From Nitratireductor sp. XY-223 (GTDB taxonomy: Bacteria; Pseudomonadota; Alphaproteobacteria; Rhizobiales; Rhizobiaceae): DNA of 64,000 nucleotides. Numbering within the stretch: position 1 is the first letter of the stretch; each line of letters begins with the position of its first letter. The translations under genes were made by a program, and so were the position numbers. Below are positions 1-64,000 of this stretch, in pieces. The notes under the pieces are model-generated. The model was not told where the DNA came from. It saw only the letters and a list, made by a program, of their open reading frames with translations, and did no database searches. The stretch spans positions 124,001 to 188,000 of the forward strand of contig NZ_SPNT01000001.1 of the NCBI RefSeq assembly GCF_004959855.1, in the 5' to 3' direction.

Positions 1-1209
1 CCGGGCGCGGGCGAGGGCCGGGATGGTCGGCACCGAAATGTTGTCGCGGAAGATGATCGGCGCCGCGCCGGTGCCGCCGCCGCGGCCATCGAGGATGATG
101 TAGTCGACATCGATGTCGAGGGCGGCGTCGATGTCCTTCTCGATATGCTGCGCCGACAGCTTGTAGCCGATCGGTATGCCGCCGGTGCGGTCGCGGACCT
201 CATCGGCAAAATCCTTGATCTGACCCGTTTCCGTCCAGTCGGGGAAACGCGGCGGCGAGATCGCGGCTTCGCCCTCCTTCAGACCGCGCACCTCGGCGAT
301 CTTGCCCTTGACCTTGGGGCCGGGCAGGTGGCCGCCGGTGCCGGTCTTGGCGCCCTGGCCGCCCTTGAAATGGAAGGCCTGGACCTTTTCCAGCCTGTCC
401 CACGCGAAGCCGAAGCGCCCGGAGGCGAGTTCGTAGAAATAACGGGAATTTTCCGCCTGCTCCTCCGGCAGCATCCCGCCTTCACCCGAGCAGATGCCGG
501 TTCCGGCCAGTTCCGCGCCGCGCGCCAGCGCTACCTTGGCCGGCTCGGAAAGCGCGCCGAAACTCATGTCCGAGACAAAAAGCGGGATCTTCAGCCGCAG
601 GGGCTTCTGCGCGTTCGGCCCGATGGTCACGTCCGTGCCGACGGGATCCTCGTCGAGCAGCGGCATACGGTGGAGTTGTGCCGTCAGGATCTGGATGTCG
701 TCCCAGCCCGGCAGCTGCGTGCGCGGCACGCCCATCGCCTCGACCTGGCCGTGATGGCCGGTGTTCTTGAGCCCGGACCGCGCGTAGCCCTGGATGAGCC
801 GGTTATGGGGTTCCTCCTCGGTGCCGTGACCGGTGTCCGCGTAGATGCCGAGATAGGCCTTGCGGTTGAAGGGCTGGGGATTGTCCTTCGCCCAGGCGAG
901 GATCTCGTCTTCGTCGACAAGCACCTGGCCGTCCTCTATCCAGCTGGAGAATTTCGGCAGCGCCTCCTCGTTGGCATAGGCCGAAACGCCGGAATCGAGC
1001 CGGTAATCCCAGTTGTGAACGCCGCATATGAGGTTGCGTCCGCGCACGAAACCGTCGGCCATGAGGGCGCCGCGGTGCAGGCACCGGCCATAAAATACCG
1101 AGACGTCGTCGTCGAAACGCACGACGACGAGATCGACCTCGCCGACCAGCGCGTGTTCGGGCTTTCGGTTTTCCAGGTCGTCAAGGGCGATGATCGCCAG
1201 CTTATTCAT
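1..1209 (-). CDS. Rieske plus FMN glutamate-synthase-family protein (3' end outside window)
   Basis: The gene starts at an ATG at 1209 and is still open at base 1, so 403 residues are visible and the C-terminus is missing. The N-terminal part is a Rieske [2Fe-2S] domain: C43-x-H45 and C62-x-x-H65 give the CxH...CxxH cluster ligands. From about residue 170 it follows the FMN-binding central domain of glutamate synthase (GltB-like), with the sequence GGQGAKTGTGGHLPGPKVKG near residue 300 and a second glycine-rich stretch near the window edge. The glutaminase domain of true GltB is absent. Such proteins are usually annotated as FMN-binding glutamate synthase family proteins; the physiological substrate is not evident. 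The neighbouring antiporter gene lies upstream on the same strand, 25 bp away, so the two may be co-transcribed. Confidence 0.85.
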   Translation of the reverse strand, partial: MNKLAIIALDDLENRKPEHALVGEVDLVVVRFDDDVSVFYGRCLHRGALMADGFVRGRNLICGVHNWDYRLDSGVSAYANEEALPKFSSWIEDGQVLVDEDEILAWAKDNPQPFNRKAYLGIYADTGHGTEEEPHNRLIQGYARSGLKNTGHHGQVEAMGVPRTQLPGWDDIQILTAQLHRMPLLDEDPVGTDVTIGPNAQKPLRLKIPLFVSDMSFGALSEPAKVALARGAELAGTGICSGEGGMLPEEQAENSRYFYELASGRFGFAWDRLEKVQAFHFKGGQGAKTGTGGHLPGPKVKGKIAEVRGLKEGEAAISPPRFPDWTETGQIKDFADEVRDRTGGIPIGYKLSAQHIEKDIDAALDIDVDYIILDGRGGGTGAAPIIFRDNISVPTIPALARAR

Positions 1210-1234
1210 GTCGGTTCCCCATCGTTGAGCATCT

Positions 1235-2491
1235 TCAGGTTTCAATACGGCCGGTTTTCAGCGGCTTCGCCGAGGCATCGACCGGCTGCGTTTCGGCGCA
1301 CGGCCCCATGGCGCCGACCTTGGCGGCGTACCAGCGGGCGCCCGGCGCGGCGGTGAGGCCGTGCAGGAGGGCGCTGATCCACACGGCGTTGACGGCGAGC
1401 ATGAGCACCGGCTCGGCCACCGGATGGTCGATCCGCGAGACGACCAGAAGCGCAAAGAGGGCGGTCGCCAGTCCGCGCGGGCCGAACCAGCCGAAGAACA
1501 GCCGGGTGACCGGCGAGGCATCGGTGCCGATCAGCGAGATCCAGATGGCGAGCGGGCGGGTGACGAACAGGCTCAGAAGGATGATTGCCAGCATCGGCAT
1601 ATCGAGATGGCGCACCGCCTCGGGCACCAGGGCGAGGCCGAGCAGGAAGAAGGCGCCCCAAGTGAGCAATTGCCCTTCGCTTTCAGTGAATTCGTACACG
1701 AACTTGCAGCGTCCCTTGACGACATTGCCGAAACACAGGCCGGCGACGAATGCGGCGATGAAACCGTTGCCGCCGATTTCGGTTGCTGCGAGATAGGTGC
1801 CGCCGGCCAAAGCAATGGCACCGACGCCCTCGAAGGTGTCCGCGGTTGCGTTTTTCCGCTTAGCCCACAGCAATATGGTGCCGCCGAGCAACCCGGTGAC
1901 AATGCCGGCGAGCGGTCCGAGCAGGATCTGTTTGGCGCCGAAAACGAGCCAGTCCGTGTTGGTCCGGTCCATCGCTTCCGCGGCGAGGCTTGCGAAGAGC
2001 AACACCGCGGGAAGCGCGAGGCCGTCATTGAGGCCGCTTTCCACGGTCAGGGCCCGCCTCGGACGCTCCGGCACATCCGGATTGGTCACCACGGCCTGAC
2101 CGAGCGCCGCATCGGTGGGGGCGAGGATCGCCGCGACCAGCGCGACGGCGACGATCGGCCACCCGGGAAGGAAGGGAAGAGCCAGCAGGGTGCCAAGGAC
2201 AAGCGAAAGCGGCAGCCCGAGGACCAGCATGCGCACCGGCCAGATGTGGCGCCTGCGCAGGGTGGCGAGATCGATCTGCGCGGCGTCGAGGAACAGCAGC
2301 ACAATCAGCGCGATCTCGGCGACAAGATGCAGCGTTTCTTCCGCACCGTGCGGCGACATGAACCCGGCTTCCGCCAGCAGCGCGCCAAAGCCGACAAAGA
2401 GCATCGGCGCCGTCAATACAGTCGACGAGAGCCGTTTGGCCACCATGGAATAGGCCACGGTAAACATGGCAAGAAGCAGTAAGCCCATCAT
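1235..2491 (-). CDS. Cation:proton antiporter (CPA1/NhaP-like)
   Basis: A 418-residue inner-membrane protein made almost entirely of hydrophobic helices, about 12 transmembrane segments. It fits the sodium/hydrogen exchanger family: an early APMLFVGFGALLAEAG helix, the helix containing ILAPTDAALGQAVVTNPDVP (the conserved acidic region of CPA1 exchangers), then VESGLNDGLALPAVLLFASL and GWFGPRGLATALFALLV near the end. The frame stays open upstream to 2839, but that extension is arginine- and proline-rich and overlaps the divergent sigma factor gene. I therefore start at the ATG at 2491, just before the first membrane helix; a second ATG follows at once. It should exchange Na+ or K+ for H+ across the cytoplasmic membrane. 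Ion specificity cannot be read from the sequence. Confidence 0.85.
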   Translation of the reverse strand: MMGLLLLAMFTVAYSMVAKRLSSTVLTAPMLFVGFGALLAEAGFMSPHGAEETLHLVAEIALIVLLFLDAAQIDLATLRRRHIWPVRMLVLGLPLSLVLGTLLALPFLPGWPIVAVALVAAILAPTDAALGQAVVTNPDVPERPRRALTVESGLNDGLALPAVLLFASLAAEAMDRTNTDWLVFGAKQILLGPLAGIVTGLLGGTILLWAKRKNATADTFEGVGAIALAGGTYLAATEIGGNGFIAAFVAGLCFGNVVKGRCKFVYEFTESEGQLLTWGAFFLLGLALVPEAVRHLDMPMLAIILLSLFVTRPLAIWISLIGTDASPVTRLFFGWFGPRGLATALFALLVVSRIDHPVAEPVLMLAVNAVWISALLHGLTAAPGARWYAAKVGAMGPCAETQPVDASAKPLKTGRIET

Positions 2492-2655
2492 TACCCAATC
2501 GCGTTTTGCTCGTTGTGACGCTGCCGGTCCACCCTGCGGTATCCTGGTGCGCTGCCTTGGCGGCTTATTGTCAGATGCAGGGGCGCTCAATAAGGTTACA
2601 GCGCATCGCCGGAATTTAGAAATATTACAGGCTGGGCGGCGAACGGGACGGGCGC

Positions 2656-3273
2656 GTGCGATCAGGCGGCAGACCAACGGCGATGGAGCCGGACGACGAA
2701 GCGGCGATCGCGAGTATCGCGGCCGGCGACCGGCCGGCGACGGAGGATTTCGTACGCAAGCACGGACCCTGGATGCTGTCCGTCGCGACACGCATCGTGC
2801 GCGATACGCACCATGCCGAGGACGCGGTCCAGAACGCATTTGCCAAGGTGTTCGACAATATCGGAGGCTTCGACGGTCGCTCCGCGCTCAAGACGTGGGT
2901 GCACCGGATCGTCGTCAATGAGAGCCTGATGCTGATGCGCAAGGCCAATCGGTCGCGGACCGTCGCAATTGACGAACTCCAGCCGGTATTCGACAATAAC
3001 GGCTGCCGGATCGAGGACCGGTGGATGACCATGGAAACCCCGGAAACGCTGCTGGTGCGGTCGGATATCCGGGCGCAGGTAAGCGGGAAAATAGACCTAT
3101 TGCCGGACAATTACCGTATCATTCTGGTCCTGCGCGACATCGAAGAACTGACGACGCAGGAGGTTTCGCAGCTACTCGGCATCAGCGAGGCGAACGTCAA
3201 GGTGCGCCTGCACCGCGCCCGGGCCGCGTTGAAGCGGCTGCTGGAACCACTGGTAAGAGGACAGGCGGTATGA
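2656..3273 (+). CDS. ECF-family RNA polymerase sigma factor
   Basis: 205 residues from a GTG at 2656; an ATG at 2683 giving 196 residues is an equally good start. Region 2 is seen in DTHHAEDAVQNAFAKVFDNI and GRSALKTWVHRIVVNESLM. Region 4 is a helix-turn-helix in LTTQEVSQLLGISEANVKVR followed by LHRARAALKRLL. Region 3 is absent, as expected for group 4 (ECF) sigma factors. The stop overlaps the ATG of the next gene, a zinc-binding anti-sigma factor, so the pair is translationally coupled and the sigma factor is probably held inactive until a signal arrives. The divergent cation antiporter is a possible target, but I see no convincing ECF promoter in the 160 bp between them. Confidence 0.92.
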   Translation: MRSGGRPTAMEPDDEAAIASIAAGDRPATEDFVRKHGPWMLSVATRIVRDTHHAEDAVQNAFAKVFDNIGGFDGRSALKTWVHRIVVNESLMLMRKANRSRTVAIDELQPVFDNNGCRIEDRWMTMETPETLLVRSDIRAQVSGKIDLLPDNYRIILVLRDIEELTTQEVSQLLGISEANVKVRLHRARAALKRLLEPLVRGQAV

Positions 3274-3572
3274 GCAGAGCCGCACCCACGCTGATGCGAC
3301 GCATCCACGGCATGATGTTCAAGCTGCCGCTGATGATCACCTGCGAGGCGTTCGAGGATTTTATCCTGGCCTACCTGGAGGACGAGCTTAGCGCCCGTCA
3401 GAGATTCGTCTTCGAGATGCACCTGAAGCTCTGCCGCGAGTGCCGGGAGTATCTGGCCGCTTACCGGGCGTCGCTCGAACTTGCGAAGGCCGGCGGCAAA
3501 GCGCCGGAGGAGACGCTGCCGCCGGTGCCCGACGACCTCGTGAAAGCCGTGCTCGACGCACGCAATCAATAA
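3270..3572 (+). CDS. Zinc-finger anti-sigma factor (ZAS type)
   Basis: A 100-residue protein whose ATG overlaps the stop of the sigma factor gene by four bases (ATGA). Near residue 48 it carries H-L-K-L-C-R-E-C, the HxxxCxxC motif of zinc-binding anti-sigma factors, in the usual order after an N-terminal amphipathic helix with CEAFEDFILAYLEDELS. There is no clear transmembrane segment, so it should be a soluble, cytoplasmic anti-sigma factor, as in the ChrR/RsrA-like group that often senses redox or metal stress. Its partner is almost certainly the sigma factor encoded just upstream. The signal it senses cannot be inferred from sequence. Confidence 0.82.
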   Translation: MSRAAPTLMRRIHGMMFKLPLMITCEAFEDFILAYLEDELSARQRFVFEMHLKLCRECREYLAAYRASLELAKAGGKAPEETLPPVPDDLVKAVLDARNQ

Positions 3573-3584
3573 TCATCGCTGCCT

Positions 3585-4565
3585 TCAGTCGACCGGGTAG
3601 GGGCCTTCGCTGAAGACTTCCTCATGATACCCCTTCGCACCGACCGCCTGCGCCATCGGGCCCAGCACGGGCTCTCCGGACTTAAGGCGCGAGAGCAGGA
3701 GGCCATGGTCGTAGATCGGCCGCCAGCCAAGTTCGCGACGCGCCCTGGCGTTGACGTAAACCCGGTCGATTTCGGGGAACATCTTCCAGCCGCGCCGGTC
3801 ATATTCGGCGTAAAGGTCCGGCAGTTTGCGGCGCAGGACCGCGAACGGATCGGTGCGCAGCGCCGCCAGGTCGTCGATCGTGAACGGCGTCGTCGCGCTG
3901 ATGATGAAGAGGTCGAACCCCTCGGAGCGCCGGTCGAGCGCGTTCAGATGGGCCATCGCGGCGTCTTCGATATCGACACGGCGGAACAGGAATTCGTTGG
4001 CCTTGACGTTCTCATCGGCGAAGGCCTCGCGGACGGCCCTGCGGTCGTCTTCCTCGGGAAAGAAGCGCGAGGTGCGCAGCACGGTCACCGGCAGGTCGTA
4101 TTTGCGGGCGAACAGCCGGCCCAGATTTTCCGCCGACAGCTTGGTGATGCCGTAGATGTTCTTCGGCTGCGGCGCGACCTCCTCGGTAATCCATGCCGCA
4201 GGTTCGCCGGGCGGCGGGATCAGCGCGTCGCCGAAGACGCTTGTCGTGCTGGTGAAAACGAAGGACGAGACCTTCGCTTCAACAGCCTCCTCCAGCAGGT
4301 TGAGCGCGCCGGTCACGTTGGTGTCGACGAATTCCTGGCGGCCATGGGTCGCGACATGCGGCTTGTGCAGCGTCGCCGCGTGGATGACCGCGTCAACGCC
4401 GCGCATCGCTTCCCTGACGAATGACCGGTCGGCAATCGAGCCGACGAAATCGGTGTGCGAGGAGGGCGCAATGTCGAGACCGACGGCCTGTCGGCCGCCG
4501 CCGCGCAGAAGCCGCATGATCGCTTCGCCGAGATGCCCGGCGCTGCCGGTAACAAGGATCGTCAT
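3585..4565 (-). CDS. NAD(P)-dependent epimerase/dehydratase (extended SDR)
   Basis: 326 residues with an N-terminal Rossmann fold: TGSAGHLG at residues 6-13 is the glycine motif of extended short-chain dehydrogenases. The catalytic Tyr-x-x-x-Lys is in NIYGITKLSAENLGR, and the upstream Thr/Ser is in FTSTTSVFGDALIPP. This is the fold of nucleotide-sugar epimerases and 4,6-dehydratases, but substrate cannot be assigned. It converges with the anti-sigma gene (12 bp between stops) and has no obvious operon partner. The N-terminal ATG at 4565 directly precedes the Rossmann beta strand. Confidence 0.85.
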   Translation of the reverse strand: MTILVTGSAGHLGEAIMRLLRGGGRQAVGLDIAPSSHTDFVGSIADRSFVREAMRGVDAVIHAATLHKPHVATHGRQEFVDTNVTGALNLLEEAVEAKVSSFVFTSTTSVFGDALIPPPGEPAAWITEEVAPQPKNIYGITKLSAENLGRLFARKYDLPVTVLRTSRFFPEEDDRRAVREAFADENVKANEFLFRRVDIEDAAMAHLNALDRRSEGFDLFIISATTPFTIDDLAALRTDPFAVLRRKLPDLYAEYDRRGWKMFPEIDRVYVNARARRELGWRPIYDHGLLLSRLKSGEPVLGPMAQAVGAKGYHEEVFSEGPYPVD

Positions 4566-4637
4566 TTTCGGTTCGCCACCCGATTCGCTGGTTCCCGTCT
4601 ATTTAGCCGAAATCTCCGGCTGCGCACCACAAACAAA

Positions 4638-4661
4638 GGCGCCGCCCGAAAGGGCGGCGCC
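4638..4661 (-). terminator. Rho-independent terminator of the phosphodiesterase gene
   Basis: A perfect 10-bp GC-rich inverted repeat (4638-4647 with 4652-4661) around a GAAA-type tetraloop. On the minus strand it is followed by TTTGTTTG, so it works best for transcripts from the phosphodiesterase gene, whose stop is 33 bp away. Confidence 0.75.
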
Positions 4662-4694
4662 TTCGCGATTGCAGTCAGGCCGGGACCGTTGCGC

Positions 4695-6674
4695 CTACAT
4701 GGTGATGCGGTACTTGGCGAAGCCTTCCGCGCCTTCGCCGGCGGCCTCGATGTTGACGTCGCGCACGTCCTTCATGAAGTCCTTGGCCTTCGGTCCGGTC
4801 TCGAAGATGACCGTTGCGCCGTCGATTGGCTTGAAGGACCAGTTGCTGTCGGCGGACGGGTTGATCGTGCCCTTGTCGACGATGTAGCGGACAATCACGT
4901 CGCGGTTGGTGTCGGGCGCGATGAAAATGACCACATCGTCGTTGATGTCCGGGAAATTGCCGCCGCCGCCGGCGCGGTAGTTGTTGGTTGCAACGACGAA
5001 TTTCTGATCCGGATCAATGGGTTCTCCGTTATACCTCAAATCGACGATGCGGTTTGCATCGGCATCGAGCAGTTCGCCCTTCGGATCGTATTTCGACGGC
5101 TGCGTGAGGTCGATCCTGTAGGTGACGCCGTCGATGACATCGAAATTATAGGACGGGAACGCGTTGTTGATGAGCGCCTGGTCCTTCTTGCCGGGCTCGA
5201 CCTGGTTGAAGATGCCGGCGGAGCGTTCCAGCCAGTCCTTGACTTGCGCGCCGGTGATCGCGACGGCCCGCACGGTGTTCGGGTAAAGGTAAAGGTCGGA
5301 AACGTTCTTGATGGCGACATCGCCCGGCGCGACGTCGGTGTAGTAATCCGGGCCGCCGCGGCCGCCGGCCTTGAACGGGGCCGCCGCCGAGAGGATCGGA
5401 AGGCCCTCCCATTCGGTGCCTTTCATCATCTGGTCGATGTACCAGGTCTGCGCCTGGCTGACGATCTGCACGGACGGATCGTCGGCGACGAGCGCGAAAT
5501 AGGAGTGCAGCGGCGCGGAGGTCTTGCCGACCGCCCGGCGCACGTAGGAAAGCGTCTCGTCGTGCTCCTTGGAAACGGAATCGAGAACATCCTGCTGATC
5601 CTCGACCAGCGGGATGATCTTGCGGCCGTCACGCTCGAAGATGGACGGCGCGGAGGTGGTGAAGCCGACGACCTTCCACGCGTTGCCGTCGCGCTCCAGC
5701 ATCAGGTCGACGATGCCGAGATGCGAGCCCCAGAAACCGCCCATGGCGGCCGGCTTGCCGAACAACGTGCCTTTTTCGGCGTCAACGCCCGGCATGTCGG
5801 CATATTTCGGACCCGGGAAGACCAGGTGATGGTGGCCGGTGAGGATCGCATCGATGCCTTCGACATTGCCGAGGTGCAACGACGCGTTTTCCATGCCGTC
5901 GCTGCGGTCATTGGCGTCGATGCCCGAATGCGACAGGGCGACAACGATGTCGGCGCCGGCTTCCTTCATTTCCGGGACCCAGGCCATGGCGGAGTCGATG
6001 ATGTCGCGGGCATTGGCCTTGCCCTCCAGGTGCCGGCGGTCCCAGTTCATGATCTGCGGCGGCACGAAGCCGATCAGGCCGATGCGGATCGGGTGCGGGT
6101 TGCCGTCGCCGTCCTTGATCGTCTTGTCGACGATGACATAGGGCTTCAGGAACAGTTCGTCGTCGCGGGGATTGGCGGCGAGCATGCCCTTGGTCACATT
6201 GGCGGAGACGACCGGGAACTTGGCGCCGTTGAGGGTCTTGAACAGGAAGTCGAGGCCGTAGTTGAACTCGTGGTTGCCGAGGGTCGACGCGTCGAAGCCA
6301 AGTGTGTTCATGGCCTGGACGATCGGGTGCATGTCGCCTTCCTTCATGCCGCGCTCGTAGGCGATGTAGTCGCCCATCGGGTTGCCCTGAAGGAAATCGC
6401 CGTTGTCGACGAGCAGCGAGTTCGTGGCCTCGTCGCGGAACTTGCGGATCAGCGTTGCTGTGCGGGAAAGGCCGACGGCGTCTGACGGACGGTCGCCATA
6501 ATAGTCATAGGGAAAGACGTGGACATGCAGGTCGGTCGTTTCCATCAGGCGCAGGTGCGCCTGGTTTCCGGAGGCGAAGGCCGAGAAGGGATGAAGAAGC
6601 GCGAGCGAGCCGACGGCCGCGGTTCCGGCGAGGAACTGGCGGCGGTTGAGCTGGTCGAAGGATCGGATTGTCAT
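4695..6674 (-). CDS. cpdB: Bifunctional 2',3'-cyclic-nucleotide 2'-phosphodiesterase/3'-nucleotidase, periplasmic
   Basis: 659 residues from the ATG at 6674, which has GGGAG 8 bases upstream; a TTG seven codons earlier is less likely. The N-terminus is a Tat signal (NRRQFLAG, R11-R12, then a hydrophobic stretch ending in SAFA), so the enzyme folds and loads metal before export. The metallophosphatase domain shows D48-x-H50 (TTDLHVH), [22 protein letters not shown] and GHHHLVFPG, the dimetal ligands of the family. The C-terminal half is the 5'-nucleotidase substrate-binding domain, with [12 protein letters not shown] near residue 565. Length matches CpdB (about 650). It would degrade extracellular 2',3'-cNMPs and 3'-nucleotides to nucleosides and phosphate. 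Confidence 0.9.
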
Positions 6675-6777
6675 GAATGTGCTCCCTTGCGGCAATCCGG
6701 AAGCAGCCTACCGCGGGGTGGCAGTGCCGGATTCGCCCGAATTAGAAGTTGTCGAATGGGACAGTGTAGTCCCCTGG

Positions 6778-6783
6778 ATTATA
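6778..6783 (-). promoter_or_regulatory. Possible -10 element for the phosphodiesterase gene
   Basis: The minus strand reads TATAAT, a perfect consensus -10 hexamer, about 100 bases upstream of the start at 6674. Upstream of it, TTTGCA is a weak -35 candidate at only 15-bp spacing. Plausible but unproven. Confidence 0.3.
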
Positions 6784-6825
6784 TGCGTCCACAATCACTG
6801 CAAATTTGTGACGGTGTCTGCCGGG

Positions 6826-9303
6826 TCACTTCGTCTTTTCGACGTAATTGTCGAGCACGCGCTTCTGGCCGGCCTTGTCGAAATCGATGGTCAGCTTGTT
6901 GCCGTCGATGGATGCGATGTTGCCGTTGCCGAACTTTAAGTGAAACACCCGGTCGCCGACGGAGAAGGCCGACGGCTCCTCGGAGACGGAGCGGGCAACG
7001 AGCTCGCCCTCGATGGTCCTGGCCTTGACGGAGCCGCGACCGGCGCCGTATCCGGAATCGGTTTCGCCGTAGCCGATGCGCTCGACCGCGTGGCCGGAGC
7101 GGGTGCCCCAGTTCTGCCGGGTCGCCTCGTTCCGGTTGGCCTGGGCGCGGCGCCAGCCGGGCGTGTTGTAACTGCCGGAGAAGGGTTCGGCCTCATCGAA
7201 GCGGGACACGCCATAGCCGCCGCCGGCCGCGGCAGCGCCATAGCCGCCATAGGACGTTTCGGGCTCGGCGACATCGGCGTGATCGGACGGCAATTCGTCA
7301 AGGAACCGCGAGGGAATGGTCGATTGCCACAGGCCGTGGATACGGCGGTTGGAGACGAACCAGATGTGGCAGTTGATCTTGGCGCGGGTCAGGCCGACAT
7401 AGGCGAGGCGCCGCTCCTCTTCCAGCCCGGACCGGCCGCCCTCGTCGAGGGCGCGCTGATGCGGAAACAGGCCTTCCTCCCAGCCAGGCAGGAAGATCGT
7501 CTCGAACTCGAGGCCCTTGGCCGAATGCAGGGTCATGATCGAGACGGCGTCGAGGTCCTCGTTCTGCTCGGCGTCCATGACCAGGCTGACATGTTCGAGG
7601 AAACCGCGCATGGATTCGAAATCCTCCATGGAACGGATCAGTTCCTTGAGGTTGTCGAGCCGCCCGGGCGCGTCCGCCGACTTGTCGTTCTGCCACATCG
7701 TGGTGTAGCCGCTGTCTTCCAGGATCTGCTCGGCAAGTTCGGTGTGCGGCGTATTCTCCAGCAGCGACGACCAGCGCTGGAAGTTCTCCACGACGTCGGT
7801 GAGCGCCTTGCGCGGCCGGGGCTTCATCTCCTCGGTCATGACGAGGTCGGAGGCCGCCTTCAACAGCGGCAGGCCGCGGGCGCGCGCATAGTCGTGCAAC
7901 TGGCGCACGGCGGCCTCGCCGAGGCCGCGCTTGGGCGTGTTGACTATGCGCTCGAAGGCGAGGTCGTCGGCCGGCTGGCACACGACGCGGAAATAGGCCA
8001 TGGCGTCGCGGATCTCGAGGCGCTCGTAGAAGCGCGGGCCCCCGATGACCCGGTAATTAAGGCCGAGGGTGACGAACCGGTCCTCGAATTCGCGCATCTG
8101 GAAGGAGGCGCGCACCAGTATCGCCATGTCGTTGAGCCTGTGGTCGCGCCGCTGAAGCTGCTCGATCTCCTCGCCGACGGCGCGGGCTTCCTCTTCCGAA
8201 TCCCAGGCGGCGTGCACCATGACCTTTTCGTGGTCATCATCCGCCTGGTCGGTGAAAAGGGTTTTTCCGAGCCGGCCCTCGTTGTGGGATATCAGATGCG
8301 ATGCGGCACCCAGTATGTGCGCCGTCGAGCGGTAATTGCGTTCCAGGCGGATGACCACCGCGCCCGGAAAGTCCTTCTCGAAACGCAGGATGTTGTCGAC
8401 CTCGGCGCCGCGCCAGCCATAGATCGACTGGTCGTCGTCGCCGACGCAGCAGACATTGTGCGAGCCCTGGGCGAGCAGCCGCAGCCACATGTACTGCGCG
8501 GTGTTGGTGTCCTGGTATTCGTCGACGAGGATGTAGCGGAACTTGTTGTGGTACTCCTTCAGTACATCCGGATGCTTCGTGAAGATGCGGATCGGATGGC
8601 ACAGAAGGTCACCGAAATCGCTGGCATTGAGGGTCTTGAGACGATTCTGGTAGGCCTCGAAGAGCTCGCGCCCCTTGCCGTTGGCGAATGAGCGGGCATC
8701 GCCCTCGGGAATGTCCGCAGGCCCGAAGCCCTTGTTCTTCCACCCGTCGATCATCATGGCGAACTGGCGGGCGGGCCAGCGCTTGTCGTCGAGGCCCTCG
8801 GCCTGGATGAGCTGCTTGATCAGCCGGATCTGGTCGTCCGTGTCGAGGATGGTGAAGTCCGACCGCAGGCCGACGAGCTCGGCGTGGCGGCGCAACAGGC
8901 GCACGCCGATCGAGTGGAAGGTGCCGAGCCAGGGCATGCCCTCGACCGCGCCGCCGACCAGGACGCCGATGCGTTCCTTCATCTCGCGCGCCGCCTTGTT
9001 GGTGAAAGTGACGGCAAGAATCTGGCTGGGATAGGCCTTGCCGGTCGCCAGTATGTGGGCGATGCGGGTGGTCAGCACCCGCGTCTTTCCGGTGCCGGCG
9101 CCGGCCAGTACAAGCACCGGACCGTCAACGGTTTCGACCGCGCGCACCTGTTCCGGATTGAGGCCGTCCAGATAGGAGGCAGGACCGGCCTGCCGGTTGC
9201 GCGCCGCCATGGCGCGCGCGGCGATGCCGCCGCCCGCGGGTGCGGGCGGGTCCGTGCCATCGCCGTCACCGAAAAACGGTATGTCCTCATCCGGTTTGAC
9301 CAT
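6826..9303 (-). CDS. uvrD: UvrD/PcrA-type superfamily 1 DNA helicase
   Basis: 825 residues from the ATG at 9303; the frame is open to 9429 but upstream residues do not resemble the family. All SF1A motifs are present: Walker A LAGAGTGKTR (about 67-75), motif II VDEYQDTN, motif III GDDDQSIYGWRGA, motif IV RLERNYRS, motif V TLHSAKGLEFETIFLPG and motif VI RRLAYVGLTRAK. The last 60 residues form the small Tudor-like domain (SVGDRVFHLKFGNGNI) that in PcrA/UvrD contacts RNA polymerase. An acidic, proline-rich N-terminal extension of about 40 residues precedes the helicase core, which is common in Rhizobiales. Role: 3'-5' unwinding in nucleotide excision and mismatch repair and removal of stalled complexes. 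Confidence 0.95.
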   Translation of the reverse strand: MVKPDEDIPFFGDGDGTDPPAPAGGGIAARAMAARNRQAGPASYLDGLNPEQVRAVETVDGPVLVLAGAGTGKTRVLTTRIAHILATGKAYPSQILAVTFTNKAAREMKERIGVLVGGAVEGMPWLGTFHSIGVRLLRRHAELVGLRSDFTILDTDDQIRLIKQLIQAEGLDDKRWPARQFAMMIDGWKNKGFGPADIPEGDARSFANGKGRELFEAYQNRLKTLNASDFGDLLCHPIRIFTKHPDVLKEYHNKFRYILVDEYQDTNTAQYMWLRLLAQGSHNVCCVGDDDQSIYGWRGAEVDNILRFEKDFPGAVVIRLERNYRSTAHILGAASHLISHNEGRLGKTLFTDQADDDHEKVMVHAAWDSEEEARAVGEEIEQLQRRDHRLNDMAILVRASFQMREFEDRFVTLGLNYRVIGGPRFYERLEIRDAMAYFRVVCQPADDLAFERIVNTPKRGLGEAAVRQLHDYARARGLPLLKAASDLVMTEEMKPRPRKALTDVVENFQRWSSLLENTPHTELAEQILEDSGYTTMWQNDKSADAPGRLDNLKELIRSMEDFESMRGFLEHVSLVMDAEQNEDLDAVSIMTLHSAKGLEFETIFLPGWEEGLFPHQRALDEGGRSGLEEERRLAYVGLTRAKINCHIWFVSNRRIHGLWQSTIPSRFLDELPSDHADVAEPETSYGGYGAAAAGGGYGVSRFDEAEPFSGSYNTPGWRRAQANRNEATRQNWGTRSGHAVERIGYGETDSGYGAGRGSVKARTIEGELVARSVSEEPSAFSVGDRVFHLKFGNGNIASIDGNKLTIDFDKAGQKRVLDNYVEKTK

Positions 9304-9498
9304 CCCCTCCAATGTAGTGATTCGGGTGCGAAAGGCCAGCAACCAATGCGCTGCGCGAGCGGTTTTGTTCCTGAATCGTTCGATTCTGTCGCTGCTGGAA
9401 CTGGCGCGGACAATATCGGCGCCGGACATGATCGAATCCTGCTGGAAAGCATACGCGCATATCTCGATGCCGAACCCGGGCGTCCCGGCTGACCGGTC

Positions 9499-10551
9499 TC
9501 ACTTCTCCAGTCGCGAGAGGCGCCTGTCCGTCCAGTTGAGGCGCCCGTCGATGATCGGGCGCACGACGGATGCAAGATCCGGCTCGCGCTTGAGCACGTC
9601 GTCGAGCTCGGTGATCTGGTTCATGGCGATGAGGCGCAGCAGGTCGTCACGGATGCCGCCGTCGGCGCGGCGCGGCAGCTTTGCCACCGGTTGTGCCAGA
9701 TCGATCTGGGCGTCCGCGTTGACTGCGGCAACAGCTTCATTGAGCTTCGGCAGGTCGAGCTCGGTCAGTCCCGTCTCGACGAAGGCGTAGATGCCGACGC
9801 CTTTTCGCGGCAACGGATAGAGCGCCAGGGCGACGGACGAGATCGCGGCGTCTTCCTCCAGCACCTTCCTGATCGACGGGCCTTCCCGGTCGATACGGTC
9901 GCCGGTGCCTTCGCCGTCGGACCAGGAGAACAGCCCGCGGGTGACAAGGTTGTAGATCTTCTTGCCGGTGGCCATCCAGATCCGCGACGGCAGCGATTTG
10001 CGCGCCAGGATGCGACGCTCGGTCGCCGTCATCAGGTGCGGCGCGAAGGACCGCTTCTGCTTGATGCAATGGCGCAGGTCCTCATAGGCCATGATGCGAA
10101 ACATCCGGCCCTTGCGGCCGTGGCAGGAGGCAAGCTGGAAATCGATCACCGCCGCCGTGCCGTCCGCCAGCATCAGCCAGTTCTGCGGCTTCGCCAGGTC
10201 GTTGTGGGTGATGCCGCGGCGCCGCATGTCACGCAGCAGGCGGCGCGCGTCGCGGTACCAGACCGGTGATTGCGGGCGCGCGAGATGCAAGGGCGTGCCG
10301 TCTGTCCACGATCGGAACAGACCGTCCGCGTCGACCTCGATGATGTCGGGCGTGCCCTTTATGCCGGAAACGGCGCGCAGCGCCCGGATTTCCCGCTTGG
10401 CCAGGAACCAGGCGAGCGGCCGCGACCAGAGCGGCGAGGCGGTGACGATGCGGCGCGCCACCCGAATGTCCGGCCGGTCGGCGAAGTGGCCGGCGCGGGT
10501 TTCGGAGAACACATCGCGCTTGAACACCGTATCCGATACAAATTCCGCCAT
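9499..10551 (-). CDS. Kinase-like protein with an ANL-C-like C-terminal domain
   Basis: 350 residues. The first 150 resemble a reduced protein-kinase-like fold: H116-N-D-L-A-K121-P-Q-N124 matches the catalytic loop HxDxxxxN of the RIO/Kdo-kinase/aminoglycoside phosphotransferase superfamily, and I-D137-F follows as the metal-binding DFG equivalent. No clear glycine loop or VAIK lysine is visible. Residues about 226-312 resemble the C-terminal subdomain of acyl-adenylating enzymes (ANL family), with alternating beta strands then LPRRADGGIRDDLLRLIA. In true ANL enzymes the A10 motif has GK at this point; here the lysine is replaced by G299, so adenylation is unlikely. The gene lies between uvrD and a ClC channel, all on the minus strand. 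Function unknown; both assignments rest on motif recognition only. Confidence 0.6.
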   Translation of the reverse strand: MAEFVSDTVFKRDVFSETRAGHFADRPDIRVARRIVTASPLWSRPLAWFLAKREIRALRAVSGIKGTPDIIEVDADGLFRSWTDGTPLHLARPQSPVWYRDARRLLRDMRRRGITHNDLAKPQNWLMLADGTAAVIDFQLASCHGRKGRMFRIMAYEDLRHCIKQKRSFAPHLMTATERRILARKSLPSRIWMATGKKIYNLVTRGLFSWSDGEGTGDRIDREGPSIRKVLEEDAAISSVALALYPLPRKGVGIYAFVETGLTELDLPKLNEAVAAVNADAQIDLAQPVAKLPRRADGGIRDDLLRLIAMNQITELDDVLKREPDLASVVRPIIDGRLNWTDRRLSRLEK

Positions 10552-10662
10552 CAGAACCTCACAAGATTCCGCAATGCTCTAAGCGATCAATGCTGGCGGT
10601 GCAACGCAAAGCGGCTTTCAAATCCGAGATTTAAGTCGGAATATTCCGATTTCCCGCACCGC

Positions 10663-12300
10663 CTAGCAGTGTTCCTCCTCCGACGCGTCGATCAGCCGCT
10701 TGTTGAAATAGGCAAGGGCCTTGACCTGTTCCGCCCAGCCCACGACGGTCTTGCCCTCGACCTCGTCGACCACCGGCAAGCGCGGATGTCCGCCGGAATC
10801 GAAGGTGCGCAGCGCCTTTTCAAGTGTGTCGGTGGGCCGCAGGCTTGGTATGCCCCGCTCGGGGTCGTAGGTCTCGGGCGGATCGTCGGGTTTGACCGTG
10901 GTCATGAAGTCCATGACCCGGGTGCTGGTCATCATCGCCCTGTGTGGGCCGGCCTGGACGAAGAGGCCGCGCATTTCAAGCTGCCACTGGAAATAGGAAT
11001 GGCCGTGGATCGCCTGCGTCAGGCCGTGGGCGATGGCAACGGTCAGCAAGAGTGCGATCGAGAGCTCATAGCCGCCGGTCAGCTCGAAGACGATCAGCGT
11101 CGTCGAGATCGGCGCACCGAGCACCGCGCCGGCGACGGCGCCCATGCCCAGGATCGAATAGAGCGCCTGGCTGGAGGCCAGGTCGGGAAACACGGTGGCG
11201 GCGACGATGCCGTAGGCACCGCCGGTCATCGCACCCAGGTAAAGCGCCGGCGAAAAGATGCCGCCGCCGAACCGCGAGGCAAGCGTGATGGCGGTCGCCA
11301 GTGTCTTTGCAACGATGAGGACCAGCATCATGATGAGCGGCAGCCGGCCCCAAAGGGCAAGGTCCGTCGCCTCGTATCCGACGCCCAGAATATGTGGCAG
11401 GAAAACGCCCATTCCGCCGATCGCGATGCCGCCGAGAACCGGCCGCAGCCATAGCGGCATGGTGACCTTGCGGGCCAGGAAGTCGGCGGAAAACAGCGAG
11501 AACTGGAAGGTGATGGCCACGATTGCCGAGACGAGGCCGAGCAGGGCAAAGGCCGGAAATTCCCAATAGGAGGTGACGTGGTATTCCGGCACGACGAAAG
11601 CGGCGGATTCGCCGAACCAGCCGCGCGAGATGACGGCGGCGCCGCTCGAGGCGATGACGATGGGAACGAAGGCGCGCAGCGCGAAATGGCCGAGGATGAC
11701 CTCATGCGCGAACAGCACGCCGGCAAGCGGGGCGTTGAAACTCGCCGAGATCGCCGCCGCGACACCGGCGCCGAGCAGGGTGCGCTTCGACCACTCGGGA
11801 AGGCCGGTTCGCCGCGCCGTGTGGTTGGCGATGGTCGCGCCGAGATGGATCACCGGTCCCTCGCGGCCGGCGCTGGCGCCCGAACCGAGGGAGATCACGG
11901 TGATGAGGGCCGAATTCAGACCGTCGCGCAGTCCGAGCTTGCGGCCGGTCAGCGCCCGCGCCTCGATGACGTCGGCAACCGAAAGGGTACGCCGCTGCGG
12001 CATCAGCGTCTGCAGCAATATGCCGACGACCAGGCCGCCGACGACCGGCGCGAGAAAGACCAGGTACCAGGGCGTATTGCGGGCCGCCGATATGATCCGC
12101 TCGCTGCTGTCGCGCAGCCACAGGAGCTGCACCGCGCCGATCATCTCGCGAAACAGGATGGCGGCGACGGTCACGGCGACGCCGATGACCAGCGAAAGCA
12201 GCCACAGCCTTGGTTGCCGTTCTCCCACGAAGCTTCTGATATTCGGCGTAACCCATTGACGTATCTGGTTTGGCAGGGTTCGGATGAAATCGGGAAGCAT
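10663..12300 (-). CDS. ClC-family chloride channel/transporter with C-terminal CBS region
   Basis: 545 residues. The ClC selectivity-filter motifs are all visible: GSGASAGREGPVIHLGA with G145-R-E147-G-P (the gating glutamate is present), GGGIFSPALYLGAMTGG (GxFxP), and a membrane core of about 18 helical segments from residue 30 to 430. The last 90 residues (from about VMDFMTTVKPDDPP) hold a CBS-type regulatory region with RGIPSLRPTDTLEKALRTFD and HPRLPVVDEVEGKTVVGW. The gating glutamate is shared by channels and H+/Cl- exchangers, so transport mode is not settled. It lies 12 bp downstream of the thioesterase gene's stop on the same strand, so the two may form a transcription unit. Confidence 0.93.
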   Translation of the reverse strand: MLPDFIRTLPNQIRQWVTPNIRSFVGERQPRLWLLSLVIGVAVTVAAILFREMIGAVQLLWLRDSSERIISAARNTPWYLVFLAPVVGGLVVGILLQTLMPQRRTLSVADVIEARALTGRKLGLRDGLNSALITVISLGSGASAGREGPVIHLGATIANHTARRTGLPEWSKRTLLGAGVAAAISASFNAPLAGVLFAHEVILGHFALRAFVPIVIASSGAAVISRGWFGESAAFVVPEYHVTSYWEFPAFALLGLVSAIVAITFQFSLFSADFLARKVTMPLWLRPVLGGIAIGGMGVFLPHILGVGYEATDLALWGRLPLIMMLVLIVAKTLATAITLASRFGGGIFSPALYLGAMTGGAYGIVAATVFPDLASSQALYSILGMGAVAGAVLGAPISTTLIVFELTGGYELSIALLLTVAIAHGLTQAIHGHSYFQWQLEMRGLFVQAGPHRAMMTSTRVMDFMTTVKPDDPPETYDPERGIPSLRPTDTLEKALRTFDSGGHPRLPVVDEVEGKTVVGWAEQVKALAYFNKRLIDASEEEHC

Positions 12301-12312
12301 GGGTCTGACGGT

Positions 12313-12792
12313 TTACTTCTTGTTGATTTTTATCCGGCGACCGACCCGTTCCGGATAGGCAAGTTCGGCATGGGCCCGGTGCATTTCGGCGACCTTCGAT
12401 GCCATCGGCTCGGGGATCGGTGCGACCTTGGGGCCGGATGCGTCGATATGCAGGTAAAGGGCCTCCGAGGTCGCGGCCACCCATCCGTCATCGTGGATCA
12501 ACTCGCTGTAGGCGTGCAGGCGTTTTTCGTCGAAATCCAGAAGCTGGAATGTCGCCGTCACCCGGGCGCCGAGATGCAGTTCGCGCAGGTAACACACATG
12601 CACCTCCGCGACGTAAAAACTGAGACCGCGCTCTTTGACGTATTCCTCGGTAAGCCCGATCGCCTCGAAAGCGTGGTCGGCGCAGCGGTCGAACAGCACG
12701 TTGTAGTAGGCCATGTTCAGATGGCCATTGTAGTCGATCCAGGAGGCCTCGATTTCCGCTGCCGGCGCCCTCAACGGCGCTGCCCGTGCCAT
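12313..12792 (-). CDS. Acyl-CoA thioesterase, 4HBT hotdog family
   Basis: 159 residues from an ATG at 12792 with GAGGGAG a few bases upstream; an in-frame TTG five codons earlier overlaps that ribosome-binding site and was not chosen. Near residue 20 it has DYNGHLNMAYYNVLFD, the catalytic-Asp motif (D-x-N/D-x-x-G-H-x-N) of 4-hydroxybenzoyl-CoA thioesterase-like hotdog enzymes. The remainder fits a single hotdog domain. Substrate chain length is unknown. The ClC gene follows closely downstream on the same strand. Confidence 0.85.
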   Translation of the reverse strand: MARAAPLRAPAAEIEASWIDYNGHLNMAYYNVLFDRCADHAFEAIGLTEEYVKERGLSFYVAEVHVCYLRELHLGARVTATFQLLDFDEKRLHAYSELIHDDGWVAATSEALYLHIDASGPKVAPIPEPMASKVAEMHRAHAELAYPERVGRRIKINKK

Positions 12793-12912
12793 GCCGATCT
12801 CCCTCAATACGCTTTACAAATTGCCAACATGACTCTTTCAATCTGCGGCCACAAGGGGCATCCTGCGCGCAAAGAATGAACGAGTACTGAACGGCAATGG
12901 AGATACGGGCCC

Positions 12913-14325
12913 ATGAGCTTGTCCGACGTCATCACCGGTGACAGAAACGAAGACGGAATTGCGGCGGTGGTCGGCGTTCTCAAACAGCGTTTCGGGGAGC
13001 GGCTCAACACCGGCGTATCCATGCGCGAGCAGCACGGGCATACGACCACATATCTTCCGAACCAGCTTCCCGACGCGGTCGTCTTTCCCGAATCCGCCGA
13101 AGAGGTGAGGGACATCGTGCGGATCTGCGCCGACCACAAGGTACCGGTCATTCCGTTCGGAACGGGGACGTCGCTGGAGGGACATGTCAACGCGCCGTCC
13201 GGCGGCATCTGCATCGACATGATGCGCATGAACCGCATCCTCAAGGTAAATGCCGAAGATCTCGATTGTGTGGTCGAGCCCGGGGTGACGCGCGAGGATC
13301 TCAATGTTCATCTGCGCGATACCGGCCTGTTCTTTCCGATCGACCCGGGCGCCAATGCCTCGATCGGAGGCATGACCGCGACGCGGGCTTCCGGAACCAA
13401 CGCGGTCCGCTACGGGACGATGAAGGACAATGTCCTGTCGCTGACGGTGGTTACCGCCGACGGGCGCGAGATCAGCACGGGAACGAGGGCGAGGAAATCC
13501 TCCGCCGGCTACGATCTTACCCGGCTTTTTGTCGGTTCGGAGGGAACGCTCGGGGTTGTGACCTCGATCACCCTGCGCCTATTCGGCATTCCGCAGTCGA
13601 TCACCGCGGGCGTCTGCCCGTTTCCGAGTGTCGACGACGCGGTCAACACGGTCATCATGACCATCCAGATGGGCATTCCGGTCGCGCGCATCGAACTGCT
13701 CGACACGCTGTCGATGCGGGCGACCAACGCCTATTCGGGCCTGAACTATCCGGAGAGCCCGGCATTGTTCGTCGAGTTTCACGGAACCGATGCCTTTGCG
13801 GCGGAACAGGCGGAGCAATTCGGCGAGATCGCGGCGGAATTCGGCGGCGGCGACTTCCTCTGGGCCTCGGAGCAGGAGGAACGCAACCGGTTGTGGAAGG
13901 CCCGTCACAACGCCTACTGGTCGGGGCTGCAACTGCGGCCCGGTGCCGACGGCGTGACGACGGATGTGTGCGTGCCGATCTCGCGGCTCGGCGAATGTAT
14001 CCGGGCGACGCAGGAGGATATCGAGGAAACCGGGTTGATCGCCCCGATCGTCGGCCACGTGGGCGACGGAAACTTCCACGTCATGCTGCTGATCGACCGG
14101 CAAAGGCGGGACGAGATCGACATGGCGGAAGCTTTCATAGAGCGGCTGACCGAACGGGCGCTGTCGATGGAAGGGACCTGCACCGGCGAACACGGCATCG
14201 GACAGGGCAAGAAATCGGTGCTGGTCAAGGAGCTCGACGGAGCGATCGAACCGATGCGGCAGATCAAGGCCGCACTCGATCCCGACAATATCATGAATCC
14301 CGGGAAGATCTTTCCGCCAGCCTGA
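12913..14325 (+). CDS. FAD-linked oxidase, D-lactate dehydrogenase (cytochrome)/GlcD type
   Basis: 470 residues. The N-terminal PCMH-type FAD domain has PFGTGTSLEGHVNAPSGGIC around residues 79-98, then DPGANASIGGMTATRASG and SSAGYDLTRLFVGSEGTLGV. The C-terminal FAD-oxidase domain ends with VGHVGDGNFHVMLLID (His ligands of the active site), CTGEHGIGQGKK and DPDNIMNPGKIF. These match the GlcD/D-LDH (Dld) group that oxidises D-2-hydroxy acids and passes electrons to the respiratory chain. No glcE or glcF follow, so a stand-alone D-lactate dehydrogenase (cytochrome type) is likelier than the glycolate oxidase complex. It is divergent from the thioesterase gene. Confidence 0.9.
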   Translation: MSLSDVITGDRNEDGIAAVVGVLKQRFGERLNTGVSMREQHGHTTTYLPNQLPDAVVFPESAEEVRDIVRICADHKVPVIPFGTGTSLEGHVNAPSGGICIDMMRMNRILKVNAEDLDCVVEPGVTREDLNVHLRDTGLFFPIDPGANASIGGMTATRASGTNAVRYGTMKDNVLSLTVVTADGREISTGTRARKSSAGYDLTRLFVGSEGTLGVVTSITLRLFGIPQSITAGVCPFPSVDDAVNTVIMTIQMGIPVARIELLDTLSMRATNAYSGLNYPESPALFVEFHGTDAFAAEQAEQFGEIAAEFGGGDFLWASEQEERNRLWKARHNAYWSGLQLRPGADGVTTDVCVPISRLGECIRATQEDIEETGLIAPIVGHVGDGNFHVMLLIDRQRRDEIDMAEAFIERLTERALSMEGTCTGEHGIGQGKKSVLVKELDGAIEPMRQIKAALDPDNIMNPGKIFPPA

Positions 14326-14486
14326 ATCCGTAATCGCCGCAGGTGCCATCAAATTGTCATGACGCGGCTGAAATAGGCGTATAGTATGGCGGGCGCCGTG
14401 GTCCTCGAGAGGATTGTTACCGGTTTCGGGGTATCGAAACTGTCGGCGTGTCTTGCGTCTGCATGAGGTTGTGAACCCTGGTTCGA

Positions 14487-17400
14487 TTGTTCGTTTTTTT
14501 TGGCGGTCTTCTGGTCTTGGCGCTGTTTGCAGCGCTGATCGGGCCCTATTTTGTCGACTGGTCAAGCTACCGGCAGGAATTCGAGCGCGAAGCCGGCCGG
14601 ATTCTCGGCCAGAAGGTCCAGGTGCTGGGCGATGCGGATGCGCGCATCCTGCCGTTCCCGTCCGTGAGTTTCGACAACGTCGTTGTCGGCGAGAGCCAGG
14701 ACGGCCGGCCGATGATGACGATCGACCGTTTTTCGATGGACGCCGAGCTTGCACCGTTCCTTAGCGGCGAAGTCAGGATTTTCGACATGCGGATCGAAAA
14801 TCCGAAAGCGATCGTGCGGCTTTCGCCGACCGGCGAACTCGACTGGGCGCTGCGTAGCCAGAAGAGCATTCCCGGGGATTCGCTGACGTTCGAGAGCATC
14901 ACCGTCAGCGGCGGCGAAGCGCTCGTCGTTGACGATCAGAACGGCCGCGAGCACTGGCTGCAGGACCTCAACATGCAGATGTCGGCGAAATCGATCGCCG
15001 GTCCCTGGCACATGGAGGGCAGCGCCGAGATCGACGGTTACAGGAGCGGCTTCTCCCTGATGACCGGGGCGAGGACCGAGGAAGACAGGATACGCCTGAA
15101 GGCCCGTGTGCTGCCGGAGGCGCTGCCCGTGTCGGTCGACCTCGAGGGCGACCTTCGTGTCGAGGACTTGAAGCCGCAATACAAGGGCACGTTCGAGGTG
15201 CGTGCGCTCGATCCGGCGAAGGTCCAGGCGGAGAACGGCACAACGGCGAAGACCGGCAGGCGGCCCATCTACGCGCGCGCCACAGGTGTCTTCGAACTCA
15301 ACAACGAGCGGCTGCGGATCGAGGATTACCGGCTGGAGACGGGGCCGCCCAACGATCCGTATATCGTTTCCGGCGAAGCCACCTTCGATACCGGCCGCAA
15401 TCCCGAATTCCTGCTGATTGCCGACGGACAGCAGCTCAATCTGGCGCGGATGACCACCGGCCAGGGCGACGACCAGGCGGCGCCCGCGTCGCTGTCGCTC
15501 GGCGAGCGGCTTGCCGGACTTCGCCGGTTGCTGTCGCTTGCCCCCGTGCCGCAAATGCCGGGACGGGTCTCCGTTGCGCTTCCCGCGATCCTTGCCGGCG
15601 ACACGACGGTGCGGGATGTGCTCATCGAGGCGACGCCCGACGGCACCGCCTGGAAGATCGGGCGGATGGAGGCGAAACTGCCGGGCAGGACCCAGTTCCT
15701 GGCCGCCGGCCGTCTCGGTGTCGGTGCCGATTTCGGCTTTTCCGGCGAGGTCATCGTCGCCTCCAATCAGCCGTCCGGCTTCGCATCCTGGCTGACCGAC
15801 AGCGTCGATCCCGCGATCCGGCGCCTCGAAGCGGCCGGCCTGTCCGCGAAGGTCGACCTGTCGACACAGCTGCAACGCTTCGACGAATTGGAGATCGCGG
15901 TCGGTGCGGCAATCCTCAAGGGCCGGCTCGAGCGCGTCGTTCCGATCCAGGGCAGGCCGTCGCTTTCGCTCATCCTCGAGGGCGACGAGGTCGATGTCGA
16001 TGCGCTGCGGGCGTTTACCGGGCTGATCGTCGGCGACAACCACGAGAGCCGGCTGGCGGGACACGATGTCAGCGCCAGGCTGAGCGCCGGCCGTTTTCTC
16101 GCCTCCGGCGTCACCGCCGGCGACGCGGATCTGGCACTGCGCCTGAAAGGCGGCACGCTCGATATCGACCGGCTGACGATCAACGACCTCGCGGGTGCAT
16201 CGGTGTCGGGCGTCGGGCGGCTCGAGAACATCTTCACATCCCCGGTCGGAGACATCGATCTCAGCGTCCTGACGGAAAACAGCCGGCCGCTGTTCGCCCT
16301 GATGTCCGAGCTTGGCGGCGCGCACCCGGTCCTCGACCATCTGCGTGACAATGCGGCGCTGTTCGGGGAGACGACGATCGACGTGCAGGCGCAGTTCGCG
16401 CCGCTCGGCAGTGATCGCACGTCCCTATCGTCGCGGATTCGCGGGCGCTCGGGCGGCAGCCGTTTCAATGTCCTGGTCGAACGCGCGGATGCCTTTGCGC
16501 CGCTGGACACCGGGCAATTGTCCGTCACCGCCGACGTCAGCAGCAGCGCGCCGCGCAGGCTCCTGGCGCAGGTCGGCATCGACAGCCTGCCGGTGGATCT
16601 TTCCGGACCGGCGATCCTGGACGTGCGGCTGGACGGCATTCCGGCAAAACAGCTCGACTTTTCCCTCGGCTACGATGCGCCCGACACCCAGCTTTCGGCT
16701 CGCGGGACCGGATGGCAGGACGAGGACAGGGCGCTGCAGGGGGAATTCCGGCTGACGCTCTCCTCCAATGACCTGACACCGTATCTTGCCATGAACGGCA
16801 TCAATGTCATCGATCCTGGATTTGGAATGCCGGCGGAGATCCATGCGGATGTGAAAACCACGGCCCGCGACTATCAACTGACGGATCTTCAGGGAAATGT
16901 CGGGGACAGTGAATTTACCGGTGAAGTCGCTTTTTCGCGCGGCGCGGAAATTGCCGATATCACAGGCTCGGTGGCGCTGACGGAAATGGACCTCGCATGG
17001 CTCGCGGAACTGATGCTCGGTCCCGGTACCACTTTGTCCGGAACCGAGCCGTGGTCCGCCGCGTCCTTTCTGCCGCCTTTGCAAGACAACCTGGAATTCG
17101 ATCTCGACGTCAGTGCGCAAAGGGCGCTTCTTTATGTCGGTCCGGACGCGACGAGCTGGTCCGGAAAACTGGTGCTGAAGGACAACGAGCTTCAGTGGCG
17201 CGATGTGAAGGCCGACTGGCTTGGCGGCAGGCTCGAGGGCGCCCTGACGCTCGCCAACCGCGACTCCACGGCGCTTCTGTCGGGTCAGCTCCAGCTCTCG
17301 GATGCCGAACTCGGCCCCTTGATGTGGAAGCGCGGAGGCTTTCCGATCGCAACCGGGAAACTCGATGTGTCCGCTTCATTCGAGGGCGCCGGGAAATCGG

Positions 17401-18365
17401 TTCAGGAAGTTGTCGCATCGCTGTCGGGCTCCGGCATTGTCGAAACCAGCGGGCTCGAACTTGCGGGCCTTGAAAACGAGTCGCTTGCACCGATCCTGGC
17501 GGCGGCGGACGATGAAGGCTTCGAGGTCGAGGGCGACAATGTCAAAGTGCTGACGGACCGGATCGTGTCGAGCGGCAACTACTACGCCGACGCGGTCACG
17601 GTGCCCTTCACCATGGCTGCCGGCACGCTGCGCATGCCCAACATCGTGATGACCGACGCCGGTGCCACGGTCCGCGGCGAAGCGCGCATCGATCTTGTCG
17701 ACGAGGCGGTCGACGCGCGGTTCGATGTGGAATTCGACCCGGAGGACAGCGCGTTGACCGGCGCCGCGCCAGCGCTGAGCCTCGCCTTCCTGGGTCCGGT
17801 CACGGCACCGGACCGGATGCTTGACGTGGCCGAACTCACCAATTTCCTTTCGCTGCGCGCTTTTGAGCGCGAGCGCCGGAGGGTGGAGATCCTGCAAGCC
17901 GTCGTGCTGGAAAACCAGCGCATGCGCCGCGAGGCGCTGCTCGCCAAGCAGCAGGAAAAGGCCTATCGCGATGCCGCGCAGGAGCGGCGGCGCATCGAGC
18001 GCGAACGCGCACGCGAACTCGAAACGGAAGAGGAGGCGCGCCTTGAGCAGGAAAGGCTGGCGCGGCTCGAAGCGGAAGAAGATGAAAGAAAGCAGGCCGA
18101 GGAAGCTGCGCTGAGGGCCCGGGAGGAAGAGCTGGAAAGGCAGCTCGACGCGGCCGCCCGGCGCGCCGCCGACCGGATGTCGCGTCCGCCCCAGGACGAT
18201 TTCCTGCAGCAGCTCGAGGACGCCGTGCGGCAGGCGGACGAGCGGGCCACCCAGGGCAGCGGCTCGTCCGGCAGCATCACGCGGCTGCCCGTTCCGTCGG
18301 AGCGCGGCGCGCAAAGCGGCGGCAACGCGCTGCCGGAACTCAATTTCGATGCGCTCAACAACTGA
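14487..18365 (+). CDS. AsmA-family envelope protein
   Basis: About 1,292 residues. It opens with one membrane anchor (GGLLVLALFAALIGPYFVDW) followed by the AsmA signature FEREAGRILGQKVQVLGDAD and LPFPSVSFDNVVVGE, then a very long beta-rich region facing the periplasm. Residues about 1115-1240 are a highly charged coiled coil rich in Glu, Arg and Ala (RRRIERERARELETEEEAR and similar). AsmA-like proteins are bridge-like lipid-transfer or outer-membrane assembly proteins. The start is uncertain: the visible TTG at 14487 has no well-placed ribosome-binding site and sits just before a run of eight T; an in-frame CTG at 14478 is better spaced from a GAGG, and an in-frame TGA lies at 14472. Confidence 0.88.
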   Translation: MFVFFGGLLVLALFAALIGPYFVDWSSYRQEFEREAGRILGQKVQVLGDADARILPFPSVSFDNVVVGESQDGRPMMTIDRFSMDAELAPFLSGEVRIFDMRIENPKAIVRLSPTGELDWALRSQKSIPGDSLTFESITVSGGEALVVDDQNGREHWLQDLNMQMSAKSIAGPWHMEGSAEIDGYRSGFSLMTGARTEEDRIRLKARVLPEALPVSVDLEGDLRVEDLKPQYKGTFEVRALDPAKVQAENGTTAKTGRRPIYARATGVFELNNERLRIEDYRLETGPPNDPYIVSGEATFDTGRNPEFLLIADGQQLNLARMTTGQGDDQAAPASLSLGERLAGLRRLLSLAPVPQMPGRVSVALPAILAGDTTVRDVLIEATPDGTAWKIGRMEAKLPGRTQFLAAGRLGVGADFGFSGEVIVASNQPSGFASWLTDSVDPAIRRLEAAGLSAKVDLSTQLQRFDELEIAVGAAILKGRLERVVPIQGRPSLSLILEGDEVDVDALRAFTGLIVGDNHESRLAGHDVSARLSAGRFLASGVTAGDADLALRLKGGTLDIDRLTINDLAGASVSGVGRLENIFTSPVGDIDLSVLTENSRPLFALMSELGGAHPVLDHLRDNAALFGETTIDVQAQFAPLGSDRTSLSSRIRGRSGGSRFNVLVERADAFAPLDTGQLSVTADVSSSAPRRLLAQVGIDSLPVDLSGPAILDVRLDGIPAKQLDFSLGYDAPDTQLSARGTGWQDEDRALQGEFRLTLSSNDLTPYLAMNGINVIDPGFGMPAEIHADVKTTARDYQLTDLQGNVGDSEFTGEVAFSRGAEIADITGSVALTEMDLAWLAELMLGPGTTLSGTEPWSAASFLPPLQDNLEFDLDVSAQRALLYVGPDATSWSGKLVLKDNELQWRDVKADWLGGRLEGALTLANRDSTALLSGQLQLSDAELGPLMWKRGGFPIATGKLDVSASFEGAGKSVQEVVASLSGSGIVETSGLELAGLENESLAPILAAADDEGFEVEGDNVKVLTDRIVSSGNYYADAVTVPFTMAAGTLRMPNIVMTDAGATVRGEARIDLVDEAVDARFDVEFDPEDSALTGAAPALSLAFLGPVTAPDRMLDVAELTNFLSLRAFERERRRVEILQAVVLENQRMRREALLAKQQEKAYRDAAQERRRIERERARELETEEEARLEQERLARLEAEEDERKQAEEAALRAREEELERQLDAAARRAADRMSRPPQDDFLQQLEDAVRQADERATQGSGSSGSITRLPVPSERGAQSGGNALPELNFDALNN

Positions 18366-18371
18366 ATTTGT

Positions 18372-18590
18372 CTAAAGCGTATTTCCCGATCTGAGCCAGT
18401 CGAGGACGCACAGCCGCATGGCCGAAGACAGGTTGGCGTCGGGGCGCCGGTTTTCATCGATATCGGCGATGAGCGCGGCCAGGGAGATGCCGCGCGCCGT
18501 GGCTATGGCCTTCAGCGCCTGCCAGAACTCGTCTTCGAGTGAAATGCTCGTGCGGTGACCGCGAATTGTGACCGAGCGCTTGCGGATCAT
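18372..18590 (-). CDS. Ribbon-helix-helix domain protein
   Basis: 72 residues from the ATG at 18590, which overlaps the stop of the DUF4169 gene by four bases (ATGA). The N-terminal SVTIRGHRTSISLEDEFW strand-helix and the following helix KAIATARGISLAALIADID match small alphaproteobacterial RHH proteins (RHH_4 type). These are probable DNA-binding dimers, but no target is known. It is the third gene of the sspB-DUF4169-RHH unit and converges on the AsmA gene with 6 bp between stops. Confidence 0.8.
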   Translation of the reverse strand: MIRKRSVTIRGHRTSISLEDEFWQALKAIATARGISLAALIADIDENRRPDANLSSAMRLCVLDWLRSGNTL

Positions 18591-18793
18591 TTCTTCGGTC
18601 GGGTTGACGGCGCCGGCTGCTCGAGCCGCTTTTGGTCGTGCTGCGCCCGTTCCCGACGATTGATACGATCCGTCTCGGTCTTCTCCGCCTTGGTCCGCCC
18701 GAAGGAAATGCGGTTCTGTTCGGCGGTCTTTTCGCGTTCCTGCCGGGCCTTGCGTTTTCTGTGGCGGCGCAGATTTACGACTTCGGCCGACAT
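18587..18793 (-). CDS. DUF4169 family protein
   Basis: 68 residues, very basic. It opens with VVNLRRHRKRKARQEREKTA and continues with NRISFGRTKAEKTETDR, which is the recognisable pattern of DUF4169, a small alphaproteobacterial family of unknown function. Its ATG overlaps the last base of the sspB stop codon (TGATG) and its own stop overlaps the next start, so all three genes are translationally coupled. The whole chain is expected to be helical; a role in nucleic-acid or protein binding is guesswork. Confidence 0.8.
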   Translation of the reverse strand: MSAEVVNLRRHRKRKARQEREKTAEQNRISFGRTKAEKTETDRINRRERAQHDQKRLEQPAPSTRPKK

Positions 18794-19362
18794 CAGTTCT
18801 TCTTGCGGAAAGCGTCCAGCGAGACGACATCGGCACCGGACTTGTCGTCGTCCTTCTCGTCACCGCCGGTTTCTGCCGGCTCCGCTTCGGCGGTGACGGC
18901 GTCCTCGGCTTCCGTTTCCGGCTCGGCCTCCGCCTCGAGGGTGTCTTCGTCGACTTCCGTGAGGCCGAGGGTCTCGGCCGGCAGGTCCTCGTTGTCGGCC
19001 ATCATCGTATCGAACTCGAGTTCGAAATTGACCGACGGATCATAGAAGCCGCGAATGGCGGCGAACGGTATGTGCAGTTTCTCCGGTTTGTCGGAAAACG
19101 AAAGACCGATCTCGAAGTAACTCTCGGTGACCTTCAGGTCCCAGAACTGGTGCTGGATGACGATGGTCATCTGCTCGGCGTATTTTTCCTTCAGATAAGG
19201 AGAAATCCGCACGCCCGGGGCGTTGGTCAAGAAGGTGATGAAAAAATGGTGTTCGCCCGGCAGGCTCCCGGTCGCGGCGACTTCCGACAGTACTTTGCGA
19301 ATAACTCCTCGCAACGCCTCCTGCGCCAGTATGTCGTATCTTATGTGATCCTGCACTTGCAT
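18793..19362 (-). CDS. sspB: SspB, ClpXP adaptor for SsrA-tagged proteins
   Basis: 189 residues. The first 120 match alpha-type SspB: YDILAQEALRGVIRKVLSEV, EHHFFITFLTNAPGVRISPY, and HIPFAAIRGFYDPSVNFELEF. The rest is a low-complexity acidic tail (many Glu/Ala/Asp), ending in DVVSLDAFRKKN, consistent with the SspB tail that docks on the ClpX zinc domain. It delivers SsrA-tagged peptides to ClpXP. The gene lies just downstream of the tmRNA gene on the same strand, so tag donor and tag receptor are neighbours. The two are separated by a terminator-like hairpin, so co-transcription is not implied. Confidence 0.93.
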   Translation of the reverse strand: MQVQDHIRYDILAQEALRGVIRKVLSEVAATGSLPGEHHFFITFLTNAPGVRISPYLKEKYAEQMTIVIQHQFWDLKVTESYFEIGLSFSDKPEKLHIPFAAIRGFYDPSVNFELEFDTMMADNEDLPAETLGLTEVDEDTLEAEAEPETEAEDAVTAEAEPAETGGDEKDDDKSGADVVSLDAFRKKN

Positions 19363-19440
19363 ATTCCGCCTTATGTGTAAGTACCGTGATACACATCCTC
19401 GATTGGACGCTCAATATAACGATTGAAAATATCCTTCATA

Positions 19441-19477
19441 AAAAGAAAAGTGGAGGCTTCTGTTGCCAGGTGCCTCC
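19441..19477 (-). terminator. Terminator-like hairpin at the 3' end of ssrA
   Basis: On the minus strand GGAGGC (19477-19472) pairs with GCCTCC (19457-19452), followed by ACTTTTCTTTTT. It may be both the 3' helix of the tmRNA coding piece and its intrinsic terminator. Confidence 0.6.
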
Positions 19478-19775
19478 GAACCCCGCCTGACCGTGCGACC
19501 GGTCAGGAGTTTAATTGAAGCTGTCGCACCGCATTAAGCGGCGAGACGTGCTTCCGCATAGTTGTCGTTTGCAACTATTGAGTCGGCCCGATAACGGCGG
19601 AACCATGCCGGGCAAAAAGTTGATCTTTACGCCCTCGTCGATCCTGTGTCGCCCCCAACTCAACCGGCTCTTAGCTGTGATCCAGCCGTTTGTGGTGGAG
19701 GCGCCGGGTACTGCCCCCGGGTCCGATGGGTTTATTGCATCTTCCGTTTATTGCCATAGCTGCCGAAACAGCACT
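19450..19775 (-). ncRNA. ssrA: tmRNA, circularly permuted two-piece form
   Basis: The minus strand carries the acceptor piece first, ending in CGCCTCC-A-CCA at 19693 with CCA encoded, then a spacer, then the coding piece starting GGGGGCGACACAGG at 19656. GGGGGCG pairs with CGCCTCC to rebuild the alanine-type acceptor stem, including a G3-U70 wobble, the alanyl-tRNA synthetase identity pair. The tag frame is 19534-19572 on the minus strand and reads ANDNYAEARLAA then TAA, very close to known rhizobial tags. Pieces in this order are typical of alphaproteobacterial two-piece tmRNA. The outer ends (about 19450 and 19775) are approximate. Confidence 0.93.
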
Positions 19776-19918
19776 TTAGATATAAGGCTTTGCGCCGTTC
19801 TTGAAAAGGGCCGCTGGAAATGGCGCCGGGGCGCGTTCGGCTATCGCCGACAATGCCGTTTTGTGTCCCGACCGGTGGGCTTATGATGGTCCGGCGCGAA
19901 TCGGTGCGGGAGCAGGCC

Positions 19919-20713
19919 ATGCAGCAATATCACGATCTATTAAGGCGGGTCCTTGAAACGGGCGTTGACCGCGGAGACCGCACGGGCACGGGCACACGAT
20001 CGGTGTTCGGCCACCAGATGCGCTTTGACCTGGCCGACGGTTTCCCGGTCCTGACCACCAAGAAACTGCACCTGCGCTCCATCATCATCGAACTGTTGTG
20101 GTTCCTCAGGGGCGACACCAACATCGCCTGGCTGAAGGAGAACGGCGTTTCCATCTGGGACGAATGGGCCGACGAAAACGGCGAGCTCGGCCCCGTTTAC
20201 GGCTACCAGTGGCGGTCCTGGCCGGCTCCCGACGGCAGGACAATCGACCAGATCGGCAATGTGGTCGAAGCCATCAGGACCAATCCGAACTCGCGAAGGC
20301 ACATGGTATCGGCCTGGAACCCGGCGCTGGTCGACGAGATGGCGCTGCCGCCCTGTCACTGCCTGTTCCAGTTTTACGTGGCCGAGGGGCGGCTGTCCTG
20401 CCAGCTCTACCAGCGCTCCGCGGACATCTTCCTGGGCGTTCCCTTCAACATCGCGTCCTACGCGCTGCTGACGATGATGATTGCGCAGGTCACCGATCTC
20501 GAACCCGGCGACTTCGTGCTGACGCTGGGCGATGCGCATCTGTATGCCGACCACATGGAACAGGCGCAACTGCAACTGAGCCGCGATACGCGGCCGCTTC
20601 CGGTCATGCGCATCAATCCCGACATCAGGGACCTGTTCGCCTTCCGGTTCGAGGATTTTATGCTCGAGGGGTACGATCCCCATCCCCACATCGCCGCAAA
20701 GGTCTCGGTATGA
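19919..20713 (+). CDS. thyA: Thymidylate synthase
   Basis: 264 residues, the same length as E. coli ThyA. The start at 19919 begins [15 protein letters not shown]; longer frames upstream run into the tmRNA region. Visible motifs are [19 protein letters not shown] (folate/phosphate contact), the catalytic cysteine in [34 protein letters not shown] and [16 protein letters not shown]. It methylates dUMP to dTMP using methylene-tetrahydrofolate, which it leaves as dihydrofolate. Its stop overlaps the start of folA, which recycles that dihydrofolate. Confidence 0.97.
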
Positions 20714-21243
20714 GCCATTTGGCGGACGGAAACGTGGAGATAACGATGGTCGTGGCGGTGGCGCGCAACGGCGTGATCGGCCGCGACGGTGCGATGCCCT
20801 GGCGGCTGTCGACGGACCTGAAGCGCTTCAAGGCCATCACCATGGGCAAGCCGGTATTGATGGGGCGCAAGACCTTCCAGTCCATCGGCAAGCCGCTGCC
20901 CGGCCGGCACAATATCGTCGTGACCCGGGATCCGTCCTTTCAAGCCGAGGGCGTGGAAACCTGCGCGAGCCTCGACGCTGCGCTCGCCAGCGCGCGCAAA
21001 CAGGCCGCGGACAACGGCCAGAGCGAGATCTGCGTCATCGGCGGGGGCGAGATTTACCGCCAGGCGATGCCGTTTGCGCACAATATCCATTTTACGCAGG
21101 TCGACAGCGAGCCGACCGGGGACACCCGTTTTCCAGAAATCGATCCACAGATTTGGGCGCTGCAAACGGAGGAGGCGATTGCGGCCGGCGAGAAGGACAG
21201 CGCGGCAACGATTTACAGGCATTACAGACGCATAGATGCCTGA
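20710..21243 (+). CDS. folA: Dihydrofolate reductase
   Basis: 177 residues starting at an ATG that overlaps the thyA stop (ATGA), so translation is coupled. The family motifs are present: [20 protein letters not shown] with the substrate-contacting Asp in [26 protein letters not shown] for NADPH, and [17 protein letters not shown]. It reduces dihydrofolate to tetrahydrofolate. The first eleven residues before [11 protein letters not shown] are an extension of ordinary size. Confidence 0.96.
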
Positions 21244-21452
21244 GCGGGCGGACCGGCCGCGTTGAAAGCCGGTTCTTTAGTACCTATAACCCCAATTACG
21301 CCAAGTTGCGTGCGCAGGAATATGCCTTGACCTTGTCCCATGGTCGTGCAAATCGATGCGGCGAGACAGGAAAACTGCAAGGATCAGCCCTATTTGTCCG
21401 GGAAGAATCCCGAAAATTCAACAAATTGTGCTGACGAACCGATGAGGAATCA

Positions 21453-22535
21453 ATGCCCTGGAGTAACCAAAATGGTAGCGGCGGAAACAACCAGGGTCCC
21501 TGGGGGCAGGGGCCGCGCGGGCCGCGTCGCACGGGAGGCGGCGGTGCGCCGCCGGATCTCGAGGAAATCATCCGCCGAAGCCAGGACCAGCTGAAGAATG
21601 CGCTACCGGGCGGTGGCGGCGGCAGCCCAGTCTTCATCGCGGTCATCATTGCCGGCCTGCTTTTGCTCTGGGCGTTCCAGGCGATCTACACGGTGCAACC
21701 GGACCAGCGCGGCGTCGTCCTGCTGTTCGGTAAGCCCAAGGAAGAAATCTCCCAGCCGGGGCTGCATTTCCTGTGGTGGCCGATCGAAAAGGTCGAGATG
21801 GTCCAGATCGTCGAACGGCAGATCAATATCGGCGGCAGCTCCGCTCGCGGCGCAACGCAGGGCCTGATGCTGTCGGGTGACCAGAACATCGTCGATGTCC
21901 AGTTCTCGCTGCTTTACGCGATCACCAACCCGCGCGACTACCTGTTCAATGTCGAGAACCCCGAGGATACGCTGCGCCAGGTGGCCGAAAGCGCCATGCG
22001 CGAGGTGGTCGGCCGGCGTCCCGCGCAGGATGTCTTCCGCGACAATCGCCAGGCCATCGCCGACAGCGTGAAGACGATCATCCAGACGACGATGGACACA
22101 TACGGCGCCGGCATTTCCGTCAACACCGTGTCGATCGAGGACGCGGCGCCGCCGCGGGAAGTCGCCGACGCGTTTGACGAGGTGCAGCGCGCCGAGCAGG
22201 ACGAAGACCGCTTCGTCGAGGAAGCCAACCAGTATTCCAACCAGAAACTCGGCCAGGCGCGCGGTGAAGCGGCCCAGATCCGAGAGGAAGCCGCCGCCTA
22301 CAAGGATCGCGTCGTCAACGAGGCGACCGGTGAGGCACAGCGCTTCATCGCCATTTACGAAGAGTACTCGAAGGCGCCGGACGTAACGCGCAAGCGTCTG
22401 TTCCTGGAAACCATGGAGGATGTCTTCAAGACGTCCAACAAGTTCATTGTCGAGCAAAACCAGGGCCAGGGGGTCGTTCCCTACTTGCCGCTGAACGAGC
22501 TGAACCGACCCTCAACACAGGGAGGTACCAACTAA
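21453..22535 (+). CDS. hflK: HflK, FtsH protease modulator subunit
   Basis: 360 residues. A glycine-, asparagine- and proline-rich N-terminal tail precedes one membrane helix (PVFIAVIIAGLLLLWAFQAI, about 53-73) and an SPFH/band-7 domain (VQPDQRGVVLLFGKPKEE to about residue 250), followed by a long charged helix. HflK and HflC form a large periplasmic cage around FtsH and control access of membrane proteins to it. The stop TAA shares its last base with the ATG of hflC. Confidence 0.95.
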   Translation: MPWSNQNGSGGNNQGPWGQGPRGPRRTGGGGAPPDLEEIIRRSQDQLKNALPGGGGGSPVFIAVIIAGLLLLWAFQAIYTVQPDQRGVVLLFGKPKEEISQPGLHFLWWPIEKVEMVQIVERQINIGGSSARGATQGLMLSGDQNIVDVQFSLLYAITNPRDYLFNVENPEDTLRQVAESAMREVVGRRPAQDVFRDNRQAIADSVKTIIQTTMDTYGAGISVNTVSIEDAAPPREVADAFDEVQRAEQDEDRFVEEANQYSNQKLGQARGEAAQIREEAAAYKDRVVNEATGEAQRFIAIYEEYSKAPDVTRKRLFLETMEDVFKTSNKFIVEQNQGQGVVPYLPLNELNRPSTQGGTN

Positions 22536-23449
22536 TGGGTAACCGTCTTCCCATCATCGTCATTGCCGTGGTCGTTCTGCTGGGCCTCGCCTATTCCTCC
22601 TTCTTCGTCGTCCAGGCGGGCGAGCAGGCGATTGTCCTGCGCTTCGGCGAGATCCGTTCCGTCAAGACGGAGCCGGGGCTGTATTTCAAGCTGCCGTTCA
22701 GCTTCATTGAGGCCGATAATGTGCAGATGATTCAGAAACGTGCGATCCGCTTCGATCTGGACGATATCCGCGTGCAGGTCTCCGGCGGTAAATTCTACGA
22801 GGTCGATGCGTTCGTGGTCTACAAGATCACCAATGCCGAGCGTTTCCGGGAAACGGTCTCCGGCGATGTCACGGCGGCCGAGTCGCGGCTTCGAACACGT
22901 CTCGATTCGGCCCTCAGGCGGGTCTACGGCCTGAGAGGCTTCGAGGCTGCCCTTTCGGATGCGCGTAACGCCATGATGACGGAAGTGCGCGATCAACTGC
23001 GGCCCGACGCGGAATCGCTGGGGCTGACGATCGAGGACGTGCGCATACGCCGCACCGATCTGACGAAGGAAGTCTCGCAGCAGACCTATGACCGCATGAA
23101 GGCGGAACGTCTGGCGGAAGCCGAGTTGATCCGCGCGCGCGGCCGCGAAGCCGGCCAGCGTATCCGGGCGATCGCCGACAGGCAGGTCGTGGAACTCGAA
23201 TCGGAGGCACGGCGCGATTCCGAAATCACCCGTGGTGAGGGCGATGCCGAGCGCAACCGCATCTTCGCCGAGGCGTTCACCAAGGATGAGGCGTTCTTCG
23301 ATTTCTACCGGTCCATGGAAGCGTACCGGCAGTCGCTGACCGATACGGACACGACGATGGTGATCTCACCGAATTCGGAGTTCTTCCGTTTCTTCCAGGA
23401 TGCGGCCGGGACCATTCCGGAAGGTTCGGCGAACGCCGCTCCGCAATAG
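22535..23449 (+). CDS. hflC: HflC, FtsH protease modulator subunit
   Basis: 304 residues with an N-terminal membrane anchor (IIVIAVVVLLGLAYSSFFVV) and an SPFH/band-7 domain (GEQAIVLRFGEIRSVKTEPG), then a helical region with KAERLAEAELIRARGREAGQ. It partners HflK in the FtsH-HflKC complex. It is coupled to hflK by a one-base overlap and followed after 12 bp by the DUF2065 gene. Confidence 0.95.
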   Translation: MGNRLPIIVIAVVVLLGLAYSSFFVVQAGEQAIVLRFGEIRSVKTEPGLYFKLPFSFIEADNVQMIQKRAIRFDLDDIRVQVSGGKFYEVDAFVVYKITNAERFRETVSGDVTAAESRLRTRLDSALRRVYGLRGFEAALSDARNAMMTEVRDQLRPDAESLGLTIEDVRIRRTDLTKEVSQQTYDRMKAERLAEAELIRARGREAGQRIRAIADRQVVELESEARRDSEITRGEGDAERNRIFAEAFTKDEAFFDFYRSMEAYRQSLTDTDTTMVISPNSEFFRFFQDAAGTIPEGSANAAPQ

Positions 23450-23461
23450 GCGGCCAACGCC

Positions 23462-23647
23462 ATGAGCGATCTCGTCGTGGCGATTGGCTTGTTTCTGGTC
23501 ATCGAGGGGCTGATCTACGCATTGGCCCCTTCGTTGATTCGGCGCATGGCCGAAGAACTGCCTCTCATTTCGGACCGGCAATTGCGCGGTTTCGGGCTTG
23601 CGGCGGTCGGCATCGGCGTGTTTTTTGTCTGGATGATCAGGGGCTAG
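23462..23647 (+). CDS. DUF2065 family small membrane protein
   Basis: 61 residues with two predicted membrane helices: LVVAIGLFLVIEGLIYALAP and FGLAAVGIGVFFVWMI. This is the DUF2065 family, regularly found next to hflC in proteobacteria (YjeT in E. coli). Function is unknown; context suggests a link to the FtsH-HflKC membrane quality-control complex. Confidence 0.85.
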   Translation: MSDLVVAIGLFLVIEGLIYALAPSLIRRMAEELPLISDRQLRGFGLAAVGIGVFFVWMIRG

Positions 23648-23753
23648 CCGTCCATCACGCGCAGTTGGCGCAGATTTGAGTGGACGCGGCCCAAATTGGA
23701 CATATCTATGCGGGACAAACCTCGCGGGAAATGCAGTCGGGAGAGAGAATATC

Positions 23754-25223
23754 ATGCCACTGAACACTGTCCTGAAACCGGTTCGCGCCATTGCGGTGAT
23801 TACAGCGCTCGGGGTGGCCGCGGTCCAGTTTGCGGATTTGGGTGTTCGCCCGGCACAGGCCGCGCAGGGGCCGGAATCGGTCGCCGACCTGGCGGAGCAA
23901 TTGCTGGATTCGGTCGTCAACATCTCGACATCGCAACGGGTGAGCAACAACCGGCGCACGCCGCGGCCGCGCATTCCGGACGGCTCGCCTTTCCAGGACT
24001 TTTTCGATGAATTCTTCGGCGAGCGCGAGGGCGAACAGGCGCCGCGCTCGCGGCGGGTCAACTCGCTTGGCTCGGGTTTTGTCATCGACAAGGAAGGCGT
24101 GATCGTCACCAACAACCACGTGATCGCCGATGCCGACGACATCGAGGTCAATTTCGCCGACGGCTCGAAGCTCTCCGCCGAAGTGGTGGGCGCCGACCCG
24201 AAGACCGATATCGCAGTCCTGCGGGTCAAACCGGAAACCCCGCTCACGGCGGTCTCGTTCGGCAATTCCGAGACCATTCGCATCGGCGACTGGGTCATGG
24301 CGATCGGCAACCCGTTCGGTCTTGGCGGAACCGTGACCACGGGGATCGTCTCGGCCCGCGGCCGCGACATCAATTCCGGCCCCTATGACAATTTCATTCA
24401 GACGGACGCGGCCATCAACCGCGGCAATTCCGGCGGCCCTCTCTTCAATCAGACGGGTGAGGTGATCGGCGTCAACACGGCGATCATATCGCCGACGGGC
24501 GGATCCATCGGTATCGGTTTTGCGGTGCCGTCGGACCTGGTCAAATCGGTCGTCGCGCAGCTGATCGAGTTTGGCGAGACGCGCCGCGGCTGGCTGGGCG
24601 TGCGCATCCAGCCGGTGACCGACGATATCGCCGAAAGCCTCGATATGAAGGAGGCCATGGGCGCCCTGGTTGCCGGAATCATCAAGGGCGGACCGGTGGA
24701 TGACGGGTCTATCCAGCCCGGCGACGTGATCATCCGCTTCGACGGCCAGGCCGTCGAGGACATGCGCGACCTGCCGCGGATCGTGGCGGAAAGCCCGGTC
24801 GGCAAGGAAGTCGAGGTCGTTATCATCCGCAAGGGCAAGGAAGAGACGATTGCGGTCACGCTCGGACGCCTCGAAGACGGCGAACAGCTCATTGCCCAGG
24901 CGCAGCAGAGCGATGAGCCCGAAACCGCCACAGTTCTCGGCATGGAACTCGCCGAGCTCGACAGCGCGCTGCGCGAGAAGTACGAGATTTCCGAAAATGT
25001 CGAGGGCGTGGTCATCGTCAACGTGGATGAAGACTCTTCCGCTGCGGAAAAACGCATTGTCGCCGGCGACGTGATCGTCGAGGTGGCGCAGGAGGTGGTC
25101 AAGTCGCCCCAGGAAGTGTCCGACCGGGTCACGAAGCTGAAGGACGACGGGCGGCGCAACGCGCTGCTGATGATCGCCAACACGATCGGCGAACTGCGGT
25201 TCGTCACCGTACCAATGCGGTAG
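23754..25223 (+). CDS. degP: DegP/HtrA-family (Do) periplasmic serine protease
   Basis: 489 residues from the ATG at 23754, preceded by GGGAGAGAG. A signal peptide runs to about ARPAQA-A in the low thirties. The trypsin-like triad is intact: His in TNNHVIAD, Asp in KTDIAVLRV and Ser in NRGNSGGPLFNQTG. Two PDZ domains follow, starting at RRGWLGVRIQPV and near ATVLGMELAELD. It degrades or chaperones misfolded envelope proteins, fitting its place after hflK-hflC. The last 90 bases plus stop are repeated 1,305 bp downstream beyond an inserted gene. Confidence 0.94.
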   Translation: MPLNTVLKPVRAIAVITALGVAAVQFADLGVRPAQAAQGPESVADLAEQLLDSVVNISTSQRVSNNRRTPRPRIPDGSPFQDFFDEFFGEREGEQAPRSRRVNSLGSGFVIDKEGVIVTNNHVIADADDIEVNFADGSKLSAEVVGADPKTDIAVLRVKPETPLTAVSFGNSETIRIGDWVMAIGNPFGLGGTVTTGIVSARGRDINSGPYDNFIQTDAAINRGNSGGPLFNQTGEVIGVNTAIISPTGGSIGIGFAVPSDLVKSVVAQLIEFGETRRGWLGVRIQPVTDDIAESLDMKEAMGALVAGIIKGGPVDDGSIQPGDVIIRFDGQAVEDMRDLPRIVAESPVGKEVEVVIIRKGKEETIAVTLGRLEDGEQLIAQAQQSDEPETATVLGMELAELDSALREKYEISENVEGVVIVNVDEDSSAAEKRIVAGDVIVEVAQEVVKSPQEVSDRVTKLKDDGRRNALLMIANTIGELRFVTVPMR

Positions 25224-25230
25224 CAGGTCC
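25134..25230 (+). repeat. Direct repeat, copy 1 (native degP 3' end)
   Basis: The last 29 codons, stop and a few following bases of degP. The same sequence recurs at 26439-26535 in the same orientation, with one mismatch through the stop codon (A at 25214, G at 26519) and looser similarity beyond it. The pair brackets an AT-rich gene. Confidence 0.95.
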
Positions 25231-25249
25231 GGGCGCGGCCGGCTGCGGC

Positions 25250-26200
25250 CTAGCCGATGCTCTCATGTTTCTTATTCGTGCTGGCAGTACTTTTGACTTG
25301 ATCTTTCATGGTTCGCATCAGGTGACTCATTGTGTCCATAGATTCACGTGCAAAGCTTACGTCAGCGTTCTTTAGTAGGTATGTGTCGGGCCATCTGATG
25401 TCCTCGCTAAGCAGTGCAATCAACGGTTCCATTCTATTTTTCTGGTCCGTTGGCATCTCCTTTACGCACAGATATGCTAGAAGATATTTGTCAAATATGG
25501 ATTTTATTTTAATTAGATAGGTCGAAGTATCAACGAACTGGCTATACTGTTTCAAAAACCATGCAGCCAAAAATTCAACAAATACAAATAGGACGGAACA
25601 CGAGACAATCCCGTAAATGTACTGCTTTTGGAATCCCGTTAGATAGGAAATTATTTGCCAGGCAACTATCGTAGCGACAAAAAAGGCAATGCCCATGCGG
25701 GCGTACAATGTACCTCTATCCAGAAGGATGGAAGCTTTTTCATCATACAGAACGGCTTTTGATTCCAGTGCCGCACTCAGTTGATGAAAATACGTTACGA
25801 AAGATTTTGCGGCATCAACCCTTGCCTCGTTGTCTTTGTTTTGTGCCTTCCTGTAAATCTCCTCAATTTTGTCATAGTCAATCGGCACTCCAGCGTCTTT
25901 GGCAACCCTTATGGTAGTGGCAATTTCGCTGTCAAATTGCTTTTGTTTTTCCTGCCTAGTTCGATCGTCTATCTCTGAAAACGAGCTAACTCTTCCAGCC
26001 AAATATGTAGCCCAAAATAAGCCAAAAGAACCTGCCAATGCTGCCGAAGCGGCAAGGAGAAATGGGCCCTGATCTGTCCAAAATTGAACGCTCGATGAAG
26101 AAAATGGGAAGAGCGCGTAAACAAAGGAAAACAACAACGATACCAAAGAGACCAATACAACTGCAAGTCGAAGCGTCTGGGAGGTCTGCACGTAAAACAT
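25250..26200 (-). CDS. Orphan four-helix membrane protein in an AT-rich insert
   Basis: 316 residues, not recognised. Hydrophobic segments lie at about 11-31, 46-68, 167-188 and 195-216. Between the second and third is a charged helical stretch (about 70-165) with RTRQEKQKQFDSEIATTIRV and a predicted coiled-coil character; the C-terminal 100 residues are soluble. Codon use and base composition are clearly more AT-rich than every neighbouring gene. It is antisense to degP and is enclosed by two copies of the degP 3' end, so it was probably acquired. No signal peptide beyond the first helix, no catalytic motif and no partner gene. The start at 26200 has only a weak ribosome-binding site; the function is unknown. 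Confidence 0.7.
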   Translation of the reverse strand: MFYVQTSQTLRLAVVLVSLVSLLFSFVYALFPFSSSSVQFWTDQGPFLLAASAALAGSFGLFWATYLAGRVSSFSEIDDRTRQEKQKQFDSEIATTIRVAKDAGVPIDYDKIEEIYRKAQNKDNEARVDAAKSFVTYFHQLSAALESKAVLYDEKASILLDRGTLYARMGIAFFVATIVAWQIISYLTGFQKQYIYGIVSCSVLFVFVEFLAAWFLKQYSQFVDTSTYLIKIKSIFDKYLLAYLCVKEMPTDQKNRMEPLIALLSEDIRWPDTYLLKNADVSFARESMDTMSHLMRTMKDQVKSTASTNKKHESIG

Positions 26201-26438
26201 ATGCTTTACCCATTCTTCTGATATTGAGATCCACTAAAATCTATACGAGCATCGACGGTCGACAAAATCAATCACAGGCCGAAGCTTGGCTCATTTTCAG
26301 TTGATCGCAATCTGCGCCACGTGCCAGAGATCATGCGCTGATTCTGCTGGCCAGATTGAAAATCGGCGTGATGGTGTTGCAGTGGTTCAGATTGAATGCT
26401 TTGAGGGCAACCTAATTTGAAGAACTTTATTTGTTGCC
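26201..26438. other. AT-rich intergenic part of the insert
   Basis: Between the orphan gene's start and the second degP repeat. No coding frame, tRNA, transposase remnant or clear inverted repeat is visible; it presumably holds the orphan gene's promoter on the minus strand. Confidence 0.5.
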
Positions 26439-26535
26439 AAGCTGAAGGACGACGGGCGGCGCAACGCGCTGCTGATGATCGCCAACACGATCGGCGAACT
26501 GCGGTTCGTCACCGTACCGATGCGGTAGCATGTCC
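26439..26535 (+). repeat. Direct repeat, copy 2 (duplicate of the degP 3' end)
   Basis: Matches 25134-25230 with one mismatch through the stop codon. It encodes the same C-terminus (ending RFVTVPMR then TAG) but has no start of its own, so it is a gene fragment left by a duplication or insertion. Confidence 0.95.
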
Positions 26536-26555
26536 CGGGCGCTGCCGGCCGTGGC

Positions 26556-27119
26556 TCAGCCGCGCCGTGCCAGCCATTCAGGAGCCGTCACCGCATAATA
26601 GGCGTGGCGACGCAGGTGGACATGGCTGTCGGGAACGAACGGGTGATCGAAGTCGCGCGAAGGTTGGTGGCGCATGCCGATCCGATCCATGACGGCCGTT
26701 GACCGGACATTTTCGGGAACGGCAAAGGCGACGACCTGGTCCAGGCCGTGTTCCTCGAAACCGATCCTCAGCAATTCACGCGCCGCCTCTGTGACGTAGC
26801 CCTTGCCCCACGCTTCGGGCACAAGTCGCCAGCCGATCTCGATGATGCCTCGGGGCACATGCGGTTCAAGATTCGTCGGTATAGACAGTCCCATGAAACC
26901 GATTGCCGTTTCGTCGTCGCGCGTCTGCAAGGCGCCGAAGCCGTAGCCGGTCTCGTTGATTTCGCGCATGATCCTGTCCATGACCTCCCGGGACTGCTGC
27001 CGATCGCGGCGGAAGGGAAAGAAGGCCATGACCGTCTCGTCGGAATTGAGGCGATGGAACGCGTCTTCGTCCGACGGCCGCCAGTTGCGGAGGATCAGGC
27101 GCTCTGTTTCGGCGATCAT
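26556..27119 (-). CDS. GNAT-family N-acetyltransferase (RimJ/RimL-like)
   Basis: 187 residues. It begins ETERLILRNWRPSDEDAFHR, the usual opening of RimJ/RimL-type GNAT enzymes, with IEIGWRLVPEAWGKGYVTEA forming the acetyl-CoA pyrophosphate loop (R/QxxGxG/A variant WGKGY) and AFAVPENVRSTAVMDRIGM as the C-terminal acceptor-side motif. The acceptor is unknown. Its ATG overlaps the serB stop (ATGA), so it is translated together with serB. Confidence 0.88.
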   Translation of the reverse strand: MIAETERLILRNWRPSDEDAFHRLNSDETVMAFFPFRRDRQQSREVMDRIMREINETGYGFGALQTRDDETAIGFMGLSIPTNLEPHVPRGIIEIGWRLVPEAWGKGYVTEAARELLRIGFEEHGLDQVVAFAVPENVRSTAVMDRIGMRHQPSRDFDHPFVPDSHVHLRRHAYYAVTAPEWLARRG

Positions 27120-28012
27120 GTCGTTGCTCCGACGAATTCGCTGCGGGTGTAGCCCTGAATGTAAAGAAGTGCCGTCAGGTCGCCGTGATCGACCCGGATA
27201 TCCGCTTCGGCCGCGACCACCGGCTTGGCATGCAGTGCGACGCCGCTGCCGGCGAGGCGCAGCATCCCGAGGTCGTTGGCGCCGTCGCCGACGGCCAGCA
27301 CATCACCGGCGGACAGGCTGAGCCTGGCAGTCAGTTCCTGGAGCGCATCGATTTTCGATTGCTGGCCGAGCACCGGTTCGACGATCGTTCCGTCGAGCTT
27401 TCCGTCGGCGTGATTCAGCACATTGGCGCGGTGCTCGTCGAAGCCGAGCCGCCCCGCCACCCGGCCCGTGAACAGCGTAAAGCCGCCGGATACGAGCGCC
27501 GTATATGCGCCGTTTGCCTTCATGGTCGCAATCAGTTCGCGGCCTCCGGGCGTCAGGGTTATGCGGTGTTCCAGCACGCGGTCGACGACCGAAAGATCGA
27601 GCCCCGCCAGAAGCGCCACCCGTTCCCGCATAGCGGGCTCGAAGGCGATTTCACCGTTCATCGCGCGCCTGGTGATGGCCGCGACCTGATCGTAAAATCC
27701 GGCTTCCGCAGCCAGTTCGTCGACGCATTCCTGCCGTATCATGGTGGAATCCATGTCGGCCAGGAGCAGCCGCTTCCTGCGTCCGTCCGCGTCCTGCACG
27801 ACAATATCGGCGGGCTGATCGTCCAGCGCGTCAGCAATCATGCCGCGGGCTTCCTCGCGGGCGATGCCGTCCTTCAGCGGCAGGTCGCATGCAATGCCTT
27901 CGGCCAGCCAGTTTGGTGCGGCTGCGGTGACGCCCGCGGCGGCATGCGAAACCAGACCCTTTGACAGAACAGGATTTGACGGATCGGTAATAAGCGTGGC
28001 AACGAGTGGCAT
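27116..28012 (-). CDS. serB: Phosphoserine phosphatase
   Basis: 298 residues from the ATG at 28012; the frame continues upstream but overlaps miaA. The HAD-family nucleophile motif is LADMDSTMIRQECVDELA, followed by motif II with SGGFTLFTGRVA and motif III/IV with AVGDGANDLGMLRLAGSGVA. The N-terminal 80 residues are the usual SerB extension. It makes L-serine from O-phosphoserine in the last step of the phosphorylated pathway. It is divergent from miaA, with 24 bp between starts, so their promoters must overlap the opposite gene or lie within that short gap. Confidence 0.94.
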   Translation of the reverse strand: MPLVATLITDPSNPVLSKGLVSHAAAGVTAAAPNWLAEGIACDLPLKDGIAREEARGMIADALDDQPADIVVQDADGRRKRLLLADMDSTMIRQECVDELAAEAGFYDQVAAITRRAMNGEIAFEPAMRERVALLAGLDLSVVDRVLEHRITLTPGGRELIATMKANGAYTALVSGGFTLFTGRVAGRLGFDEHRANVLNHADGKLDGTIVEPVLGQQSKIDALQELTARLSLSAGDVLAVGDGANDLGMLRLAGSGVALHAKPVVAAEADIRVDHGDLTALLYIQGYTRSEFVGATT

Positions 28013-28036
28013 GTGGTGTGAATTCCCGGAGAGACG

Positions 28037-28906
28037 ATGCGTGCCGTCCTGATAGCCGGACCGACAGCAAGCGGCAAGTCCGCGCTGGCCGTAAAAATGG
28101 CCGAGGCGGCCGGCGGCGTGATTGTCAATGCCGATTCGATGCAGGTCTACGACACGCTGAGGATCCTGACCGCCCGACCCACGCAGCCGGAACTGGAACG
28201 GGTTCCGCATCACCTCTACGGCCATGTCCCGGCATCGACGAGCTATTCGGCAGGGCAGTGGCTCCGCGACGTCGGCCAGCTTCTCGACCGGCCGGACGTT
28301 GCCGGGCGGCTCCAGGTCTTCGTCGGCGGCACCGGTCTTTACTTCAGGGCCCTGACGGGCGGCCTTTCCGACATGCCGGCCATTCCCGAGGGGGTGCGCC
28401 GGCACTGGCGCGAGCGCCTGCTTAACGAGGGCGCCGAGGCGCTGCATGCGCGATTGCAGCTTGTCGATCCGGAGACCGCTGCTACGCTCGATCCCACCGA
28501 CAGTCAGAGGATTGTCCGCGCACTCGAGGTCTTCGAGGCCTCCGGCCAATCCATTCTGCAGCACCAGCGGGCCCGGGGAGAGGCGCTGATCGAGCCCGGG
28601 GAGGCCCGCCGTATCGTCCTGATGCCGGATCGCGACGTGCTCAGACAGCGCATTCGCGACCGGTTCGTCTCAATGGTCGAGAGCGGCGCGATCGATGAGG
28701 TCAGGCGTCTGATCGCCAGCGGCCTTTCTCCCGATCTCCCGGTCATGAAGGCGATCGGCGTGCGCGAAATCGGCGCCTATCTTTCAGGAGAAGCTACCCT
28801 CGATGAGGCGATCGAGCGTGCCAGCATCGCCACCCGGCAATATGCCAAGCGGCAGATGACCTGGTTTCGAAACCAGCTCGATGACGGCTGGGAGCGGCGG
28901 ACCTAG
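28037..28906 (+). CDS. miaA: tRNA dimethylallyltransferase
   Basis: 289 residues. GPTASGKS at 8-15 is the P-loop; [19 protein letters not shown] is the substrate and catalytic region; [15 protein letters not shown] and [20 protein letters not shown] follow; the C-terminus has [16 protein letters not shown]. It transfers a dimethylallyl group to A37 of tRNAs reading UNN codons. Length is slightly short but within the family. Confidence 0.95.
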
Positions 28907-28921
28907 TCCTGCAAATGGAAA

Positions 28922-28940
28922 CGGGCGCCTTTGGCGCCCG
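28922..28940 (-). terminator. Terminator hairpin between miaA and the HerA-like gene
   Basis: An 8-bp perfect inverted repeat (CGGGCGCC, three-base loop, GGCGCCCG) between two converging genes. On the minus strand it is followed by TTTCCATTT, so it suits the HerA-like gene best, but it could act both ways. Confidence 0.6.
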
Positions 28941-28957
28941 AACCGGTTGTGTGACCG

Positions 28958-30862
28958 TTACTTGCCGGCAGGCGGCGTTTCTGCCTTTTTCAGCAGTGTC
29001 GCGCGGTGCGGCGACTTCTTCAGCAGCGAATCGCGAAGATCGTTGCCGTGGACGGAACCGAGCGACGAGGGTTGCGGCGCCGGTTCGTCGAATTCCTCGG
29101 GTGCGTCCGACAGCGGAGCCGCCGGCCCGCTGATCGCCTTTTCCAGATCCGCCAGATCGGCAAGCTGCGGCTGCAGCGTCGCGCCGCCCTGCGGCGGCAT
29201 GCCGGAGGTGCCCAGCGGAACTTCCGTGTGCCGCATGCTCTGAATGATGTGCTGCACATCGAGCTGGCCGTCCCTGCCGCGCGCCATGGCACTGGCTCCG
29301 TGGCCGCTGACGGTTTTCGGCAACTCGTGTTTCGGAAGGCGCTCGAAACACATGCGCATCGGCACGGCGACAGCCTCACCGAAGGCGATGGCCTCGCCGT
29401 TGCCGATCGACGACAGGAAGCTGATCGTCGAGCTGGACGAATTCGAGATCGCAGAGCGGATGATCTCCTGGTCGCGGTCGTTGGCGAGGCGCATGGCGAA
29501 GACCGTCGAGCACTGCGACAGGATCGTCGGATCGAGTTCTCCGGGGCGCTGGGTTATGACGCCGAGACTGACGCCGTATTTGCGGCCCTCCTTGGCGATA
29601 CGCGCCACGGCCTGCCGGGTGGGGAAGAAGCCGAGGCTGGCATCTGCCGGAACGTAGCGGTGCGCTTCCTCGCAAAGCACCAGGATGCGCATCTGCCCGT
29701 TGCTCCACAGCGCGATTTCGAACGCCATGCGGCACAGCACCGACGCCACCGCATTGACGACCTCGGACGGGATGCCGGAGAGCTGGAACGACGTTATCGG
29801 CTGACCGTTGCCCGGGATGCGGAAGATCTCGCTGATTACATCGGCCAGGTTGTCGATGATGGTGTTGGTGGAGAACATGAAGCGAAAGCGCGGATCGTTG
29901 ATCACCGAGGCAATGCGCTGCTTGAGGTTGCGCAAGAACGGTTTTTCCTCGCGCCCGTCAAGCTGTCCGATGCGTTCGTCGATCAGCGCCAGCAGATCTG
30001 CGACGCGGTAGGGGACCGGCGTGTCGGAGGTGATCGAGGAACGATCCACCTTGCGCGTTACCGGGCGGCCATCGGCCGTGCCCTTGAAGTTCCGTTTCGC
30101 TTCCGCGATGAGATCGCGCAACATGTCGACTTCTTCGGCGACCGTCGGACGGCCGCGGAAGATCACCTCCGCGAACTCCTCGAGCCTGAACAGCCAGAAC
30201 GGCAGGTCGAGCGTGTCCGTTTCGATAAGGTGGGCCCGCGACTTGAAGGCCGACGCGAATTCGTTGTGCGGATCGAGCACCAGCACACGCAGGTCCGGAC
30301 ACACATCGACGATGCGGTTGACTAGCAGCGAAACGGCTGTCGATTTACCAACACCGGTGGTTCCGACGATAGCAAAGTGGCGGTCGAGAAGGGCATCGGC
30401 CGAAATGCAGGACGGAATTTCCGAGTTCTGCGTCAAGTGGCCGATGGTAACCGGACTGGCGGTGTCGATCGAATAGATGGCATCCAGGTCGGTGGTGCGG
30501 ATCTGGTGTGCGACGGCACCAAGCGTCGGATAATCGGAAATACCTGCGCTGAAACTTGTCTCATCGCCCTCACCACGGATCTCGCCAACGAGCTCGACCT
30601 CGAAATGCATGGTGTTGGGTTCATCTTCAAGCCAGATCTCGCCCGGACTCTGGATGCTGAAAACGAGCGCCACGACACGGTTTCGGCCCACCCGGATCGA
30701 GATGAGCCGGCCGACAGACAGTGTCGCCGACAAGGCGTGTTCGTTGATCGGAACACGGGCGGAAATGGTTGCGCGTGCGCCATTGCACCTTACAACATGG
30801 CCGAGGACGCGGGACGGAAACGAAACGTCGCGCCTTTCCTCTACTCCTGGTCTCTTGTTCAT
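28958..30862 (-). CDS. HerA-like P-loop ATPase (DUF87 family)
   Basis: 634 residues from the ATG at 30862; an ATG five codons earlier is also possible. An N-terminal beta-barrel-like region (about 1-150) precedes the ATPase core: Walker A GTTGVGKST, an insertion with the arginine-rich stretch, Walker B region MRILVLCEEAHRYVPAD, and the late motif GEAIAFGEAVAVPMRM. This is the HAS-barrel plus DUF87 layout of HerA-type hexameric translocases. No NurA nuclease partner is adjacent, so it is probably the stand-alone bacterial form. About 90 C-terminal residues are proline-, alanine- and acid-rich and probably disordered. Confidence 0.85.
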   Translation of the reverse strand: MNKRPGVEERRDVSFPSRVLGHVVRCNGARATISARVPINEHALSATLSVGRLISIRVGRNRVVALVFSIQSPGEIWLEDEPNTMHFEVELVGEIRGEGDETSFSAGISDYPTLGAVAHQIRTTDLDAIYSIDTASPVTIGHLTQNSEIPSCISADALLDRHFAIVGTTGVGKSTAVSLLVNRIVDVCPDLRVLVLDPHNEFASAFKSRAHLIETDTLDLPFWLFRLEEFAEVIFRGRPTVAEEVDMLRDLIAEAKRNFKGTADGRPVTRKVDRSSITSDTPVPYRVADLLALIDERIGQLDGREEKPFLRNLKQRIASVINDPRFRFMFSTNTIIDNLADVISEIFRIPGNGQPITSFQLSGIPSEVVNAVASVLCRMAFEIALWSNGQMRILVLCEEAHRYVPADASLGFFPTRQAVARIAKEGRKYGVSLGVITQRPGELDPTILSQCSTVFAMRLANDRDQEIIRSAISNSSSSTISFLSSIGNGEAIAFGEAVAVPMRMCFERLPKHELPKTVSGHGASAMARGRDGQLDVQHIIQSMRHTEVPLGTSGMPPQGGATLQPQLADLADLEKAISGPAAPLSDAPEEFDEPAPQPSSLGSVHGNDLRDSLLKKSPHRATLLKKAETPPAGK

Positions 30863-31053
30863 GCTGCCCCGTTTCATACAGTTAAGCGTGCGGAGACTGC
30901 CCGGAACACCCATCAAGTCCAATCTGAGCAGGCCCCAGTGCGTTAAGCTTAAGTAACTTGTGTTAACAACCCGTTGTCTTTGCAGGTTAATGAGTTGTCG
31001 ACGCCAATCAGTGCCGCGGGCCGGATCCCGGCGCCGAATCGGGGTACGCGGCA

Positions 31054-31082
31054 TTGACGCGCGGTTTCTTTGCGGCTAACGT
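31054..31082 (+). promoter_or_regulatory. Probable ilvB promoter (-35/-10)
   Basis: TTGACG at 31054-31059 and TAACGT at 31077-31082 are 17 bp apart. Initiation six to eight bases after the -10 would fall at 31089-31090, on the first base of the leader-peptide ATG, making a leaderless leader as reported for rhizobial trp attenuation. The -10 is weak, so the call is tentative. Confidence 0.5.
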
Positions 31083-31089
31083 CCCGCGC

Positions 31090-31143
31090 ATGATCAGGAC
31101 AGGACTAATTGTGGTGATGAAGCGCATGGGCAGGATGGTGTAA
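31090..31143 (+). CDS. Leader peptide of the ilvB attenuator
   Basis: A 17-codon frame, MIRTGLIVVMKRMGRMV then TAA, ending 126 bp before ilvB. It contains Ile, Leu, Ile, Val, Val and a final Val, so translation would respond to charged Ile/Leu/Val tRNAs. It has no ribosome-binding site and probably begins at the 5' end of the transcript. The stop lies inside the first RNA hairpin, and a terminator follows, as expected for ribosome-mediated attenuation. Confidence 0.75.
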   Translation: MIRTGLIVVMKRMGRMV

Positions 31144-31199
31144 CCATCCGGCGGCAGCCACCCATGCGCTTAACGAGGCTCCGACAGGGGCCTTTTTTT
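31120..31199 (+). promoter_or_regulatory. ilvB transcription attenuator
   Basis: Two RNA structures follow the leader's Ile/Leu/Val codons. First, 31120-31130 pairs perfectly with 31161-31171 (11 bp), enclosing a 7-bp hairpin 31133-31139/31143-31149 that covers the leader stop. Second, 31176-31182 pairs with 31187-31193 (one G-U) and is followed by seven T to 31199, an intrinsic terminator. A ribosome stalled on the early codons would alter the first fold; I could not identify a clear antiterminator pairing, so the switching mechanism is inferred. Confidence 0.7.
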
Positions 31200-31269
31200 A
31201 TGGCCGTGGAAACTGGTGCATTTGTGCCCGCTATCCGAGGGAGGCGGGAGAGTAAGGCGGAAAAGGACA

Positions 31270-33048
31270 ATGACGGGCAGTAGCAGGGAAATGACAGGCG
31301 CCGAGATGGTCGTCCAGGCGCTCAAGGACAATGGTGTCGAGGACATATTCGGATATCCGGGCGGCGCCGTTCTGCCGATTTACGACGAGCTGTTTCAACA
31401 GGACGATATTGTGCACGTCCTCGTGCGCCACGAACAAGGCGCCGGTCATGCGGCGGAGGGCTATGCCCGCTCGACCGGAAAGGTCGGCGTCGTGCTGGTC
31501 ACCTCCGGCCCGGGTGCGACCAATGTGGTCACAGCGCTCCAGGACGCTCTGATGGACTCCATTCCCCTGGTCTGCATCTCCGGCCAGGTGCCGACGCCCC
31601 TGATCGGCTCGGACGCCTTCCAGGAATGCGATACGGTCGGTATCACCCGGCCGTGCACGAAGCACAATTGGCTGGTGCGCGAGATCGGCGACCTGCCGCG
31701 TGTCCTGCACGAGGCGTTCCGCGTCGCCCAGACCGGACGTCCAGGACCCGTCGTCGTCGATATTCCGAAAGACGTTCAGTTCGCGACGGGCGAGTATGTC
31801 GGGCCGTCGCCGGTTATCGAGCACAAGAGCTATCAGCCGAAGCTTCAGGGCGATCTCGATTCCATCCGCGAAGCGGTCAAGCTGATGAGCGAGGCCAAGA
31901 AACCGATCATCTACACCGGCGGCGGTGTCATCAATTCCGGCTCGGAGGCCAGCCACCTGCTTCGCGAGCTCGTGCAGTTGACGAATTTCCCGATCACTTC
32001 GACCCTGATGGGGCTGGGCGCCTATCCGGCGTCGGGCAAGAACTGGATGGGCATGCTCGGCATGCACGGCACTTATGAAGCCAATATGGCGATGCACGAC
32101 TGCGACGTCATGGTCTGTATCGGTGCGCGGTTCGACGATCGCATCACCGGCCGCCTTGACGCGTTCTCGCCCAACTCGAAGAAGATCCATATCGATATCG
32201 ATCCGTCCTCGATCAACAAGAACGTCCATGTCGACATCCCGATCCTCGGCGATTGCGGGCATGTGCTCGAGGACATGGTGCGGCTTTGGCGCGCCTCGTC
32301 GGCACCCGCCGAGAACAAGGCACTGGCCGGCTGGTGGGAGCAGATCGACAAGTGGCGCGCCCGCAATTCGCTCGCCTACGCGCCGAACAAGGACGTCATC
32401 ATGCCGCAATACGCCATGCAGCGGCTTTACGACCTGACCAGGGACCGTGACACCTATATCACCACCGAGGTCGGCCAGCACCAGATGTGGGCGGCGCAGT
32501 TTTACGGTTTCGAGGAGCCGAACCGGTGGATGACCTCCGGCGGGCTCGGCACGATGGGCTATGGACTGCCGGCGGCGCTGGGCGTGCAGATCGCCCATCC
32601 GGATTCGCTCGTCATCGATATCGCCGGCGACGCATCCGTGCAGATGACCATCCAGGAGATGTCGACGGCGGTGCAGTACGAGGCGCCGATCAAGATCTTC
32701 ATCCTCAACAACCAGTATATGGGCATGGTTCGCCAGTGGCAGCAATTGCTGCACGGCAACCGGCTGTCGCACTCCTATACGGAGGCGATGCCGGATTTCG
32801 TCAAGCTCGCCGAAGCCTATGGCTGCGTCGGCCTGCGTGCCGAAAAGCCGGGCGAGCTCGATGATGCGATCACAGAGATGATCTCCGTCGACAAGCCGGT
32901 GATCTTCGATTGTCGCGTCGCCAACCTTGCCAACTGTTTCCCGATGATCCCGTCCGGCAAGGCGCACAATGAAATGCTGTTGCCGGACGAGGCGACGGAC
33001 GAGGCCGTGGCCAACGCGATCGACAAGAAGGGCAAGGCGCTGGTCTAG
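31270..33048 (+). CDS. ilvB: Acetolactate synthase, large (catalytic) subunit
   Basis: 592 residues from the ATG at 31270, preceded by AAAAGGAC. Thiamine-diphosphate enzyme motifs are all present: GYPGGAVLPIYDELF, the catalytic glutamate in VLVRHEQGAGHAAEGYARS, VTSGPGATN, the FAD/central domain, and the TPP-magnesium motif IAGDASVQMTIQEMST ending FILNNQYMGMVRQWQ. It condenses two pyruvates, or pyruvate and 2-oxobutyrate, at the first common step of valine, leucine and isoleucine synthesis. Regulated by the attenuator upstream and by the small subunit encoded two genes later. Confidence 0.97.
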   Translation: MTGSSREMTGAEMVVQALKDNGVEDIFGYPGGAVLPIYDELFQQDDIVHVLVRHEQGAGHAAEGYARSTGKVGVVLVTSGPGATNVVTALQDALMDSIPLVCISGQVPTPLIGSDAFQECDTVGITRPCTKHNWLVREIGDLPRVLHEAFRVAQTGRPGPVVVDIPKDVQFATGEYVGPSPVIEHKSYQPKLQGDLDSIREAVKLMSEAKKPIIYTGGGVINSGSEASHLLRELVQLTNFPITSTLMGLGAYPASGKNWMGMLGMHGTYEANMAMHDCDVMVCIGARFDDRITGRLDAFSPNSKKIHIDIDPSSINKNVHVDIPILGDCGHVLEDMVRLWRASSAPAENKALAGWWEQIDKWRARNSLAYAPNKDVIMPQYAMQRLYDLTRDRDTYITTEVGQHQMWAAQFYGFEEPNRWMTSGGLGTMGYGLPAALGVQIAHPDSLVIDIAGDASVQMTIQEMSTAVQYEAPIKIFILNNQYMGMVRQWQQLLHGNRLSHSYTEAMPDFVKLAEAYGCVGLRAEKPGELDDAITEMISVDKPVIFDCRVANLANCFPMIPSGKAHNEMLLPDEATDEAVANAIDKKGKALV

Positions 33049-33091
33049 AGCAAGATGAGGTACGGGTGGTGGAACGCTCGCGCGAGGTTGG

Positions 33092-34012
33092 ATGAGTAGC
33101 GGCAGACATCCGGGTTTGGCCGATTACGGCATGCTGTGCCTGCTTGCCGTCATCTGGGGCGGCAGCTTCATGCTGACGCGGGTTGCGGTTGCGGAACTGC
33201 CGCCCATCACGCTGACCGCTATCCGCCAGGGCATTGCCGTTGTCATCCTCGCTGCTGTCGCCATCAGGTCCGGCCAGGCGCTCAACGCATCAAGGTCCGA
33301 TCATGCGGTTATCGTGGCGTCTGCATTTTTCGGCTTGGCGCTGCCCTTCGGGCTGATCAGTTGGGGTCTGCAGGAAATCACAGCGGGCCTGTCGGCCATT
33401 CTCATGGGGCTGATGCCGCTCATGACGATCGTGCTGGCGCATTTTTTCACCCAAGACGAGAAAATGAATCTTGCAAAACTGCTTGGTGTCTTTCTCGGTA
33501 TTGGCGGGCTGGTCGTCCTTTTTTGGCCGGATATCTTCGACCGGACGGATGCCGATATCTGGCGCCAGCTGGCCATCATGGGGGCGGGCGTGTCCTATGC
33601 CGTGAACGCGCTGATCACCAAGCGGCTTCTGCATCTCAAGCCGCGGCCGATGTTTGCGATCAACATCGCCTGGTCCTTGGTCATGCTAGCGCCCGTGGCG
33701 CTTCTTTTCGAGCCGCTGCCGAGTGCAAATCCCTCCGCCGCCGCATGGTTCAGCCTGGTGCTTTTGGGCATCTTCCCGACCGCGGCGGCCTCATTGCTCA
33801 TGTTCCGTATTATCGGCCGGCAGGGCGCCAGCTTTTTCGGCCAGATCAATCTGCTCGTCCCCGTCGCCGGGGTTCTCTGGGGTGCTGCGATACTCGGTGA
33901 GCGGCTGTCGCTCAACGCCTTCGTCGCCCTTGCCATCATTTTGTCGGGTGTCGCCGTCGCGCGCCTGCACCCGAAGCCAAAATTCCAGACAGTCGAGGAA
34001 AAGACCTCATGA
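33092..34012 (+). CDS. EamA/DMT-family transporter between ilvB and ilvH
   Basis: 306 residues, about ten membrane helices in two EamA repeats, starting LADYGMLCLLAVIWGGSFML and with the second repeat near ADIWRQLAIMGAGVSYAVNA. The drug/metabolite transporter superfamily includes amino acid exporters. It is placed 43 bp after ilvB and its stop overlaps the ilvH start (ATGA), so it is made together with the acetolactate synthase. This position suggests export of a branched-chain amino acid, 2-oxoacid or related overflow metabolite, but substrate is inference only. Confidence 0.88.
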   Translation: MSSGRHPGLADYGMLCLLAVIWGGSFMLTRVAVAELPPITLTAIRQGIAVVILAAVAIRSGQALNASRSDHAVIVASAFFGLALPFGLISWGLQEITAGLSAILMGLMPLMTIVLAHFFTQDEKMNLAKLLGVFLGIGGLVVLFWPDIFDRTDADIWRQLAIMGAGVSYAVNALITKRLLHLKPRPMFAINIAWSLVMLAPVALLFEPLPSANPSAAAWFSLVLLGIFPTAAASLLMFRIIGRQGASFFGQINLLVPVAGVLWGAAILGERLSLNAFVALAIILSGVAVARLHPKPKFQTVEEKTS

Positions 34013-34581
34013 ATGCGCAGCACAAACCAACCGGCTCGGCCTATTTCATCGCCAAGGAGACCGAGCAGCTCGAAACCCGCACGCTCTCGGTGCTCGTGGA
34101 CAACGAACCCGGTGTCCTCGCACGGGTCATCGGGCTGTTTTCGGGCCGCGGCTATAACATTGAAAGCCTGACGGTCTCGGAAACCGAGCACGAGGCGCAC
34201 CTGTCGCGCATCACCATCGTCACCAACGGCACGCCGCATGTCCTGGAGCAGATCAAGCACCAGCTTGAGCGGATCGTCCCCGTGCACCGGGTTGTCGATC
34301 TTTCCATCCGTGCGCGCGAGAAGGGGCATGAAAAGCCGCTGGAGCGGGAACTCGCGCTGATCAAGGTGAAAGGCGAGGGCGATCACAGGGTCGAGGCGCT
34401 GCGCCTGGCGGACGCGTTCCGCGCCCAGGTAATCGATGCCAATACCGAACATTTCATTTTCGAAATCACCGGCCGGGTGTCGAAGATCGAGCAGTTCATT
34501 TCCATCATGCGGCCGCTCGGCCTGATCGAGGTCTGCCGCACCGGTGTCGCCGCACTCAATCGCGGTCCGGACGGGATGTAG
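34009..34581 (+). CDS. ilvH: Acetolactate synthase, small (regulatory) subunit
   Basis: 190 residues. The N-terminal ACT domain is seen in TRTLSVLVDNEPGVLARVIG and FSGRGYNIESLTVSETE, followed by the second ACT-like domain with AFRAQVIDANTEHFIFEITG. It binds valine for feedback control and activates IlvB. Its ATG overlaps the stop of the EamA gene. Confidence 0.96.
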   Translation: MNAQHKPTGSAYFIAKETEQLETRTLSVLVDNEPGVLARVIGLFSGRGYNIESLTVSETEHEAHLSRITIVTNGTPHVLEQIKHQLERIVPVHRVVDLSIRAREKGHEKPLERELALIKVKGEGDHRVEALRLADAFRAQVIDANTEHFIFEITGRVSKIEQFISIMRPLGLIEVCRTGVAALNRGPDGM

Positions 34582-34649
34582 ATCGAAGGGCCATCCTGCC
34601 TGAATGGCGCATGGGTGGCATGCATTCATGATGTTGCTCACGGAGCTAA

Positions 34650-34674
34650 TTCAGGTCAGCATTGCTGACCTGAA
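34650..34674. promoter_or_regulatory. Perfect inverted repeat upstream of the LysE-family gene
   Basis: TTCAGGTCAGC at 34650-34660 and its exact complement at 34664-34674, separated by three bases. It ends one base before the ribosome-binding site GAGGAG of the LysE-family gene (start 34686). It could be an operator (LysE genes are often controlled by LysR/Lrp-type regulators) or an mRNA hairpin. No T-run follows. Confidence 0.7.
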
Positions 34675-34685
34675 GAGGAGAAACC

Positions 34686-35279
34686 ATGGCCGTCGACACA
34701 TTCCTGGCGCTCGTTGCCTTTGCGTTCGTGACATCGGTCACGCCGGGGCCGAACAATTTCATGCTTCTGGCATCCGGCGCGAATTTCGGGTTTGTGCGGA
34801 CCATACCCCATATGTGCGGCATAGCGGTGGGCTTCGCTTCGCTGCTTCTCGGTGTGGGATTCGGTTTGGGGGCGCTGCTGCAGAGCTGGCCGACCCTGCA
34901 CGTTCTGCTGAAAATCGGCGGCGGCTGCTACCTTCTTTATCTTGCCTGGAGGATCGCCGGAAGCCGGGCGCTCGCCGAGAACCGGGCCGTTTCGCGACCG
35001 ATCACGCTGGCGCAGGCGGCCGCTTTTCAGTGGGTCAACCCGAAAGCCTGGATGATGGCGCTGACGGCCATGGTGCTGTTCGCCAATCCGGCGGATCCGC
35101 ATCTTTCGGTGCTGTTCGTCGCCGCGGCCTTCGTCCTCGTGAATTTTCCAAGCGTATCGATTTGGGCGGGTTTCGGAACCGTGCTGCGGCGCGCCCTTTC
35201 AAGCCCGCAGCGGCTGAAGTGGTTCAACGTGACCATGGGCGTCCTGCTTGTCGCGACGCTCTTTCCGATGATGCTCTAG
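34686..35279 (+). CDS. LysE/RhtB-family amino acid exporter
   Basis: 197 residues with six predicted membrane helices. It opens with FLALVAFAFVTSVTPGPNNF, the SxTPGPxN signature of the LysE/RhtB family, and continues FGLGALLQSWPTLHVLLKIG and YLLYLAWRIAG. Such proteins export amino acids such as lysine, threonine or homoserine. GAGGAG sits 5 bases before the ATG. The perfect inverted repeat just upstream suggests control. Substrate is unknown; it ends 84 bp before the nitrile hydratase operon. Confidence 0.9.
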   Translation: MAVDTFLALVAFAFVTSVTPGPNNFMLLASGANFGFVRTIPHMCGIAVGFASLLLGVGFGLGALLQSWPTLHVLLKIGGGCYLLYLAWRIAGSRALAENRAVSRPITLAQAAAFQWVNPKAWMMALTAMVLFANPADPHLSVLFVAAAFVLVNFPSVSIWAGFGTVLRRALSSPQRLKWFNVTMGVLLVATLFPMML

Positions 35280-35363
35280 CCATGAAACAATCCGGTCCAG
35301 GCCGGTGTTCACAAAAATGCGTCAGGCGATTTACTTGTACGTAAGATGCGATAAAGTTCAAGG

Positions 35364-35975
35364 ATGACCAATTCGCACGACCACGATCACGACAACGAAC
35401 TCGATCCCATGACGGCGCGCGTGCGGGCACTGGAAACGATCCTGAGCGAAAAGGGCCTGATCGATCCGGCCGCGATCGACGCCATTGTCGATACCTACCA
35501 AAACAGGGTGGGGCCGCAGAACGGCGCACGGGTCGTGGCCAGGGCCTGGAGCGACACGGAATTCGCCGACTGGCTGGCCAGGGACGCTACGGCGGCGATC
35601 GCCTCACTCGGCTTTACGGGCCGGCAGGGCGAGCACATGCACGCGGTCTTCAACACGCCGCAGACGCATAATCTCGTCGTGTGCACCCTGTGTTCCTGCT
35701 ATCCGTGGAGTGTGCTCGGACTGCCGCCGGTCTGGTACAAGTCGCCGCCTTACCGTTCGCGCGCCGTCATGGATCCGCGCGGCGTCCTGGAAGAGTTCGG
35801 CGTGCGCCTCGACAAGGACGTCAACATCCGGGTGTGGGATTCGACCGCTGAACTGCGCTATCTGGTGGTGCCGATGCGTCCGGCGGGCACCGACGGTCTC
35901 GATGAAGACGCGCTGGCCGCACTGGTGAGCCGCGATTCAATGATCGGGACCGGTCTTGCGGAGGCACCGGAATGA
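35364..35975 (+). CDS. nthA: Nitrile hydratase alpha subunit, cobalt type
   Basis: 203 residues. The metal centre is C107-T-L-C110-S-C112 in [11 protein letters not shown]; threonine after the first cysteine marks the cobalt-type enzyme (iron types have serine). The downstream [20 protein letters not shown] matches NthA closely. It hydrates nitriles to amides together with NthB. Cysteines 110 and 112 are expected to be oxidised to sulfinate and sulfenate. The N-terminus is His/Asp-rich (SHDHDHDNE). The stop overlaps the nthB start (ATGA). Confidence 0.96.
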
Positions 35976-36631
35976 ACGGACCGCACGATCTCGGCGGAGA
36001 AATGGGTTTCGGCCCGGTCGCGCCGGAAACGGACGAACCGGTCTTTCACGCCGACTGGGAAAAGCGCGTGCTCGGCGTCACATTGTGCTCGGGTGCACTC
36101 AGGCTCTGGAACATCGACGAAAGCAGGCATGCCCGCGAGAGCCTGCATCCGGCCGACTATTATGCGTCGAGCTATTACGAGATCTGGATCAAGGCGCTCG
36201 AAACGCTCCTCGTGCGGCACGGATGTGTCACGGCGGAGGAGCTTCAGTCCGGCCACGCGCTTAAAAAAGCGGTGATGGACAGACCGCCTCTGGTGGCTGC
36301 CGATGTGCCGGCGACATTGGCGCGCGGCGGCCCTTGCGACCGGCCGGTCGATGCGGACCCGCACTTTGCCGTCGGCGACAGGGTGACGGTCCGCAATATC
36401 CACCCATCCGGACACACGCGCGTTCCGGGCTATGCCAAGGGCAAGACGGGTGTCGTCGAGGAGGTCGCCGGCGCCTATGTCTTTCCGGACGACAACGCCC
36501 ACGGCCGGGGCGAGAACCCGCAATGGCTTTACCGGGTGGTCCTTACCGGCGACGATCTTTGGGGGCCGCAGGGCGATCCGTCGCTGACCGTTTCGATCGA
36601 TGCATGGGAGAGCTATCTTGAGCGGGCCTGA
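35972..36631 (+). CDS. nthB: Nitrile hydratase beta subunit
   Basis: 219 residues. It opens [19 protein letters not shown], the family start, and has the SH3-like C-terminal half with [20 protein letters not shown] and [13 protein letters not shown]. It forms the alpha-beta heterodimer with NthA. The activator gene begins inside its 3' end. Confidence 0.95.
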
Positions 36632-36980
36632 TCGCGGCGCGGACCGGCCGCTGCCGCCTGAAATCGCCGACCCGTCACCCTTCGCCGAACCCTGGCAGGC
36701 ACAGGCGTTCGCACTTGTGGTCGGCCTGCATGAACGCGGGCTCTTCGAATGGGGCGAGTGGGCGCAGGCGCTGTCGGCAGAACTGAAGCGACCGGGCGTT
36801 GCGGATGACGGCAGCGATTATTATGCCTGCTGGCTCCGCGCGCTGGAAACGCTCATCGGCGAAAAACAGATCGCGGAAGGCGCCGACATCGACGCGCTGG
36901 CCGAATCATGGTCGCGCGCGGCCCATGCCACGCCGCACGGCAAACCCATTCTCCTCGAAAACGATCCGCTGACCTCCTGA
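36618..36980 (+). CDS. Nitrile hydratase activator/accessory protein
   Basis: 120 residues. I start at the TTG at 36618, which has GGGAG seven bases upstream and overlaps nthB by 14 bases; no ATG in that frame is as well placed. The residues PFAEPWQAQAFALVVGLHER and GLFEWGEWAQALSAEL are typical of the accessory proteins (P14K/NhlE type) that insert cobalt by subunit swapping. It shares the helical fold of the NthB N-terminus. No cobalt transporter gene is adjacent. Confidence 0.88.
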   Translation: MSGPDRGADRPLPPEIADPSPFAEPWQAQAFALVVGLHERGLFEWGEWAQALSAELKRPGVADDGSDYYACWLRALETLIGEKQIAEGADIDALAESWSRAAHATPHGKPILLENDPLTS

Positions 36981-37027
36981 AGATCCGGTATCGGCGATCG
37001 GGATCCAGCTATCACCCAGGAACGCAA

Positions 37028-37834
37028 ATGACCTACACGCTCGACGAAACGCTCGGCCTCGAACGCATCTCCGACGATGTCTTCAAAAGCCAAACGGACC
37101 AGCGCTACTGGAACCTGATCGGACCCTATGGCGGCTGGATCGCGGCGCTGATGATCAAGGCGGTGATTGCCGACCGCAGCGACGCGCGGTTCGAGCCGGT
37201 CGCATTGACGATCGATTTCATGAAAGCACCGGCTGAGGGCGAGATCATCCTGAGACGCCGTTGCGACCGCGCCGGGCGGACGGCCGCATTCTGGCGCGTT
37301 GACATGGAAAACCCCGACGGAACGCCGTGCGCGCGCGCAATGGTGACCCTTGCCCCGCATCGCGAGACGCTGGTGTTCTCAACGCAGAAAATGCCGGATG
37401 TCCCGCCGCCGCAGGCGGTCGAGCGGTTCCGCACCGAGGTGCTGCCGGTCAAATGGGCGCATCTTTACGAGACGCGTGTGATCAAGGGCAAAATGGGCGA
37501 GATAACACCCGATGCGCATTCGCTGACCTGGGTGCGCGAGGCCGATCAGCGGCCGCTCGACCACGTTTCGCTGACGGCGCTCTGCGACAGTCCGTTTCCG
37601 CGGCTGTTCCTGGCCACCGGCCGGCCGTCCAACATCTCGACGATCACCATGACGATCTATTTCCACGCGCCGATGGCGGAACTGGAGGAGATTGGCGGCG
37701 ATCACCTGCTGGCCGATGCGCGCTGCGAACGTTCCGTCGGCGGCTTTTTCGATCAGCACACCAGCTTCTATTCAACGCAAGGCAATCTTGTTGCCGCTTC
37801 GCAGCAGATGGTCTGGTACGACCGCGAAGCATGA
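37028..37834 (+). CDS. Acyl-CoA thioesterase, double-hotdog (TesB-like)
   Basis: 268 residues in two hotdog repeats: about 1-120 with NLIGPYGGWIAALMIKAV and LTIDFMKAPAEGEI, and about 150-268 with LTALCDSPFPRLFLATGRPS and STITMTIYFHAPM. This matches the TesB-like/acyl-CoA thioesterase-like family. The substrate is unknown. It lies 47 bp after the nitrile hydratase activator on the same strand. Confidence 0.82.
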   Translation: MTYTLDETLGLERISDDVFKSQTDQRYWNLIGPYGGWIAALMIKAVIADRSDARFEPVALTIDFMKAPAEGEIILRRRCDRAGRTAAFWRVDMENPDGTPCARAMVTLAPHRETLVFSTQKMPDVPPPQAVERFRTEVLPVKWAHLYETRVIKGKMGEITPDAHSLTWVREADQRPLDHVSLTALCDSPFPRLFLATGRPSNISTITMTIYFHAPMAELEEIGGDHLLADARCERSVGGFFDQHTSFYSTQGNLVAASQQMVWYDREA

Positions 37835-37882
37835 TCACAGTTTGTTCTTGCTCTGAGCGGGCGAATCCTGCCAGTTGAAGGC

Positions 37883-39010
37883 ATGGAATTCTCGCGACAG
37901 CAGGATGAAGCGCTGCAAGCCGTCGCCCGGTGGCTGGGGGAGGGGCAAAGCCCCCTGTTCCGGCTGTTCGGCTATGCCGGAACCGGCAAGACAACGCTGG
38001 CGCGGCACTTTGCCGAACAGGTGGACGGCGATGTCCAGTTCGCGGCATTTACCGGCAAGGCGGCACAGGTGCTGCGCAGCAAGGGCGCCAGCAACGCCAA
38101 GACGATCCACTCGCTGATCTACCGGCCGCGCGGGGAGGAAACGGTCGAGGACGAAGAGACCGGCAAGACCTCGGTCGCACCCATGTTCTCGCTCAACCGG
38201 CAGAGCCCGATCGCCAAGGCGTCCCTGGTGATCGTCGACGAATGCTCCATGGTCGACGAGGAACTGGGACGTGACCTGATGAGTTTCGGAACGCCGATCC
38301 TGGTGCTGGGCGATCCGGGGCAGTTGCCGCCGGTGTCGGGCGGCGGGTTCTTTACCGAGCATGAGCCGGACTACCTCCTGACCGATATTCACAGGCAGGC
38401 GCGGGACAATCCGATCATCGATCTGGCGATGCGGGTTCGCGAGGGAATCGACATCGGCTACGGCGACTGGGGGACGGCGCGGGTGATCACCAAGTCCGAC
38501 GTTACCACCGAACTCGTCCTCGACGCCGACCAGGTGCTGCTCGGCATCAACCGCACACGGCGGCGCTACAACCAGCGCCTGCGCGAGCTCAAGGGTTTCG
38601 ACGCGAAATACCCGCAGGCCGGCGACAAGCTGGTGTGCCTGCGCAACGATCCGGCCAAGGGCCTGCTCAACGGCTCGCTGTGGCAGGTCATGACGTCGTC
38701 GCGCGAGACCGTCAAGCCGGGTATCAACCTGATTGTGAAACCCGAAGACGACGACATGAATCGCGGCGCGGCGAAGATCAAGCTCCTGAAGCAGGCCTTC
38801 GAGGATCCGGACGCCGAGGTGCCGTGGCAGACGCGGCGGCGCTACGACGATTTCGACTATGGCTACGCGCTGACGGTGCACAAGGCGCAGGGTTCCCAAT
38901 GGGACAGGATCGTGCTGTTCGACGAGAGCTATGCGTTCCGCGATTCACGCGAGCGCTGGCTTTACACCGCGATCACGCGCGCCGCCGAGGAACTGACGAT
39001 CGTGCGTTGA
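37883..39010 (+). CDS. RecD-like SF1B ATP-dependent DNA helicase
   Basis: 375 residues. Walker A is FGYAGTGKTTLARHFAEQ, Walker B is LVIVDECSMVDEELG, motif III is LVLGDPGQLPPVSGGGF, and the C-terminal UvrD_C_2-like region has YGYALTVHKAQGSQWDRIVL and YTAITRAAEELTIVR. This is a single-subunit RecD-like helicase of about half the length of RecD2, without a long N-terminal region. A role in DNA repair or phage-related processing is typical of these; no nuclease is adjacent. Confidence 0.88.
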   Translation: MEFSRQQDEALQAVARWLGEGQSPLFRLFGYAGTGKTTLARHFAEQVDGDVQFAAFTGKAAQVLRSKGASNAKTIHSLIYRPRGEETVEDEETGKTSVAPMFSLNRQSPIAKASLVIVDECSMVDEELGRDLMSFGTPILVLGDPGQLPPVSGGGFFTEHEPDYLLTDIHRQARDNPIIDLAMRVREGIDIGYGDWGTARVITKSDVTTELVLDADQVLLGINRTRRRYNQRLRELKGFDAKYPQAGDKLVCLRNDPAKGLLNGSLWQVMTSSRETVKPGINLIVKPEDDDMNRGAAKIKLLKQAFEDPDAEVPWQTRRRYDDFDYGYALTVHKAQGSQWDRIVLFDESYAFRDSRERWLYTAITRAAEELTIVR

Positions 39011-39036
39011 ACCGGTTGCCCGGCTCGAGATCTGCC

Positions 39037-39450
39037 CTAATCCTTGGCCGGTTCGGTCTCGGGATTTCCATAGATCCACTGCCAGGCCTCGGTCTCGTCC
39101 GCGAGTTCGAAGTGCCTGACCTCCATGCGGAACAACGGGCTGAGGAACCGGGTCGCGCCCGCCGCCCAGGACGGTCCGCCGACCAGGGCGTAGCGCCGAA
39201 TGTGCCTGAAGGCATGGAGCTTGCCGACATAGGCGGTGTCGGAGAGCAGCGTGTCCCAGTCGAATCCGTCGTAGCGGCCGATGCGCATCAACAGGCTGAT
39301 CTTGTCGTGCTTTTCGTACGCCTCCTCGAGGGTTTGATAGACTCGCTCGATTTCCTCTTTCGTGAGGTGCCCGTCGATTTCAAAGGCATAGACGTCGTCA
39401 CGCTCGGTCTTGAGCTGCGTCAGGGCGGGATGCTTGAGTGGGGACGTCAT
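39037..39450 (-). CDS. STAS/SEC14-like (SpoIIAA-type) protein
   Basis: 137 residues from the ATG at 39450. VYAFEIDGHLTKEEIERVYQ and KISLLMRIGRYDGFDWDTLL, then ALVGGPSWAAGATRFLSPLF, fit the SpoIIAA-like (PF11964-type) family found in many proteobacteria. These are STAS-fold proteins of unknown function, possibly lipid or nucleotide binding. It converges with the helicase gene and is divergent from pdxJ. Confidence 0.8.
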   Translation of the reverse strand: MTSPLKHPALTQLKTERDDVYAFEIDGHLTKEEIERVYQTLEEAYEKHDKISLLMRIGRYDGFDWDTLLSDTAYVGKLHAFRHIRRYALVGGPSWAAGATRFLSPLFRMEVRHFELADETEAWQWIYGNPETEPAKD

Positions 39451-39622
39451 GTCGGCCTCCAAAATGCGATGAAGTACGCTCCCCATGTAGGCATGGCCGG
39501 CAACCGATGCAATCGGACGATTCCACTGGTTTGGCGTTAACTGTTTAAATTGGTTCGTGATTGCCGGACGGCCGTGCGTTAGGTATTGCGGCTTACGGAC
39601 ACAGTTTTTCGGAAAATCCTGC

Positions 39623-40387
39623 ATGACGGAGCCCGCCGTTACCAAATTGTCGGTCAACCTCAATGCCATTGCGCAGCTTCGCAACCGGCGCGACCTGCCG
39701 TGGCCGAGCGTAACCGGGCTGGGCGCGCAGGCGCTCATCGCGGGCGCGCACGGGCTGACCGTCCATCCGCGCCCGGACGAGCGGCATATCAGGCGCAGCG
39801 ACCTTCCGGAAATCCGCGCCCTGATCGACGACGAATTTCCGCAGGCCGAATTCAATATCGAAGGGTATCCCACCGAAGCGTTCCTGCAACTCGTCGAGGC
39901 CAACCAGCCCGACCAGGCAACGCTGGTGCCGGACGATCCTGCCCAGGCGACGTCGGATCACGGCTGGGATTTCAGGCGCAACCGGGAACTTCTCAAGCCG
40001 GTCGTGGCGCGGTTGAAGAAACAGGGTATCCGCGTTTCGCTTTTCGCCGACGCAGACGGCGACAGGGACGCGCTAGCCGCTGCAGCCGAGACCGGCACGG
40101 ACAGGGTGGAGTTCTACACCGGTCCCTACGGCGGCTGCTACGATGATCCGAAGGCGGCGGCGGTGGAGCTCGAAAATCTGCAGCGCAGCGCCGAAGCCGC
40201 CGAAGGGCTCGGGCTTGGCATCAACGCCGGCCACGACCTGACGGTGGCGAACCTTCCGGCGCTCAAGCAGCATATGCCGGCGCTGCTCGAGGTTTCGATC
40301 GGGCACGGCCTCACCGCGGACGCGCTGCAATACGGCATGACCGAAACCGTCAAACGCTTCCTGAGCGCCTGCGGGCACGATATCTAA
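39623..40387 (+). CDS. pdxJ: Pyridoxine 5'-phosphate synthase
   Basis: 254 residues. [55 protein letters not shown] and [18 protein letters not shown] are family landmarks; H and E residues of the active site lie in these motifs. It joins deoxyxylulose 5-phosphate and 1-amino-acetone-3-phosphate to give PNP in the DXP-dependent vitamin B6 pathway. Confidence 0.95.
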
Positions 40388-40448
40388 CCTGTCTTCAGCC
40401 ATCCCCCATTGGCCCCTTGACGGCAGTGTCGCTTTGCAATAAAAAGCC

Positions 40449-40468
40449 GAACCGTACGGTACGGTACG
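40449..40468. promoter_or_regulatory. Iterated GTAC palindromes upstream of the TetR gene
   Basis: The sequence holds ACCGTACGGT (a perfect 10-bp palindrome, 40451-40460) immediately followed by a second overlapping GTACGGTAC. It sits 23-42 bp before the tetR GTG start. TetR-family regulators usually repress themselves by binding such palindromes, so this is a good operator candidate. Confidence 0.6.
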
Positions 40469-40490
40469 CATCTGATACGCAGCGAAACAC

Positions 40491-41150
40491 GTGGCCCAGA
40501 CAGTGCTCACAGAAGCGGAAAAAGACAGCTTGGCGGTGTTCACGCCCCGCCAGAACGCGGTGCTGGAAACGGCACTTCGCCTGCTGGTCGAGGGCGGCGG
40601 CGGCGCGCTGACGACGGCCCGCATCGCGCGGGCGGCGAATTGCTCGAAGGAGAGCCTCTACAAATGGTTCGGCGACCGCGACGGTCTGCTCGCCGCCATC
40701 ATTACCTACCAGGCCAGCAAGGTCCGGGTGCCGGGGACGGGGCCGTTGCCGGAGACGGCCGCGGCGTTTCGCGAACACCTTGAACAGTTCGCCAGCGACC
40801 TGCTGACGGTCCTGTCCGGCGACGTTTCGCTGGCGCTCAACCGCCTCGCCATCGGCCAGGCCAGCCGCGACGACGCCCATCTCGGGAGGCTGGTGCTGGA
40901 ACGCGGCCGGCGCATGATCGGCCAGCGGGCAGGGGTGCTGCTCGAGGCGGGGCGACAACGCGGTTTCATTCGCTTCGACAGCCGCGATGCGGCGTTCAGG
41001 ACGCTATACGGGCTGGTGATCCGCGATTTCCACGTGCGCCAGCTTCTCGGCGACACTCTGTTGCCAGAGGAAGCAGACATCAGCGCTCAGGCGAAATCCG
41101 CCATCGACCAGTTTTTCACGCTTTACGGAACGGGGGCCGAAACGCCCTGA
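40491..41150 (+). CDS. TetR/AcrR-family transcriptional regulator
   Basis: 219 residues from a GTG at 40491. The N-terminal helix-turn-helix is in GALTTARIARAANCSKESLY and KWFGDRDGLLAAII, preceded by NAVLETALRLLVEGGG. The C-terminal domain is a ligand-binding helical bundle without a recognisable ligand motif. ilvC is 40 bp downstream on the same strand, and the palindromic operator candidate lies just upstream. It may regulate itself and possibly ilvC. Confidence 0.9.
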   Translation: MAQTVLTEAEKDSLAVFTPRQNAVLETALRLLVEGGGGALTTARIARAANCSKESLYKWFGDRDGLLAAIITYQASKVRVPGTGPLPETAAAFREHLEQFASDLLTVLSGDVSLALNRLAIGQASRDDAHLGRLVLERGRRMIGQRAGVLLEAGRQRGFIRFDSRDAAFRTLYGLVIRDFHVRQLLGDTLLPEEADISAQAKSAIDQFFTLYGTGAETP

Positions 41151-41166
41151 CAATCAATGGAAATGA

Positions 41167-42210
<1,044 letters not shown>

Positions 42211-42223
42211 GCCTCACCGAGCC

Positions 42224-42246
42224 GACGGGGCGCAAGGCGCCCCGTC
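42224..42246 (+). terminator. Terminator-like hairpin after ilvC
   Basis: A perfect 10-bp inverted repeat (GACGGGGCGC, loop AAG, GCGCCCCGTC) beginning 14 bp after the ilvC stop. It has no T-run on the plus strand, so it may be a weak or Rho-assisted terminator, or shared with the convergent gene. Confidence 0.5.
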
Positions 42247-42282
42247 TGCCTCCCGGCCATCGGGTGTTGCGATACGGCCCGG

Positions 42283-43230
42283 TCAGGCCTTCGAATTCCG
42301 GTATCGTCGCTTTATGAACCGCCGCAGGCGCCGTGCCTGCCGAACAAGAAGCGGTGGTTGCGGTGCCCGATAAGCCTTCGGTACCTTCGGACCGGGCGGC
42401 CGGCGGTTCTTCGCTTTGCGCGCCAGATGATCCGGCAGCGACAATACCGTCATGCGCCGGTCTGCCGTCGCGATGACGCTGCCGTCCACCAGGCCGTATG
42501 TTTCCTGCCTTGTTCGGCCAACCCGGCCCCAATCGAATTCCACCCGCCGCTTTTTTTGGCCCGGCCGGTCGTGGTGCAGGTGATAGGTGTGGCCGATCTT
42601 TTGCGTCCGGCCGGTCCGCTCAAAGACCGACATGCAGAAGATGGAATCCTTGTGGGTGTTGGTGAAGGTCAGATCCTCGCGAAAGCCGCCGACCTCTTCA
42701 AACAGGGACCGTGCGCAGAAGATGAAATCCCCGGACGCGCAGCAGAAGGGTTCGGTGTCGTCAGCGTGCGCGTCGCTGTGTTGCGGGTCATTGACAAAGG
42801 TCTCATCCTCGACGTCGATCCAGCCGGCCCGGTAGAGGGTCTTGGCGTCGTACATGCCGCGCTGGAGAAAGTCGAGAATATCGTCTCCGAAATAGTTGTC
42901 GGGGTTGGTCAGCAACAACCAGGACCCGGCCGCCCGCGCCGCACCGGCATTTTTGGCGTGGTACTCGAACAGCTCGATGTTGCGGTTTCCGCTGACAAGC
43001 TTGTGTATGGCCGGCTCGACAATGATACAGCGGGCGTTGGGAAAGGCCGCCGTGATCTCCTCCGACAGCAGCGGCCTGCCGGGTATGGGGTTCCACTCGA
43101 CGAAAACGAGCTCCGCCTCTATCCCGCGCGCTTCCAGCGCCTCGAGATTGTAGCGCGTGGTGGCAAACAGGCGCTCCTCGAAATTGCCGCCGTAATTGTC
43201 GTTTCGACCGGCGATAATGATGGAAATCAT
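42283..43230 (-). CDS. Glycosyltransferase family 2-like protein
   Basis: 315 residues. It opens with MISIIIAGRNDNYGGNFEER, the start of a GT-A fold, and has LLTNPDNYFGDDILDFLQRG as the acidic (DxD-like NPDN) region and CCASGDFIFCARSLFEEVGG followed by HKDSIFCMSVFERTG as the acceptor-side part. Its last 50 residues are very basic. Donor and acceptor are unknown. Its start overlaps the stop of the preceding STELLO-like gene (ATGA), so they are made together. Confidence 0.75.
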   Translation of the reverse strand: MISIIIAGRNDNYGGNFEERLFATTRYNLEALEARGIEAELVFVEWNPIPGRPLLSEEITAAFPNARCIIVEPAIHKLVSGNRNIELFEYHAKNAGAARAAGSWLLLTNPDNYFGDDILDFLQRGMYDAKTLYRAGWIDVEDETFVNDPQHSDAHADDTEPFCCASGDFIFCARSLFEEVGGFREDLTFTNTHKDSIFCMSVFERTGRTQKIGHTYHLHHDRPGQKKRRVEFDWGRVGRTRQETYGLVDGSVIATADRRMTVLSLPDHLARKAKNRRPPGPKVPKAYRAPQPPLLVRQARRLRRFIKRRYRNSKA

Positions 43231-44147
43231 GCATCCACCCGCCGCAGATAGGCGTCGTAGGCCTGACAGGCCTGCTCCGGCCAGAAGTCCCGGAAATCAT
43301 AGGTTCCGGCGCCAATGGCGGCGACCATCTCCGCATTGCGCTCATAGCCGATGAACTCGTCGACCATGTTGCGGGTCAGATCCTGCGGGTTTCTTTCCTG
43401 GCGCACGGAAGACCGCGCGTAGGCGACCCGATAGCCGAGCGACTGCAGGTGATACGCCGCCCAGATGTCGTCCATCCTGCCGACAAAGGGCACCATGAAA
43501 TACCGCCTCAGCGCATCGGCTGTCAGGAACGTGTTCTGCGAGTTAAACGGGCTTGTCGCATCGGCGGCGAACGGGAAGCTGCGTTCGTCGAATGCAATGT
43601 CCGGTGCGTGCTCCATGCGGCAGACGGCATCGATATCCGGGTCCCCGTCCCAGAAGTCCGCCTGTACATCGACACGGATTTCCCTGATCTCGTATTGCGT
43701 ATAGTCGCGGCCGGCGAGCAATTGGAGCGGGAAGCCGCGATGCCACAGATGGGCGTGTTCCGTGACGCCGATGGGGTCGAAACAGCCATCGCCGGTCAAG
43801 TAGGTCCTGATGGGGACCGTGTTTCCGACGAGAAGCCCGGTCCCCCAGTGATCGTAAGGGATGTTGTCGTCATCGACGGTGGCCACGATATCGGCGCCTT
43901 CGTCCAGCGCCAGCACGAAGCCCAGGTTCCGCCGCTGGATACAGTTCCAGCCGATCAGCCGGGAAAGCTCCGGTGCCAATTTCTCCTGATCGTCCGGCGA
44001 CAGGTAAATGCCGCTCTCAAGGTGGTAGTCCGGCGGTGTTTTATGGTCGCCGACAACGATCAGCGTCCAGTCCGCCAGCGCATCGAACCGTCTGATGGCT
44101 TCCGTCGGCCCGTTGATGGTCGTCGAGACGATGAACTTCCTATTCAT
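43227..44147 (-). CDS. STELLO-like glycosyltransferase family protein
   Basis: 306 residues. FIVSTTINGPTEAIRRFDAL, LIVVGDHKTPPDYHLESGIY and ADIVATVDDDNIPYDHWG, the last with a DDDN acidic motif, match the STELLO (DUF288-like) group of putative glycosyltransferases first described in plants and nematodes. The C-terminal half has FVGRMDDIWAAYHLQSLGYR. No export or anchoring signal is seen. With the coupled GT2-like gene it forms a two-gene module, perhaps for a surface glycan. Confidence 0.75.
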   Translation of the reverse strand: MNRKFIVSTTINGPTEAIRRFDALADWTLIVVGDHKTPPDYHLESGIYLSPDDQEKLAPELSRLIGWNCIQRRNLGFVLALDEGADIVATVDDDNIPYDHWGTGLLVGNTVPIRTYLTGDGCFDPIGVTEHAHLWHRGFPLQLLAGRDYTQYEIREIRVDVQADFWDGDPDIDAVCRMEHAPDIAFDERSFPFAADATSPFNSQNTFLTADALRRYFMVPFVGRMDDIWAAYHLQSLGYRVAYARSSVRQERNPQDLTRNMVDEFIGYERNAEMVAAIGAGTYDFRDFWPEQACQAYDAYLRRVDA

Positions 44148-44252
44148 GGGTCGGCACCATGGCCTTGGGTGTCGCCGGGTGGTTGAGCCAATGCAAAAGA
44201 GCGGCCGGCCGGCCGCTCCGTGACTGAATCAGATTTGTTGGTTGCAATGCCC

Positions 44253-44693
44253 TCAATAGTAAGGCGACCGGCACTGCTTGCGCGGACCGTGATAGGGCTG
44301 GAACGTATTGTCATAGGCCCTGTAGGAGCGGTACTTGCGATAGCAGTAGTTGATGTGCGGCTGCGACACGTAAACGCGGCGCGGCTGCGGCCGGTAGTAG
44401 GGCACCGGCCCGTAGGTGCGGCCGTAATAGCGCGGTCCGTAATAGGGTTTCGGATAGTAGCGCCTCTTGTAATAGCGGCCGTTGCAATAGGCATTGTAGC
44501 AGTAGTATCGGCCATGGCGGGCGCTGTTTGCGACAATGCCGCCGATCACGAGGCCGGTGAACACGCCGGCGGCAAAGTTTGCACCGTTGTTCTTGTAGCG
44601 GTATTTCTTGCCGGCCGCCGCGTCCGGAACAGCCATCGCGAGTGCGCCCATGCCAATCATGGCGACGGCAAGCCCTCTTAACAATCGTGACAT
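44253..44693 (-). CDS. BA14K-like secreted protein, tyrosine-rich
   Basis: 146 residues. A signal peptide ([24 protein letters not shown] is the cleavage region, about residue 27) is followed by a short glycine-rich hydrophobic segment ([17 protein letters not shown]) and a Tyr/Arg/Pro-rich repeat-like stretch with [18 protein letters not shown]. The end, [20 protein letters not shown] then RKQC, follows the BA14K pattern (CxxRYRSYDxxxxxFxxYxGxRxxC) seen in rhizobial and Brucella immunoreactive proteins. The function is unknown. Confidence 0.75.
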
Positions 44694-45234
44694 GTCTGCC
44701 TCCCGGTTGTCGGTAACGTGACATTAACTATTTGTCATGTTTGGCACGCTGGCAAGGTTTCACGTTGCCGCGGACGATCACAATTGCAGTGATCCTTAAC
44801 GGACCGTGCGATTTATTGGCCGGATTTCAGTGGCTTGCCGGTCTTCCTTGCAGTCGCATCAAGCCTGCGTGACAAGCCCGTGTTGAGGCTCAAGACCGTT
44901 TCTTGGCTAGATTGAATCATTTGACCGTGGCGATTTTGGTCGCTGGCTAGGCGGGTTGCGCGCCGTGGTGCCAACCCACCACAAGTGCAAGCCAACGACG
45001 CCAGGGGCCAAAATCGCCCGGCCCATTCAATGTTGGTTTTCAACATCTTCTCCTCTTTCAACGGTGGGGAAATCGGCCCATCGGCGTTGTTGCGCCGCTT
45101 GCCCGATGCCCCACATCGCACTGCGCGACGCGCCTAGCCGAGTGAACCGATTTTCCGCCATCAAATGCTTCAAGCTAGCCAAGAAACGGTCTAAACAGGA
45201 ACGGTCGGAAGCCACCAGCCATAACGGGCACACG
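44694..45234. other. 540-bp intergenic region with an imperfect inverted repeat
   Basis: No convincing gene. A minus-strand frame at 44813-45121 has no ribosome-binding site or family resemblance. The region contains an imperfect inverted repeat: GGCGATTTTGG plus CTGGC at 44929-44947 pairs with 45000-45018 (17 of 19 positions), and ATTGAAT at 44911 pairs with ATTCAAT at 45025. It could be the ends of a small decayed element or a long RNA hairpin. Confidence 0.5.
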
Positions 45235-46344
45235 ATGTCGCTGCGGATCGCCACATTCAATGTCGAGAACCTGATGAACCGGTTCGATTTTTCCGGCTTC
45301 CGCAACGAACTGCGACAGGACCGCAGCCTGCAGCTTTACGAGATCCGCACAAAGGAAGAGTACAGGCAGCTCGAACAGGCGCGCGCCATCGCCCATACCG
45401 ATGACACGCGGCAACTGACGGCGCTGGCGATCGCCGACAGCGCCGCCGATATCCTGTGCCTGCAGGAGGTCGACAATCTGGACGCCCTCAAGGCGTTCGA
45501 ATACGGCTACCTCTTCAAGATGATCGGTCGCGGGTACATTCACAAATACATGGTCGACGGCAATGACGGGCGCGGCATCGATGTTGCCGTCATGATGCGC
45601 GAGGAGACGCGCGACGGCCAGCCGATCGAATTCCAGGACATGACCAGCCACGCGCATCTGACCTATGCGGATCTCGACCTGTTCAACGACGCGATCGCCG
45701 AAACGAACCAGCCGCACGATTCCGTATTCCGGCGGGACTGCCTGGAAATCGACGTCAAGGTCGGCGGGCGTCCGCTGACGCTCTATGTCGTCCATTTCAA
45801 GTCGATGGGCTCGCCCCGCAACGGCATGGACGGGCGCACGGCGACGATGGCGGTGCGCAGCGCCGAGGCGGCGGCCGTGCGCCGGCTCATCGAGAACCGC
45901 TTCGGAAAGGACAAGACCGCGTCGAAGCGCTGGATCGTCTGCGGCGACATGAACGACTACCAGGAACGGGTGCTCATTTCGGGTGACCGGTTCAACGGCT
46001 ATACTTTCGAGCCGGTGGTCGAGGAGACAAGCGCCATCGACGTCTTTACCGCCGACGGCTTTGCCGAGAATGTCGTCCAGCGACGGCCCGCGCTCGACCG
46101 CTGGACGCTGTTCCACACGCGCGGGCCGCAGGAGCGGCACCTGTGCCAGCTCGACTACCTGCTTTTGTCGCCGTCGCTGGCCGAGCGCAATGCCAGCCGC
46201 GTTCCGGAGATCATCCGCGCCGGCCAGCCGTTCCGCACGCTGTTTCCGGAGGGCCAGGCGGCCGAGCGCTACCCGCGCACCGGCTGGGACCGGCCCAAGG
46301 CATCCGATCACTGTCCTGTTGCCATGACGCTTGATATGGTGTGA
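45235..46344 (+). CDS. Endonuclease/exonuclease/phosphatase family protein
   Basis: 369 residues from the ATG at 45235; the frame is open upstream but those residues look non-coding. The EEP fold motifs are present: IATFNVENL (Asn ligand), DILCLQEVDN (Glu ligand), IVCGDMNDYQ (Asp/Asn) and KASDHCPVAMTL (catalytic Asp-His). No signal peptide is seen, so it acts inside the cell. Substrate (DNA, inositol phosphate or other phosphodiester) cannot be told from sequence. Confidence 0.88.
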   Translation: MSLRIATFNVENLMNRFDFSGFRNELRQDRSLQLYEIRTKEEYRQLEQARAIAHTDDTRQLTALAIADSAADILCLQEVDNLDALKAFEYGYLFKMIGRGYIHKYMVDGNDGRGIDVAVMMREETRDGQPIEFQDMTSHAHLTYADLDLFNDAIAETNQPHDSVFRRDCLEIDVKVGGRPLTLYVVHFKSMGSPRNGMDGRTATMAVRSAEAAAVRRLIENRFGKDKTASKRWIVCGDMNDYQERVLISGDRFNGYTFEPVVEETSAIDVFTADGFAENVVQRRPALDRWTLFHTRGPQERHLCQLDYLLLSPSLAERNASRVPEIIRAGQPFRTLFPEGQAAERYPRTGWDRPKASDHCPVAMTLDMV

Positions 46345-46479
46345 AGCGACCCGGACCCAGTATTCGCGTATTTCTGCAACGCAAAATTAATTGTGGCCCT
46401 GATAGGCCGAAAATTCGATTGTCCGCTCCGAAACAGCTGTGCCATTGTGCTGCCCGGAGCATCAAGACGGAGTGTCCTT

Positions 46480-47400
46480 ATGCCGCGCCAATACGCCATC
46501 TACGACGTTTTTTCCTCCGATCCGCTGACCGGGAACCCGCTGGCGGTGGTGTTTGAGGCGGAGGGCCTGTCGGACGAGGCGATGCAGCAGATTGCCGGCG
46601 AGTTCAACCTGTCCGAGACGGTGTTCATCCTGCCGGCGGAGAACCCGGCGCACGGCGCGGCCCTGCGCATCTTCACGCCGGGCCGCGAGCTTCCCTTCGC
46701 CGGCCATCCGACGGTCGGTGCGGCGATTGCGCTGGCGGAGCGGAAATCCGGCGGCAACGAGGTCGATATTGACCTGATGAACGTGCTTGAAGAGCGGGTC
46801 GGGCCGGTGCGCACGGTGGCCAAGCTGCAGCGTGGCGAGGCAAGCTTCGCCGAGTTCGACCTGCCGCGGCTCTCCTCGCGCATCGACGTGGAGATCAGCA
46901 AGGACGTCGTCGCCGCCGCCCTGCAGCTCGAGCCGCACGAGATCGGCTTCGAGAACCACCACATCTCGTTCTGGAACGCGGGCGTTCCCTTCCTGATGGT
47001 GCCGGTGCACGATCTTTCCGTCGCGGCCAAGGCGCGATGCGAGGCGAGCCAGTGGGAGCAGCTTGCGCCGATCGCCGACGGGCAGCTTGCCGACGCCTTC
47101 GTCTACTGCCGTGGCGGCGTCGCACACGAGGCGCATTTCCACGCTCGCATGTTCGCGCCGCATGCCGGCATCAACGAGGACCCGGCAACGGGCTCGGCCG
47201 CGGCGGCCTTTTCCGGCGCGATCCACCAGTTCGACGAGCTGCTCGACGGCCACCACGCGATCCTCATCGAGCAGGGCGTAGAGATGGGCCGGCCGTCGAA
47301 GATCCACCTGCATCTCGAGGTCGACGGCGGCAAGATCGTCCAGGGCCGCATCGGCGGCAACGCCGTCAAGGTTGCCGAGGGCGCGCTCCTGATCGACTGA
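46480..47400 (+). CDS. PhzF-family isomerase-like protein
   Basis: 306 residues. It opens YAIYDVFSSDPLTGNPLAVV, contains LSETVFILPAENP and FTPGRELPFAGHPTVGAA, and has GINEDPATGSAAAAFSGAI near the end: the two-domain diaminopimelate-epimerase-like fold of PhzF proteins, with the conserved catalytic Glu in LSETVF. No other phenazine genes are present, so it is probably a housekeeping relative of unknown substrate. Confidence 0.88.
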   Translation: MPRQYAIYDVFSSDPLTGNPLAVVFEAEGLSDEAMQQIAGEFNLSETVFILPAENPAHGAALRIFTPGRELPFAGHPTVGAAIALAERKSGGNEVDIDLMNVLEERVGPVRTVAKLQRGEASFAEFDLPRLSSRIDVEISKDVVAAALQLEPHEIGFENHHISFWNAGVPFLMVPVHDLSVAAKARCEASQWEQLAPIADGQLADAFVYCRGGVAHEAHFHARMFAPHAGINEDPATGSAAAAFSGAIHQFDELLDGHHAILIEQGVEMGRPSKIHLHLEVDGGKIVQGRIGGNAVKVAEGALLID

Positions 47401-47468
47401 CATCGGCCGGGAAAATTCGACTGGACAGGAAAGGGCAGGGCGGCTATATCCGGCCTCTCTTAATTCGT

Positions 47469-47544
<76 letters not shown>

Positions 47545-47898
47545 GTTTTTCCGTGGCATGAGTTTTTTCATTGCATGACATTGCGATCGGCACTTCGTCG
47601 TGCCGGTGTCGGGTTTTCCGGCGGCTGGATCGGTAGTGCTGGATCAACTTTAGGAATTGGGGATTTAGTAAACTGTCACCGTAATTCCGGGCGAACAGGG
47701 TTTTCCGCTTTCGTTCTCAGTCAGTTGCGCAAATTTGTGTTGCGTCCCGACACTGCCCCGTCTTGCTGCTGCAGTACAAATCGGAAGGTCGGGTGCGCCG
47801 ACCGCTTGCGTTGCGCCGCACGCGCCTTGAATATCGACCTTTGATAACCGAAATGTTGGTAATCATGACCATGTTGCAGCAGGGGAGAGGAAGCACCT
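47545..47898. other. 354-bp gap between tRNA-Lys and the DUF6891-like gene
   Basis: Lower in GC than the flanks. No second copy of the tRNA 3' end (an att-like repeat), integrase or coding frame was seen within it. It ends with GGGGAGAGGAAG, the ribosome-binding site of the next gene. Confidence 0.4.
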
Positions 47899-48519
47899 AT
47901 GGCCGAAGAAGAGATCGAATGGGTCGAGGAATATGCAAGGGAGCTCGTTCGGGCGGGATTTAGCGACCGCGATGAAATTGTCGGCCTTATCGGCAAATAC
48001 ATTGAAGGTGAGGACTATGCCGACCAGGTGTCACCGGCGGAACTGGCAGACAGGGAAATCGCGGCTCTTCTGGAAGAGCAAAAATCCTGGCCAGAAGTGA
48101 CCGATTTCGACCGGTTGGAGCAGGTGTTTCAGGAACTTTATGAAAAAGGTGTTTTACCGCGCCACGACTTCACCTGCTGCGCGCAATGCGGTTCGGCGGA
48201 AATGGTCGATGAAATCGAGGACGAAGCCGCAAAGGGCAAGGCCCCGAAAGGGTATGTCTTTTACCACCAGCAAGACACGACATCTGCGCTTGAGGGAGAC
48301 GGCCTTCTGTTTTTCTTCGGAGCGACCGACATGGACGCGTCTGAAAGTGACTATGTTGCAGTCGGGCAGATTCTGGCGTCTGCATTGCGGGAAGAAGGAT
48401 TTGAGGTCACTTGGGACAACACTTCGGGGGCGCGTGTCGAAATCAATATGGATTGGAAAAGGCGGTGGGGCGACAAGTCGGAGTTTGTTCAAAAACGCCC
48501 GTTTGTGTCGCGGCACTAG
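47899..48519 (+). CDS. DUF6891-like protein
   Basis: 206 residues. The C-terminal two-thirds resemble DUF6891: TDFDRLEQVFQELYEKGVLP, HDFTCCAQCGSAEMVDEI (a CCxxC cysteine cluster that may bind zinc) and KGYVFYHQQDTTSALEGDG. The first 60 residues are helical and acidic. Function is unknown. It lies after a tRNA gene and an empty gap, so it could have arrived by transfer. Confidence 0.65.
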   Translation: MAEEEIEWVEEYARELVRAGFSDRDEIVGLIGKYIEGEDYADQVSPAELADREIAALLEEQKSWPEVTDFDRLEQVFQELYEKGVLPRHDFTCCAQCGSAEMVDEIEDEAAKGKAPKGYVFYHQQDTTSALEGDGLLFFFGATDMDASESDYVAVGQILASALREEGFEVTWDNTSGARVEINMDWKRRWGDKSEFVQKRPFVSRH

Positions 48520-48568
48520 ACGCTTGTCCGTCTGATTATCGGCACTATTGGATGCGGACCGTTCGCGG

Positions 48569-50035
48569 CTAGCCGAAGACCAGCGCAATCGCCCACGGCA
48601 TGTAGACGGAGATCAGGATCACCGCCACAACGTTGAGCAGAATGCCGGCCCTGACCATCTGCATGATCGATATGGCCCCGCTGCTGTAGACGATGGCGTT
48701 GGGGGGCGTTGCGACCGGCAGCATGAAAGCGCAGCTGGCCGCGATCGCGTCGGGCGCGGCAAGGTCGAAGGGGCTGACGGCGAACACCAGGGCCAATGCG
48801 GCGGCAATCGGGATGAAGGTCGCCGATGTCGCGGTGTTGCTGGCGATTTCGGTCATGAAGATGACCGTGGCGACGATGATCCCTACGACGATGATCATGG
48901 GCCAGTCGGCGAGATCCTCCATGCCGGCGCCGATCCAGCCTGCCAGCCCGGTCGCCTGAACGGCGGCGGCGAGCGACAGGCCGCCGCCGAAGAGGATCAG
49001 GATATCCCACGGAACGCGCTTGGCGGTCGGCCAGTCGAGCAGGCGGTCTCCGTTGCCGTGGCCCGCCGGTGTCACGAAAAGCAGGACGGACGCACCGATG
49101 GCGATTCCCGTATCGGTCAGGGCGGACGTTCCCAGAAGGTCGGCGATCAGCGGACGGAAGATCCACAGGAAAGCCGTCAGGCCGGCGACGAGCGCGACAC
49201 GGCGTTCGGCTGTGGTCACGGGCCCAAGCTCGGCATGACGTTCCGCGATCATGGCGCGCGCGCCGGGCAGTTCCTCTTTGGGCAGGCGGCAAATAACGTG
49301 GCACAGCAGAAACCACGTGATTGCAAGGAGGCAAAGGCTGAGCGGCAGGGCGGCGACCATCCACGCGCCGAAACCGACATGGATGCCGTAAACCTCGTCC
49401 ATCATGCCGGCGGCAAAGGCGTTGGGCACCGAACCGATCAACGTGCCGACCCCGCCGACGCTGGCGGCGTAGGCCAAACCCAACATCAGCGCCATCGAAA
49501 AGTCGCGGCCGGCCGAGACGCCGTTATCGTTCATCAGCCGGATAACGGAAAGGCCGATCGGCAGCATCATCAGCGTTGCCGCGACGTTCGACATCCACAT
49601 GCTCAAGAAAGCGGATACGGCCATGAAGCCGCCGACCAGAAGATCGGGACGTCCGGGCAGCCGGGTCAGGATGGTCAAGGCCAGGCGGCGGTGCAGCTCC
49701 CATCGTTCGATCGCAATGGCGATCAGGAAGCCGCCGAGAAAAAGAAACACGACGCGGTTGGCGAACGGTTCGGTCGCCTCGTTCACGGTGCCGGCGCCGA
49801 CCAGGGGGATGATGACGATCGGCAGAAGCGACGTCGCCGGCAGGGGGACGGCCTCGGTAATCCACCATGTCGCCATCCAGGCGGCCAGACCGGCGATCGA
49901 CCAACCGGTCGGCGACAAGCCTTCGGGCGGCCCGATCAAAAGAGTGGCGACGAACAGCAGGGGGCCAAGGGCCATGCCGATTTTGCTGACAATGTCCGGT
50001 CTCGGCGTTGGTGCGTCGGGGGTCTGGGTGCTCAT
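48569..50035 (-). CDS. SLC13/DASS-family anion transporter
   Basis: 488 residues with about 11-12 membrane helices. LAAWMATWWITEAVPLPATS and FMTEIASNTATSATFIPIAA hold the two SNT-like sodium-substrate loops of the divalent anion:Na+ symporters, and FLLCHVICRLPKEELPG is the central cytoplasmic loop. It should import a dicarboxylate (C4 acids) or a related anion with Na+. It is separate from the second SLC13 gene at 52607-54382, which has RCK domains. Confidence 0.88.
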   Translation of the reverse strand: MSTQTPDAPTPRPDIVSKIGMALGPLLFVATLLIGPPEGLSPTGWSIAGLAAWMATWWITEAVPLPATSLLPIVIIPLVGAGTVNEATEPFANRVVFLFLGGFLIAIAIERWELHRRLALTILTRLPGRPDLLVGGFMAVSAFLSMWMSNVAATLMMLPIGLSVIRLMNDNGVSAGRDFSMALMLGLAYAASVGGVGTLIGSVPNAFAAGMMDEVYGIHVGFGAWMVAALPLSLCLLAITWFLLCHVICRLPKEELPGARAMIAERHAELGPVTTAERRVALVAGLTAFLWIFRPLIADLLGTSALTDTGIAIGASVLLFVTPAGHGNGDRLLDWPTAKRVPWDILILFGGGLSLAAAVQATGLAGWIGAGMEDLADWPMIIVVGIIVATVIFMTEIASNTATSATFIPIAAALALVFAVSPFDLAAPDAIAASCAFMLPVATPPNAIVYSSGAISIMQMVRAGILLNVVAVILISVYMPWAIALVFG

Positions 50036-50555
50036 GCGGGGGTACGTGTGTTGACGAATCGTGATCCGACTTTGAAGTTTACGCTGCTCATGATCGCGCA
50101 GGTGATTTTCGTTGTGTTTCCAAGTCGGTTATAAACACAAATTCTACGCCGTATATGCACCTTTTTTCGTGTTGCCCGACTTGAGCGATGCATAATCGTG
50201 AGTGAAGAAATCGAAGGCAGATTTGAGAAATCTCGGGTATTTGGCGCTGTCTTCGATTTGGTCGGATAGTCTGTGCAAGGGCTGATTTCTATCCATTTGA
50301 CCCGCACGCTTTGACTAGCCCGTCGTCAGGTCAGGTGATTTTCCGCCTCCTTTCCAACACGTGACCATTCCCGGCCGCTGGCCCGCATTCCCGCCGGCCG
50401 TCACGATTCACGCACAAATCACGGAGCGGATGCTCTGTTCAATCGAGAGTTGGTGTGCCGCCGGGGCCCGGGGAGGGGTTCCCCTGCCATCGCATCAATT
50501 CCGGACAGCCATTCGATGCTGCACGGATGGTCGCTAATATTGGGGGGGCAAATCT
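50036..50555. other. 520-bp intergenic region
   Basis: Between two divergent genes. No long coding frame, RNA gene or strong inverted repeat was found. The last bases contain a GGGGGGG tract that serves as ribosome-binding site for the lipoprotein at 50556. Confidence 0.4.
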
Positions 50556-51647
50556 ATGTTACGAGCCACGATGCTGAAATCCAAGATCGGGGTCGTCCTA
50601 TTCTCCGTTACGCTTGCAAGCTGCGCGATCCGCCCGGTTCCGGAGGATTTTGCCATGGGCATTACTCCGGAAGACGAGGGCGAAATCACCACCACCACGG
50701 CCATCGTCCAGCGCATCCGGTGCGAGGCCCGGCAGGCGATCGCCAAGGTGACTATGGGTTTCATAAGGGACGACATGCAACCGCTCTTCGAGCCGGGCCG
50801 TACGCCGGAGCAGGAGCAGGTCTACTACAAGGTCATCGACGAACAGGGCAGGCTGAGTTTCGACCGGATCATTTCCTCGTACTACCACAATGGAAAATTC
50901 GATCCGGAACTGAGCCGATACCTGCCCAAGCGCGAAGACGAAAGCTTTTCGCTGGCGCAGGAACTCGGTGTTGTGGAGAAGTTTGCCGATTCGGGTGTCG
51001 GATATCTATTCACATTTAAATCGACGGTCGACAACGACCTGACGGGTGGATTGCTCAATCTCAACTGGCCGCTCAACAACAACGGAAAAACCACGTTCGG
51101 TATCGGCGGCGAGTACAAGAGGCAAAGACAAAACGAAAGAAAATTCAAGCTCGTAGAGACGATCGAGGCGATCGTTCTTGATCCGGAGCTGAATGTTCAG
51201 CAAAAGCACAGCAAGGTCATGTGCAATGAGCATGACATCACATACAAGCCGAATTATCACTACCCCATATACGGCAAGATCAACCTGCTCGATACGTTCT
51301 CGACTTTCGCCGGCGTCATCGTCAGGACCAAAACAAGCGGCGTCCCGAAAGATGCCATTCCCAATATTGATACCACCTTCAAGGCGTTCGCGAGCCAGGA
51401 CCTCAAGGACGAGATCAAGTTCACCACAACCGTGTCCGGCTCGGCGAAACCGACCCTTACGCTTGCTCCGGCATCAAGCGGGCTGAGCCTTACATCCGGA
51501 ACCGTCGGCCTTTCCGGCCAAAGGATGGAGGTTCATTCACTGTTCCTGCTGCTGAAGCAAAACGGTGTCGACCAGGTGCTGGACAAGCTTGAACTCGAGA
51601 GGCTCGAACGGAACGCAAACGGCGTCATTGCGATCGCCATTCCGTGA
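50556..51647 (+). CDS. Uncharacterised lipoprotein
   Basis: 363 residues. The N-terminus is a lipoprotein signal: basic start, hydrophobic stretch GVVLFSVTLASC with lipobox L-A-S-C23. The mature part has ITTTTAIVQRIRCEARQAI and a beta-rich region (FGIGGEYKRQRQNERKFKLV) with many alternating hydrophobic residues, and a small C-terminal Ala/Ser/Thr-rich segment. Not recognised. Absence of Asp right after the cysteine favours outer-membrane sorting. The next gene, a six-helix membrane protein, starts 60 bp on, and the two seem to form a pair. Confidence 0.8.
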   Translation: MLRATMLKSKIGVVLFSVTLASCAIRPVPEDFAMGITPEDEGEITTTTAIVQRIRCEARQAIAKVTMGFIRDDMQPLFEPGRTPEQEQVYYKVIDEQGRLSFDRIISSYYHNGKFDPELSRYLPKREDESFSLAQELGVVEKFADSGVGYLFTFKSTVDNDLTGGLLNLNWPLNNNGKTTFGIGGEYKRQRQNERKFKLVETIEAIVLDPELNVQQKHSKVMCNEHDITYKPNYHYPIYGKINLLDTFSTFAGVIVRTKTSGVPKDAIPNIDTTFKAFASQDLKDEIKFTTTVSGSAKPTLTLAPASSGLSLTSGTVGLSGQRMEVHSLFLLLKQNGVDQVLDKLELERLERNANGVIAIAIP

Positions 51648-51706
51648 GCCGCGGCGGCAATAGTTCCCATCGGATTGCCGTGAATTGAGATACAGGAGGA
51701 ATTCAG

Positions 51707-52498
51707 ATGACGCAGACATCGAAATTCGGTCCCTTTGAAATCGGGCCGGACCGGTATCAGCCGGACCCTGAATACATGGCGCAGGATCGCCCGCAGTACG
51801 AGCTCAACCAAAGGAAGCTGGCCCTTTGGGTCGGGATCATAGCGGTGGGGCTGCCGTTCGTGCTGCTCATCTATTCGCTGTTCGATTCCGAGGGGTGTTT
51901 TCTGTTTTCCATCAGCCACTATTACTACTACCAGGTGCTGGGGGACGTCCTTGTCGGCAGCCTGGCCTTCATCGGCGCTTTCCTGATCGCCTATCGCGGC
52001 GAATCCAGAAGGGAGAGCAACCTGGCCAATATCACCGGAGTGGCCGCCATTGGCGTCGCGATCTTCCCGACGACCGGTGACGGTTGCATGCCCGGATCGT
52101 ATCCTGGGCGCGCGTTCACGAGCTCCGATCCCTACGTGCTGTTCTCGCAGGTCGGCACCGTGCATTATGCCTGCGCCGCAGTCGTTTTCGGGTTTATCGC
52201 CTTTTACACCCTCTACGTCTTCACGCGGGTCGATCAGACCAAGACACAGCGCCTTTCCGACACAAAGCTGACACCGGTGAAATACTGGCGGAATATGGTT
52301 TACACCGTTTCAGGAGCGCTGATCGTGCTTAGCATCGTCGCTCTTTTGTACAAGGCCGTCTTCGATCCGGGTTGGTGGAACGACTACAATCTGACGTTCG
52401 TCTTCGAGGCGATCGCACTGGTTTCGTTCGGCGTTTCCTGGCTGGTCAAAAGCCGGTTCACTTTCTTCGGACTTGTCGATCTCAACGATCCTGATTAG
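51707..52498 (+). CDS. Six-helix membrane protein, uncharacterised
   Basis: 263 residues, with AGGAGG seven bases before the ATG. Membrane segments are at about 39-59, 78-97, 107-122, 148-173, 196-217 and 229-247. Between the first two lies SISHYYYYQVLGDVLVGSL, an aromatic-rich loop, and the third ends AIFPTTGDGCMPG. The N-terminal 35 residues are soluble and acidic. I recognise a family pattern (S-x-Y-Y-Y...VG...L-x-x-YRG...FPT) seen in many unannotated bacterial proteins but know no function. It is directly downstream of the lipoprotein gene. Confidence 0.75.
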   Translation: MTQTSKFGPFEIGPDRYQPDPEYMAQDRPQYELNQRKLALWVGIIAVGLPFVLLIYSLFDSEGCFLFSISHYYYYQVLGDVLVGSLAFIGAFLIAYRGESRRESNLANITGVAAIGVAIFPTTGDGCMPGSYPGRAFTSSDPYVLFSQVGTVHYACAAVVFGFIAFYTLYVFTRVDQTKTQRLSDTKLTPVKYWRNMVYTVSGALIVLSIVALLYKAVFDPGWWNDYNLTFVFEAIALVSFGVSWLVKSRFTFFGLVDLNDPD

Positions 52499-52606
52499 TC
52501 CGTTCGAATGTTCCGCGCGGCCGGCTTCCAGGCTCAATGCCGGGGTTTACTGATCCGAGGTGAGCGACATCGGGGGTCGGCGCCGTAACCGCTGCTCTAC
52601 ACGACC

Positions 52607-54382
52607 CTACAATGGAAACACCGCCAGGATGACCGGCACGGAAACCGCAACCACCACCACTTCGAGCGGCAGGCCGGTGCGCCAGTAGTCGCCGAACTTG
52701 TAGCCGCCGGGGCCCATGATCAGCGTGTTGTTCTTGTGGCCGATCGGGGTGAGGAAGGCGCAGGAGGCGGCGACGGCGACGGCCATCAGGAAGCCGTCGG
52801 GATTGGCGTCGAGACGCGCCGCGATGTCGACGGCAATCGGCGCGCCGATGATCGCCGTTGCCGTGTTGTTCAAGATATCCGAGAGCGTCATGACGACTAC
52901 CATCAATACGGTCAGCACCACCCAGGCGGGCAGGCCGGCCGCGAGATCGACAATGGCGCCGGCGATCAGCTCGGTGCCGCCGGCGTTCTCAAGCGCGACG
53001 CCGAGCGGGATCATGCTGCCGAGCAGCACCACCACCGGCCATTCGATATGGTCGTAGACATTGCGGATCGGCACGATGTCGAGGACGACATAAAGGGCGA
53101 CGACGATCGCCAGGGCGGTGGCGAGGTAAAGCAGGCCGAAGGCCGAAACGGCGATGGCCGCGGCAAAGACGCCGACCGCCAGCCAGGCCTTGCGGTGCTG
53201 CGTGACATTAAGACCGCGCTCGGCCAAAGGCAGGACGCCCAGCCAGCTTGCCATATCCTGCAGGCGGTCCTCGGGACCGAGCAGCAGCAGGATGTCGCCG
53301 GCCCGCACCGTCTCGTGCCGGACGCGCTTGGCGAAGCGCTTGCCGCCCCTGGAAATGCCCAGAAGCGTGACACCGCGGCGCGCCCGTAGCCGCATGGAAA
53401 TGGCGGAACGGCCGGCAATGCGCGACTCGCGCGGCACCACCACCTCTATCAGGGAAAGGTCGCCGGCGGCGGCCTTCTCGCTCGGTCGTTCGCCCAGGAA
53501 CTCAAGGCCGAGCGATCCGCGGAAACGGTCGATGTCCTCGGCATTGGCCTCGACGATCAGCATGTCGTTGGCGCGCAGAACCACGGTCGACGAAAAACCG
53601 CCCAGCCGCTTGCCGTTCCTGATGACGCCGAGAATGGCGACATCGTCCTCGTCGCCGATGGGGTAGAGGTCACGGACCTCCTGATCGACGGCCTTTGAGC
53701 CTTCGGGCACGACGAGTTCGGCAAGGTAGCCTTCAAAGGCGCGCAGGTTCTCCGACGGTGCGTCGTCGCCTTCGCCCTTCGGAATCAGACGCCAGCCGAT
53801 GAGGGCGACGAAGGCGATGCCGATCAGCGCGACGGTGCCGCCGACGGGGGTGAAATCGAACATGCCGAAGGGCGCGCCGAGGGCACGCTCGCGAAAGGAG
53901 GCGATAATGATGTTGGGGGGCGTTCCGATCAGCGTGACCATGCCGCCGAGAATGGTGGCGAAGGACAGAGGCATGAGCGTGCGGCGGATCGGGCGGCCGG
54001 CCTTCCTGGCGGCCTGCAGGTCGACCGGCATCAGGAGCGCCATGGCGGCGACATTGTTCATGAAGGCCGACAGCACCGCGCCGACGCCGCTCATGACGGC
54101 GATATGCGCCGCCGTGCTCCGGCCGGCGTCGATCAGCCGGCGGGTGATGATATCGATGGCGCCGGAATTGAGCAGCCCGCGCGAGACGACGAGCACCAGC
54201 GCGACGATGATCGTCGCCGGGTGGCCGAAACCGGAAAACGCCTGATCGGTGGGCACAAGGCCGAGCACCAATGCGACCAGCAGGGCGCTGAAGGCCACCA
54301 GATCGTAGCGCCAGCGGCCCCAGAACAGCATGGCGAAGACGGCGGCGAAGAGCGCGAATAGCTCAATCTGCTCAAGACTCAT
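52607..54382 (-). CDS. SLC13-family permease with two RCK-C (TrkA-C) domains
   Basis: 591 residues. Membrane helices fill residues 1-190 and about 400-591, with SLSFATILGGMVTLIGTPPN-type loop (TLIGTPPNIIIASF) and MTLSDILNNTATAIIGAPIA as the paired SNT-like motifs. The middle holds two TrkA-C domains: around LVVPEGSKAVDQEVRDLYPI and around VVVPRESRIAGRSAISMRLR, which usually bind ligands such as nucleotides and control transport. The substrate is unknown. Confidence 0.88.
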   Translation of the reverse strand: MSLEQIELFALFAAVFAMLFWGRWRYDLVAFSALLVALVLGLVPTDQAFSGFGHPATIIVALVLVVSRGLLNSGAIDIITRRLIDAGRSTAAHIAVMSGVGAVLSAFMNNVAAMALLMPVDLQAARKAGRPIRRTLMPLSFATILGGMVTLIGTPPNIIIASFRERALGAPFGMFDFTPVGGTVALIGIAFVALIGWRLIPKGEGDDAPSENLRAFEGYLAELVVPEGSKAVDQEVRDLYPIGDEDDVAILGVIRNGKRLGGFSSTVVLRANDMLIVEANAEDIDRFRGSLGLEFLGERPSEKAAAGDLSLIEVVVPRESRIAGRSAISMRLRARRGVTLLGISRGGKRFAKRVRHETVRAGDILLLLGPEDRLQDMASWLGVLPLAERGLNVTQHRKAWLAVGVFAAAIAVSAFGLLYLATALAIVVALYVVLDIVPIRNVYDHIEWPVVVLLGSMIPLGVALENAGGTELIAGAIVDLAAGLPAWVVLTVLMVVVMTLSDILNNTATAIIGAPIAVDIAARLDANPDGFLMAVAVAASCAFLTPIGHKNNTLIMGPGGYKFGDYWRTGLPLEVVVVAVSVPVILAVFPL

Positions 54383-54813
54383 CTGCCGGCCCCCCGCACC
54401 GCTTTCTCCTCATCGATAACAGCTTGAGATCTGGAAACAAGCCGGTGATACGGCAGACCCGCTCAATTTGCCCCTTTCTTCGGGTTCGATCCACCGGCCG
54501 GTCTCTGCCCGGTAGGGCGTCAAACGCACTGTGTGCGTGAAAGTAATTCAACCGAATTTTGAAAATGGCACCGTGTGCATCCGGTAGACTATTCACCGGG
54601 AGTGATTCTTGCAGAGTCGAATGGCTGCGGACGCGCGGGCGCCGGATCGACCGGCCGTATTGATTTAAGCCCATTTGTTCAGGGGGAACGGGATCCGAGG
54701 GGAGTAGGGTCCACAACCCGGTTATCCAGCCATTGGACGTCGCCACGGCGGAGCGCCTTTCCGTTGCTGCGGCCAAGAATCGTTTTGTCTGGCCGACAAT
54801 GGGAGGATTTGCC
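54383..54813. other. 430-bp 5' region of the nucleobase permease gene
   Basis: Upstream of the permease start at 54814, with good ribosome-binding site GGGAGG. The last 150 bases look able to fold (GGGTCC...GGAC and CGGG...CCCG arms), and the string GGGGAGTAG at about 54700 occurs, but no known purine riboswitch could be assembled. Confidence 0.35.
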
Positions 54814-56259
54814 ATGGCTGATGCCCACACGGGGTTGGGGACCCCGGAACAGCTCAAAGACCCGAATTATACGCCGCCACTTTACAAGGCGGTTCCGCTG
54901 GGTATTCAGCACGTGTTGGCGATGTTCGTCTCCAACGTGACGCCGGCCATCATCGTGGCGGGCGCGGCCGGTTTCGGCTTCGGTTCCAACTCGCCCGATT
55001 TCCCGGAACTGCTTTATCTCATCCAGATGTCGATGCTGTTCGCCGGCTTAGCGACCCTTTTGCAGACGATCACGATCGGACCGATCGGGGCCGCGCTGCC
55101 CGTCGTCCAGGGCACCAGCTTCGCGTTCCTGCCGATCATGATTCCGATCGTCGCGGGTAAGGGTGTCGACGGGCTCGCCGCGCTGTTCGGCGGCGTGCTG
55201 ATCGGCGGCATCTTCCATGCACTCTTGGGAACGGTGATCGGCAAGATCCGCTTCGCGTTACCGCCGCTGGTGACCGGGCTGGTTGTGATGATGATCGGGC
55301 TGGCGCTCGTCAAGGTCGGCATCCAGTACGCGGTCGGCGGCGTTCCGGCCGTCGATCATCCCGAGTATGGCAGCCTGCTCAACTGGTCCGCGGCGCTCGT
55401 CGTGATTATCGTGACGCTCGGCCTCAAATTCTACGCGCGCGGCATGCTGGCCGTCTCGGCGGTGCTGCTCGGCATCATTGCGGGCTATGTCTATGCGCTG
55501 CTGGTCGGCATCATTTCCACGGACGCCATCGCGGCCAGTTGGAGCAATGCCTCGGCCTTCGCGCTGCCGCAGCCGTTCAAATACGGCTTCGAGTTCTCTA
55601 TCGCCGCGGTCATCGGTTTCTGCCTGATGGCGTTTGTATCGGCGGTCGAGACCGTCGGTGACGTTTCGGGCATCACCAAAGGTGGTGCGGGGCGTGAAGC
55701 GACCGACCACGAGATCCGTGGCGCCACCTATGCCGATGGCGTCGGATCCGCCGTTGCCGGTATCTTCGGCGGCCTGCCCAACACGTCGTTCAGCCAGAAT
55801 GTCGGGCTGATCGCCATGACCGGTGTGATGAGCCGCCATGTCGTCACCTTCGGGGCGATCTTCCTGATCGTCTGCGGACTGATACCGAAAGTCGGCGCCG
55901 TCATCCGCACGGTCCCGATCGAAGTCCTCGGCGGCGGCGTGATCGTCATGTTCGGCATGGTCGTGGCGGCGGGCATCTCGATGCTTTCGGATGTCCACTG
56001 GAACCGCCGCAACATGGTGATCTTCGCCATCGCGCTGTCAATCGGCCTCGGTCTTCAGCTGGATCCGAAGTCCGTGCAATACACGCACGAGACGGTGCGC
56101 ATCCTGCTCACGTCCGGGCTGTTGCCGGCGGCGCTGATCGCCATCGTGCTCAACCTGATCCTGCCGGAGGAACTGGCGGATGAGTCGGTCGAGGAGGTGT
56201 CGGGCGGCATGTCCGGCCATATGCAGGGTTCGATCCCGAAACCGGACGAATCCAACTAA
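54814..56259 (+). CDS. Nucleobase:cation symporter-2 (uracil/xanthine permease) family
   Basis: 481 residues from the ATG at 54814, preceded by GGGAGGATTTGCC. LYKAVPLGIQHVLAMFVSNV is the family opening; VVQGTSFAFLPIMIPIV and CLMAFVSAVETVGDVSGITK with GLPNTSFSQNVGLIAMTGVM are the substrate-binding helices of NAT/NCS2 transporters. It imports a nucleobase with H+; the conserved glutamate in SAVETVGD fits purine/xanthine carriers. The adenine deaminase gene 226 bp downstream supports a purine substrate. Confidence 0.93.
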   Translation: MADAHTGLGTPEQLKDPNYTPPLYKAVPLGIQHVLAMFVSNVTPAIIVAGAAGFGFGSNSPDFPELLYLIQMSMLFAGLATLLQTITIGPIGAALPVVQGTSFAFLPIMIPIVAGKGVDGLAALFGGVLIGGIFHALLGTVIGKIRFALPPLVTGLVVMMIGLALVKVGIQYAVGGVPAVDHPEYGSLLNWSAALVVIIVTLGLKFYARGMLAVSAVLLGIIAGYVYALLVGIISTDAIAASWSNASAFALPQPFKYGFEFSIAAVIGFCLMAFVSAVETVGDVSGITKGGAGREATDHEIRGATYADGVGSAVAGIFGGLPNTSFSQNVGLIAMTGVMSRHVVTFGAIFLIVCGLIPKVGAVIRTVPIEVLGGGVIVMFGMVVAAGISMLSDVHWNRRNMVIFAIALSIGLGLQLDPKSVQYTHETVRILLTSGLLPAALIAIVLNLILPEELADESVEEVSGGMSGHMQGSIPKPDESN

Positions 56260-56310
56260 GAGAAATCCGGGCCCCGGCTTTTCGGTCGGGGCTCCGCCGA
56301 GCCTGGTCCG

Positions 56311-56345
56311 GCAACGCTGCAAAGCGTTGTCGGCCTTGCTTTTTT
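56311..56345 (+). terminator. Possible terminator after the nucleobase permease
   Basis: An 8-bp stem with one G-U pair and a GCAA loop at 56311-56330, then ten bases before a run of six T ending at 56345. The gap between stem and T-run makes it a weak call. Confidence 0.4.
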
Positions 56346-56485
56346 GGGCAGGGCTCACGACGGTCCGTATGCCACCGATAAGCGGCCTGTTGCCGTGCTG
56401 CGGATCGGCTAACATAGCCGTATGCTGGGGCTGACCGCGCAGACGATGCGCGTCTCGCCCGCAAATGGAATTGGAGGAAAGACCC

Positions 56486-58276
56486 ATGACAATGCCGACC
56501 TGGAGCGAGTGCGCACCCAGACTGATCGATGTCGCGATGGGCCGCACGGCGGCCGATACCGTCATTCGCGGCGGCAAATGGGTCAATGTGTATTCCGGCG
56601 AAATCGTCGACAATACCGATGTCGCCATCGCCGCGGGCAGGATCGCTTTCGTCGGAGCGGACGCATCGCACGCAACCGGTCCGGACACGCAGGTGATCGA
56701 GGCGGATGGACGCTATCTCGTTCCCGGGCTTTGCGACGGGCACATGCATGTCGAGAGCGGCATGGTGACCGTGACGGAATTTGCCCGCGCGGTTATTCCG
56801 CACGGGACGACTACGATGTTCATCGACCCGCATGAAATCGCCAATGTGCTCGGGCTCGATGGCGTCAGGCTCATGCATGACGACGCCGCCAGTCTGCCGA
56901 TCAACGTTCTGGTGCAGGTTCCGAGTTGCGTTCCCTCGGCGCCCGGCCTGGAAAATGCCGGAGCGGAATTCAGCGTCGACGATGTCAAGGAAGCGCTGTC
57001 GTGGCCCAACACCTGCGGGCTCGGGGAAATGATGAATTTTCCTGGTGTCGCGATGAACGATCCGAAAATGCTCGGCGAGATCGCCGCCACACAGATCGCC
57101 GGTAAGACCGTGGGCGGCCATTTCGCGTCGCCGGACCTTGGCCTGATGTTTCACGGCTATGCGGCGGGCGGGCCGGCCGACGACCACGAGGGCACGCGCA
57201 AGGAAGATGCGGTTGCGCGGATCCGGCAGGGCATGCGGGCGATGTTGCGGCTGGGTTCGGCATGGTACGATGTGGCGGCCCAGATCAAGGCGGTCACGGA
57301 AGACGGGATCGATCCGCGCAACTTCATCCTGTGCACGGATGACAGCCATTCCGGCACGCTGGTCAATGACGGCCACATGAATCGCGTGCTGCGCCATGCC
57401 ATGGCACAGGGGCTGAAGCCGGTAACGGCCATCCAGATGGCGACGCTGAATACGGCTCAGCATTTTGGAATGGAGCGGGAATTCGGTTCGATTGCGCCCG
57501 GTCGCCGCGCCGACATCATCCTGACCAGCGATCTGCCAACGCTGCCGGTTGAGATGGTGATCGCGCGCGGGCAGGTGCTGGCCAGGGACGGCGTGCTGGT
57601 CGCCGATATTCCCGAGGCGAATTATCCCGACTTTGCAAGGAACACCGTCCGGCTGGGCAAGCGGATCGAAGCGGCGGATTTTGACATCCCGGCACCGGAA
57701 GGCACCGCGCAAGTTAGAGCGCGGGTGATCGGCGTGATCGAGAACCAGGCGCCGACCAGGGCGCTGGAGGCCGAATTGCGGGTTGATGGCGGGCTCGTTC
57801 AGATGGACCCGGAAAATGACGTCTGCCAGATCGCGCTTGTTGAACGCCATCGCTCGACCGGAGAGGTGGTCAACGGCTTCGTCTCGGGCTTCGGTTACAA
57901 CAGGCCGTGCGCCGTGGCATCCACGGTCGCCCATGACAGCCACCACATGATCGTTATCGGCACGTCGAGGGCCGATATGGCGCTTGCCGCAAATCACCTG
58001 GGCAAGGTGGGCGGCGGAATCACCGTTTTCAGCAACGGCGAGGAACTTGCGACCGTTGAGTTGCCGATCGCAGGGCTGATGTCGGACGAACGCTCCGAAA
58101 TCGTCGCCCAGAAGGCATCGGCGATGGTCTCCGCGATGGAAGCCTGCGGCTGCACGCTGAACAATGCCTACATGCAGCACTCCCTGCTGGCACTGGTGGT
58201 CATTCCCGAGTTGCGCATATCGGATCTCGGCCTCGTCGATGTCACGAAATTTCAGAAAACCGGGCTTTTCATCTGA
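56486..58276 (+). CDS. ade: Adenine deaminase
   Basis: 596 residues from the ATG at 56486, seven codons into the open frame and well placed after TTGGAGGAAA. The amidohydrolase core shows VPGLCDGHMHVESGMVTVTE (HxH metal ligands), then FIDPHEIANVLG and GHFASPDLG, and the catalytic Asp in CTDDSHSGTLV. The C-terminal domain follows the Ade family. It deaminates adenine to hypoxanthine for salvage. The permease upstream is on the same strand and probably feeds it. Confidence 0.95.
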   Translation: MTMPTWSECAPRLIDVAMGRTAADTVIRGGKWVNVYSGEIVDNTDVAIAAGRIAFVGADASHATGPDTQVIEADGRYLVPGLCDGHMHVESGMVTVTEFARAVIPHGTTTMFIDPHEIANVLGLDGVRLMHDDAASLPINVLVQVPSCVPSAPGLENAGAEFSVDDVKEALSWPNTCGLGEMMNFPGVAMNDPKMLGEIAATQIAGKTVGGHFASPDLGLMFHGYAAGGPADDHEGTRKEDAVARIRQGMRAMLRLGSAWYDVAAQIKAVTEDGIDPRNFILCTDDSHSGTLVNDGHMNRVLRHAMAQGLKPVTAIQMATLNTAQHFGMEREFGSIAPGRRADIILTSDLPTLPVEMVIARGQVLARDGVLVADIPEANYPDFARNTVRLGKRIEAADFDIPAPEGTAQVRARVIGVIENQAPTRALEAELRVDGGLVQMDPENDVCQIALVERHRSTGEVVNGFVSGFGYNRPCAVASTVAHDSHHMIVIGTSRADMALAANHLGKVGGGITVFSNGEELATVELPIAGLMSDERSEIVAQKASAMVSAMEACGCTLNNAYMQHSLLALVVIPELRISDLGLVDVTKFQKTGLFI

Positions 58277-58450
58277 TATCGCCGCACGGTCCGGAGGCGT
58301 GCCGTCCGACGCTTCCGGGCCCTTTCCGCGATCCTGTTGAAACCGCTGCAAAACCGTTGCATTTGTGTGATGCTACCGGGTTAGCATGGGACGAGGTCAT
58401 GCGGCTGAAAATGCACGGGCTTTCGGTCCACCATGTGAAGGGAGTACGGA

Positions 58451-59368
58451 ATGGCGCCGGAACACGACGAAGAGAACATGGACTGGCTGGAGGCGGAGCT
58501 GGCCGACACGCTTGACGAGGACTACGAGCTGGAGATGTCGGAACCGGCGCTGTCGCTGGAGATCCGCCGCATCTACCGGCAGATGCATCCGCCGACGATT
58601 CCGCGGGCCGAGTATTTCCGCCAGTTGCTCACGCTGCAGTCCGAGCTGATCAAGTTGCAGGACTGGGTGTCGTACACGAAATCCAAGATCGTGGTGATCT
58701 TCGAGGGGCGCGATTCGGCCGGGAAGGGCGGTGTCATCAAGCGCATCACCCAGCGTCTCAACCCGCGCGTTGCCCGCGTCGTAGCGTTGCCCGCTCCGAA
58801 CGACCGCGAGAAGACGCAATGGTATTTCCAGCGCTACGTGCCGCACCTGCCGGCCGGCGGCGAGATCGTGCTGTTCGACCGCTCCTGGTACAACCGGGCC
58901 GGCGTCGAGCGGGTGATGGGGTTCGCCTCCGAAGACGAGGTGGAACAGTTCTTCCGGGACGTTCCGGAATTCGAGCGCATGCTGGTGCGGTCCGGCATCA
59001 TCCTGATCAAATACTGGTTCTCGATCACGGACGAGGAACAGCAGCTTCGGTTCCTCATGCGCATCCACGATCCGCTCAAGCAGTGGAAGCTCAGCCCCAT
59101 GGACCTGCAGTCGCGGGTGCGCTGGGAGGACTACACCAAGGCCAAGGAGGAAATGTTCGCCCGCACCAACATATCGGAAGCGCCCTGGTACATCGTCGAG
59201 GGCAATGACAAGAAGCGGGCGCGGCTCAACTGCATGGACCACTTCCTGCAGCAGATTCCCTACACGGACGTGCCGCATGAGGAGGTGTCGCTTCCCGACC
59301 GGGTTTTCAATCCGGACTACGAGCGCAAGGTGTTGCCGCACGAGCTTTACGTGCCGCAAAAATACTGA
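58451..59368 (+). CDS. ppk2: Polyphosphate kinase 2
   Basis: 305 residues. Walker A is IFEGRDSAGKGGVIKRITQR, Walker B is EIVLFDRSWYNRAGVERVMG, and the lid region carries YWFSITDEEQQLRFLMRI and SPMDLQSRVRWEDYTKAKEE. This is a single-domain PPK2 that uses polyphosphate to phosphorylate nucleoside mono- or diphosphates. The class (ADP- or AMP-type) cannot be settled here. The 60-residue N-terminal extension is acidic. Confidence 0.95.
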   Translation: MAPEHDEENMDWLEAELADTLDEDYELEMSEPALSLEIRRIYRQMHPPTIPRAEYFRQLLTLQSELIKLQDWVSYTKSKIVVIFEGRDSAGKGGVIKRITQRLNPRVARVVALPAPNDREKTQWYFQRYVPHLPAGGEIVLFDRSWYNRAGVERVMGFASEDEVEQFFRDVPEFERMLVRSGIILIKYWFSITDEEQQLRFLMRIHDPLKQWKLSPMDLQSRVRWEDYTKAKEEMFARTNISEAPWYIVEGNDKKRARLNCMDHFLQQIPYTDVPHEEVSLPDRVFNPDYERKVLPHELYVPQKY

Positions 59369-59488
59369 TCGGGATCGACGATTGCCGGAAATCGTTGCCA
59401 TCGTGCAACAAATGACCCTATGCATTGGCCGTTTGCCGGGTTATCAATGGCGCGGGGGCACCAACATTTACACAAGCGTGCGGCGGCG

Positions 59489-60754
59489 ATGAAAACTCAT
59501 TTCCCGATTATCTGTTTTGCCCTTGCGGCGGCAACGGCAACGGCCAAGGCCGACTATTTCCCATTCTCGCCTTCACAGGTGCTCACCAGCCAGACCAGCG
59601 TCTACGACTGGAGCGGTTTTTACGCCGGCGTCGGCGCAGTGACCGGCTACGTTATCGACGAAGTCACCGTTCCGGCGCTCGGAACATCCATTTCAGGCGT
59701 CGGCGGAAGCGGGTTCGGCGGCTCGGTCACCGCCGGCTACGACCACATGTTCTCGAACGGTTTGGTCGTCGGGGGCGCGGTCGTCGGCCGCTACGGCGAT
59801 ATCGACACGTCCTGGACCATCCCGGGTGTCGGCTTTTCGTCCGAACTGAAGGCGGATTACGGCTTCGACGTCATCGGGCGGCTGGGTTATGCCGTCACGC
59901 CGCGGACCATGGCCTATGTGCTGGGCGGTTACAGCTGGCAGCATTTCGAGCTGAGTTCCACGCTGCCCGCCTTCTCCACCGATTGGAGTGACAGCGGCTA
60001 TGTCGTCGGCGTCGGCACCGAAACGGCCCTGCGCAAGAACTGGACCTGGAGTTCGGGGTACCGCTATTCGAGCTATTCCGGAAACGCCGTCGCCGCGCTC
60101 GGCGGCGCCAGCATCGATCCGGTGGCGCACACCTTTCATACCGGCATCAACTACCGCTTCGGCGGCGGCCCGTCCGAGTACAGCCGGACCCCCTTCGTTC
60201 ACGAATGGTCCGGCGTCAAGATCGGCGCTGCGGTCAGTGTGGGCGCTTCATTGAACAAGGTGACCGTCGGCGGTTCGACCTTCGACGGCTTCGGAACGGA
60301 AGGCTACCTTGGCGAGATCAATATCGGCTACGACCGCGAGTTCGGAGAGCGCTGGCTGGCCGGCGTCGTATTGGCCGCGGAATATATCGGCGCATCCTCG
60401 AGCGCGACATTCGGCGGGGCGACAATCACCGCCGAAGCCGACGATTTCGGCTTCGACGCGCTGGTGCGGGTGGGCCGCAAGTTCAATGACTACACGCTCG
60501 GCTATGTCATCGGGGGCTACACGTGGCAGCGCCTGTCGGCATCGTTGTCGGTGCCTGCCCTTTCAACCGATGTCGAGGTGAATGCGCTGTCGATCGGCAG
60601 CGGGACGGAACTGGCGCTGAGCGAACGCACCAGCGCCTATGTCGAATACCGCTACACGATCTATGAGGATGTCGACATCGGCACCCTGGCGACGATCGAG
60701 CCGTCGAGCCATACCATCCGGCTGGGTGCCAAGTTCAAGCTCTACCCGAACTAG
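59489..60754 (+). CDS. Outer-membrane protein with two tandem Omp25/31-like barrels
   Basis: 421 residues from the ATG at 59489, with a signal peptide cleaved near TAKA-DYF. It holds two copies of an Omp25/31-like beta-barrel domain, about 40-225 and 239-421. Parallel segments are YVLGGYSWQHFELSSTLPAF in the first and YVIGGYTWQRLSASLSVPAL in the second; both open with W-S-G-x-K/F-x-G and end in HTx-x-x-G-x-NYRF or HTIRLGAKFKLYP. The single-barrel form would be about 200 residues, so this is an internal duplication. Surface role unknown. Confidence 0.85.
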   Translation: MKTHFPIICFALAAATATAKADYFPFSPSQVLTSQTSVYDWSGFYAGVGAVTGYVIDEVTVPALGTSISGVGGSGFGGSVTAGYDHMFSNGLVVGGAVVGRYGDIDTSWTIPGVGFSSELKADYGFDVIGRLGYAVTPRTMAYVLGGYSWQHFELSSTLPAFSTDWSDSGYVVGVGTETALRKNWTWSSGYRYSSYSGNAVAALGGASIDPVAHTFHTGINYRFGGGPSEYSRTPFVHEWSGVKIGAAVSVGASLNKVTVGGSTFDGFGTEGYLGEINIGYDREFGERWLAGVVLAAEYIGASSSATFGGATITAEADDFGFDALVRVGRKFNDYTLGYVIGGYTWQRLSASLSVPALSTDVEVNALSIGSGTELALSERTSAYVEYRYTIYEDVDIGTLATIEPSSHTIRLGAKFKLYPN

Positions 60755-60805
60755 CGCCGAGCCTTGTGTCGGCACATGGCTGTCAACTCAGGTGGAGAGC
60801 TGGTT

Positions 60806-61198
60806 GTGAACGCTCGGCCTATGATGAGAACGCTTGTCGCGGCGTTGCTTTCGTTTGTCGTTTTTCCCGCCGCCGTGTGCGCGGCCGATCTCAGTTTCCA
60901 GATTGTCGACAAAGACAAGGTGGTATCGAAACTCGATTTCGACAGTGAAGAAATTTCAGTCGAAGTCGTTGAGTCTCTCGGCGGGAACCACGCTGTTCAG
61001 ATCAAATTGCCGCCGAGCCGGTTGGACGAATTTGAACGCATTACAGCGCTCAATACCGGCAGGACAATGCGCATTGTCGTGGGCGGGGCTGTTGTCGCCG
61101 ACCCGACGATACTGGAGCCGATTTCCGGCGAATACGTCCACATTACGGGATTGTTCTCTCGGGAAGAAGCGCAGGCTTTGGCGGATCAATTGGACTGA
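60806..61198 (+). CDS. Secreted SecDF P1-head-like protein
   Basis: 130 residues from a GTG at 60806 with GGAGAG six bases upstream; an ATG pair at 60821 is the alternative. A signal peptide (LVAALLSFVVFPAAVCA) precedes ADLSFQIVDKDKVVSKLDFD. The last part, VADPTILEPISGEYVHITGL then FSREEAQALADQLD, matches the periplasmic P1 head of SecD/SecDF, where that region moves during preprotein release. Here it is a free periplasmic protein without membrane helices. Function unknown. Confidence 0.7.
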   Translation: MNARPMMRTLVAALLSFVVFPAAVCAADLSFQIVDKDKVVSKLDFDSEEISVEVVESLGGNHAVQIKLPPSRLDEFERITALNTGRTMRIVVGGAVVADPTILEPISGEYVHITGLFSREEAQALADQLD

Positions 61199-61325
61199 CG
61201 CCGCTTCGGCTTGTTGTGCCGTTTCAGAAGTCGAACATCTGAGAGCCCGGCCGACTGGATAGTGGCCACGCGGGCTGTCCGGAAGACGGGTTCTCCGCCT
61301 TCCGGTATTTTCTGATTGCCGGCTG

Positions 61326-61574
61326 CTAGCGGTAGTGGCAGCGCGTGGTGTAGACCTGCCCGCGCGAATTGCGGTACTGGCAGCGGCCGTCCGCGGTCGT
61401 TGCGAGATAGGTGCCGAAACCGCCGATCAATGCGCCGACAACCGCCCCGCCGACACTGTTGGTCGCAACGGCGCCGACCGCCGCGCCCACGCCCGCACCG
61501 GTCGCGGTCTTCTCCGTCGTCGTGCATGCCGACAGTGAAGCGGCGGCGACTACTGCAATAATCAGAGCTCTCAT
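61326..61574 (-). CDS. Small glycine-zipper lipoprotein A
   Basis: 82 residues. Lipobox L-S-A-C after AVVAAAS; then a glycine-zipper region GAGVGAAVGAVATNSVGGAV and GALIGGFGTYLA, and the C-terminal CQYRNSRGQVYTTRCHYR, which may form a disulfide. It is a tandem paralog of the gene at 61747-61995, with 52 bp less spacing than a third gene would need (172 bp between them). Likely a small outer-membrane or periplasmic lipoprotein of unknown role. Confidence 0.75.
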   Translation of the reverse strand: MRALIIAVVAAASLSACTTTEKTATGAGVGAAVGAVATNSVGGAVVGALIGGFGTYLATTADGRCQYRNSRGQVYTTRCHYR

Positions 61575-61746
61575 TTATCCATCCTTTTGTTGTCGGTGTG
61601 TCGCGCAATCCGGTCTGCACGGAAGTCAGAACAGTGTTGCGCCCGACGTGTGGTACCGATCCCTCATCAGGTCCGGAGTTGTTTCGGGGCCGCCGGGAGT
61701 GGCCCGCCTCCGGAGCCATTCGGTTCCCGGTGCAGTTCAAACAACC

Positions 61747-61995
61747 CTACAGCCAGTGGCAGCGGGCCGTGTAGACCTGTCCTCTCGAATTGCGGTACTG
61801 GCACATGCCGTCACCGGTTTCGGCGAGATAGGTGCCAAAGCCGCCGATCAGCGCACCGACCACCGCGCCGCCGGCGCTGTTCGTGACCGCGCCGCCGACC
61901 ACGGCGCCTATGCCCGCGCCGGACGCAGTTTTTTCGGCAGTCGTGCAAGCCGTCAGTGTCGCGGCCGCGAGAACTGCAATTATCAATGCCCTCAT
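61747..61995 (-). CDS. Small glycine-zipper lipoprotein B
   Basis: 82 residues from the ATG at 61995. Near-identical layout to lipoprotein A: MRALIIAVLAAATLTAC lipobox, GAGIGAVVGGAVTNSAGGAV glycine zipper, and CQYRNSRGQVYTARCHWL at the end. The two genes arose by tandem duplication; the lipobox, zipper and C-terminal segments are conserved, so the protein is probably still functional in both copies. Confidence 0.8.
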   Translation of the reverse strand: MRALIIAVLAAATLTACTTAEKTASGAGIGAVVGGAVTNSAGGAVVGALIGGFGTYLAETGDGMCQYRNSRGQVYTARCHWL

Positions 61996-62231
61996 CGATC
62001 TACTCCTGTGTTTGCCGTCCCCGATGTGCCGGTGCTGGCGCAACGGCACGTCGTCACTGCGTTGCCAGTTGCCGTCCTCTGTTTCACAACGGCGCCGCGC
62101 AAGCAGTATCGAAACTCCCGCTGACAAGGTCAAGTCGTCGGCACAGTACAAACTGATGTATCGCCAACGACTTGTGTCACAAAAGCACAGTCTTTCTGAA
62201 TAAATTGTGGACAGCCGCGGCCGGCCGATCG

Positions 62232-62897
62232 CTAGATTTTATTGCTCTCGTCGCCAAGCATGCGCAGGCTCGCGGCGAGCCCGTTGACGCTGATGGTGTA
62301 TTTGACCGGCCTGTCCTGCGGATCGCGGACCGTCGCGCTCGCCCGGTCGGCCTGCAGCAGCGCCTCGACATACTTTTCGTCCAGTTCGGTGGCGGATTCG
62401 CAATACCGGTCCACGCAGGACGAGTAGGACAGGTTGAGCGGTTGTTCGTCGCCGGCCTCAAAGACGATACCCCGGTCGACGCGCACGCCCGTCGCGGTCT
62501 GCCAGGTTGAGCGGAAGCCGCCGCCGGGTTCGACCGCGATCCGCCAGGAAAATCGCACATTGCCATCCTCCTCCGCCACCTGGTGGGTGATCGAGCAGTC
62601 GGCCTGCCGGCGCGCTTGCTCGTCGCAATTGTAGCGCCAGTGACCGATCGTGATCCCGGCGGCGGGCGGTATCGGGCTTTGCGCCACGGGCTCGACCTCG
62701 TCCTCGTCAGACGGCGAAAAGGTCACGGCCCTGTGGGTGAAGAGGTCCTCGATGACCTCGGTCTTGGCCCAGGCCACGCGAAGGCCCTCCGGCATCTTTT
62801 CAACGAGGCTGTTCAGCCGTTCGTTCGGGGCAATGTAAGCCGTGACGGCGGCGCCGATGGCGACGGCGAGAATGAATATGATGATCGGAAGGCGCAT
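62232..62897 (-). CDS. Invasion associated locus B (IalB)-like protein
   Basis: 221 residues. An N-terminal signal anchor (LPIIIFILAVAIGAAVTAYI) precedes an acidic linker, then an IalB-like domain: WRYNCDEQARRQADCSITHQ, GGGFRSTWQTATGVRVDRGI, LNLSYSSCVDRYCESATELD and VKYTISVNGLAASLRML. The four cysteines are placed as in the family (two pairs). Such proteins are periplasmic in alphaproteobacteria; the name comes from Bartonella but the role is often unrelated to invasion. Confidence 0.8.
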   Translation of the reverse strand: MRLPIIIFILAVAIGAAVTAYIAPNERLNSLVEKMPEGLRVAWAKTEVIEDLFTHRAVTFSPSDEDEVEPVAQSPIPPAAGITIGHWRYNCDEQARRQADCSITHQVAEEDGNVRFSWRIAVEPGGGFRSTWQTATGVRVDRGIVFEAGDEQPLNLSYSSCVDRYCESATELDEKYVEALLQADRASATVRDPQDRPVKYTISVNGLAASLRMLGDESNKI

Positions 62898-63053
62898 GGC
62901 AATTCTTCGGGCTGGGTCAAAAAACCGAGCGTCGAAATGAACGGCGGCGATTTGATGGCCGCAGCACTGTTTGTGACCGGATGTTAAGCCGGCGTTACAC
63001 TAAGTGATCGTCACGCGCGTGTCATTTGCGATGACCGATGTGTGCGGGCAACA

Positions 63054-63084
63054 AAAAAGGCGGGCTGTCGTTGCCCGCCTTTTT
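63054..63084 (-). terminator. Terminator of the Omp25-like gene
   Basis: A 12-bp inverted repeat including AAAAAGGCGGGC (63054-63065) and its complement at 63073-63084, followed on the minus strand by TTTTTTGTT. It lies 18 bp beyond the stop of the porin gene. Confidence 0.8.
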
Positions 63085-63102
63085 CAGCCATTCGCAGTTG
63101 GT

Positions 63103-63837
63103 TCAGTTGAAGTGGAAGTTCAACGTCGCCTTGACCGCGTGAATCTCGTAGTCGACGGTTAGCGGGTCGGCACCAAAGCCCACAGCAAAGTCATACGTTT
63201 TCGACTGGAGGTCGATATAGTTGTACTCGGCGCCAAAGGACCAGTTCTGGGTTGGTTTGTACAAGGCGCCGCCACCAATGGTCCATCCGTTGTGCCACTT
63301 CGAATCGGTTGCGCCAATGCCGAACAAGGCGGTGCCCGTCGCCTCGGCGTGACCTCCGGCATAGCCGCCCTGGGCAAAAATCAGCCAGTCGTTGTAGGCG
63401 AATCCCCCTCGCAGTTGCGCCAGAGCCAGGAAGTTGATTTCGGATGACCAGGTGTCAAATGCGGGAAATGCAGGTGAAGCGATGGTCTGATCCAAATCGG
63501 CGTAGGACCCGGAAAGATCGACACCGAATACGAAGTCGCCGTTCTGGTGCAGATATCCGACCTGTCCGCCGCCTATGAAGCCGTCCGGCGACAGGGTGCC
63601 GCCCGTTGCCCCTGTAGCCCCAGGTCCAGTGGTCCAAAACGAACCTGGCGCGAAACTCCAGTTGGCGTCCCCCCAGCCATAGCCTGCGTGCAGGCCGGCA
63701 TAGGGTCCGGTCCAGCGATCGGGCGCCGGTGGGGCCGGTGCGACCACCACTTCCTCTACAGCAACGTCTGCTGCATGTGCCCCGACTGCCAGCAACGATG
63801 AAGCCATTGCGGCTGCTAGAATTGTGCGAATACTCAT
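63103..63837 (-). CDS. Outer-membrane beta-barrel protein (Omp25/31-like)
   Basis: 244 residues with signal peptide MSIRTILAAAMASSLLAVGA, cleaved about AHA-A, then APPAPDRWTGPYAGLHAGYG, the typical start of a short rhizobial barrel. Strands alternate in the rest (YLHQNGDFVFGVDLSGSYAD), ending HAVKATLNFHFN with the C-terminal Phe-x-Phe barrel signal. A single eight-stranded barrel is expected. A strong terminator follows. It is probably a structural or immunogenic porin-like protein. Confidence 0.85.
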   Translation of the reverse strand: MSIRTILAAAMASSLLAVGAHAADVAVEEVVVAPAPPAPDRWTGPYAGLHAGYGWGDANWSFAPGSFWTTGPGATGATGGTLSPDGFIGGGQVGYLHQNGDFVFGVDLSGSYADLDQTIASPAFPAFDTWSSEINFLALAQLRGGFAYNDWLIFAQGGYAGGHAEATGTALFGIGATDSKWHNGWTIGGGALYKPTQNWSFGAEYNYIDLQSKTYDFAVGFGADPLTVDYEIHAVKATLNFHFN

Positions 63838-64000
63838 GACGATAGTCCCTGCCCCAAAAAATCGCGCCGCACTTACAAATATTAATAGATTATTAATTGC
63901 TTTGAAATGCCGGATCGTCGCCCTGAAACAAGATGAAACCGACCTGTGATCTAATTATCACAGATAGTTAGCCTGTGGATAAGTATTGTCGAGCGCTCCC

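Follow-up and report, generated by a model that had tools for sequence, protein, structure and literature searches.

A membrane protein gene of a phage-associated family between repeated degP and GNAT gene ends in Nitratireductor sp. XY-223

The degP-GNAT interval

Here, we analysed a window of 64,000 nucleotides (the whole stretch of DNA under study) from Nitratireductor sp. XY-223, in which an insert of 1.2 kb separates degP from a gene for a GNAT acetyltransferase (Table 1). The insert contains one gene of note, encoding a membrane protein of 316 amino acids. This is the longest open reading frame between the two copies of a repeat that border the insert, the others being of at most 91 amino acids and either overlapping it or extending into the right copy and GNAT. 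A stretch of 238 bp separates the 5′ side of the gene from the right copy, and the 3′ side directly adjoins the left one. A sequence-only reading of the same DNA had described one minus-strand gene with four membrane helices between the copies, a description on which the list of open reading frames, the hydropathy profile and the structural model agree.

Table 1. Features at the junction of degP and GNAT, in window positions
Feature	Position	Strand	Basis and remarks
degP, Do-family serine protease	23754..25223	+	TIGR02037 above cut-off; frame intact; 3′ end within left copy
Left repeat copy, candidate att	25134..25256	+	degP last 29 codons and stop, spacer, diverged GNAT last codon and stop
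Membrane protein gene, 316 aa, four predicted helices	25250..26200	-	Open reading frame, family alignments A2/A3, model
No recognisable gene, 238 bp; promoter region or scar	26201..26438	.	Between gene start and right copy
Right repeat copy, candidate att	26439..26562	+	Runs continuously into native GNAT 3′ end
GNAT acetyltransferase	26556..27119	-	PF13302; degP's native neighbour

The 238-bp flank has no plasmid match, and its comparison with 60 other genomes returned only 11 short matches (18-39 nt, E 0.013-0.09). When it was searched for an integrase-like remnant against the open reading frames of the fetched related loci, nothing scored below E 0.3 except the same DNA. Thus, the absence of an integrase, already stated in the sequence-only reading, holds for both the open reading frames of the insert and this flank, so that the insert lacks the integrase of its own expected of an element that targets gene ends. 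Likewise, no phage structural or replication genes, as would mark a prophage, lie between the borders. The insert stands out in composition, with a GC content of 0.432 in the 316-aa gene against 0.621 in the window, and all 4 of the 631 tiles of 951 bp with a GC content of at most 0.45 fall at the insert.

In all 7 same-genus genomes drawn (G001-G007), degP and GNAT converge without the insert, the one degP end being followed directly by GNAT, as proposed when the check was first suggested and as expected of the empty site of an element that targets gene ends. The spacing between the two genes in these genomes is about 30-96 nt, an approximate range measured to the last aligned residues. In the long regions available from G007, the closest relative (DegP 95% identical over 489 aa), and G006, the gene order is hflK-hflC-degP-GNAT-serB-miaA-HerA-like-ilvB, with hflK truncated in G007, where the region ends. 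This comparison marks the insert as foreign to the lineage, and the host genome holds a single copy of it.

We also looked for other elements at degP ends. A search of 297 family genomes with the degP end, with scoring limited to the best two candidates of each genome, yielded any match in 128 and a second, weaker match (E 7e-6 to about 1e-3) in 18 besides the source genome. By their positions, none of these 18 lies near the first match on the same contig (G006 alone was inspected), and we take them as paralogues or chance rather than further elements. Two exact degenerate patterns for a second degP-end element, run with no positive control, hit 0 viral contigs. In the literature, no degP 3′-end site appears among the matches listed for degP/htrA as an integration site; a Staphylococcus phage is described in an excerpt of PMC6036120 as inserting upstream of htrA2, and degP is absent among the Sinorhizobium sites named in the excerpted part of PMC11476347.

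The repeat block and its two copies

The repeat search aligned 25134-25233 with 26439-26538 at 97% identity over 100 nt, on the same strand and with a spacing of 1305. The degP sequence from codon 461 through the stop (25134-25223) is present again at 26439-26528 with a single synonymous mismatch, CCA/CCG, encoding proline in both copies, so that the amino-acid ending that DegP takes from the left copy is the one that the right copy would give. The longest exact match between the copies is 80 bp (25134-25213). The repeated degP end with one mismatch through the stop is as described in the sequence-only reading, but the repeat is longer than was claimed there: beyond the degP stop, 33 nt align to 34 nt with 27 identical positions, 6 differences and one gap, a score equalled by 0 of 2000 shuffles of one copy. 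The whole block thus measures 123 bp on the left and 124 bp on the right, with its boundary just past the last GNAT codon.

Read on the minus strand, the tail corresponds to the final GNAT codon with its stop. The final glycine codon and stop of the 316-aa gene fall inside the left copy in the same register, GGC TAG aligning with the GGC TGA of GNAT. Given this shared register, the repeat block is made up of both converging gene ends and the gap between them, and the 316-aa gene appears to end on a stop borrowed from GNAT. A gene end is found at both borders, one copy completing degP, as in elements that target gene ends.

How did the block come to be present twice? The copies are 97% alike, whereas the degP end is only 89% identical in DNA to that of the closest relative, from which we infer that both derive from this species or from one very close to it. 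At the sole mismatch ahead of the stop, the right copy shares CCG with the closest relative, so that it is the left tail that looks imported. We prefer such an import to a simple old duplication because the tails differ at 6 of 33 positions and by a gap, compared with 1 of 90 in the free-standing degP fragment of the right copy; for the same reason, the fragment being unconstrained, a simple target-site duplication was set aside as the main reading.

The disparity between the tails also bears on the idea that the gene-end block was duplicated by imprecise end-joining or template switching while a stray fragment was captured, leaving a roleless and decaying membrane gene. A last codon and stop apparently borrowed from GNAT is what a chance fusion might look like. 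However, a single recent duplication would have left the tails more alike than they are, and the frame of the membrane gene is unbroken across the core and motifs that its family conserves (see below), which makes this account, in our judgement, very improbable.

More serious, if still doubtful, is the possibility that foreign DNA, circular or linear, carried the degP-GNAT end of a sister lineage and that one RecA-dependent crossover inside the 80-bp identical tract brought it in and duplicated this end, with no site-specific recombinase involved. The anatomy of the locus is compatible with this route as well as with integration at a gene end that supplies a replacement end, the two routes put forward in the sequence-only reading. 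An exact identity of 80 bp suffices as a crossover tract, no integrase was found in the insert, and the block takes in the spacer and the last GNAT codon, that is, more than one gene end. Such an event, however, requires a circle that had captured exactly the degP/GNAT end, and it sits poorly with the surroundings of the relatives of the gene described in the next section.

One rival match counts against an imported left tail: positions 25210-25245, in that tail, also resemble the end of a cyclase gene of G006 (33 of 36 nt). This gene has a Guanylate_cyc domain and an Ala/Gly-rich end, and its own matches in G000, G004 and G007 end before the part that resembles the left tail; we think that the likeness is probably a coincidence.

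A family of membrane proteins often encoded next to phage integrases

Single-sequence searches of genome contigs, plasmids, viral contigs and PDB sequences retrieved no relatives of the 316-aa protein, and a search of 50,697 phage records gave one match, in phage LPPA36 of Pseudomonas aeruginosa (35.5% identity over residues 133-299, E 1e-26). With a two-row profile, 8 viral and 7 genome loci were recovered, and a 15-row profile extended the viral set to 28 records, the earlier 8 included. Relatives are thus encoded in 36 records, namely, the 28 viral ones, 7 genome contigs and phage LPPA36, although not all of these are independent, as the viral L078 and the Desulfosporosinus contig L089 encode the same protein. 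The gene, taken for an orphan in the sequence-only reading, is therefore nothing of the kind, and most of its relatives are viral. Alignments of 15 and 35 rows (A2 and A3, both leaving out L089 and LPPA36) display a conserved core with invariant residues. The closest relatives, at 38-41% identity, are from a deltaproteobacterial MAG, a Desulfomicrobium MAG, Polynucleobacter and the viral contigs L094 and L095; identity to L086 in the alignment is 41%. In samples of 385 class, 398 phylum and 297 order genomes, which overlap one another and of which the phylum sample was searched with the two-row profile, only the window's own gene gave a full match, and partial matches in G202, G206, G1208 and G1239 (E 1.8e-5 to 6e-4) were set aside as unconvincing. 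By these counts, the family is rare.

Low GC content is a property of the family as such: it lies below that of the surroundings in 34 of 34 loci measured among the 36 records, by a mean of 0.141, if by only 0.001 in L088. Thus, the contrast in composition between the gene and its neighbours, pointed out in the sequence-only reading, is real, but as a sign of foreign origin it is weaker than it looks, because the family is AT-rich elsewhere too.

No convincing match was obtained for the 35 members scanned against Pfam and PADLOC or for the window protein against NCBIfam and PHROGs. PADLOC effector families, 11 across the 35 members, gave scattered and weak matches that we attribute to a bias toward hydrophobic helices: CARF_TM in 6 members (best E 0.021) and the other families in 1 member each, with PDC-M63B (1.9e-4) and PycTM (4.6e-4) as the best. 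Separately, the Pfam domain DUF2207_C matches 7 of the 35 members (best E 1.6e-6), the window protein not being among them. We found no paper on LPPA36, and none of the literature matches listed describes the family.

The window protein has the motifs conserved in the family, of the D.KAS.LLD.G and VEFLAAWFLKQY types, together with four predicted helices. Hydropathy places the hydrophobic stretches at about residues 6-38, 46-65, 165-190 and 193-217. Charged residues are concentrated in 69-165 (34) and 217-316 (28), with one in loops 1-9, 31-41 and 189-193 combined; outside the two long stretches predicted to be cytoplasmic, the loops are few and short. The model built from the 35-row alignment (mean pLDDT 81.4, pTM 0.67) is helical, agrees with the hydropathy stretches and features two long helices, 134-188 and 193-248, which would form a membrane hairpin reaching into the cytoplasm if the orientation suggested by loop size is correct.

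Foldseek searches of the PDB with both models, and a BFVD structure search with the first, poorer model, returned nothing significant. For the better model, the PDB entry ranked first is MotA (6ysl), aligned over 119 columns at 3.7 A with a non-significant E of 1.8, the likeness lying in long-helix hairpins. ZorA of the Zorya system is a MotA-like stator protein. Unlike such stators, however, the gene has no MotB- or ZorB-like partner, its only neighbours being degP and GNAT.

PycTM and the 2TM proteins of CBASS and Panoptes are two-helix membrane effectors of cyclic-nucleotide defence. The window protein resembles these effectors in a D-x-K-A-S motif just before the membrane hairpin, in cytoplasmic helices and in phage association, but differs in having four predicted helices. 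Comparing the profiles yields only weak similarity (E about 0.02 across about 25 columns, a result that 2 of 100 shuffles equal), PF18967 (PycTM) has no match in the organism's own genome and is absent among the Pfam matches of the window protein, and no nucleotide cyclase gene lies beside the membrane gene. We treat the likeness as a possible hint of the mode of action, not as membership.

The genomic surroundings of the relatives link the family to mobile DNA. An integrase domain is encoded in 22 of the 28 viral records (tyrosine type in 12, large serine type in 10, both in none), with no integrase match in the other 6, and in 14 of the 28 the integrase is located within 2 kb of the membrane gene. 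This proximity to site-specific integrases in half of the viral relatives weighs against entry by homologous crossover alone, and the sequence-only reading's suggestion that the gene arrived on a mobile element gains from where its relatives sit. The stop of the membrane gene overlaps the recombinase frame in 10 of 10 serine-type viral records as well as in a Pseudomonas viridiflava locus (L091) and LPPA36. The overlap is 1-4 nt in most of them and, with the longest frame chosen, reaches 35 nt in L113.

In seven serine-type loci, rimO is located just upstream of the membrane gene, as called from the profile in L091 and L084, from domains in L110, and from the translated start alone in L079, L083, L085 and L106. 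According to the excerpted text of PMC9144972, phage JC1 has its integration site in the 5′ end of rimO, and its attP lies 41 bp ahead of the recombinase. The recombinases of JC1 and LPPA36 are 55.6% identical, and the JC1 annotation contains no gene between attP and the recombinase. Taken together with the rimO-adjacent loci, this layout suggests that in the Pseudomonas-type loci the membrane gene takes up the space from the rimO side to the integrase.

Among the 12 tyrosine-type records, the integrase is 1.7 kb away in L094 and at a distance of over 6 kb in 8; an integrase of this type, or its C-terminal part, directly precedes the membrane gene in the viral records L081, L095 and L098 and in the genome locus L092. 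Phage carriage is not universal in the family: in L088, the relative adjoins Tn7-type transposition genes, which encode TnsA, a protein with a Mu-type transposase C-terminal domain, TniB and TniQ, and in L090, a large helicase/nuclease gene. DUF2971 genes are found near the relatives in L087 and L094.

The sequence-only reading had also asked whether homologs sit beside duplicated gene ends. This was not seen: 20 of 23 loci, which are at most 16.5 kb long and may not span the element ends, have no exact direct repeat of at least 15 bp across the gene, and the remaining 3 have repeats of 15-18 bp only, so that we consider none of these candidate borders convincing.

Origin and possible function of the insert

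Our favoured explanation, in which belief and doubt are about evenly balanced, is that the insert represents an integrative phage-like element, either decayed to a relic or very small from the start, for which the degP/GNAT ends served as att sites and whose accessory gene probably encodes an immunity effector. A small integrative element, most likely a temperate-phage-like remnant, would enter where degP and GNAT converge, its attachment sequence being the 3′ end of degP plus the adjoining gap. The incoming DNA would bring its own, slightly different degP end, which would keep the degP reading frame complete, and the displaced end would stay beside GNAT. One att, one cargo gene and a second att would then be what survives of the element, or all there ever was.

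Gene-end integration with a replacement end is known from e14, which integrates in icd. As with e14 in icd and JC1 in rimO, the end of a host gene is present twice at the degP insert, once at each border, and one copy keeps the frame; unlike these integrators, the insert has no recombinase and only one gene. The JC1 block, moreover, is 18 bp long and at the 5′ end of its gene in the excerpted text of PMC9144972, compared with about 123 bp at degP/GNAT here.

Because there is no integrase, either most of the element has been deleted or it moved in trans. We infer that integration was site-specific and that the remainder of the element was lost. The membrane gene of the Pseudomonas-type loci has rimO on its 5′ side and the integrase on its 3′ side, so that the part which would have held the integrase is the one that the insert lacks; the picture is consistent but amounts to no proof.

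Alternatively, the insert could be a complete single-gene integrative cassette, rather than a decayed element, moved in trans by one of the cell's own tyrosine recombinases. The coincidence of the gene end with the repeat, which leaves almost no spare DNA on that side, would fit such a cassette, and 12 tyrosine-recombinase matches exceed the cut-off in the host genome. Yet the insert is present once in this genome, the searches made found no second example, and deletion could yield the same picture, so that we regard this scenario as quite improbable. A more specific version, in which an att block of about 123 bp is drawn from two converging host gene ends, the only cargo is a membrane immunity gene and the integrase of another element acts in trans, is a long shot. 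Should it be true, immunity genes of the phage type could spread without the phage.

Under the explanation that we favour, the integrative phage-like element, the cargo belongs to an AT-rich, four-helix family that phages often carry beside the integrase, and its product, judged by position and shape, would most likely serve as a standing immunity effector of the prophage. An invading phage, or a signal from it, would be sensed by the cytoplasmic helices, whereupon the membrane part would depolarise or perturb the inner membrane. From its position, rarity, composition, mobile context and shape, the protein is plausible as a candidate effector of anti-phage or superinfection immunity. The gene resembles the accessory cargo genes of temperate phages in being a foreign accessory gene at the phage cargo place, in a family often beside the integrase, and differs from them in standing alone, with no phage gene left; an anti-phage role is a candidate one.

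The results add a family of phage-carried membrane proteins, often encoded beside or overlapping the integrase gene and unnamed in the libraries searched, whose members form a candidate list for anti-phage assays. Furthermore, a cargo gene of the phage type alone between two att-like repeats is an arrangement that can be searched for systematically in other genomes.

Sites within the Nitratireductor sequence

Near its end, the left repeat copy, the stretch of degP 3′ end and spacer that is a candidate att site, matches a site in the same-genus genome G006 at 33 of 36 nt. This site is the Ala/Gly-rich end of a gene with a Guanylate_cyc domain; G000, G004 and G007 also match this gene, but their similarity stops before the tail resembling the repeat. 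The resemblance is either a coincidence or a sign that the element also reached this other location. Another gene of the window, which from its sequence probably encodes a HerA-like ATPase, was considered as a possible insert and ruled out: because it is conserved in G007, the closest relative, and in G006, it belongs to the core gene order.

Coordinates of the features discussed
Feature	Location	Setting
End of left repeat copy	window 25210-25245	
Matching site, G006	L145:1486-1521	
HerA-like ATPase gene	window 28958-31054	between miaA and ilvB
DUF2971 gene	L087:6646-7488	upstream of relative
DUF2971 gene	L094:4679-5356	upstream of relative
UmuC-type polymerase and SRAP genes	L102:4192-7258	one each side of relative
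Tn7-type genes	L088:2900-8564	Polynucleobacter

Neighbours of the membrane gene family

Among relatives of the membrane gene, a DUF2971 gene is a possible recurring partner (two loci). The setting in L102 and L104 is SOS-related, the flanking genes of L104 being judged the same by similar translated starts only. In L088, the tnsA of a Tn7-type set (TnsA, transposase, TniB and TniQ) lies ~0.16 kb from the relative, which may be either inside the transposon or next to it.

Overlap with serine integrases

At 12 loci (L035, L079, L082, L083, L084, L085, L091, L106, L110, L111, L113 and L116), the membrane gene runs into the beginning of a large serine integrase frame, the two sharing from 1 to about 35 nt. 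Because the frames overlap, both proteins may be co-translated at these loci. If true, such an integrase-coupled effector would be an unusual arrangement.
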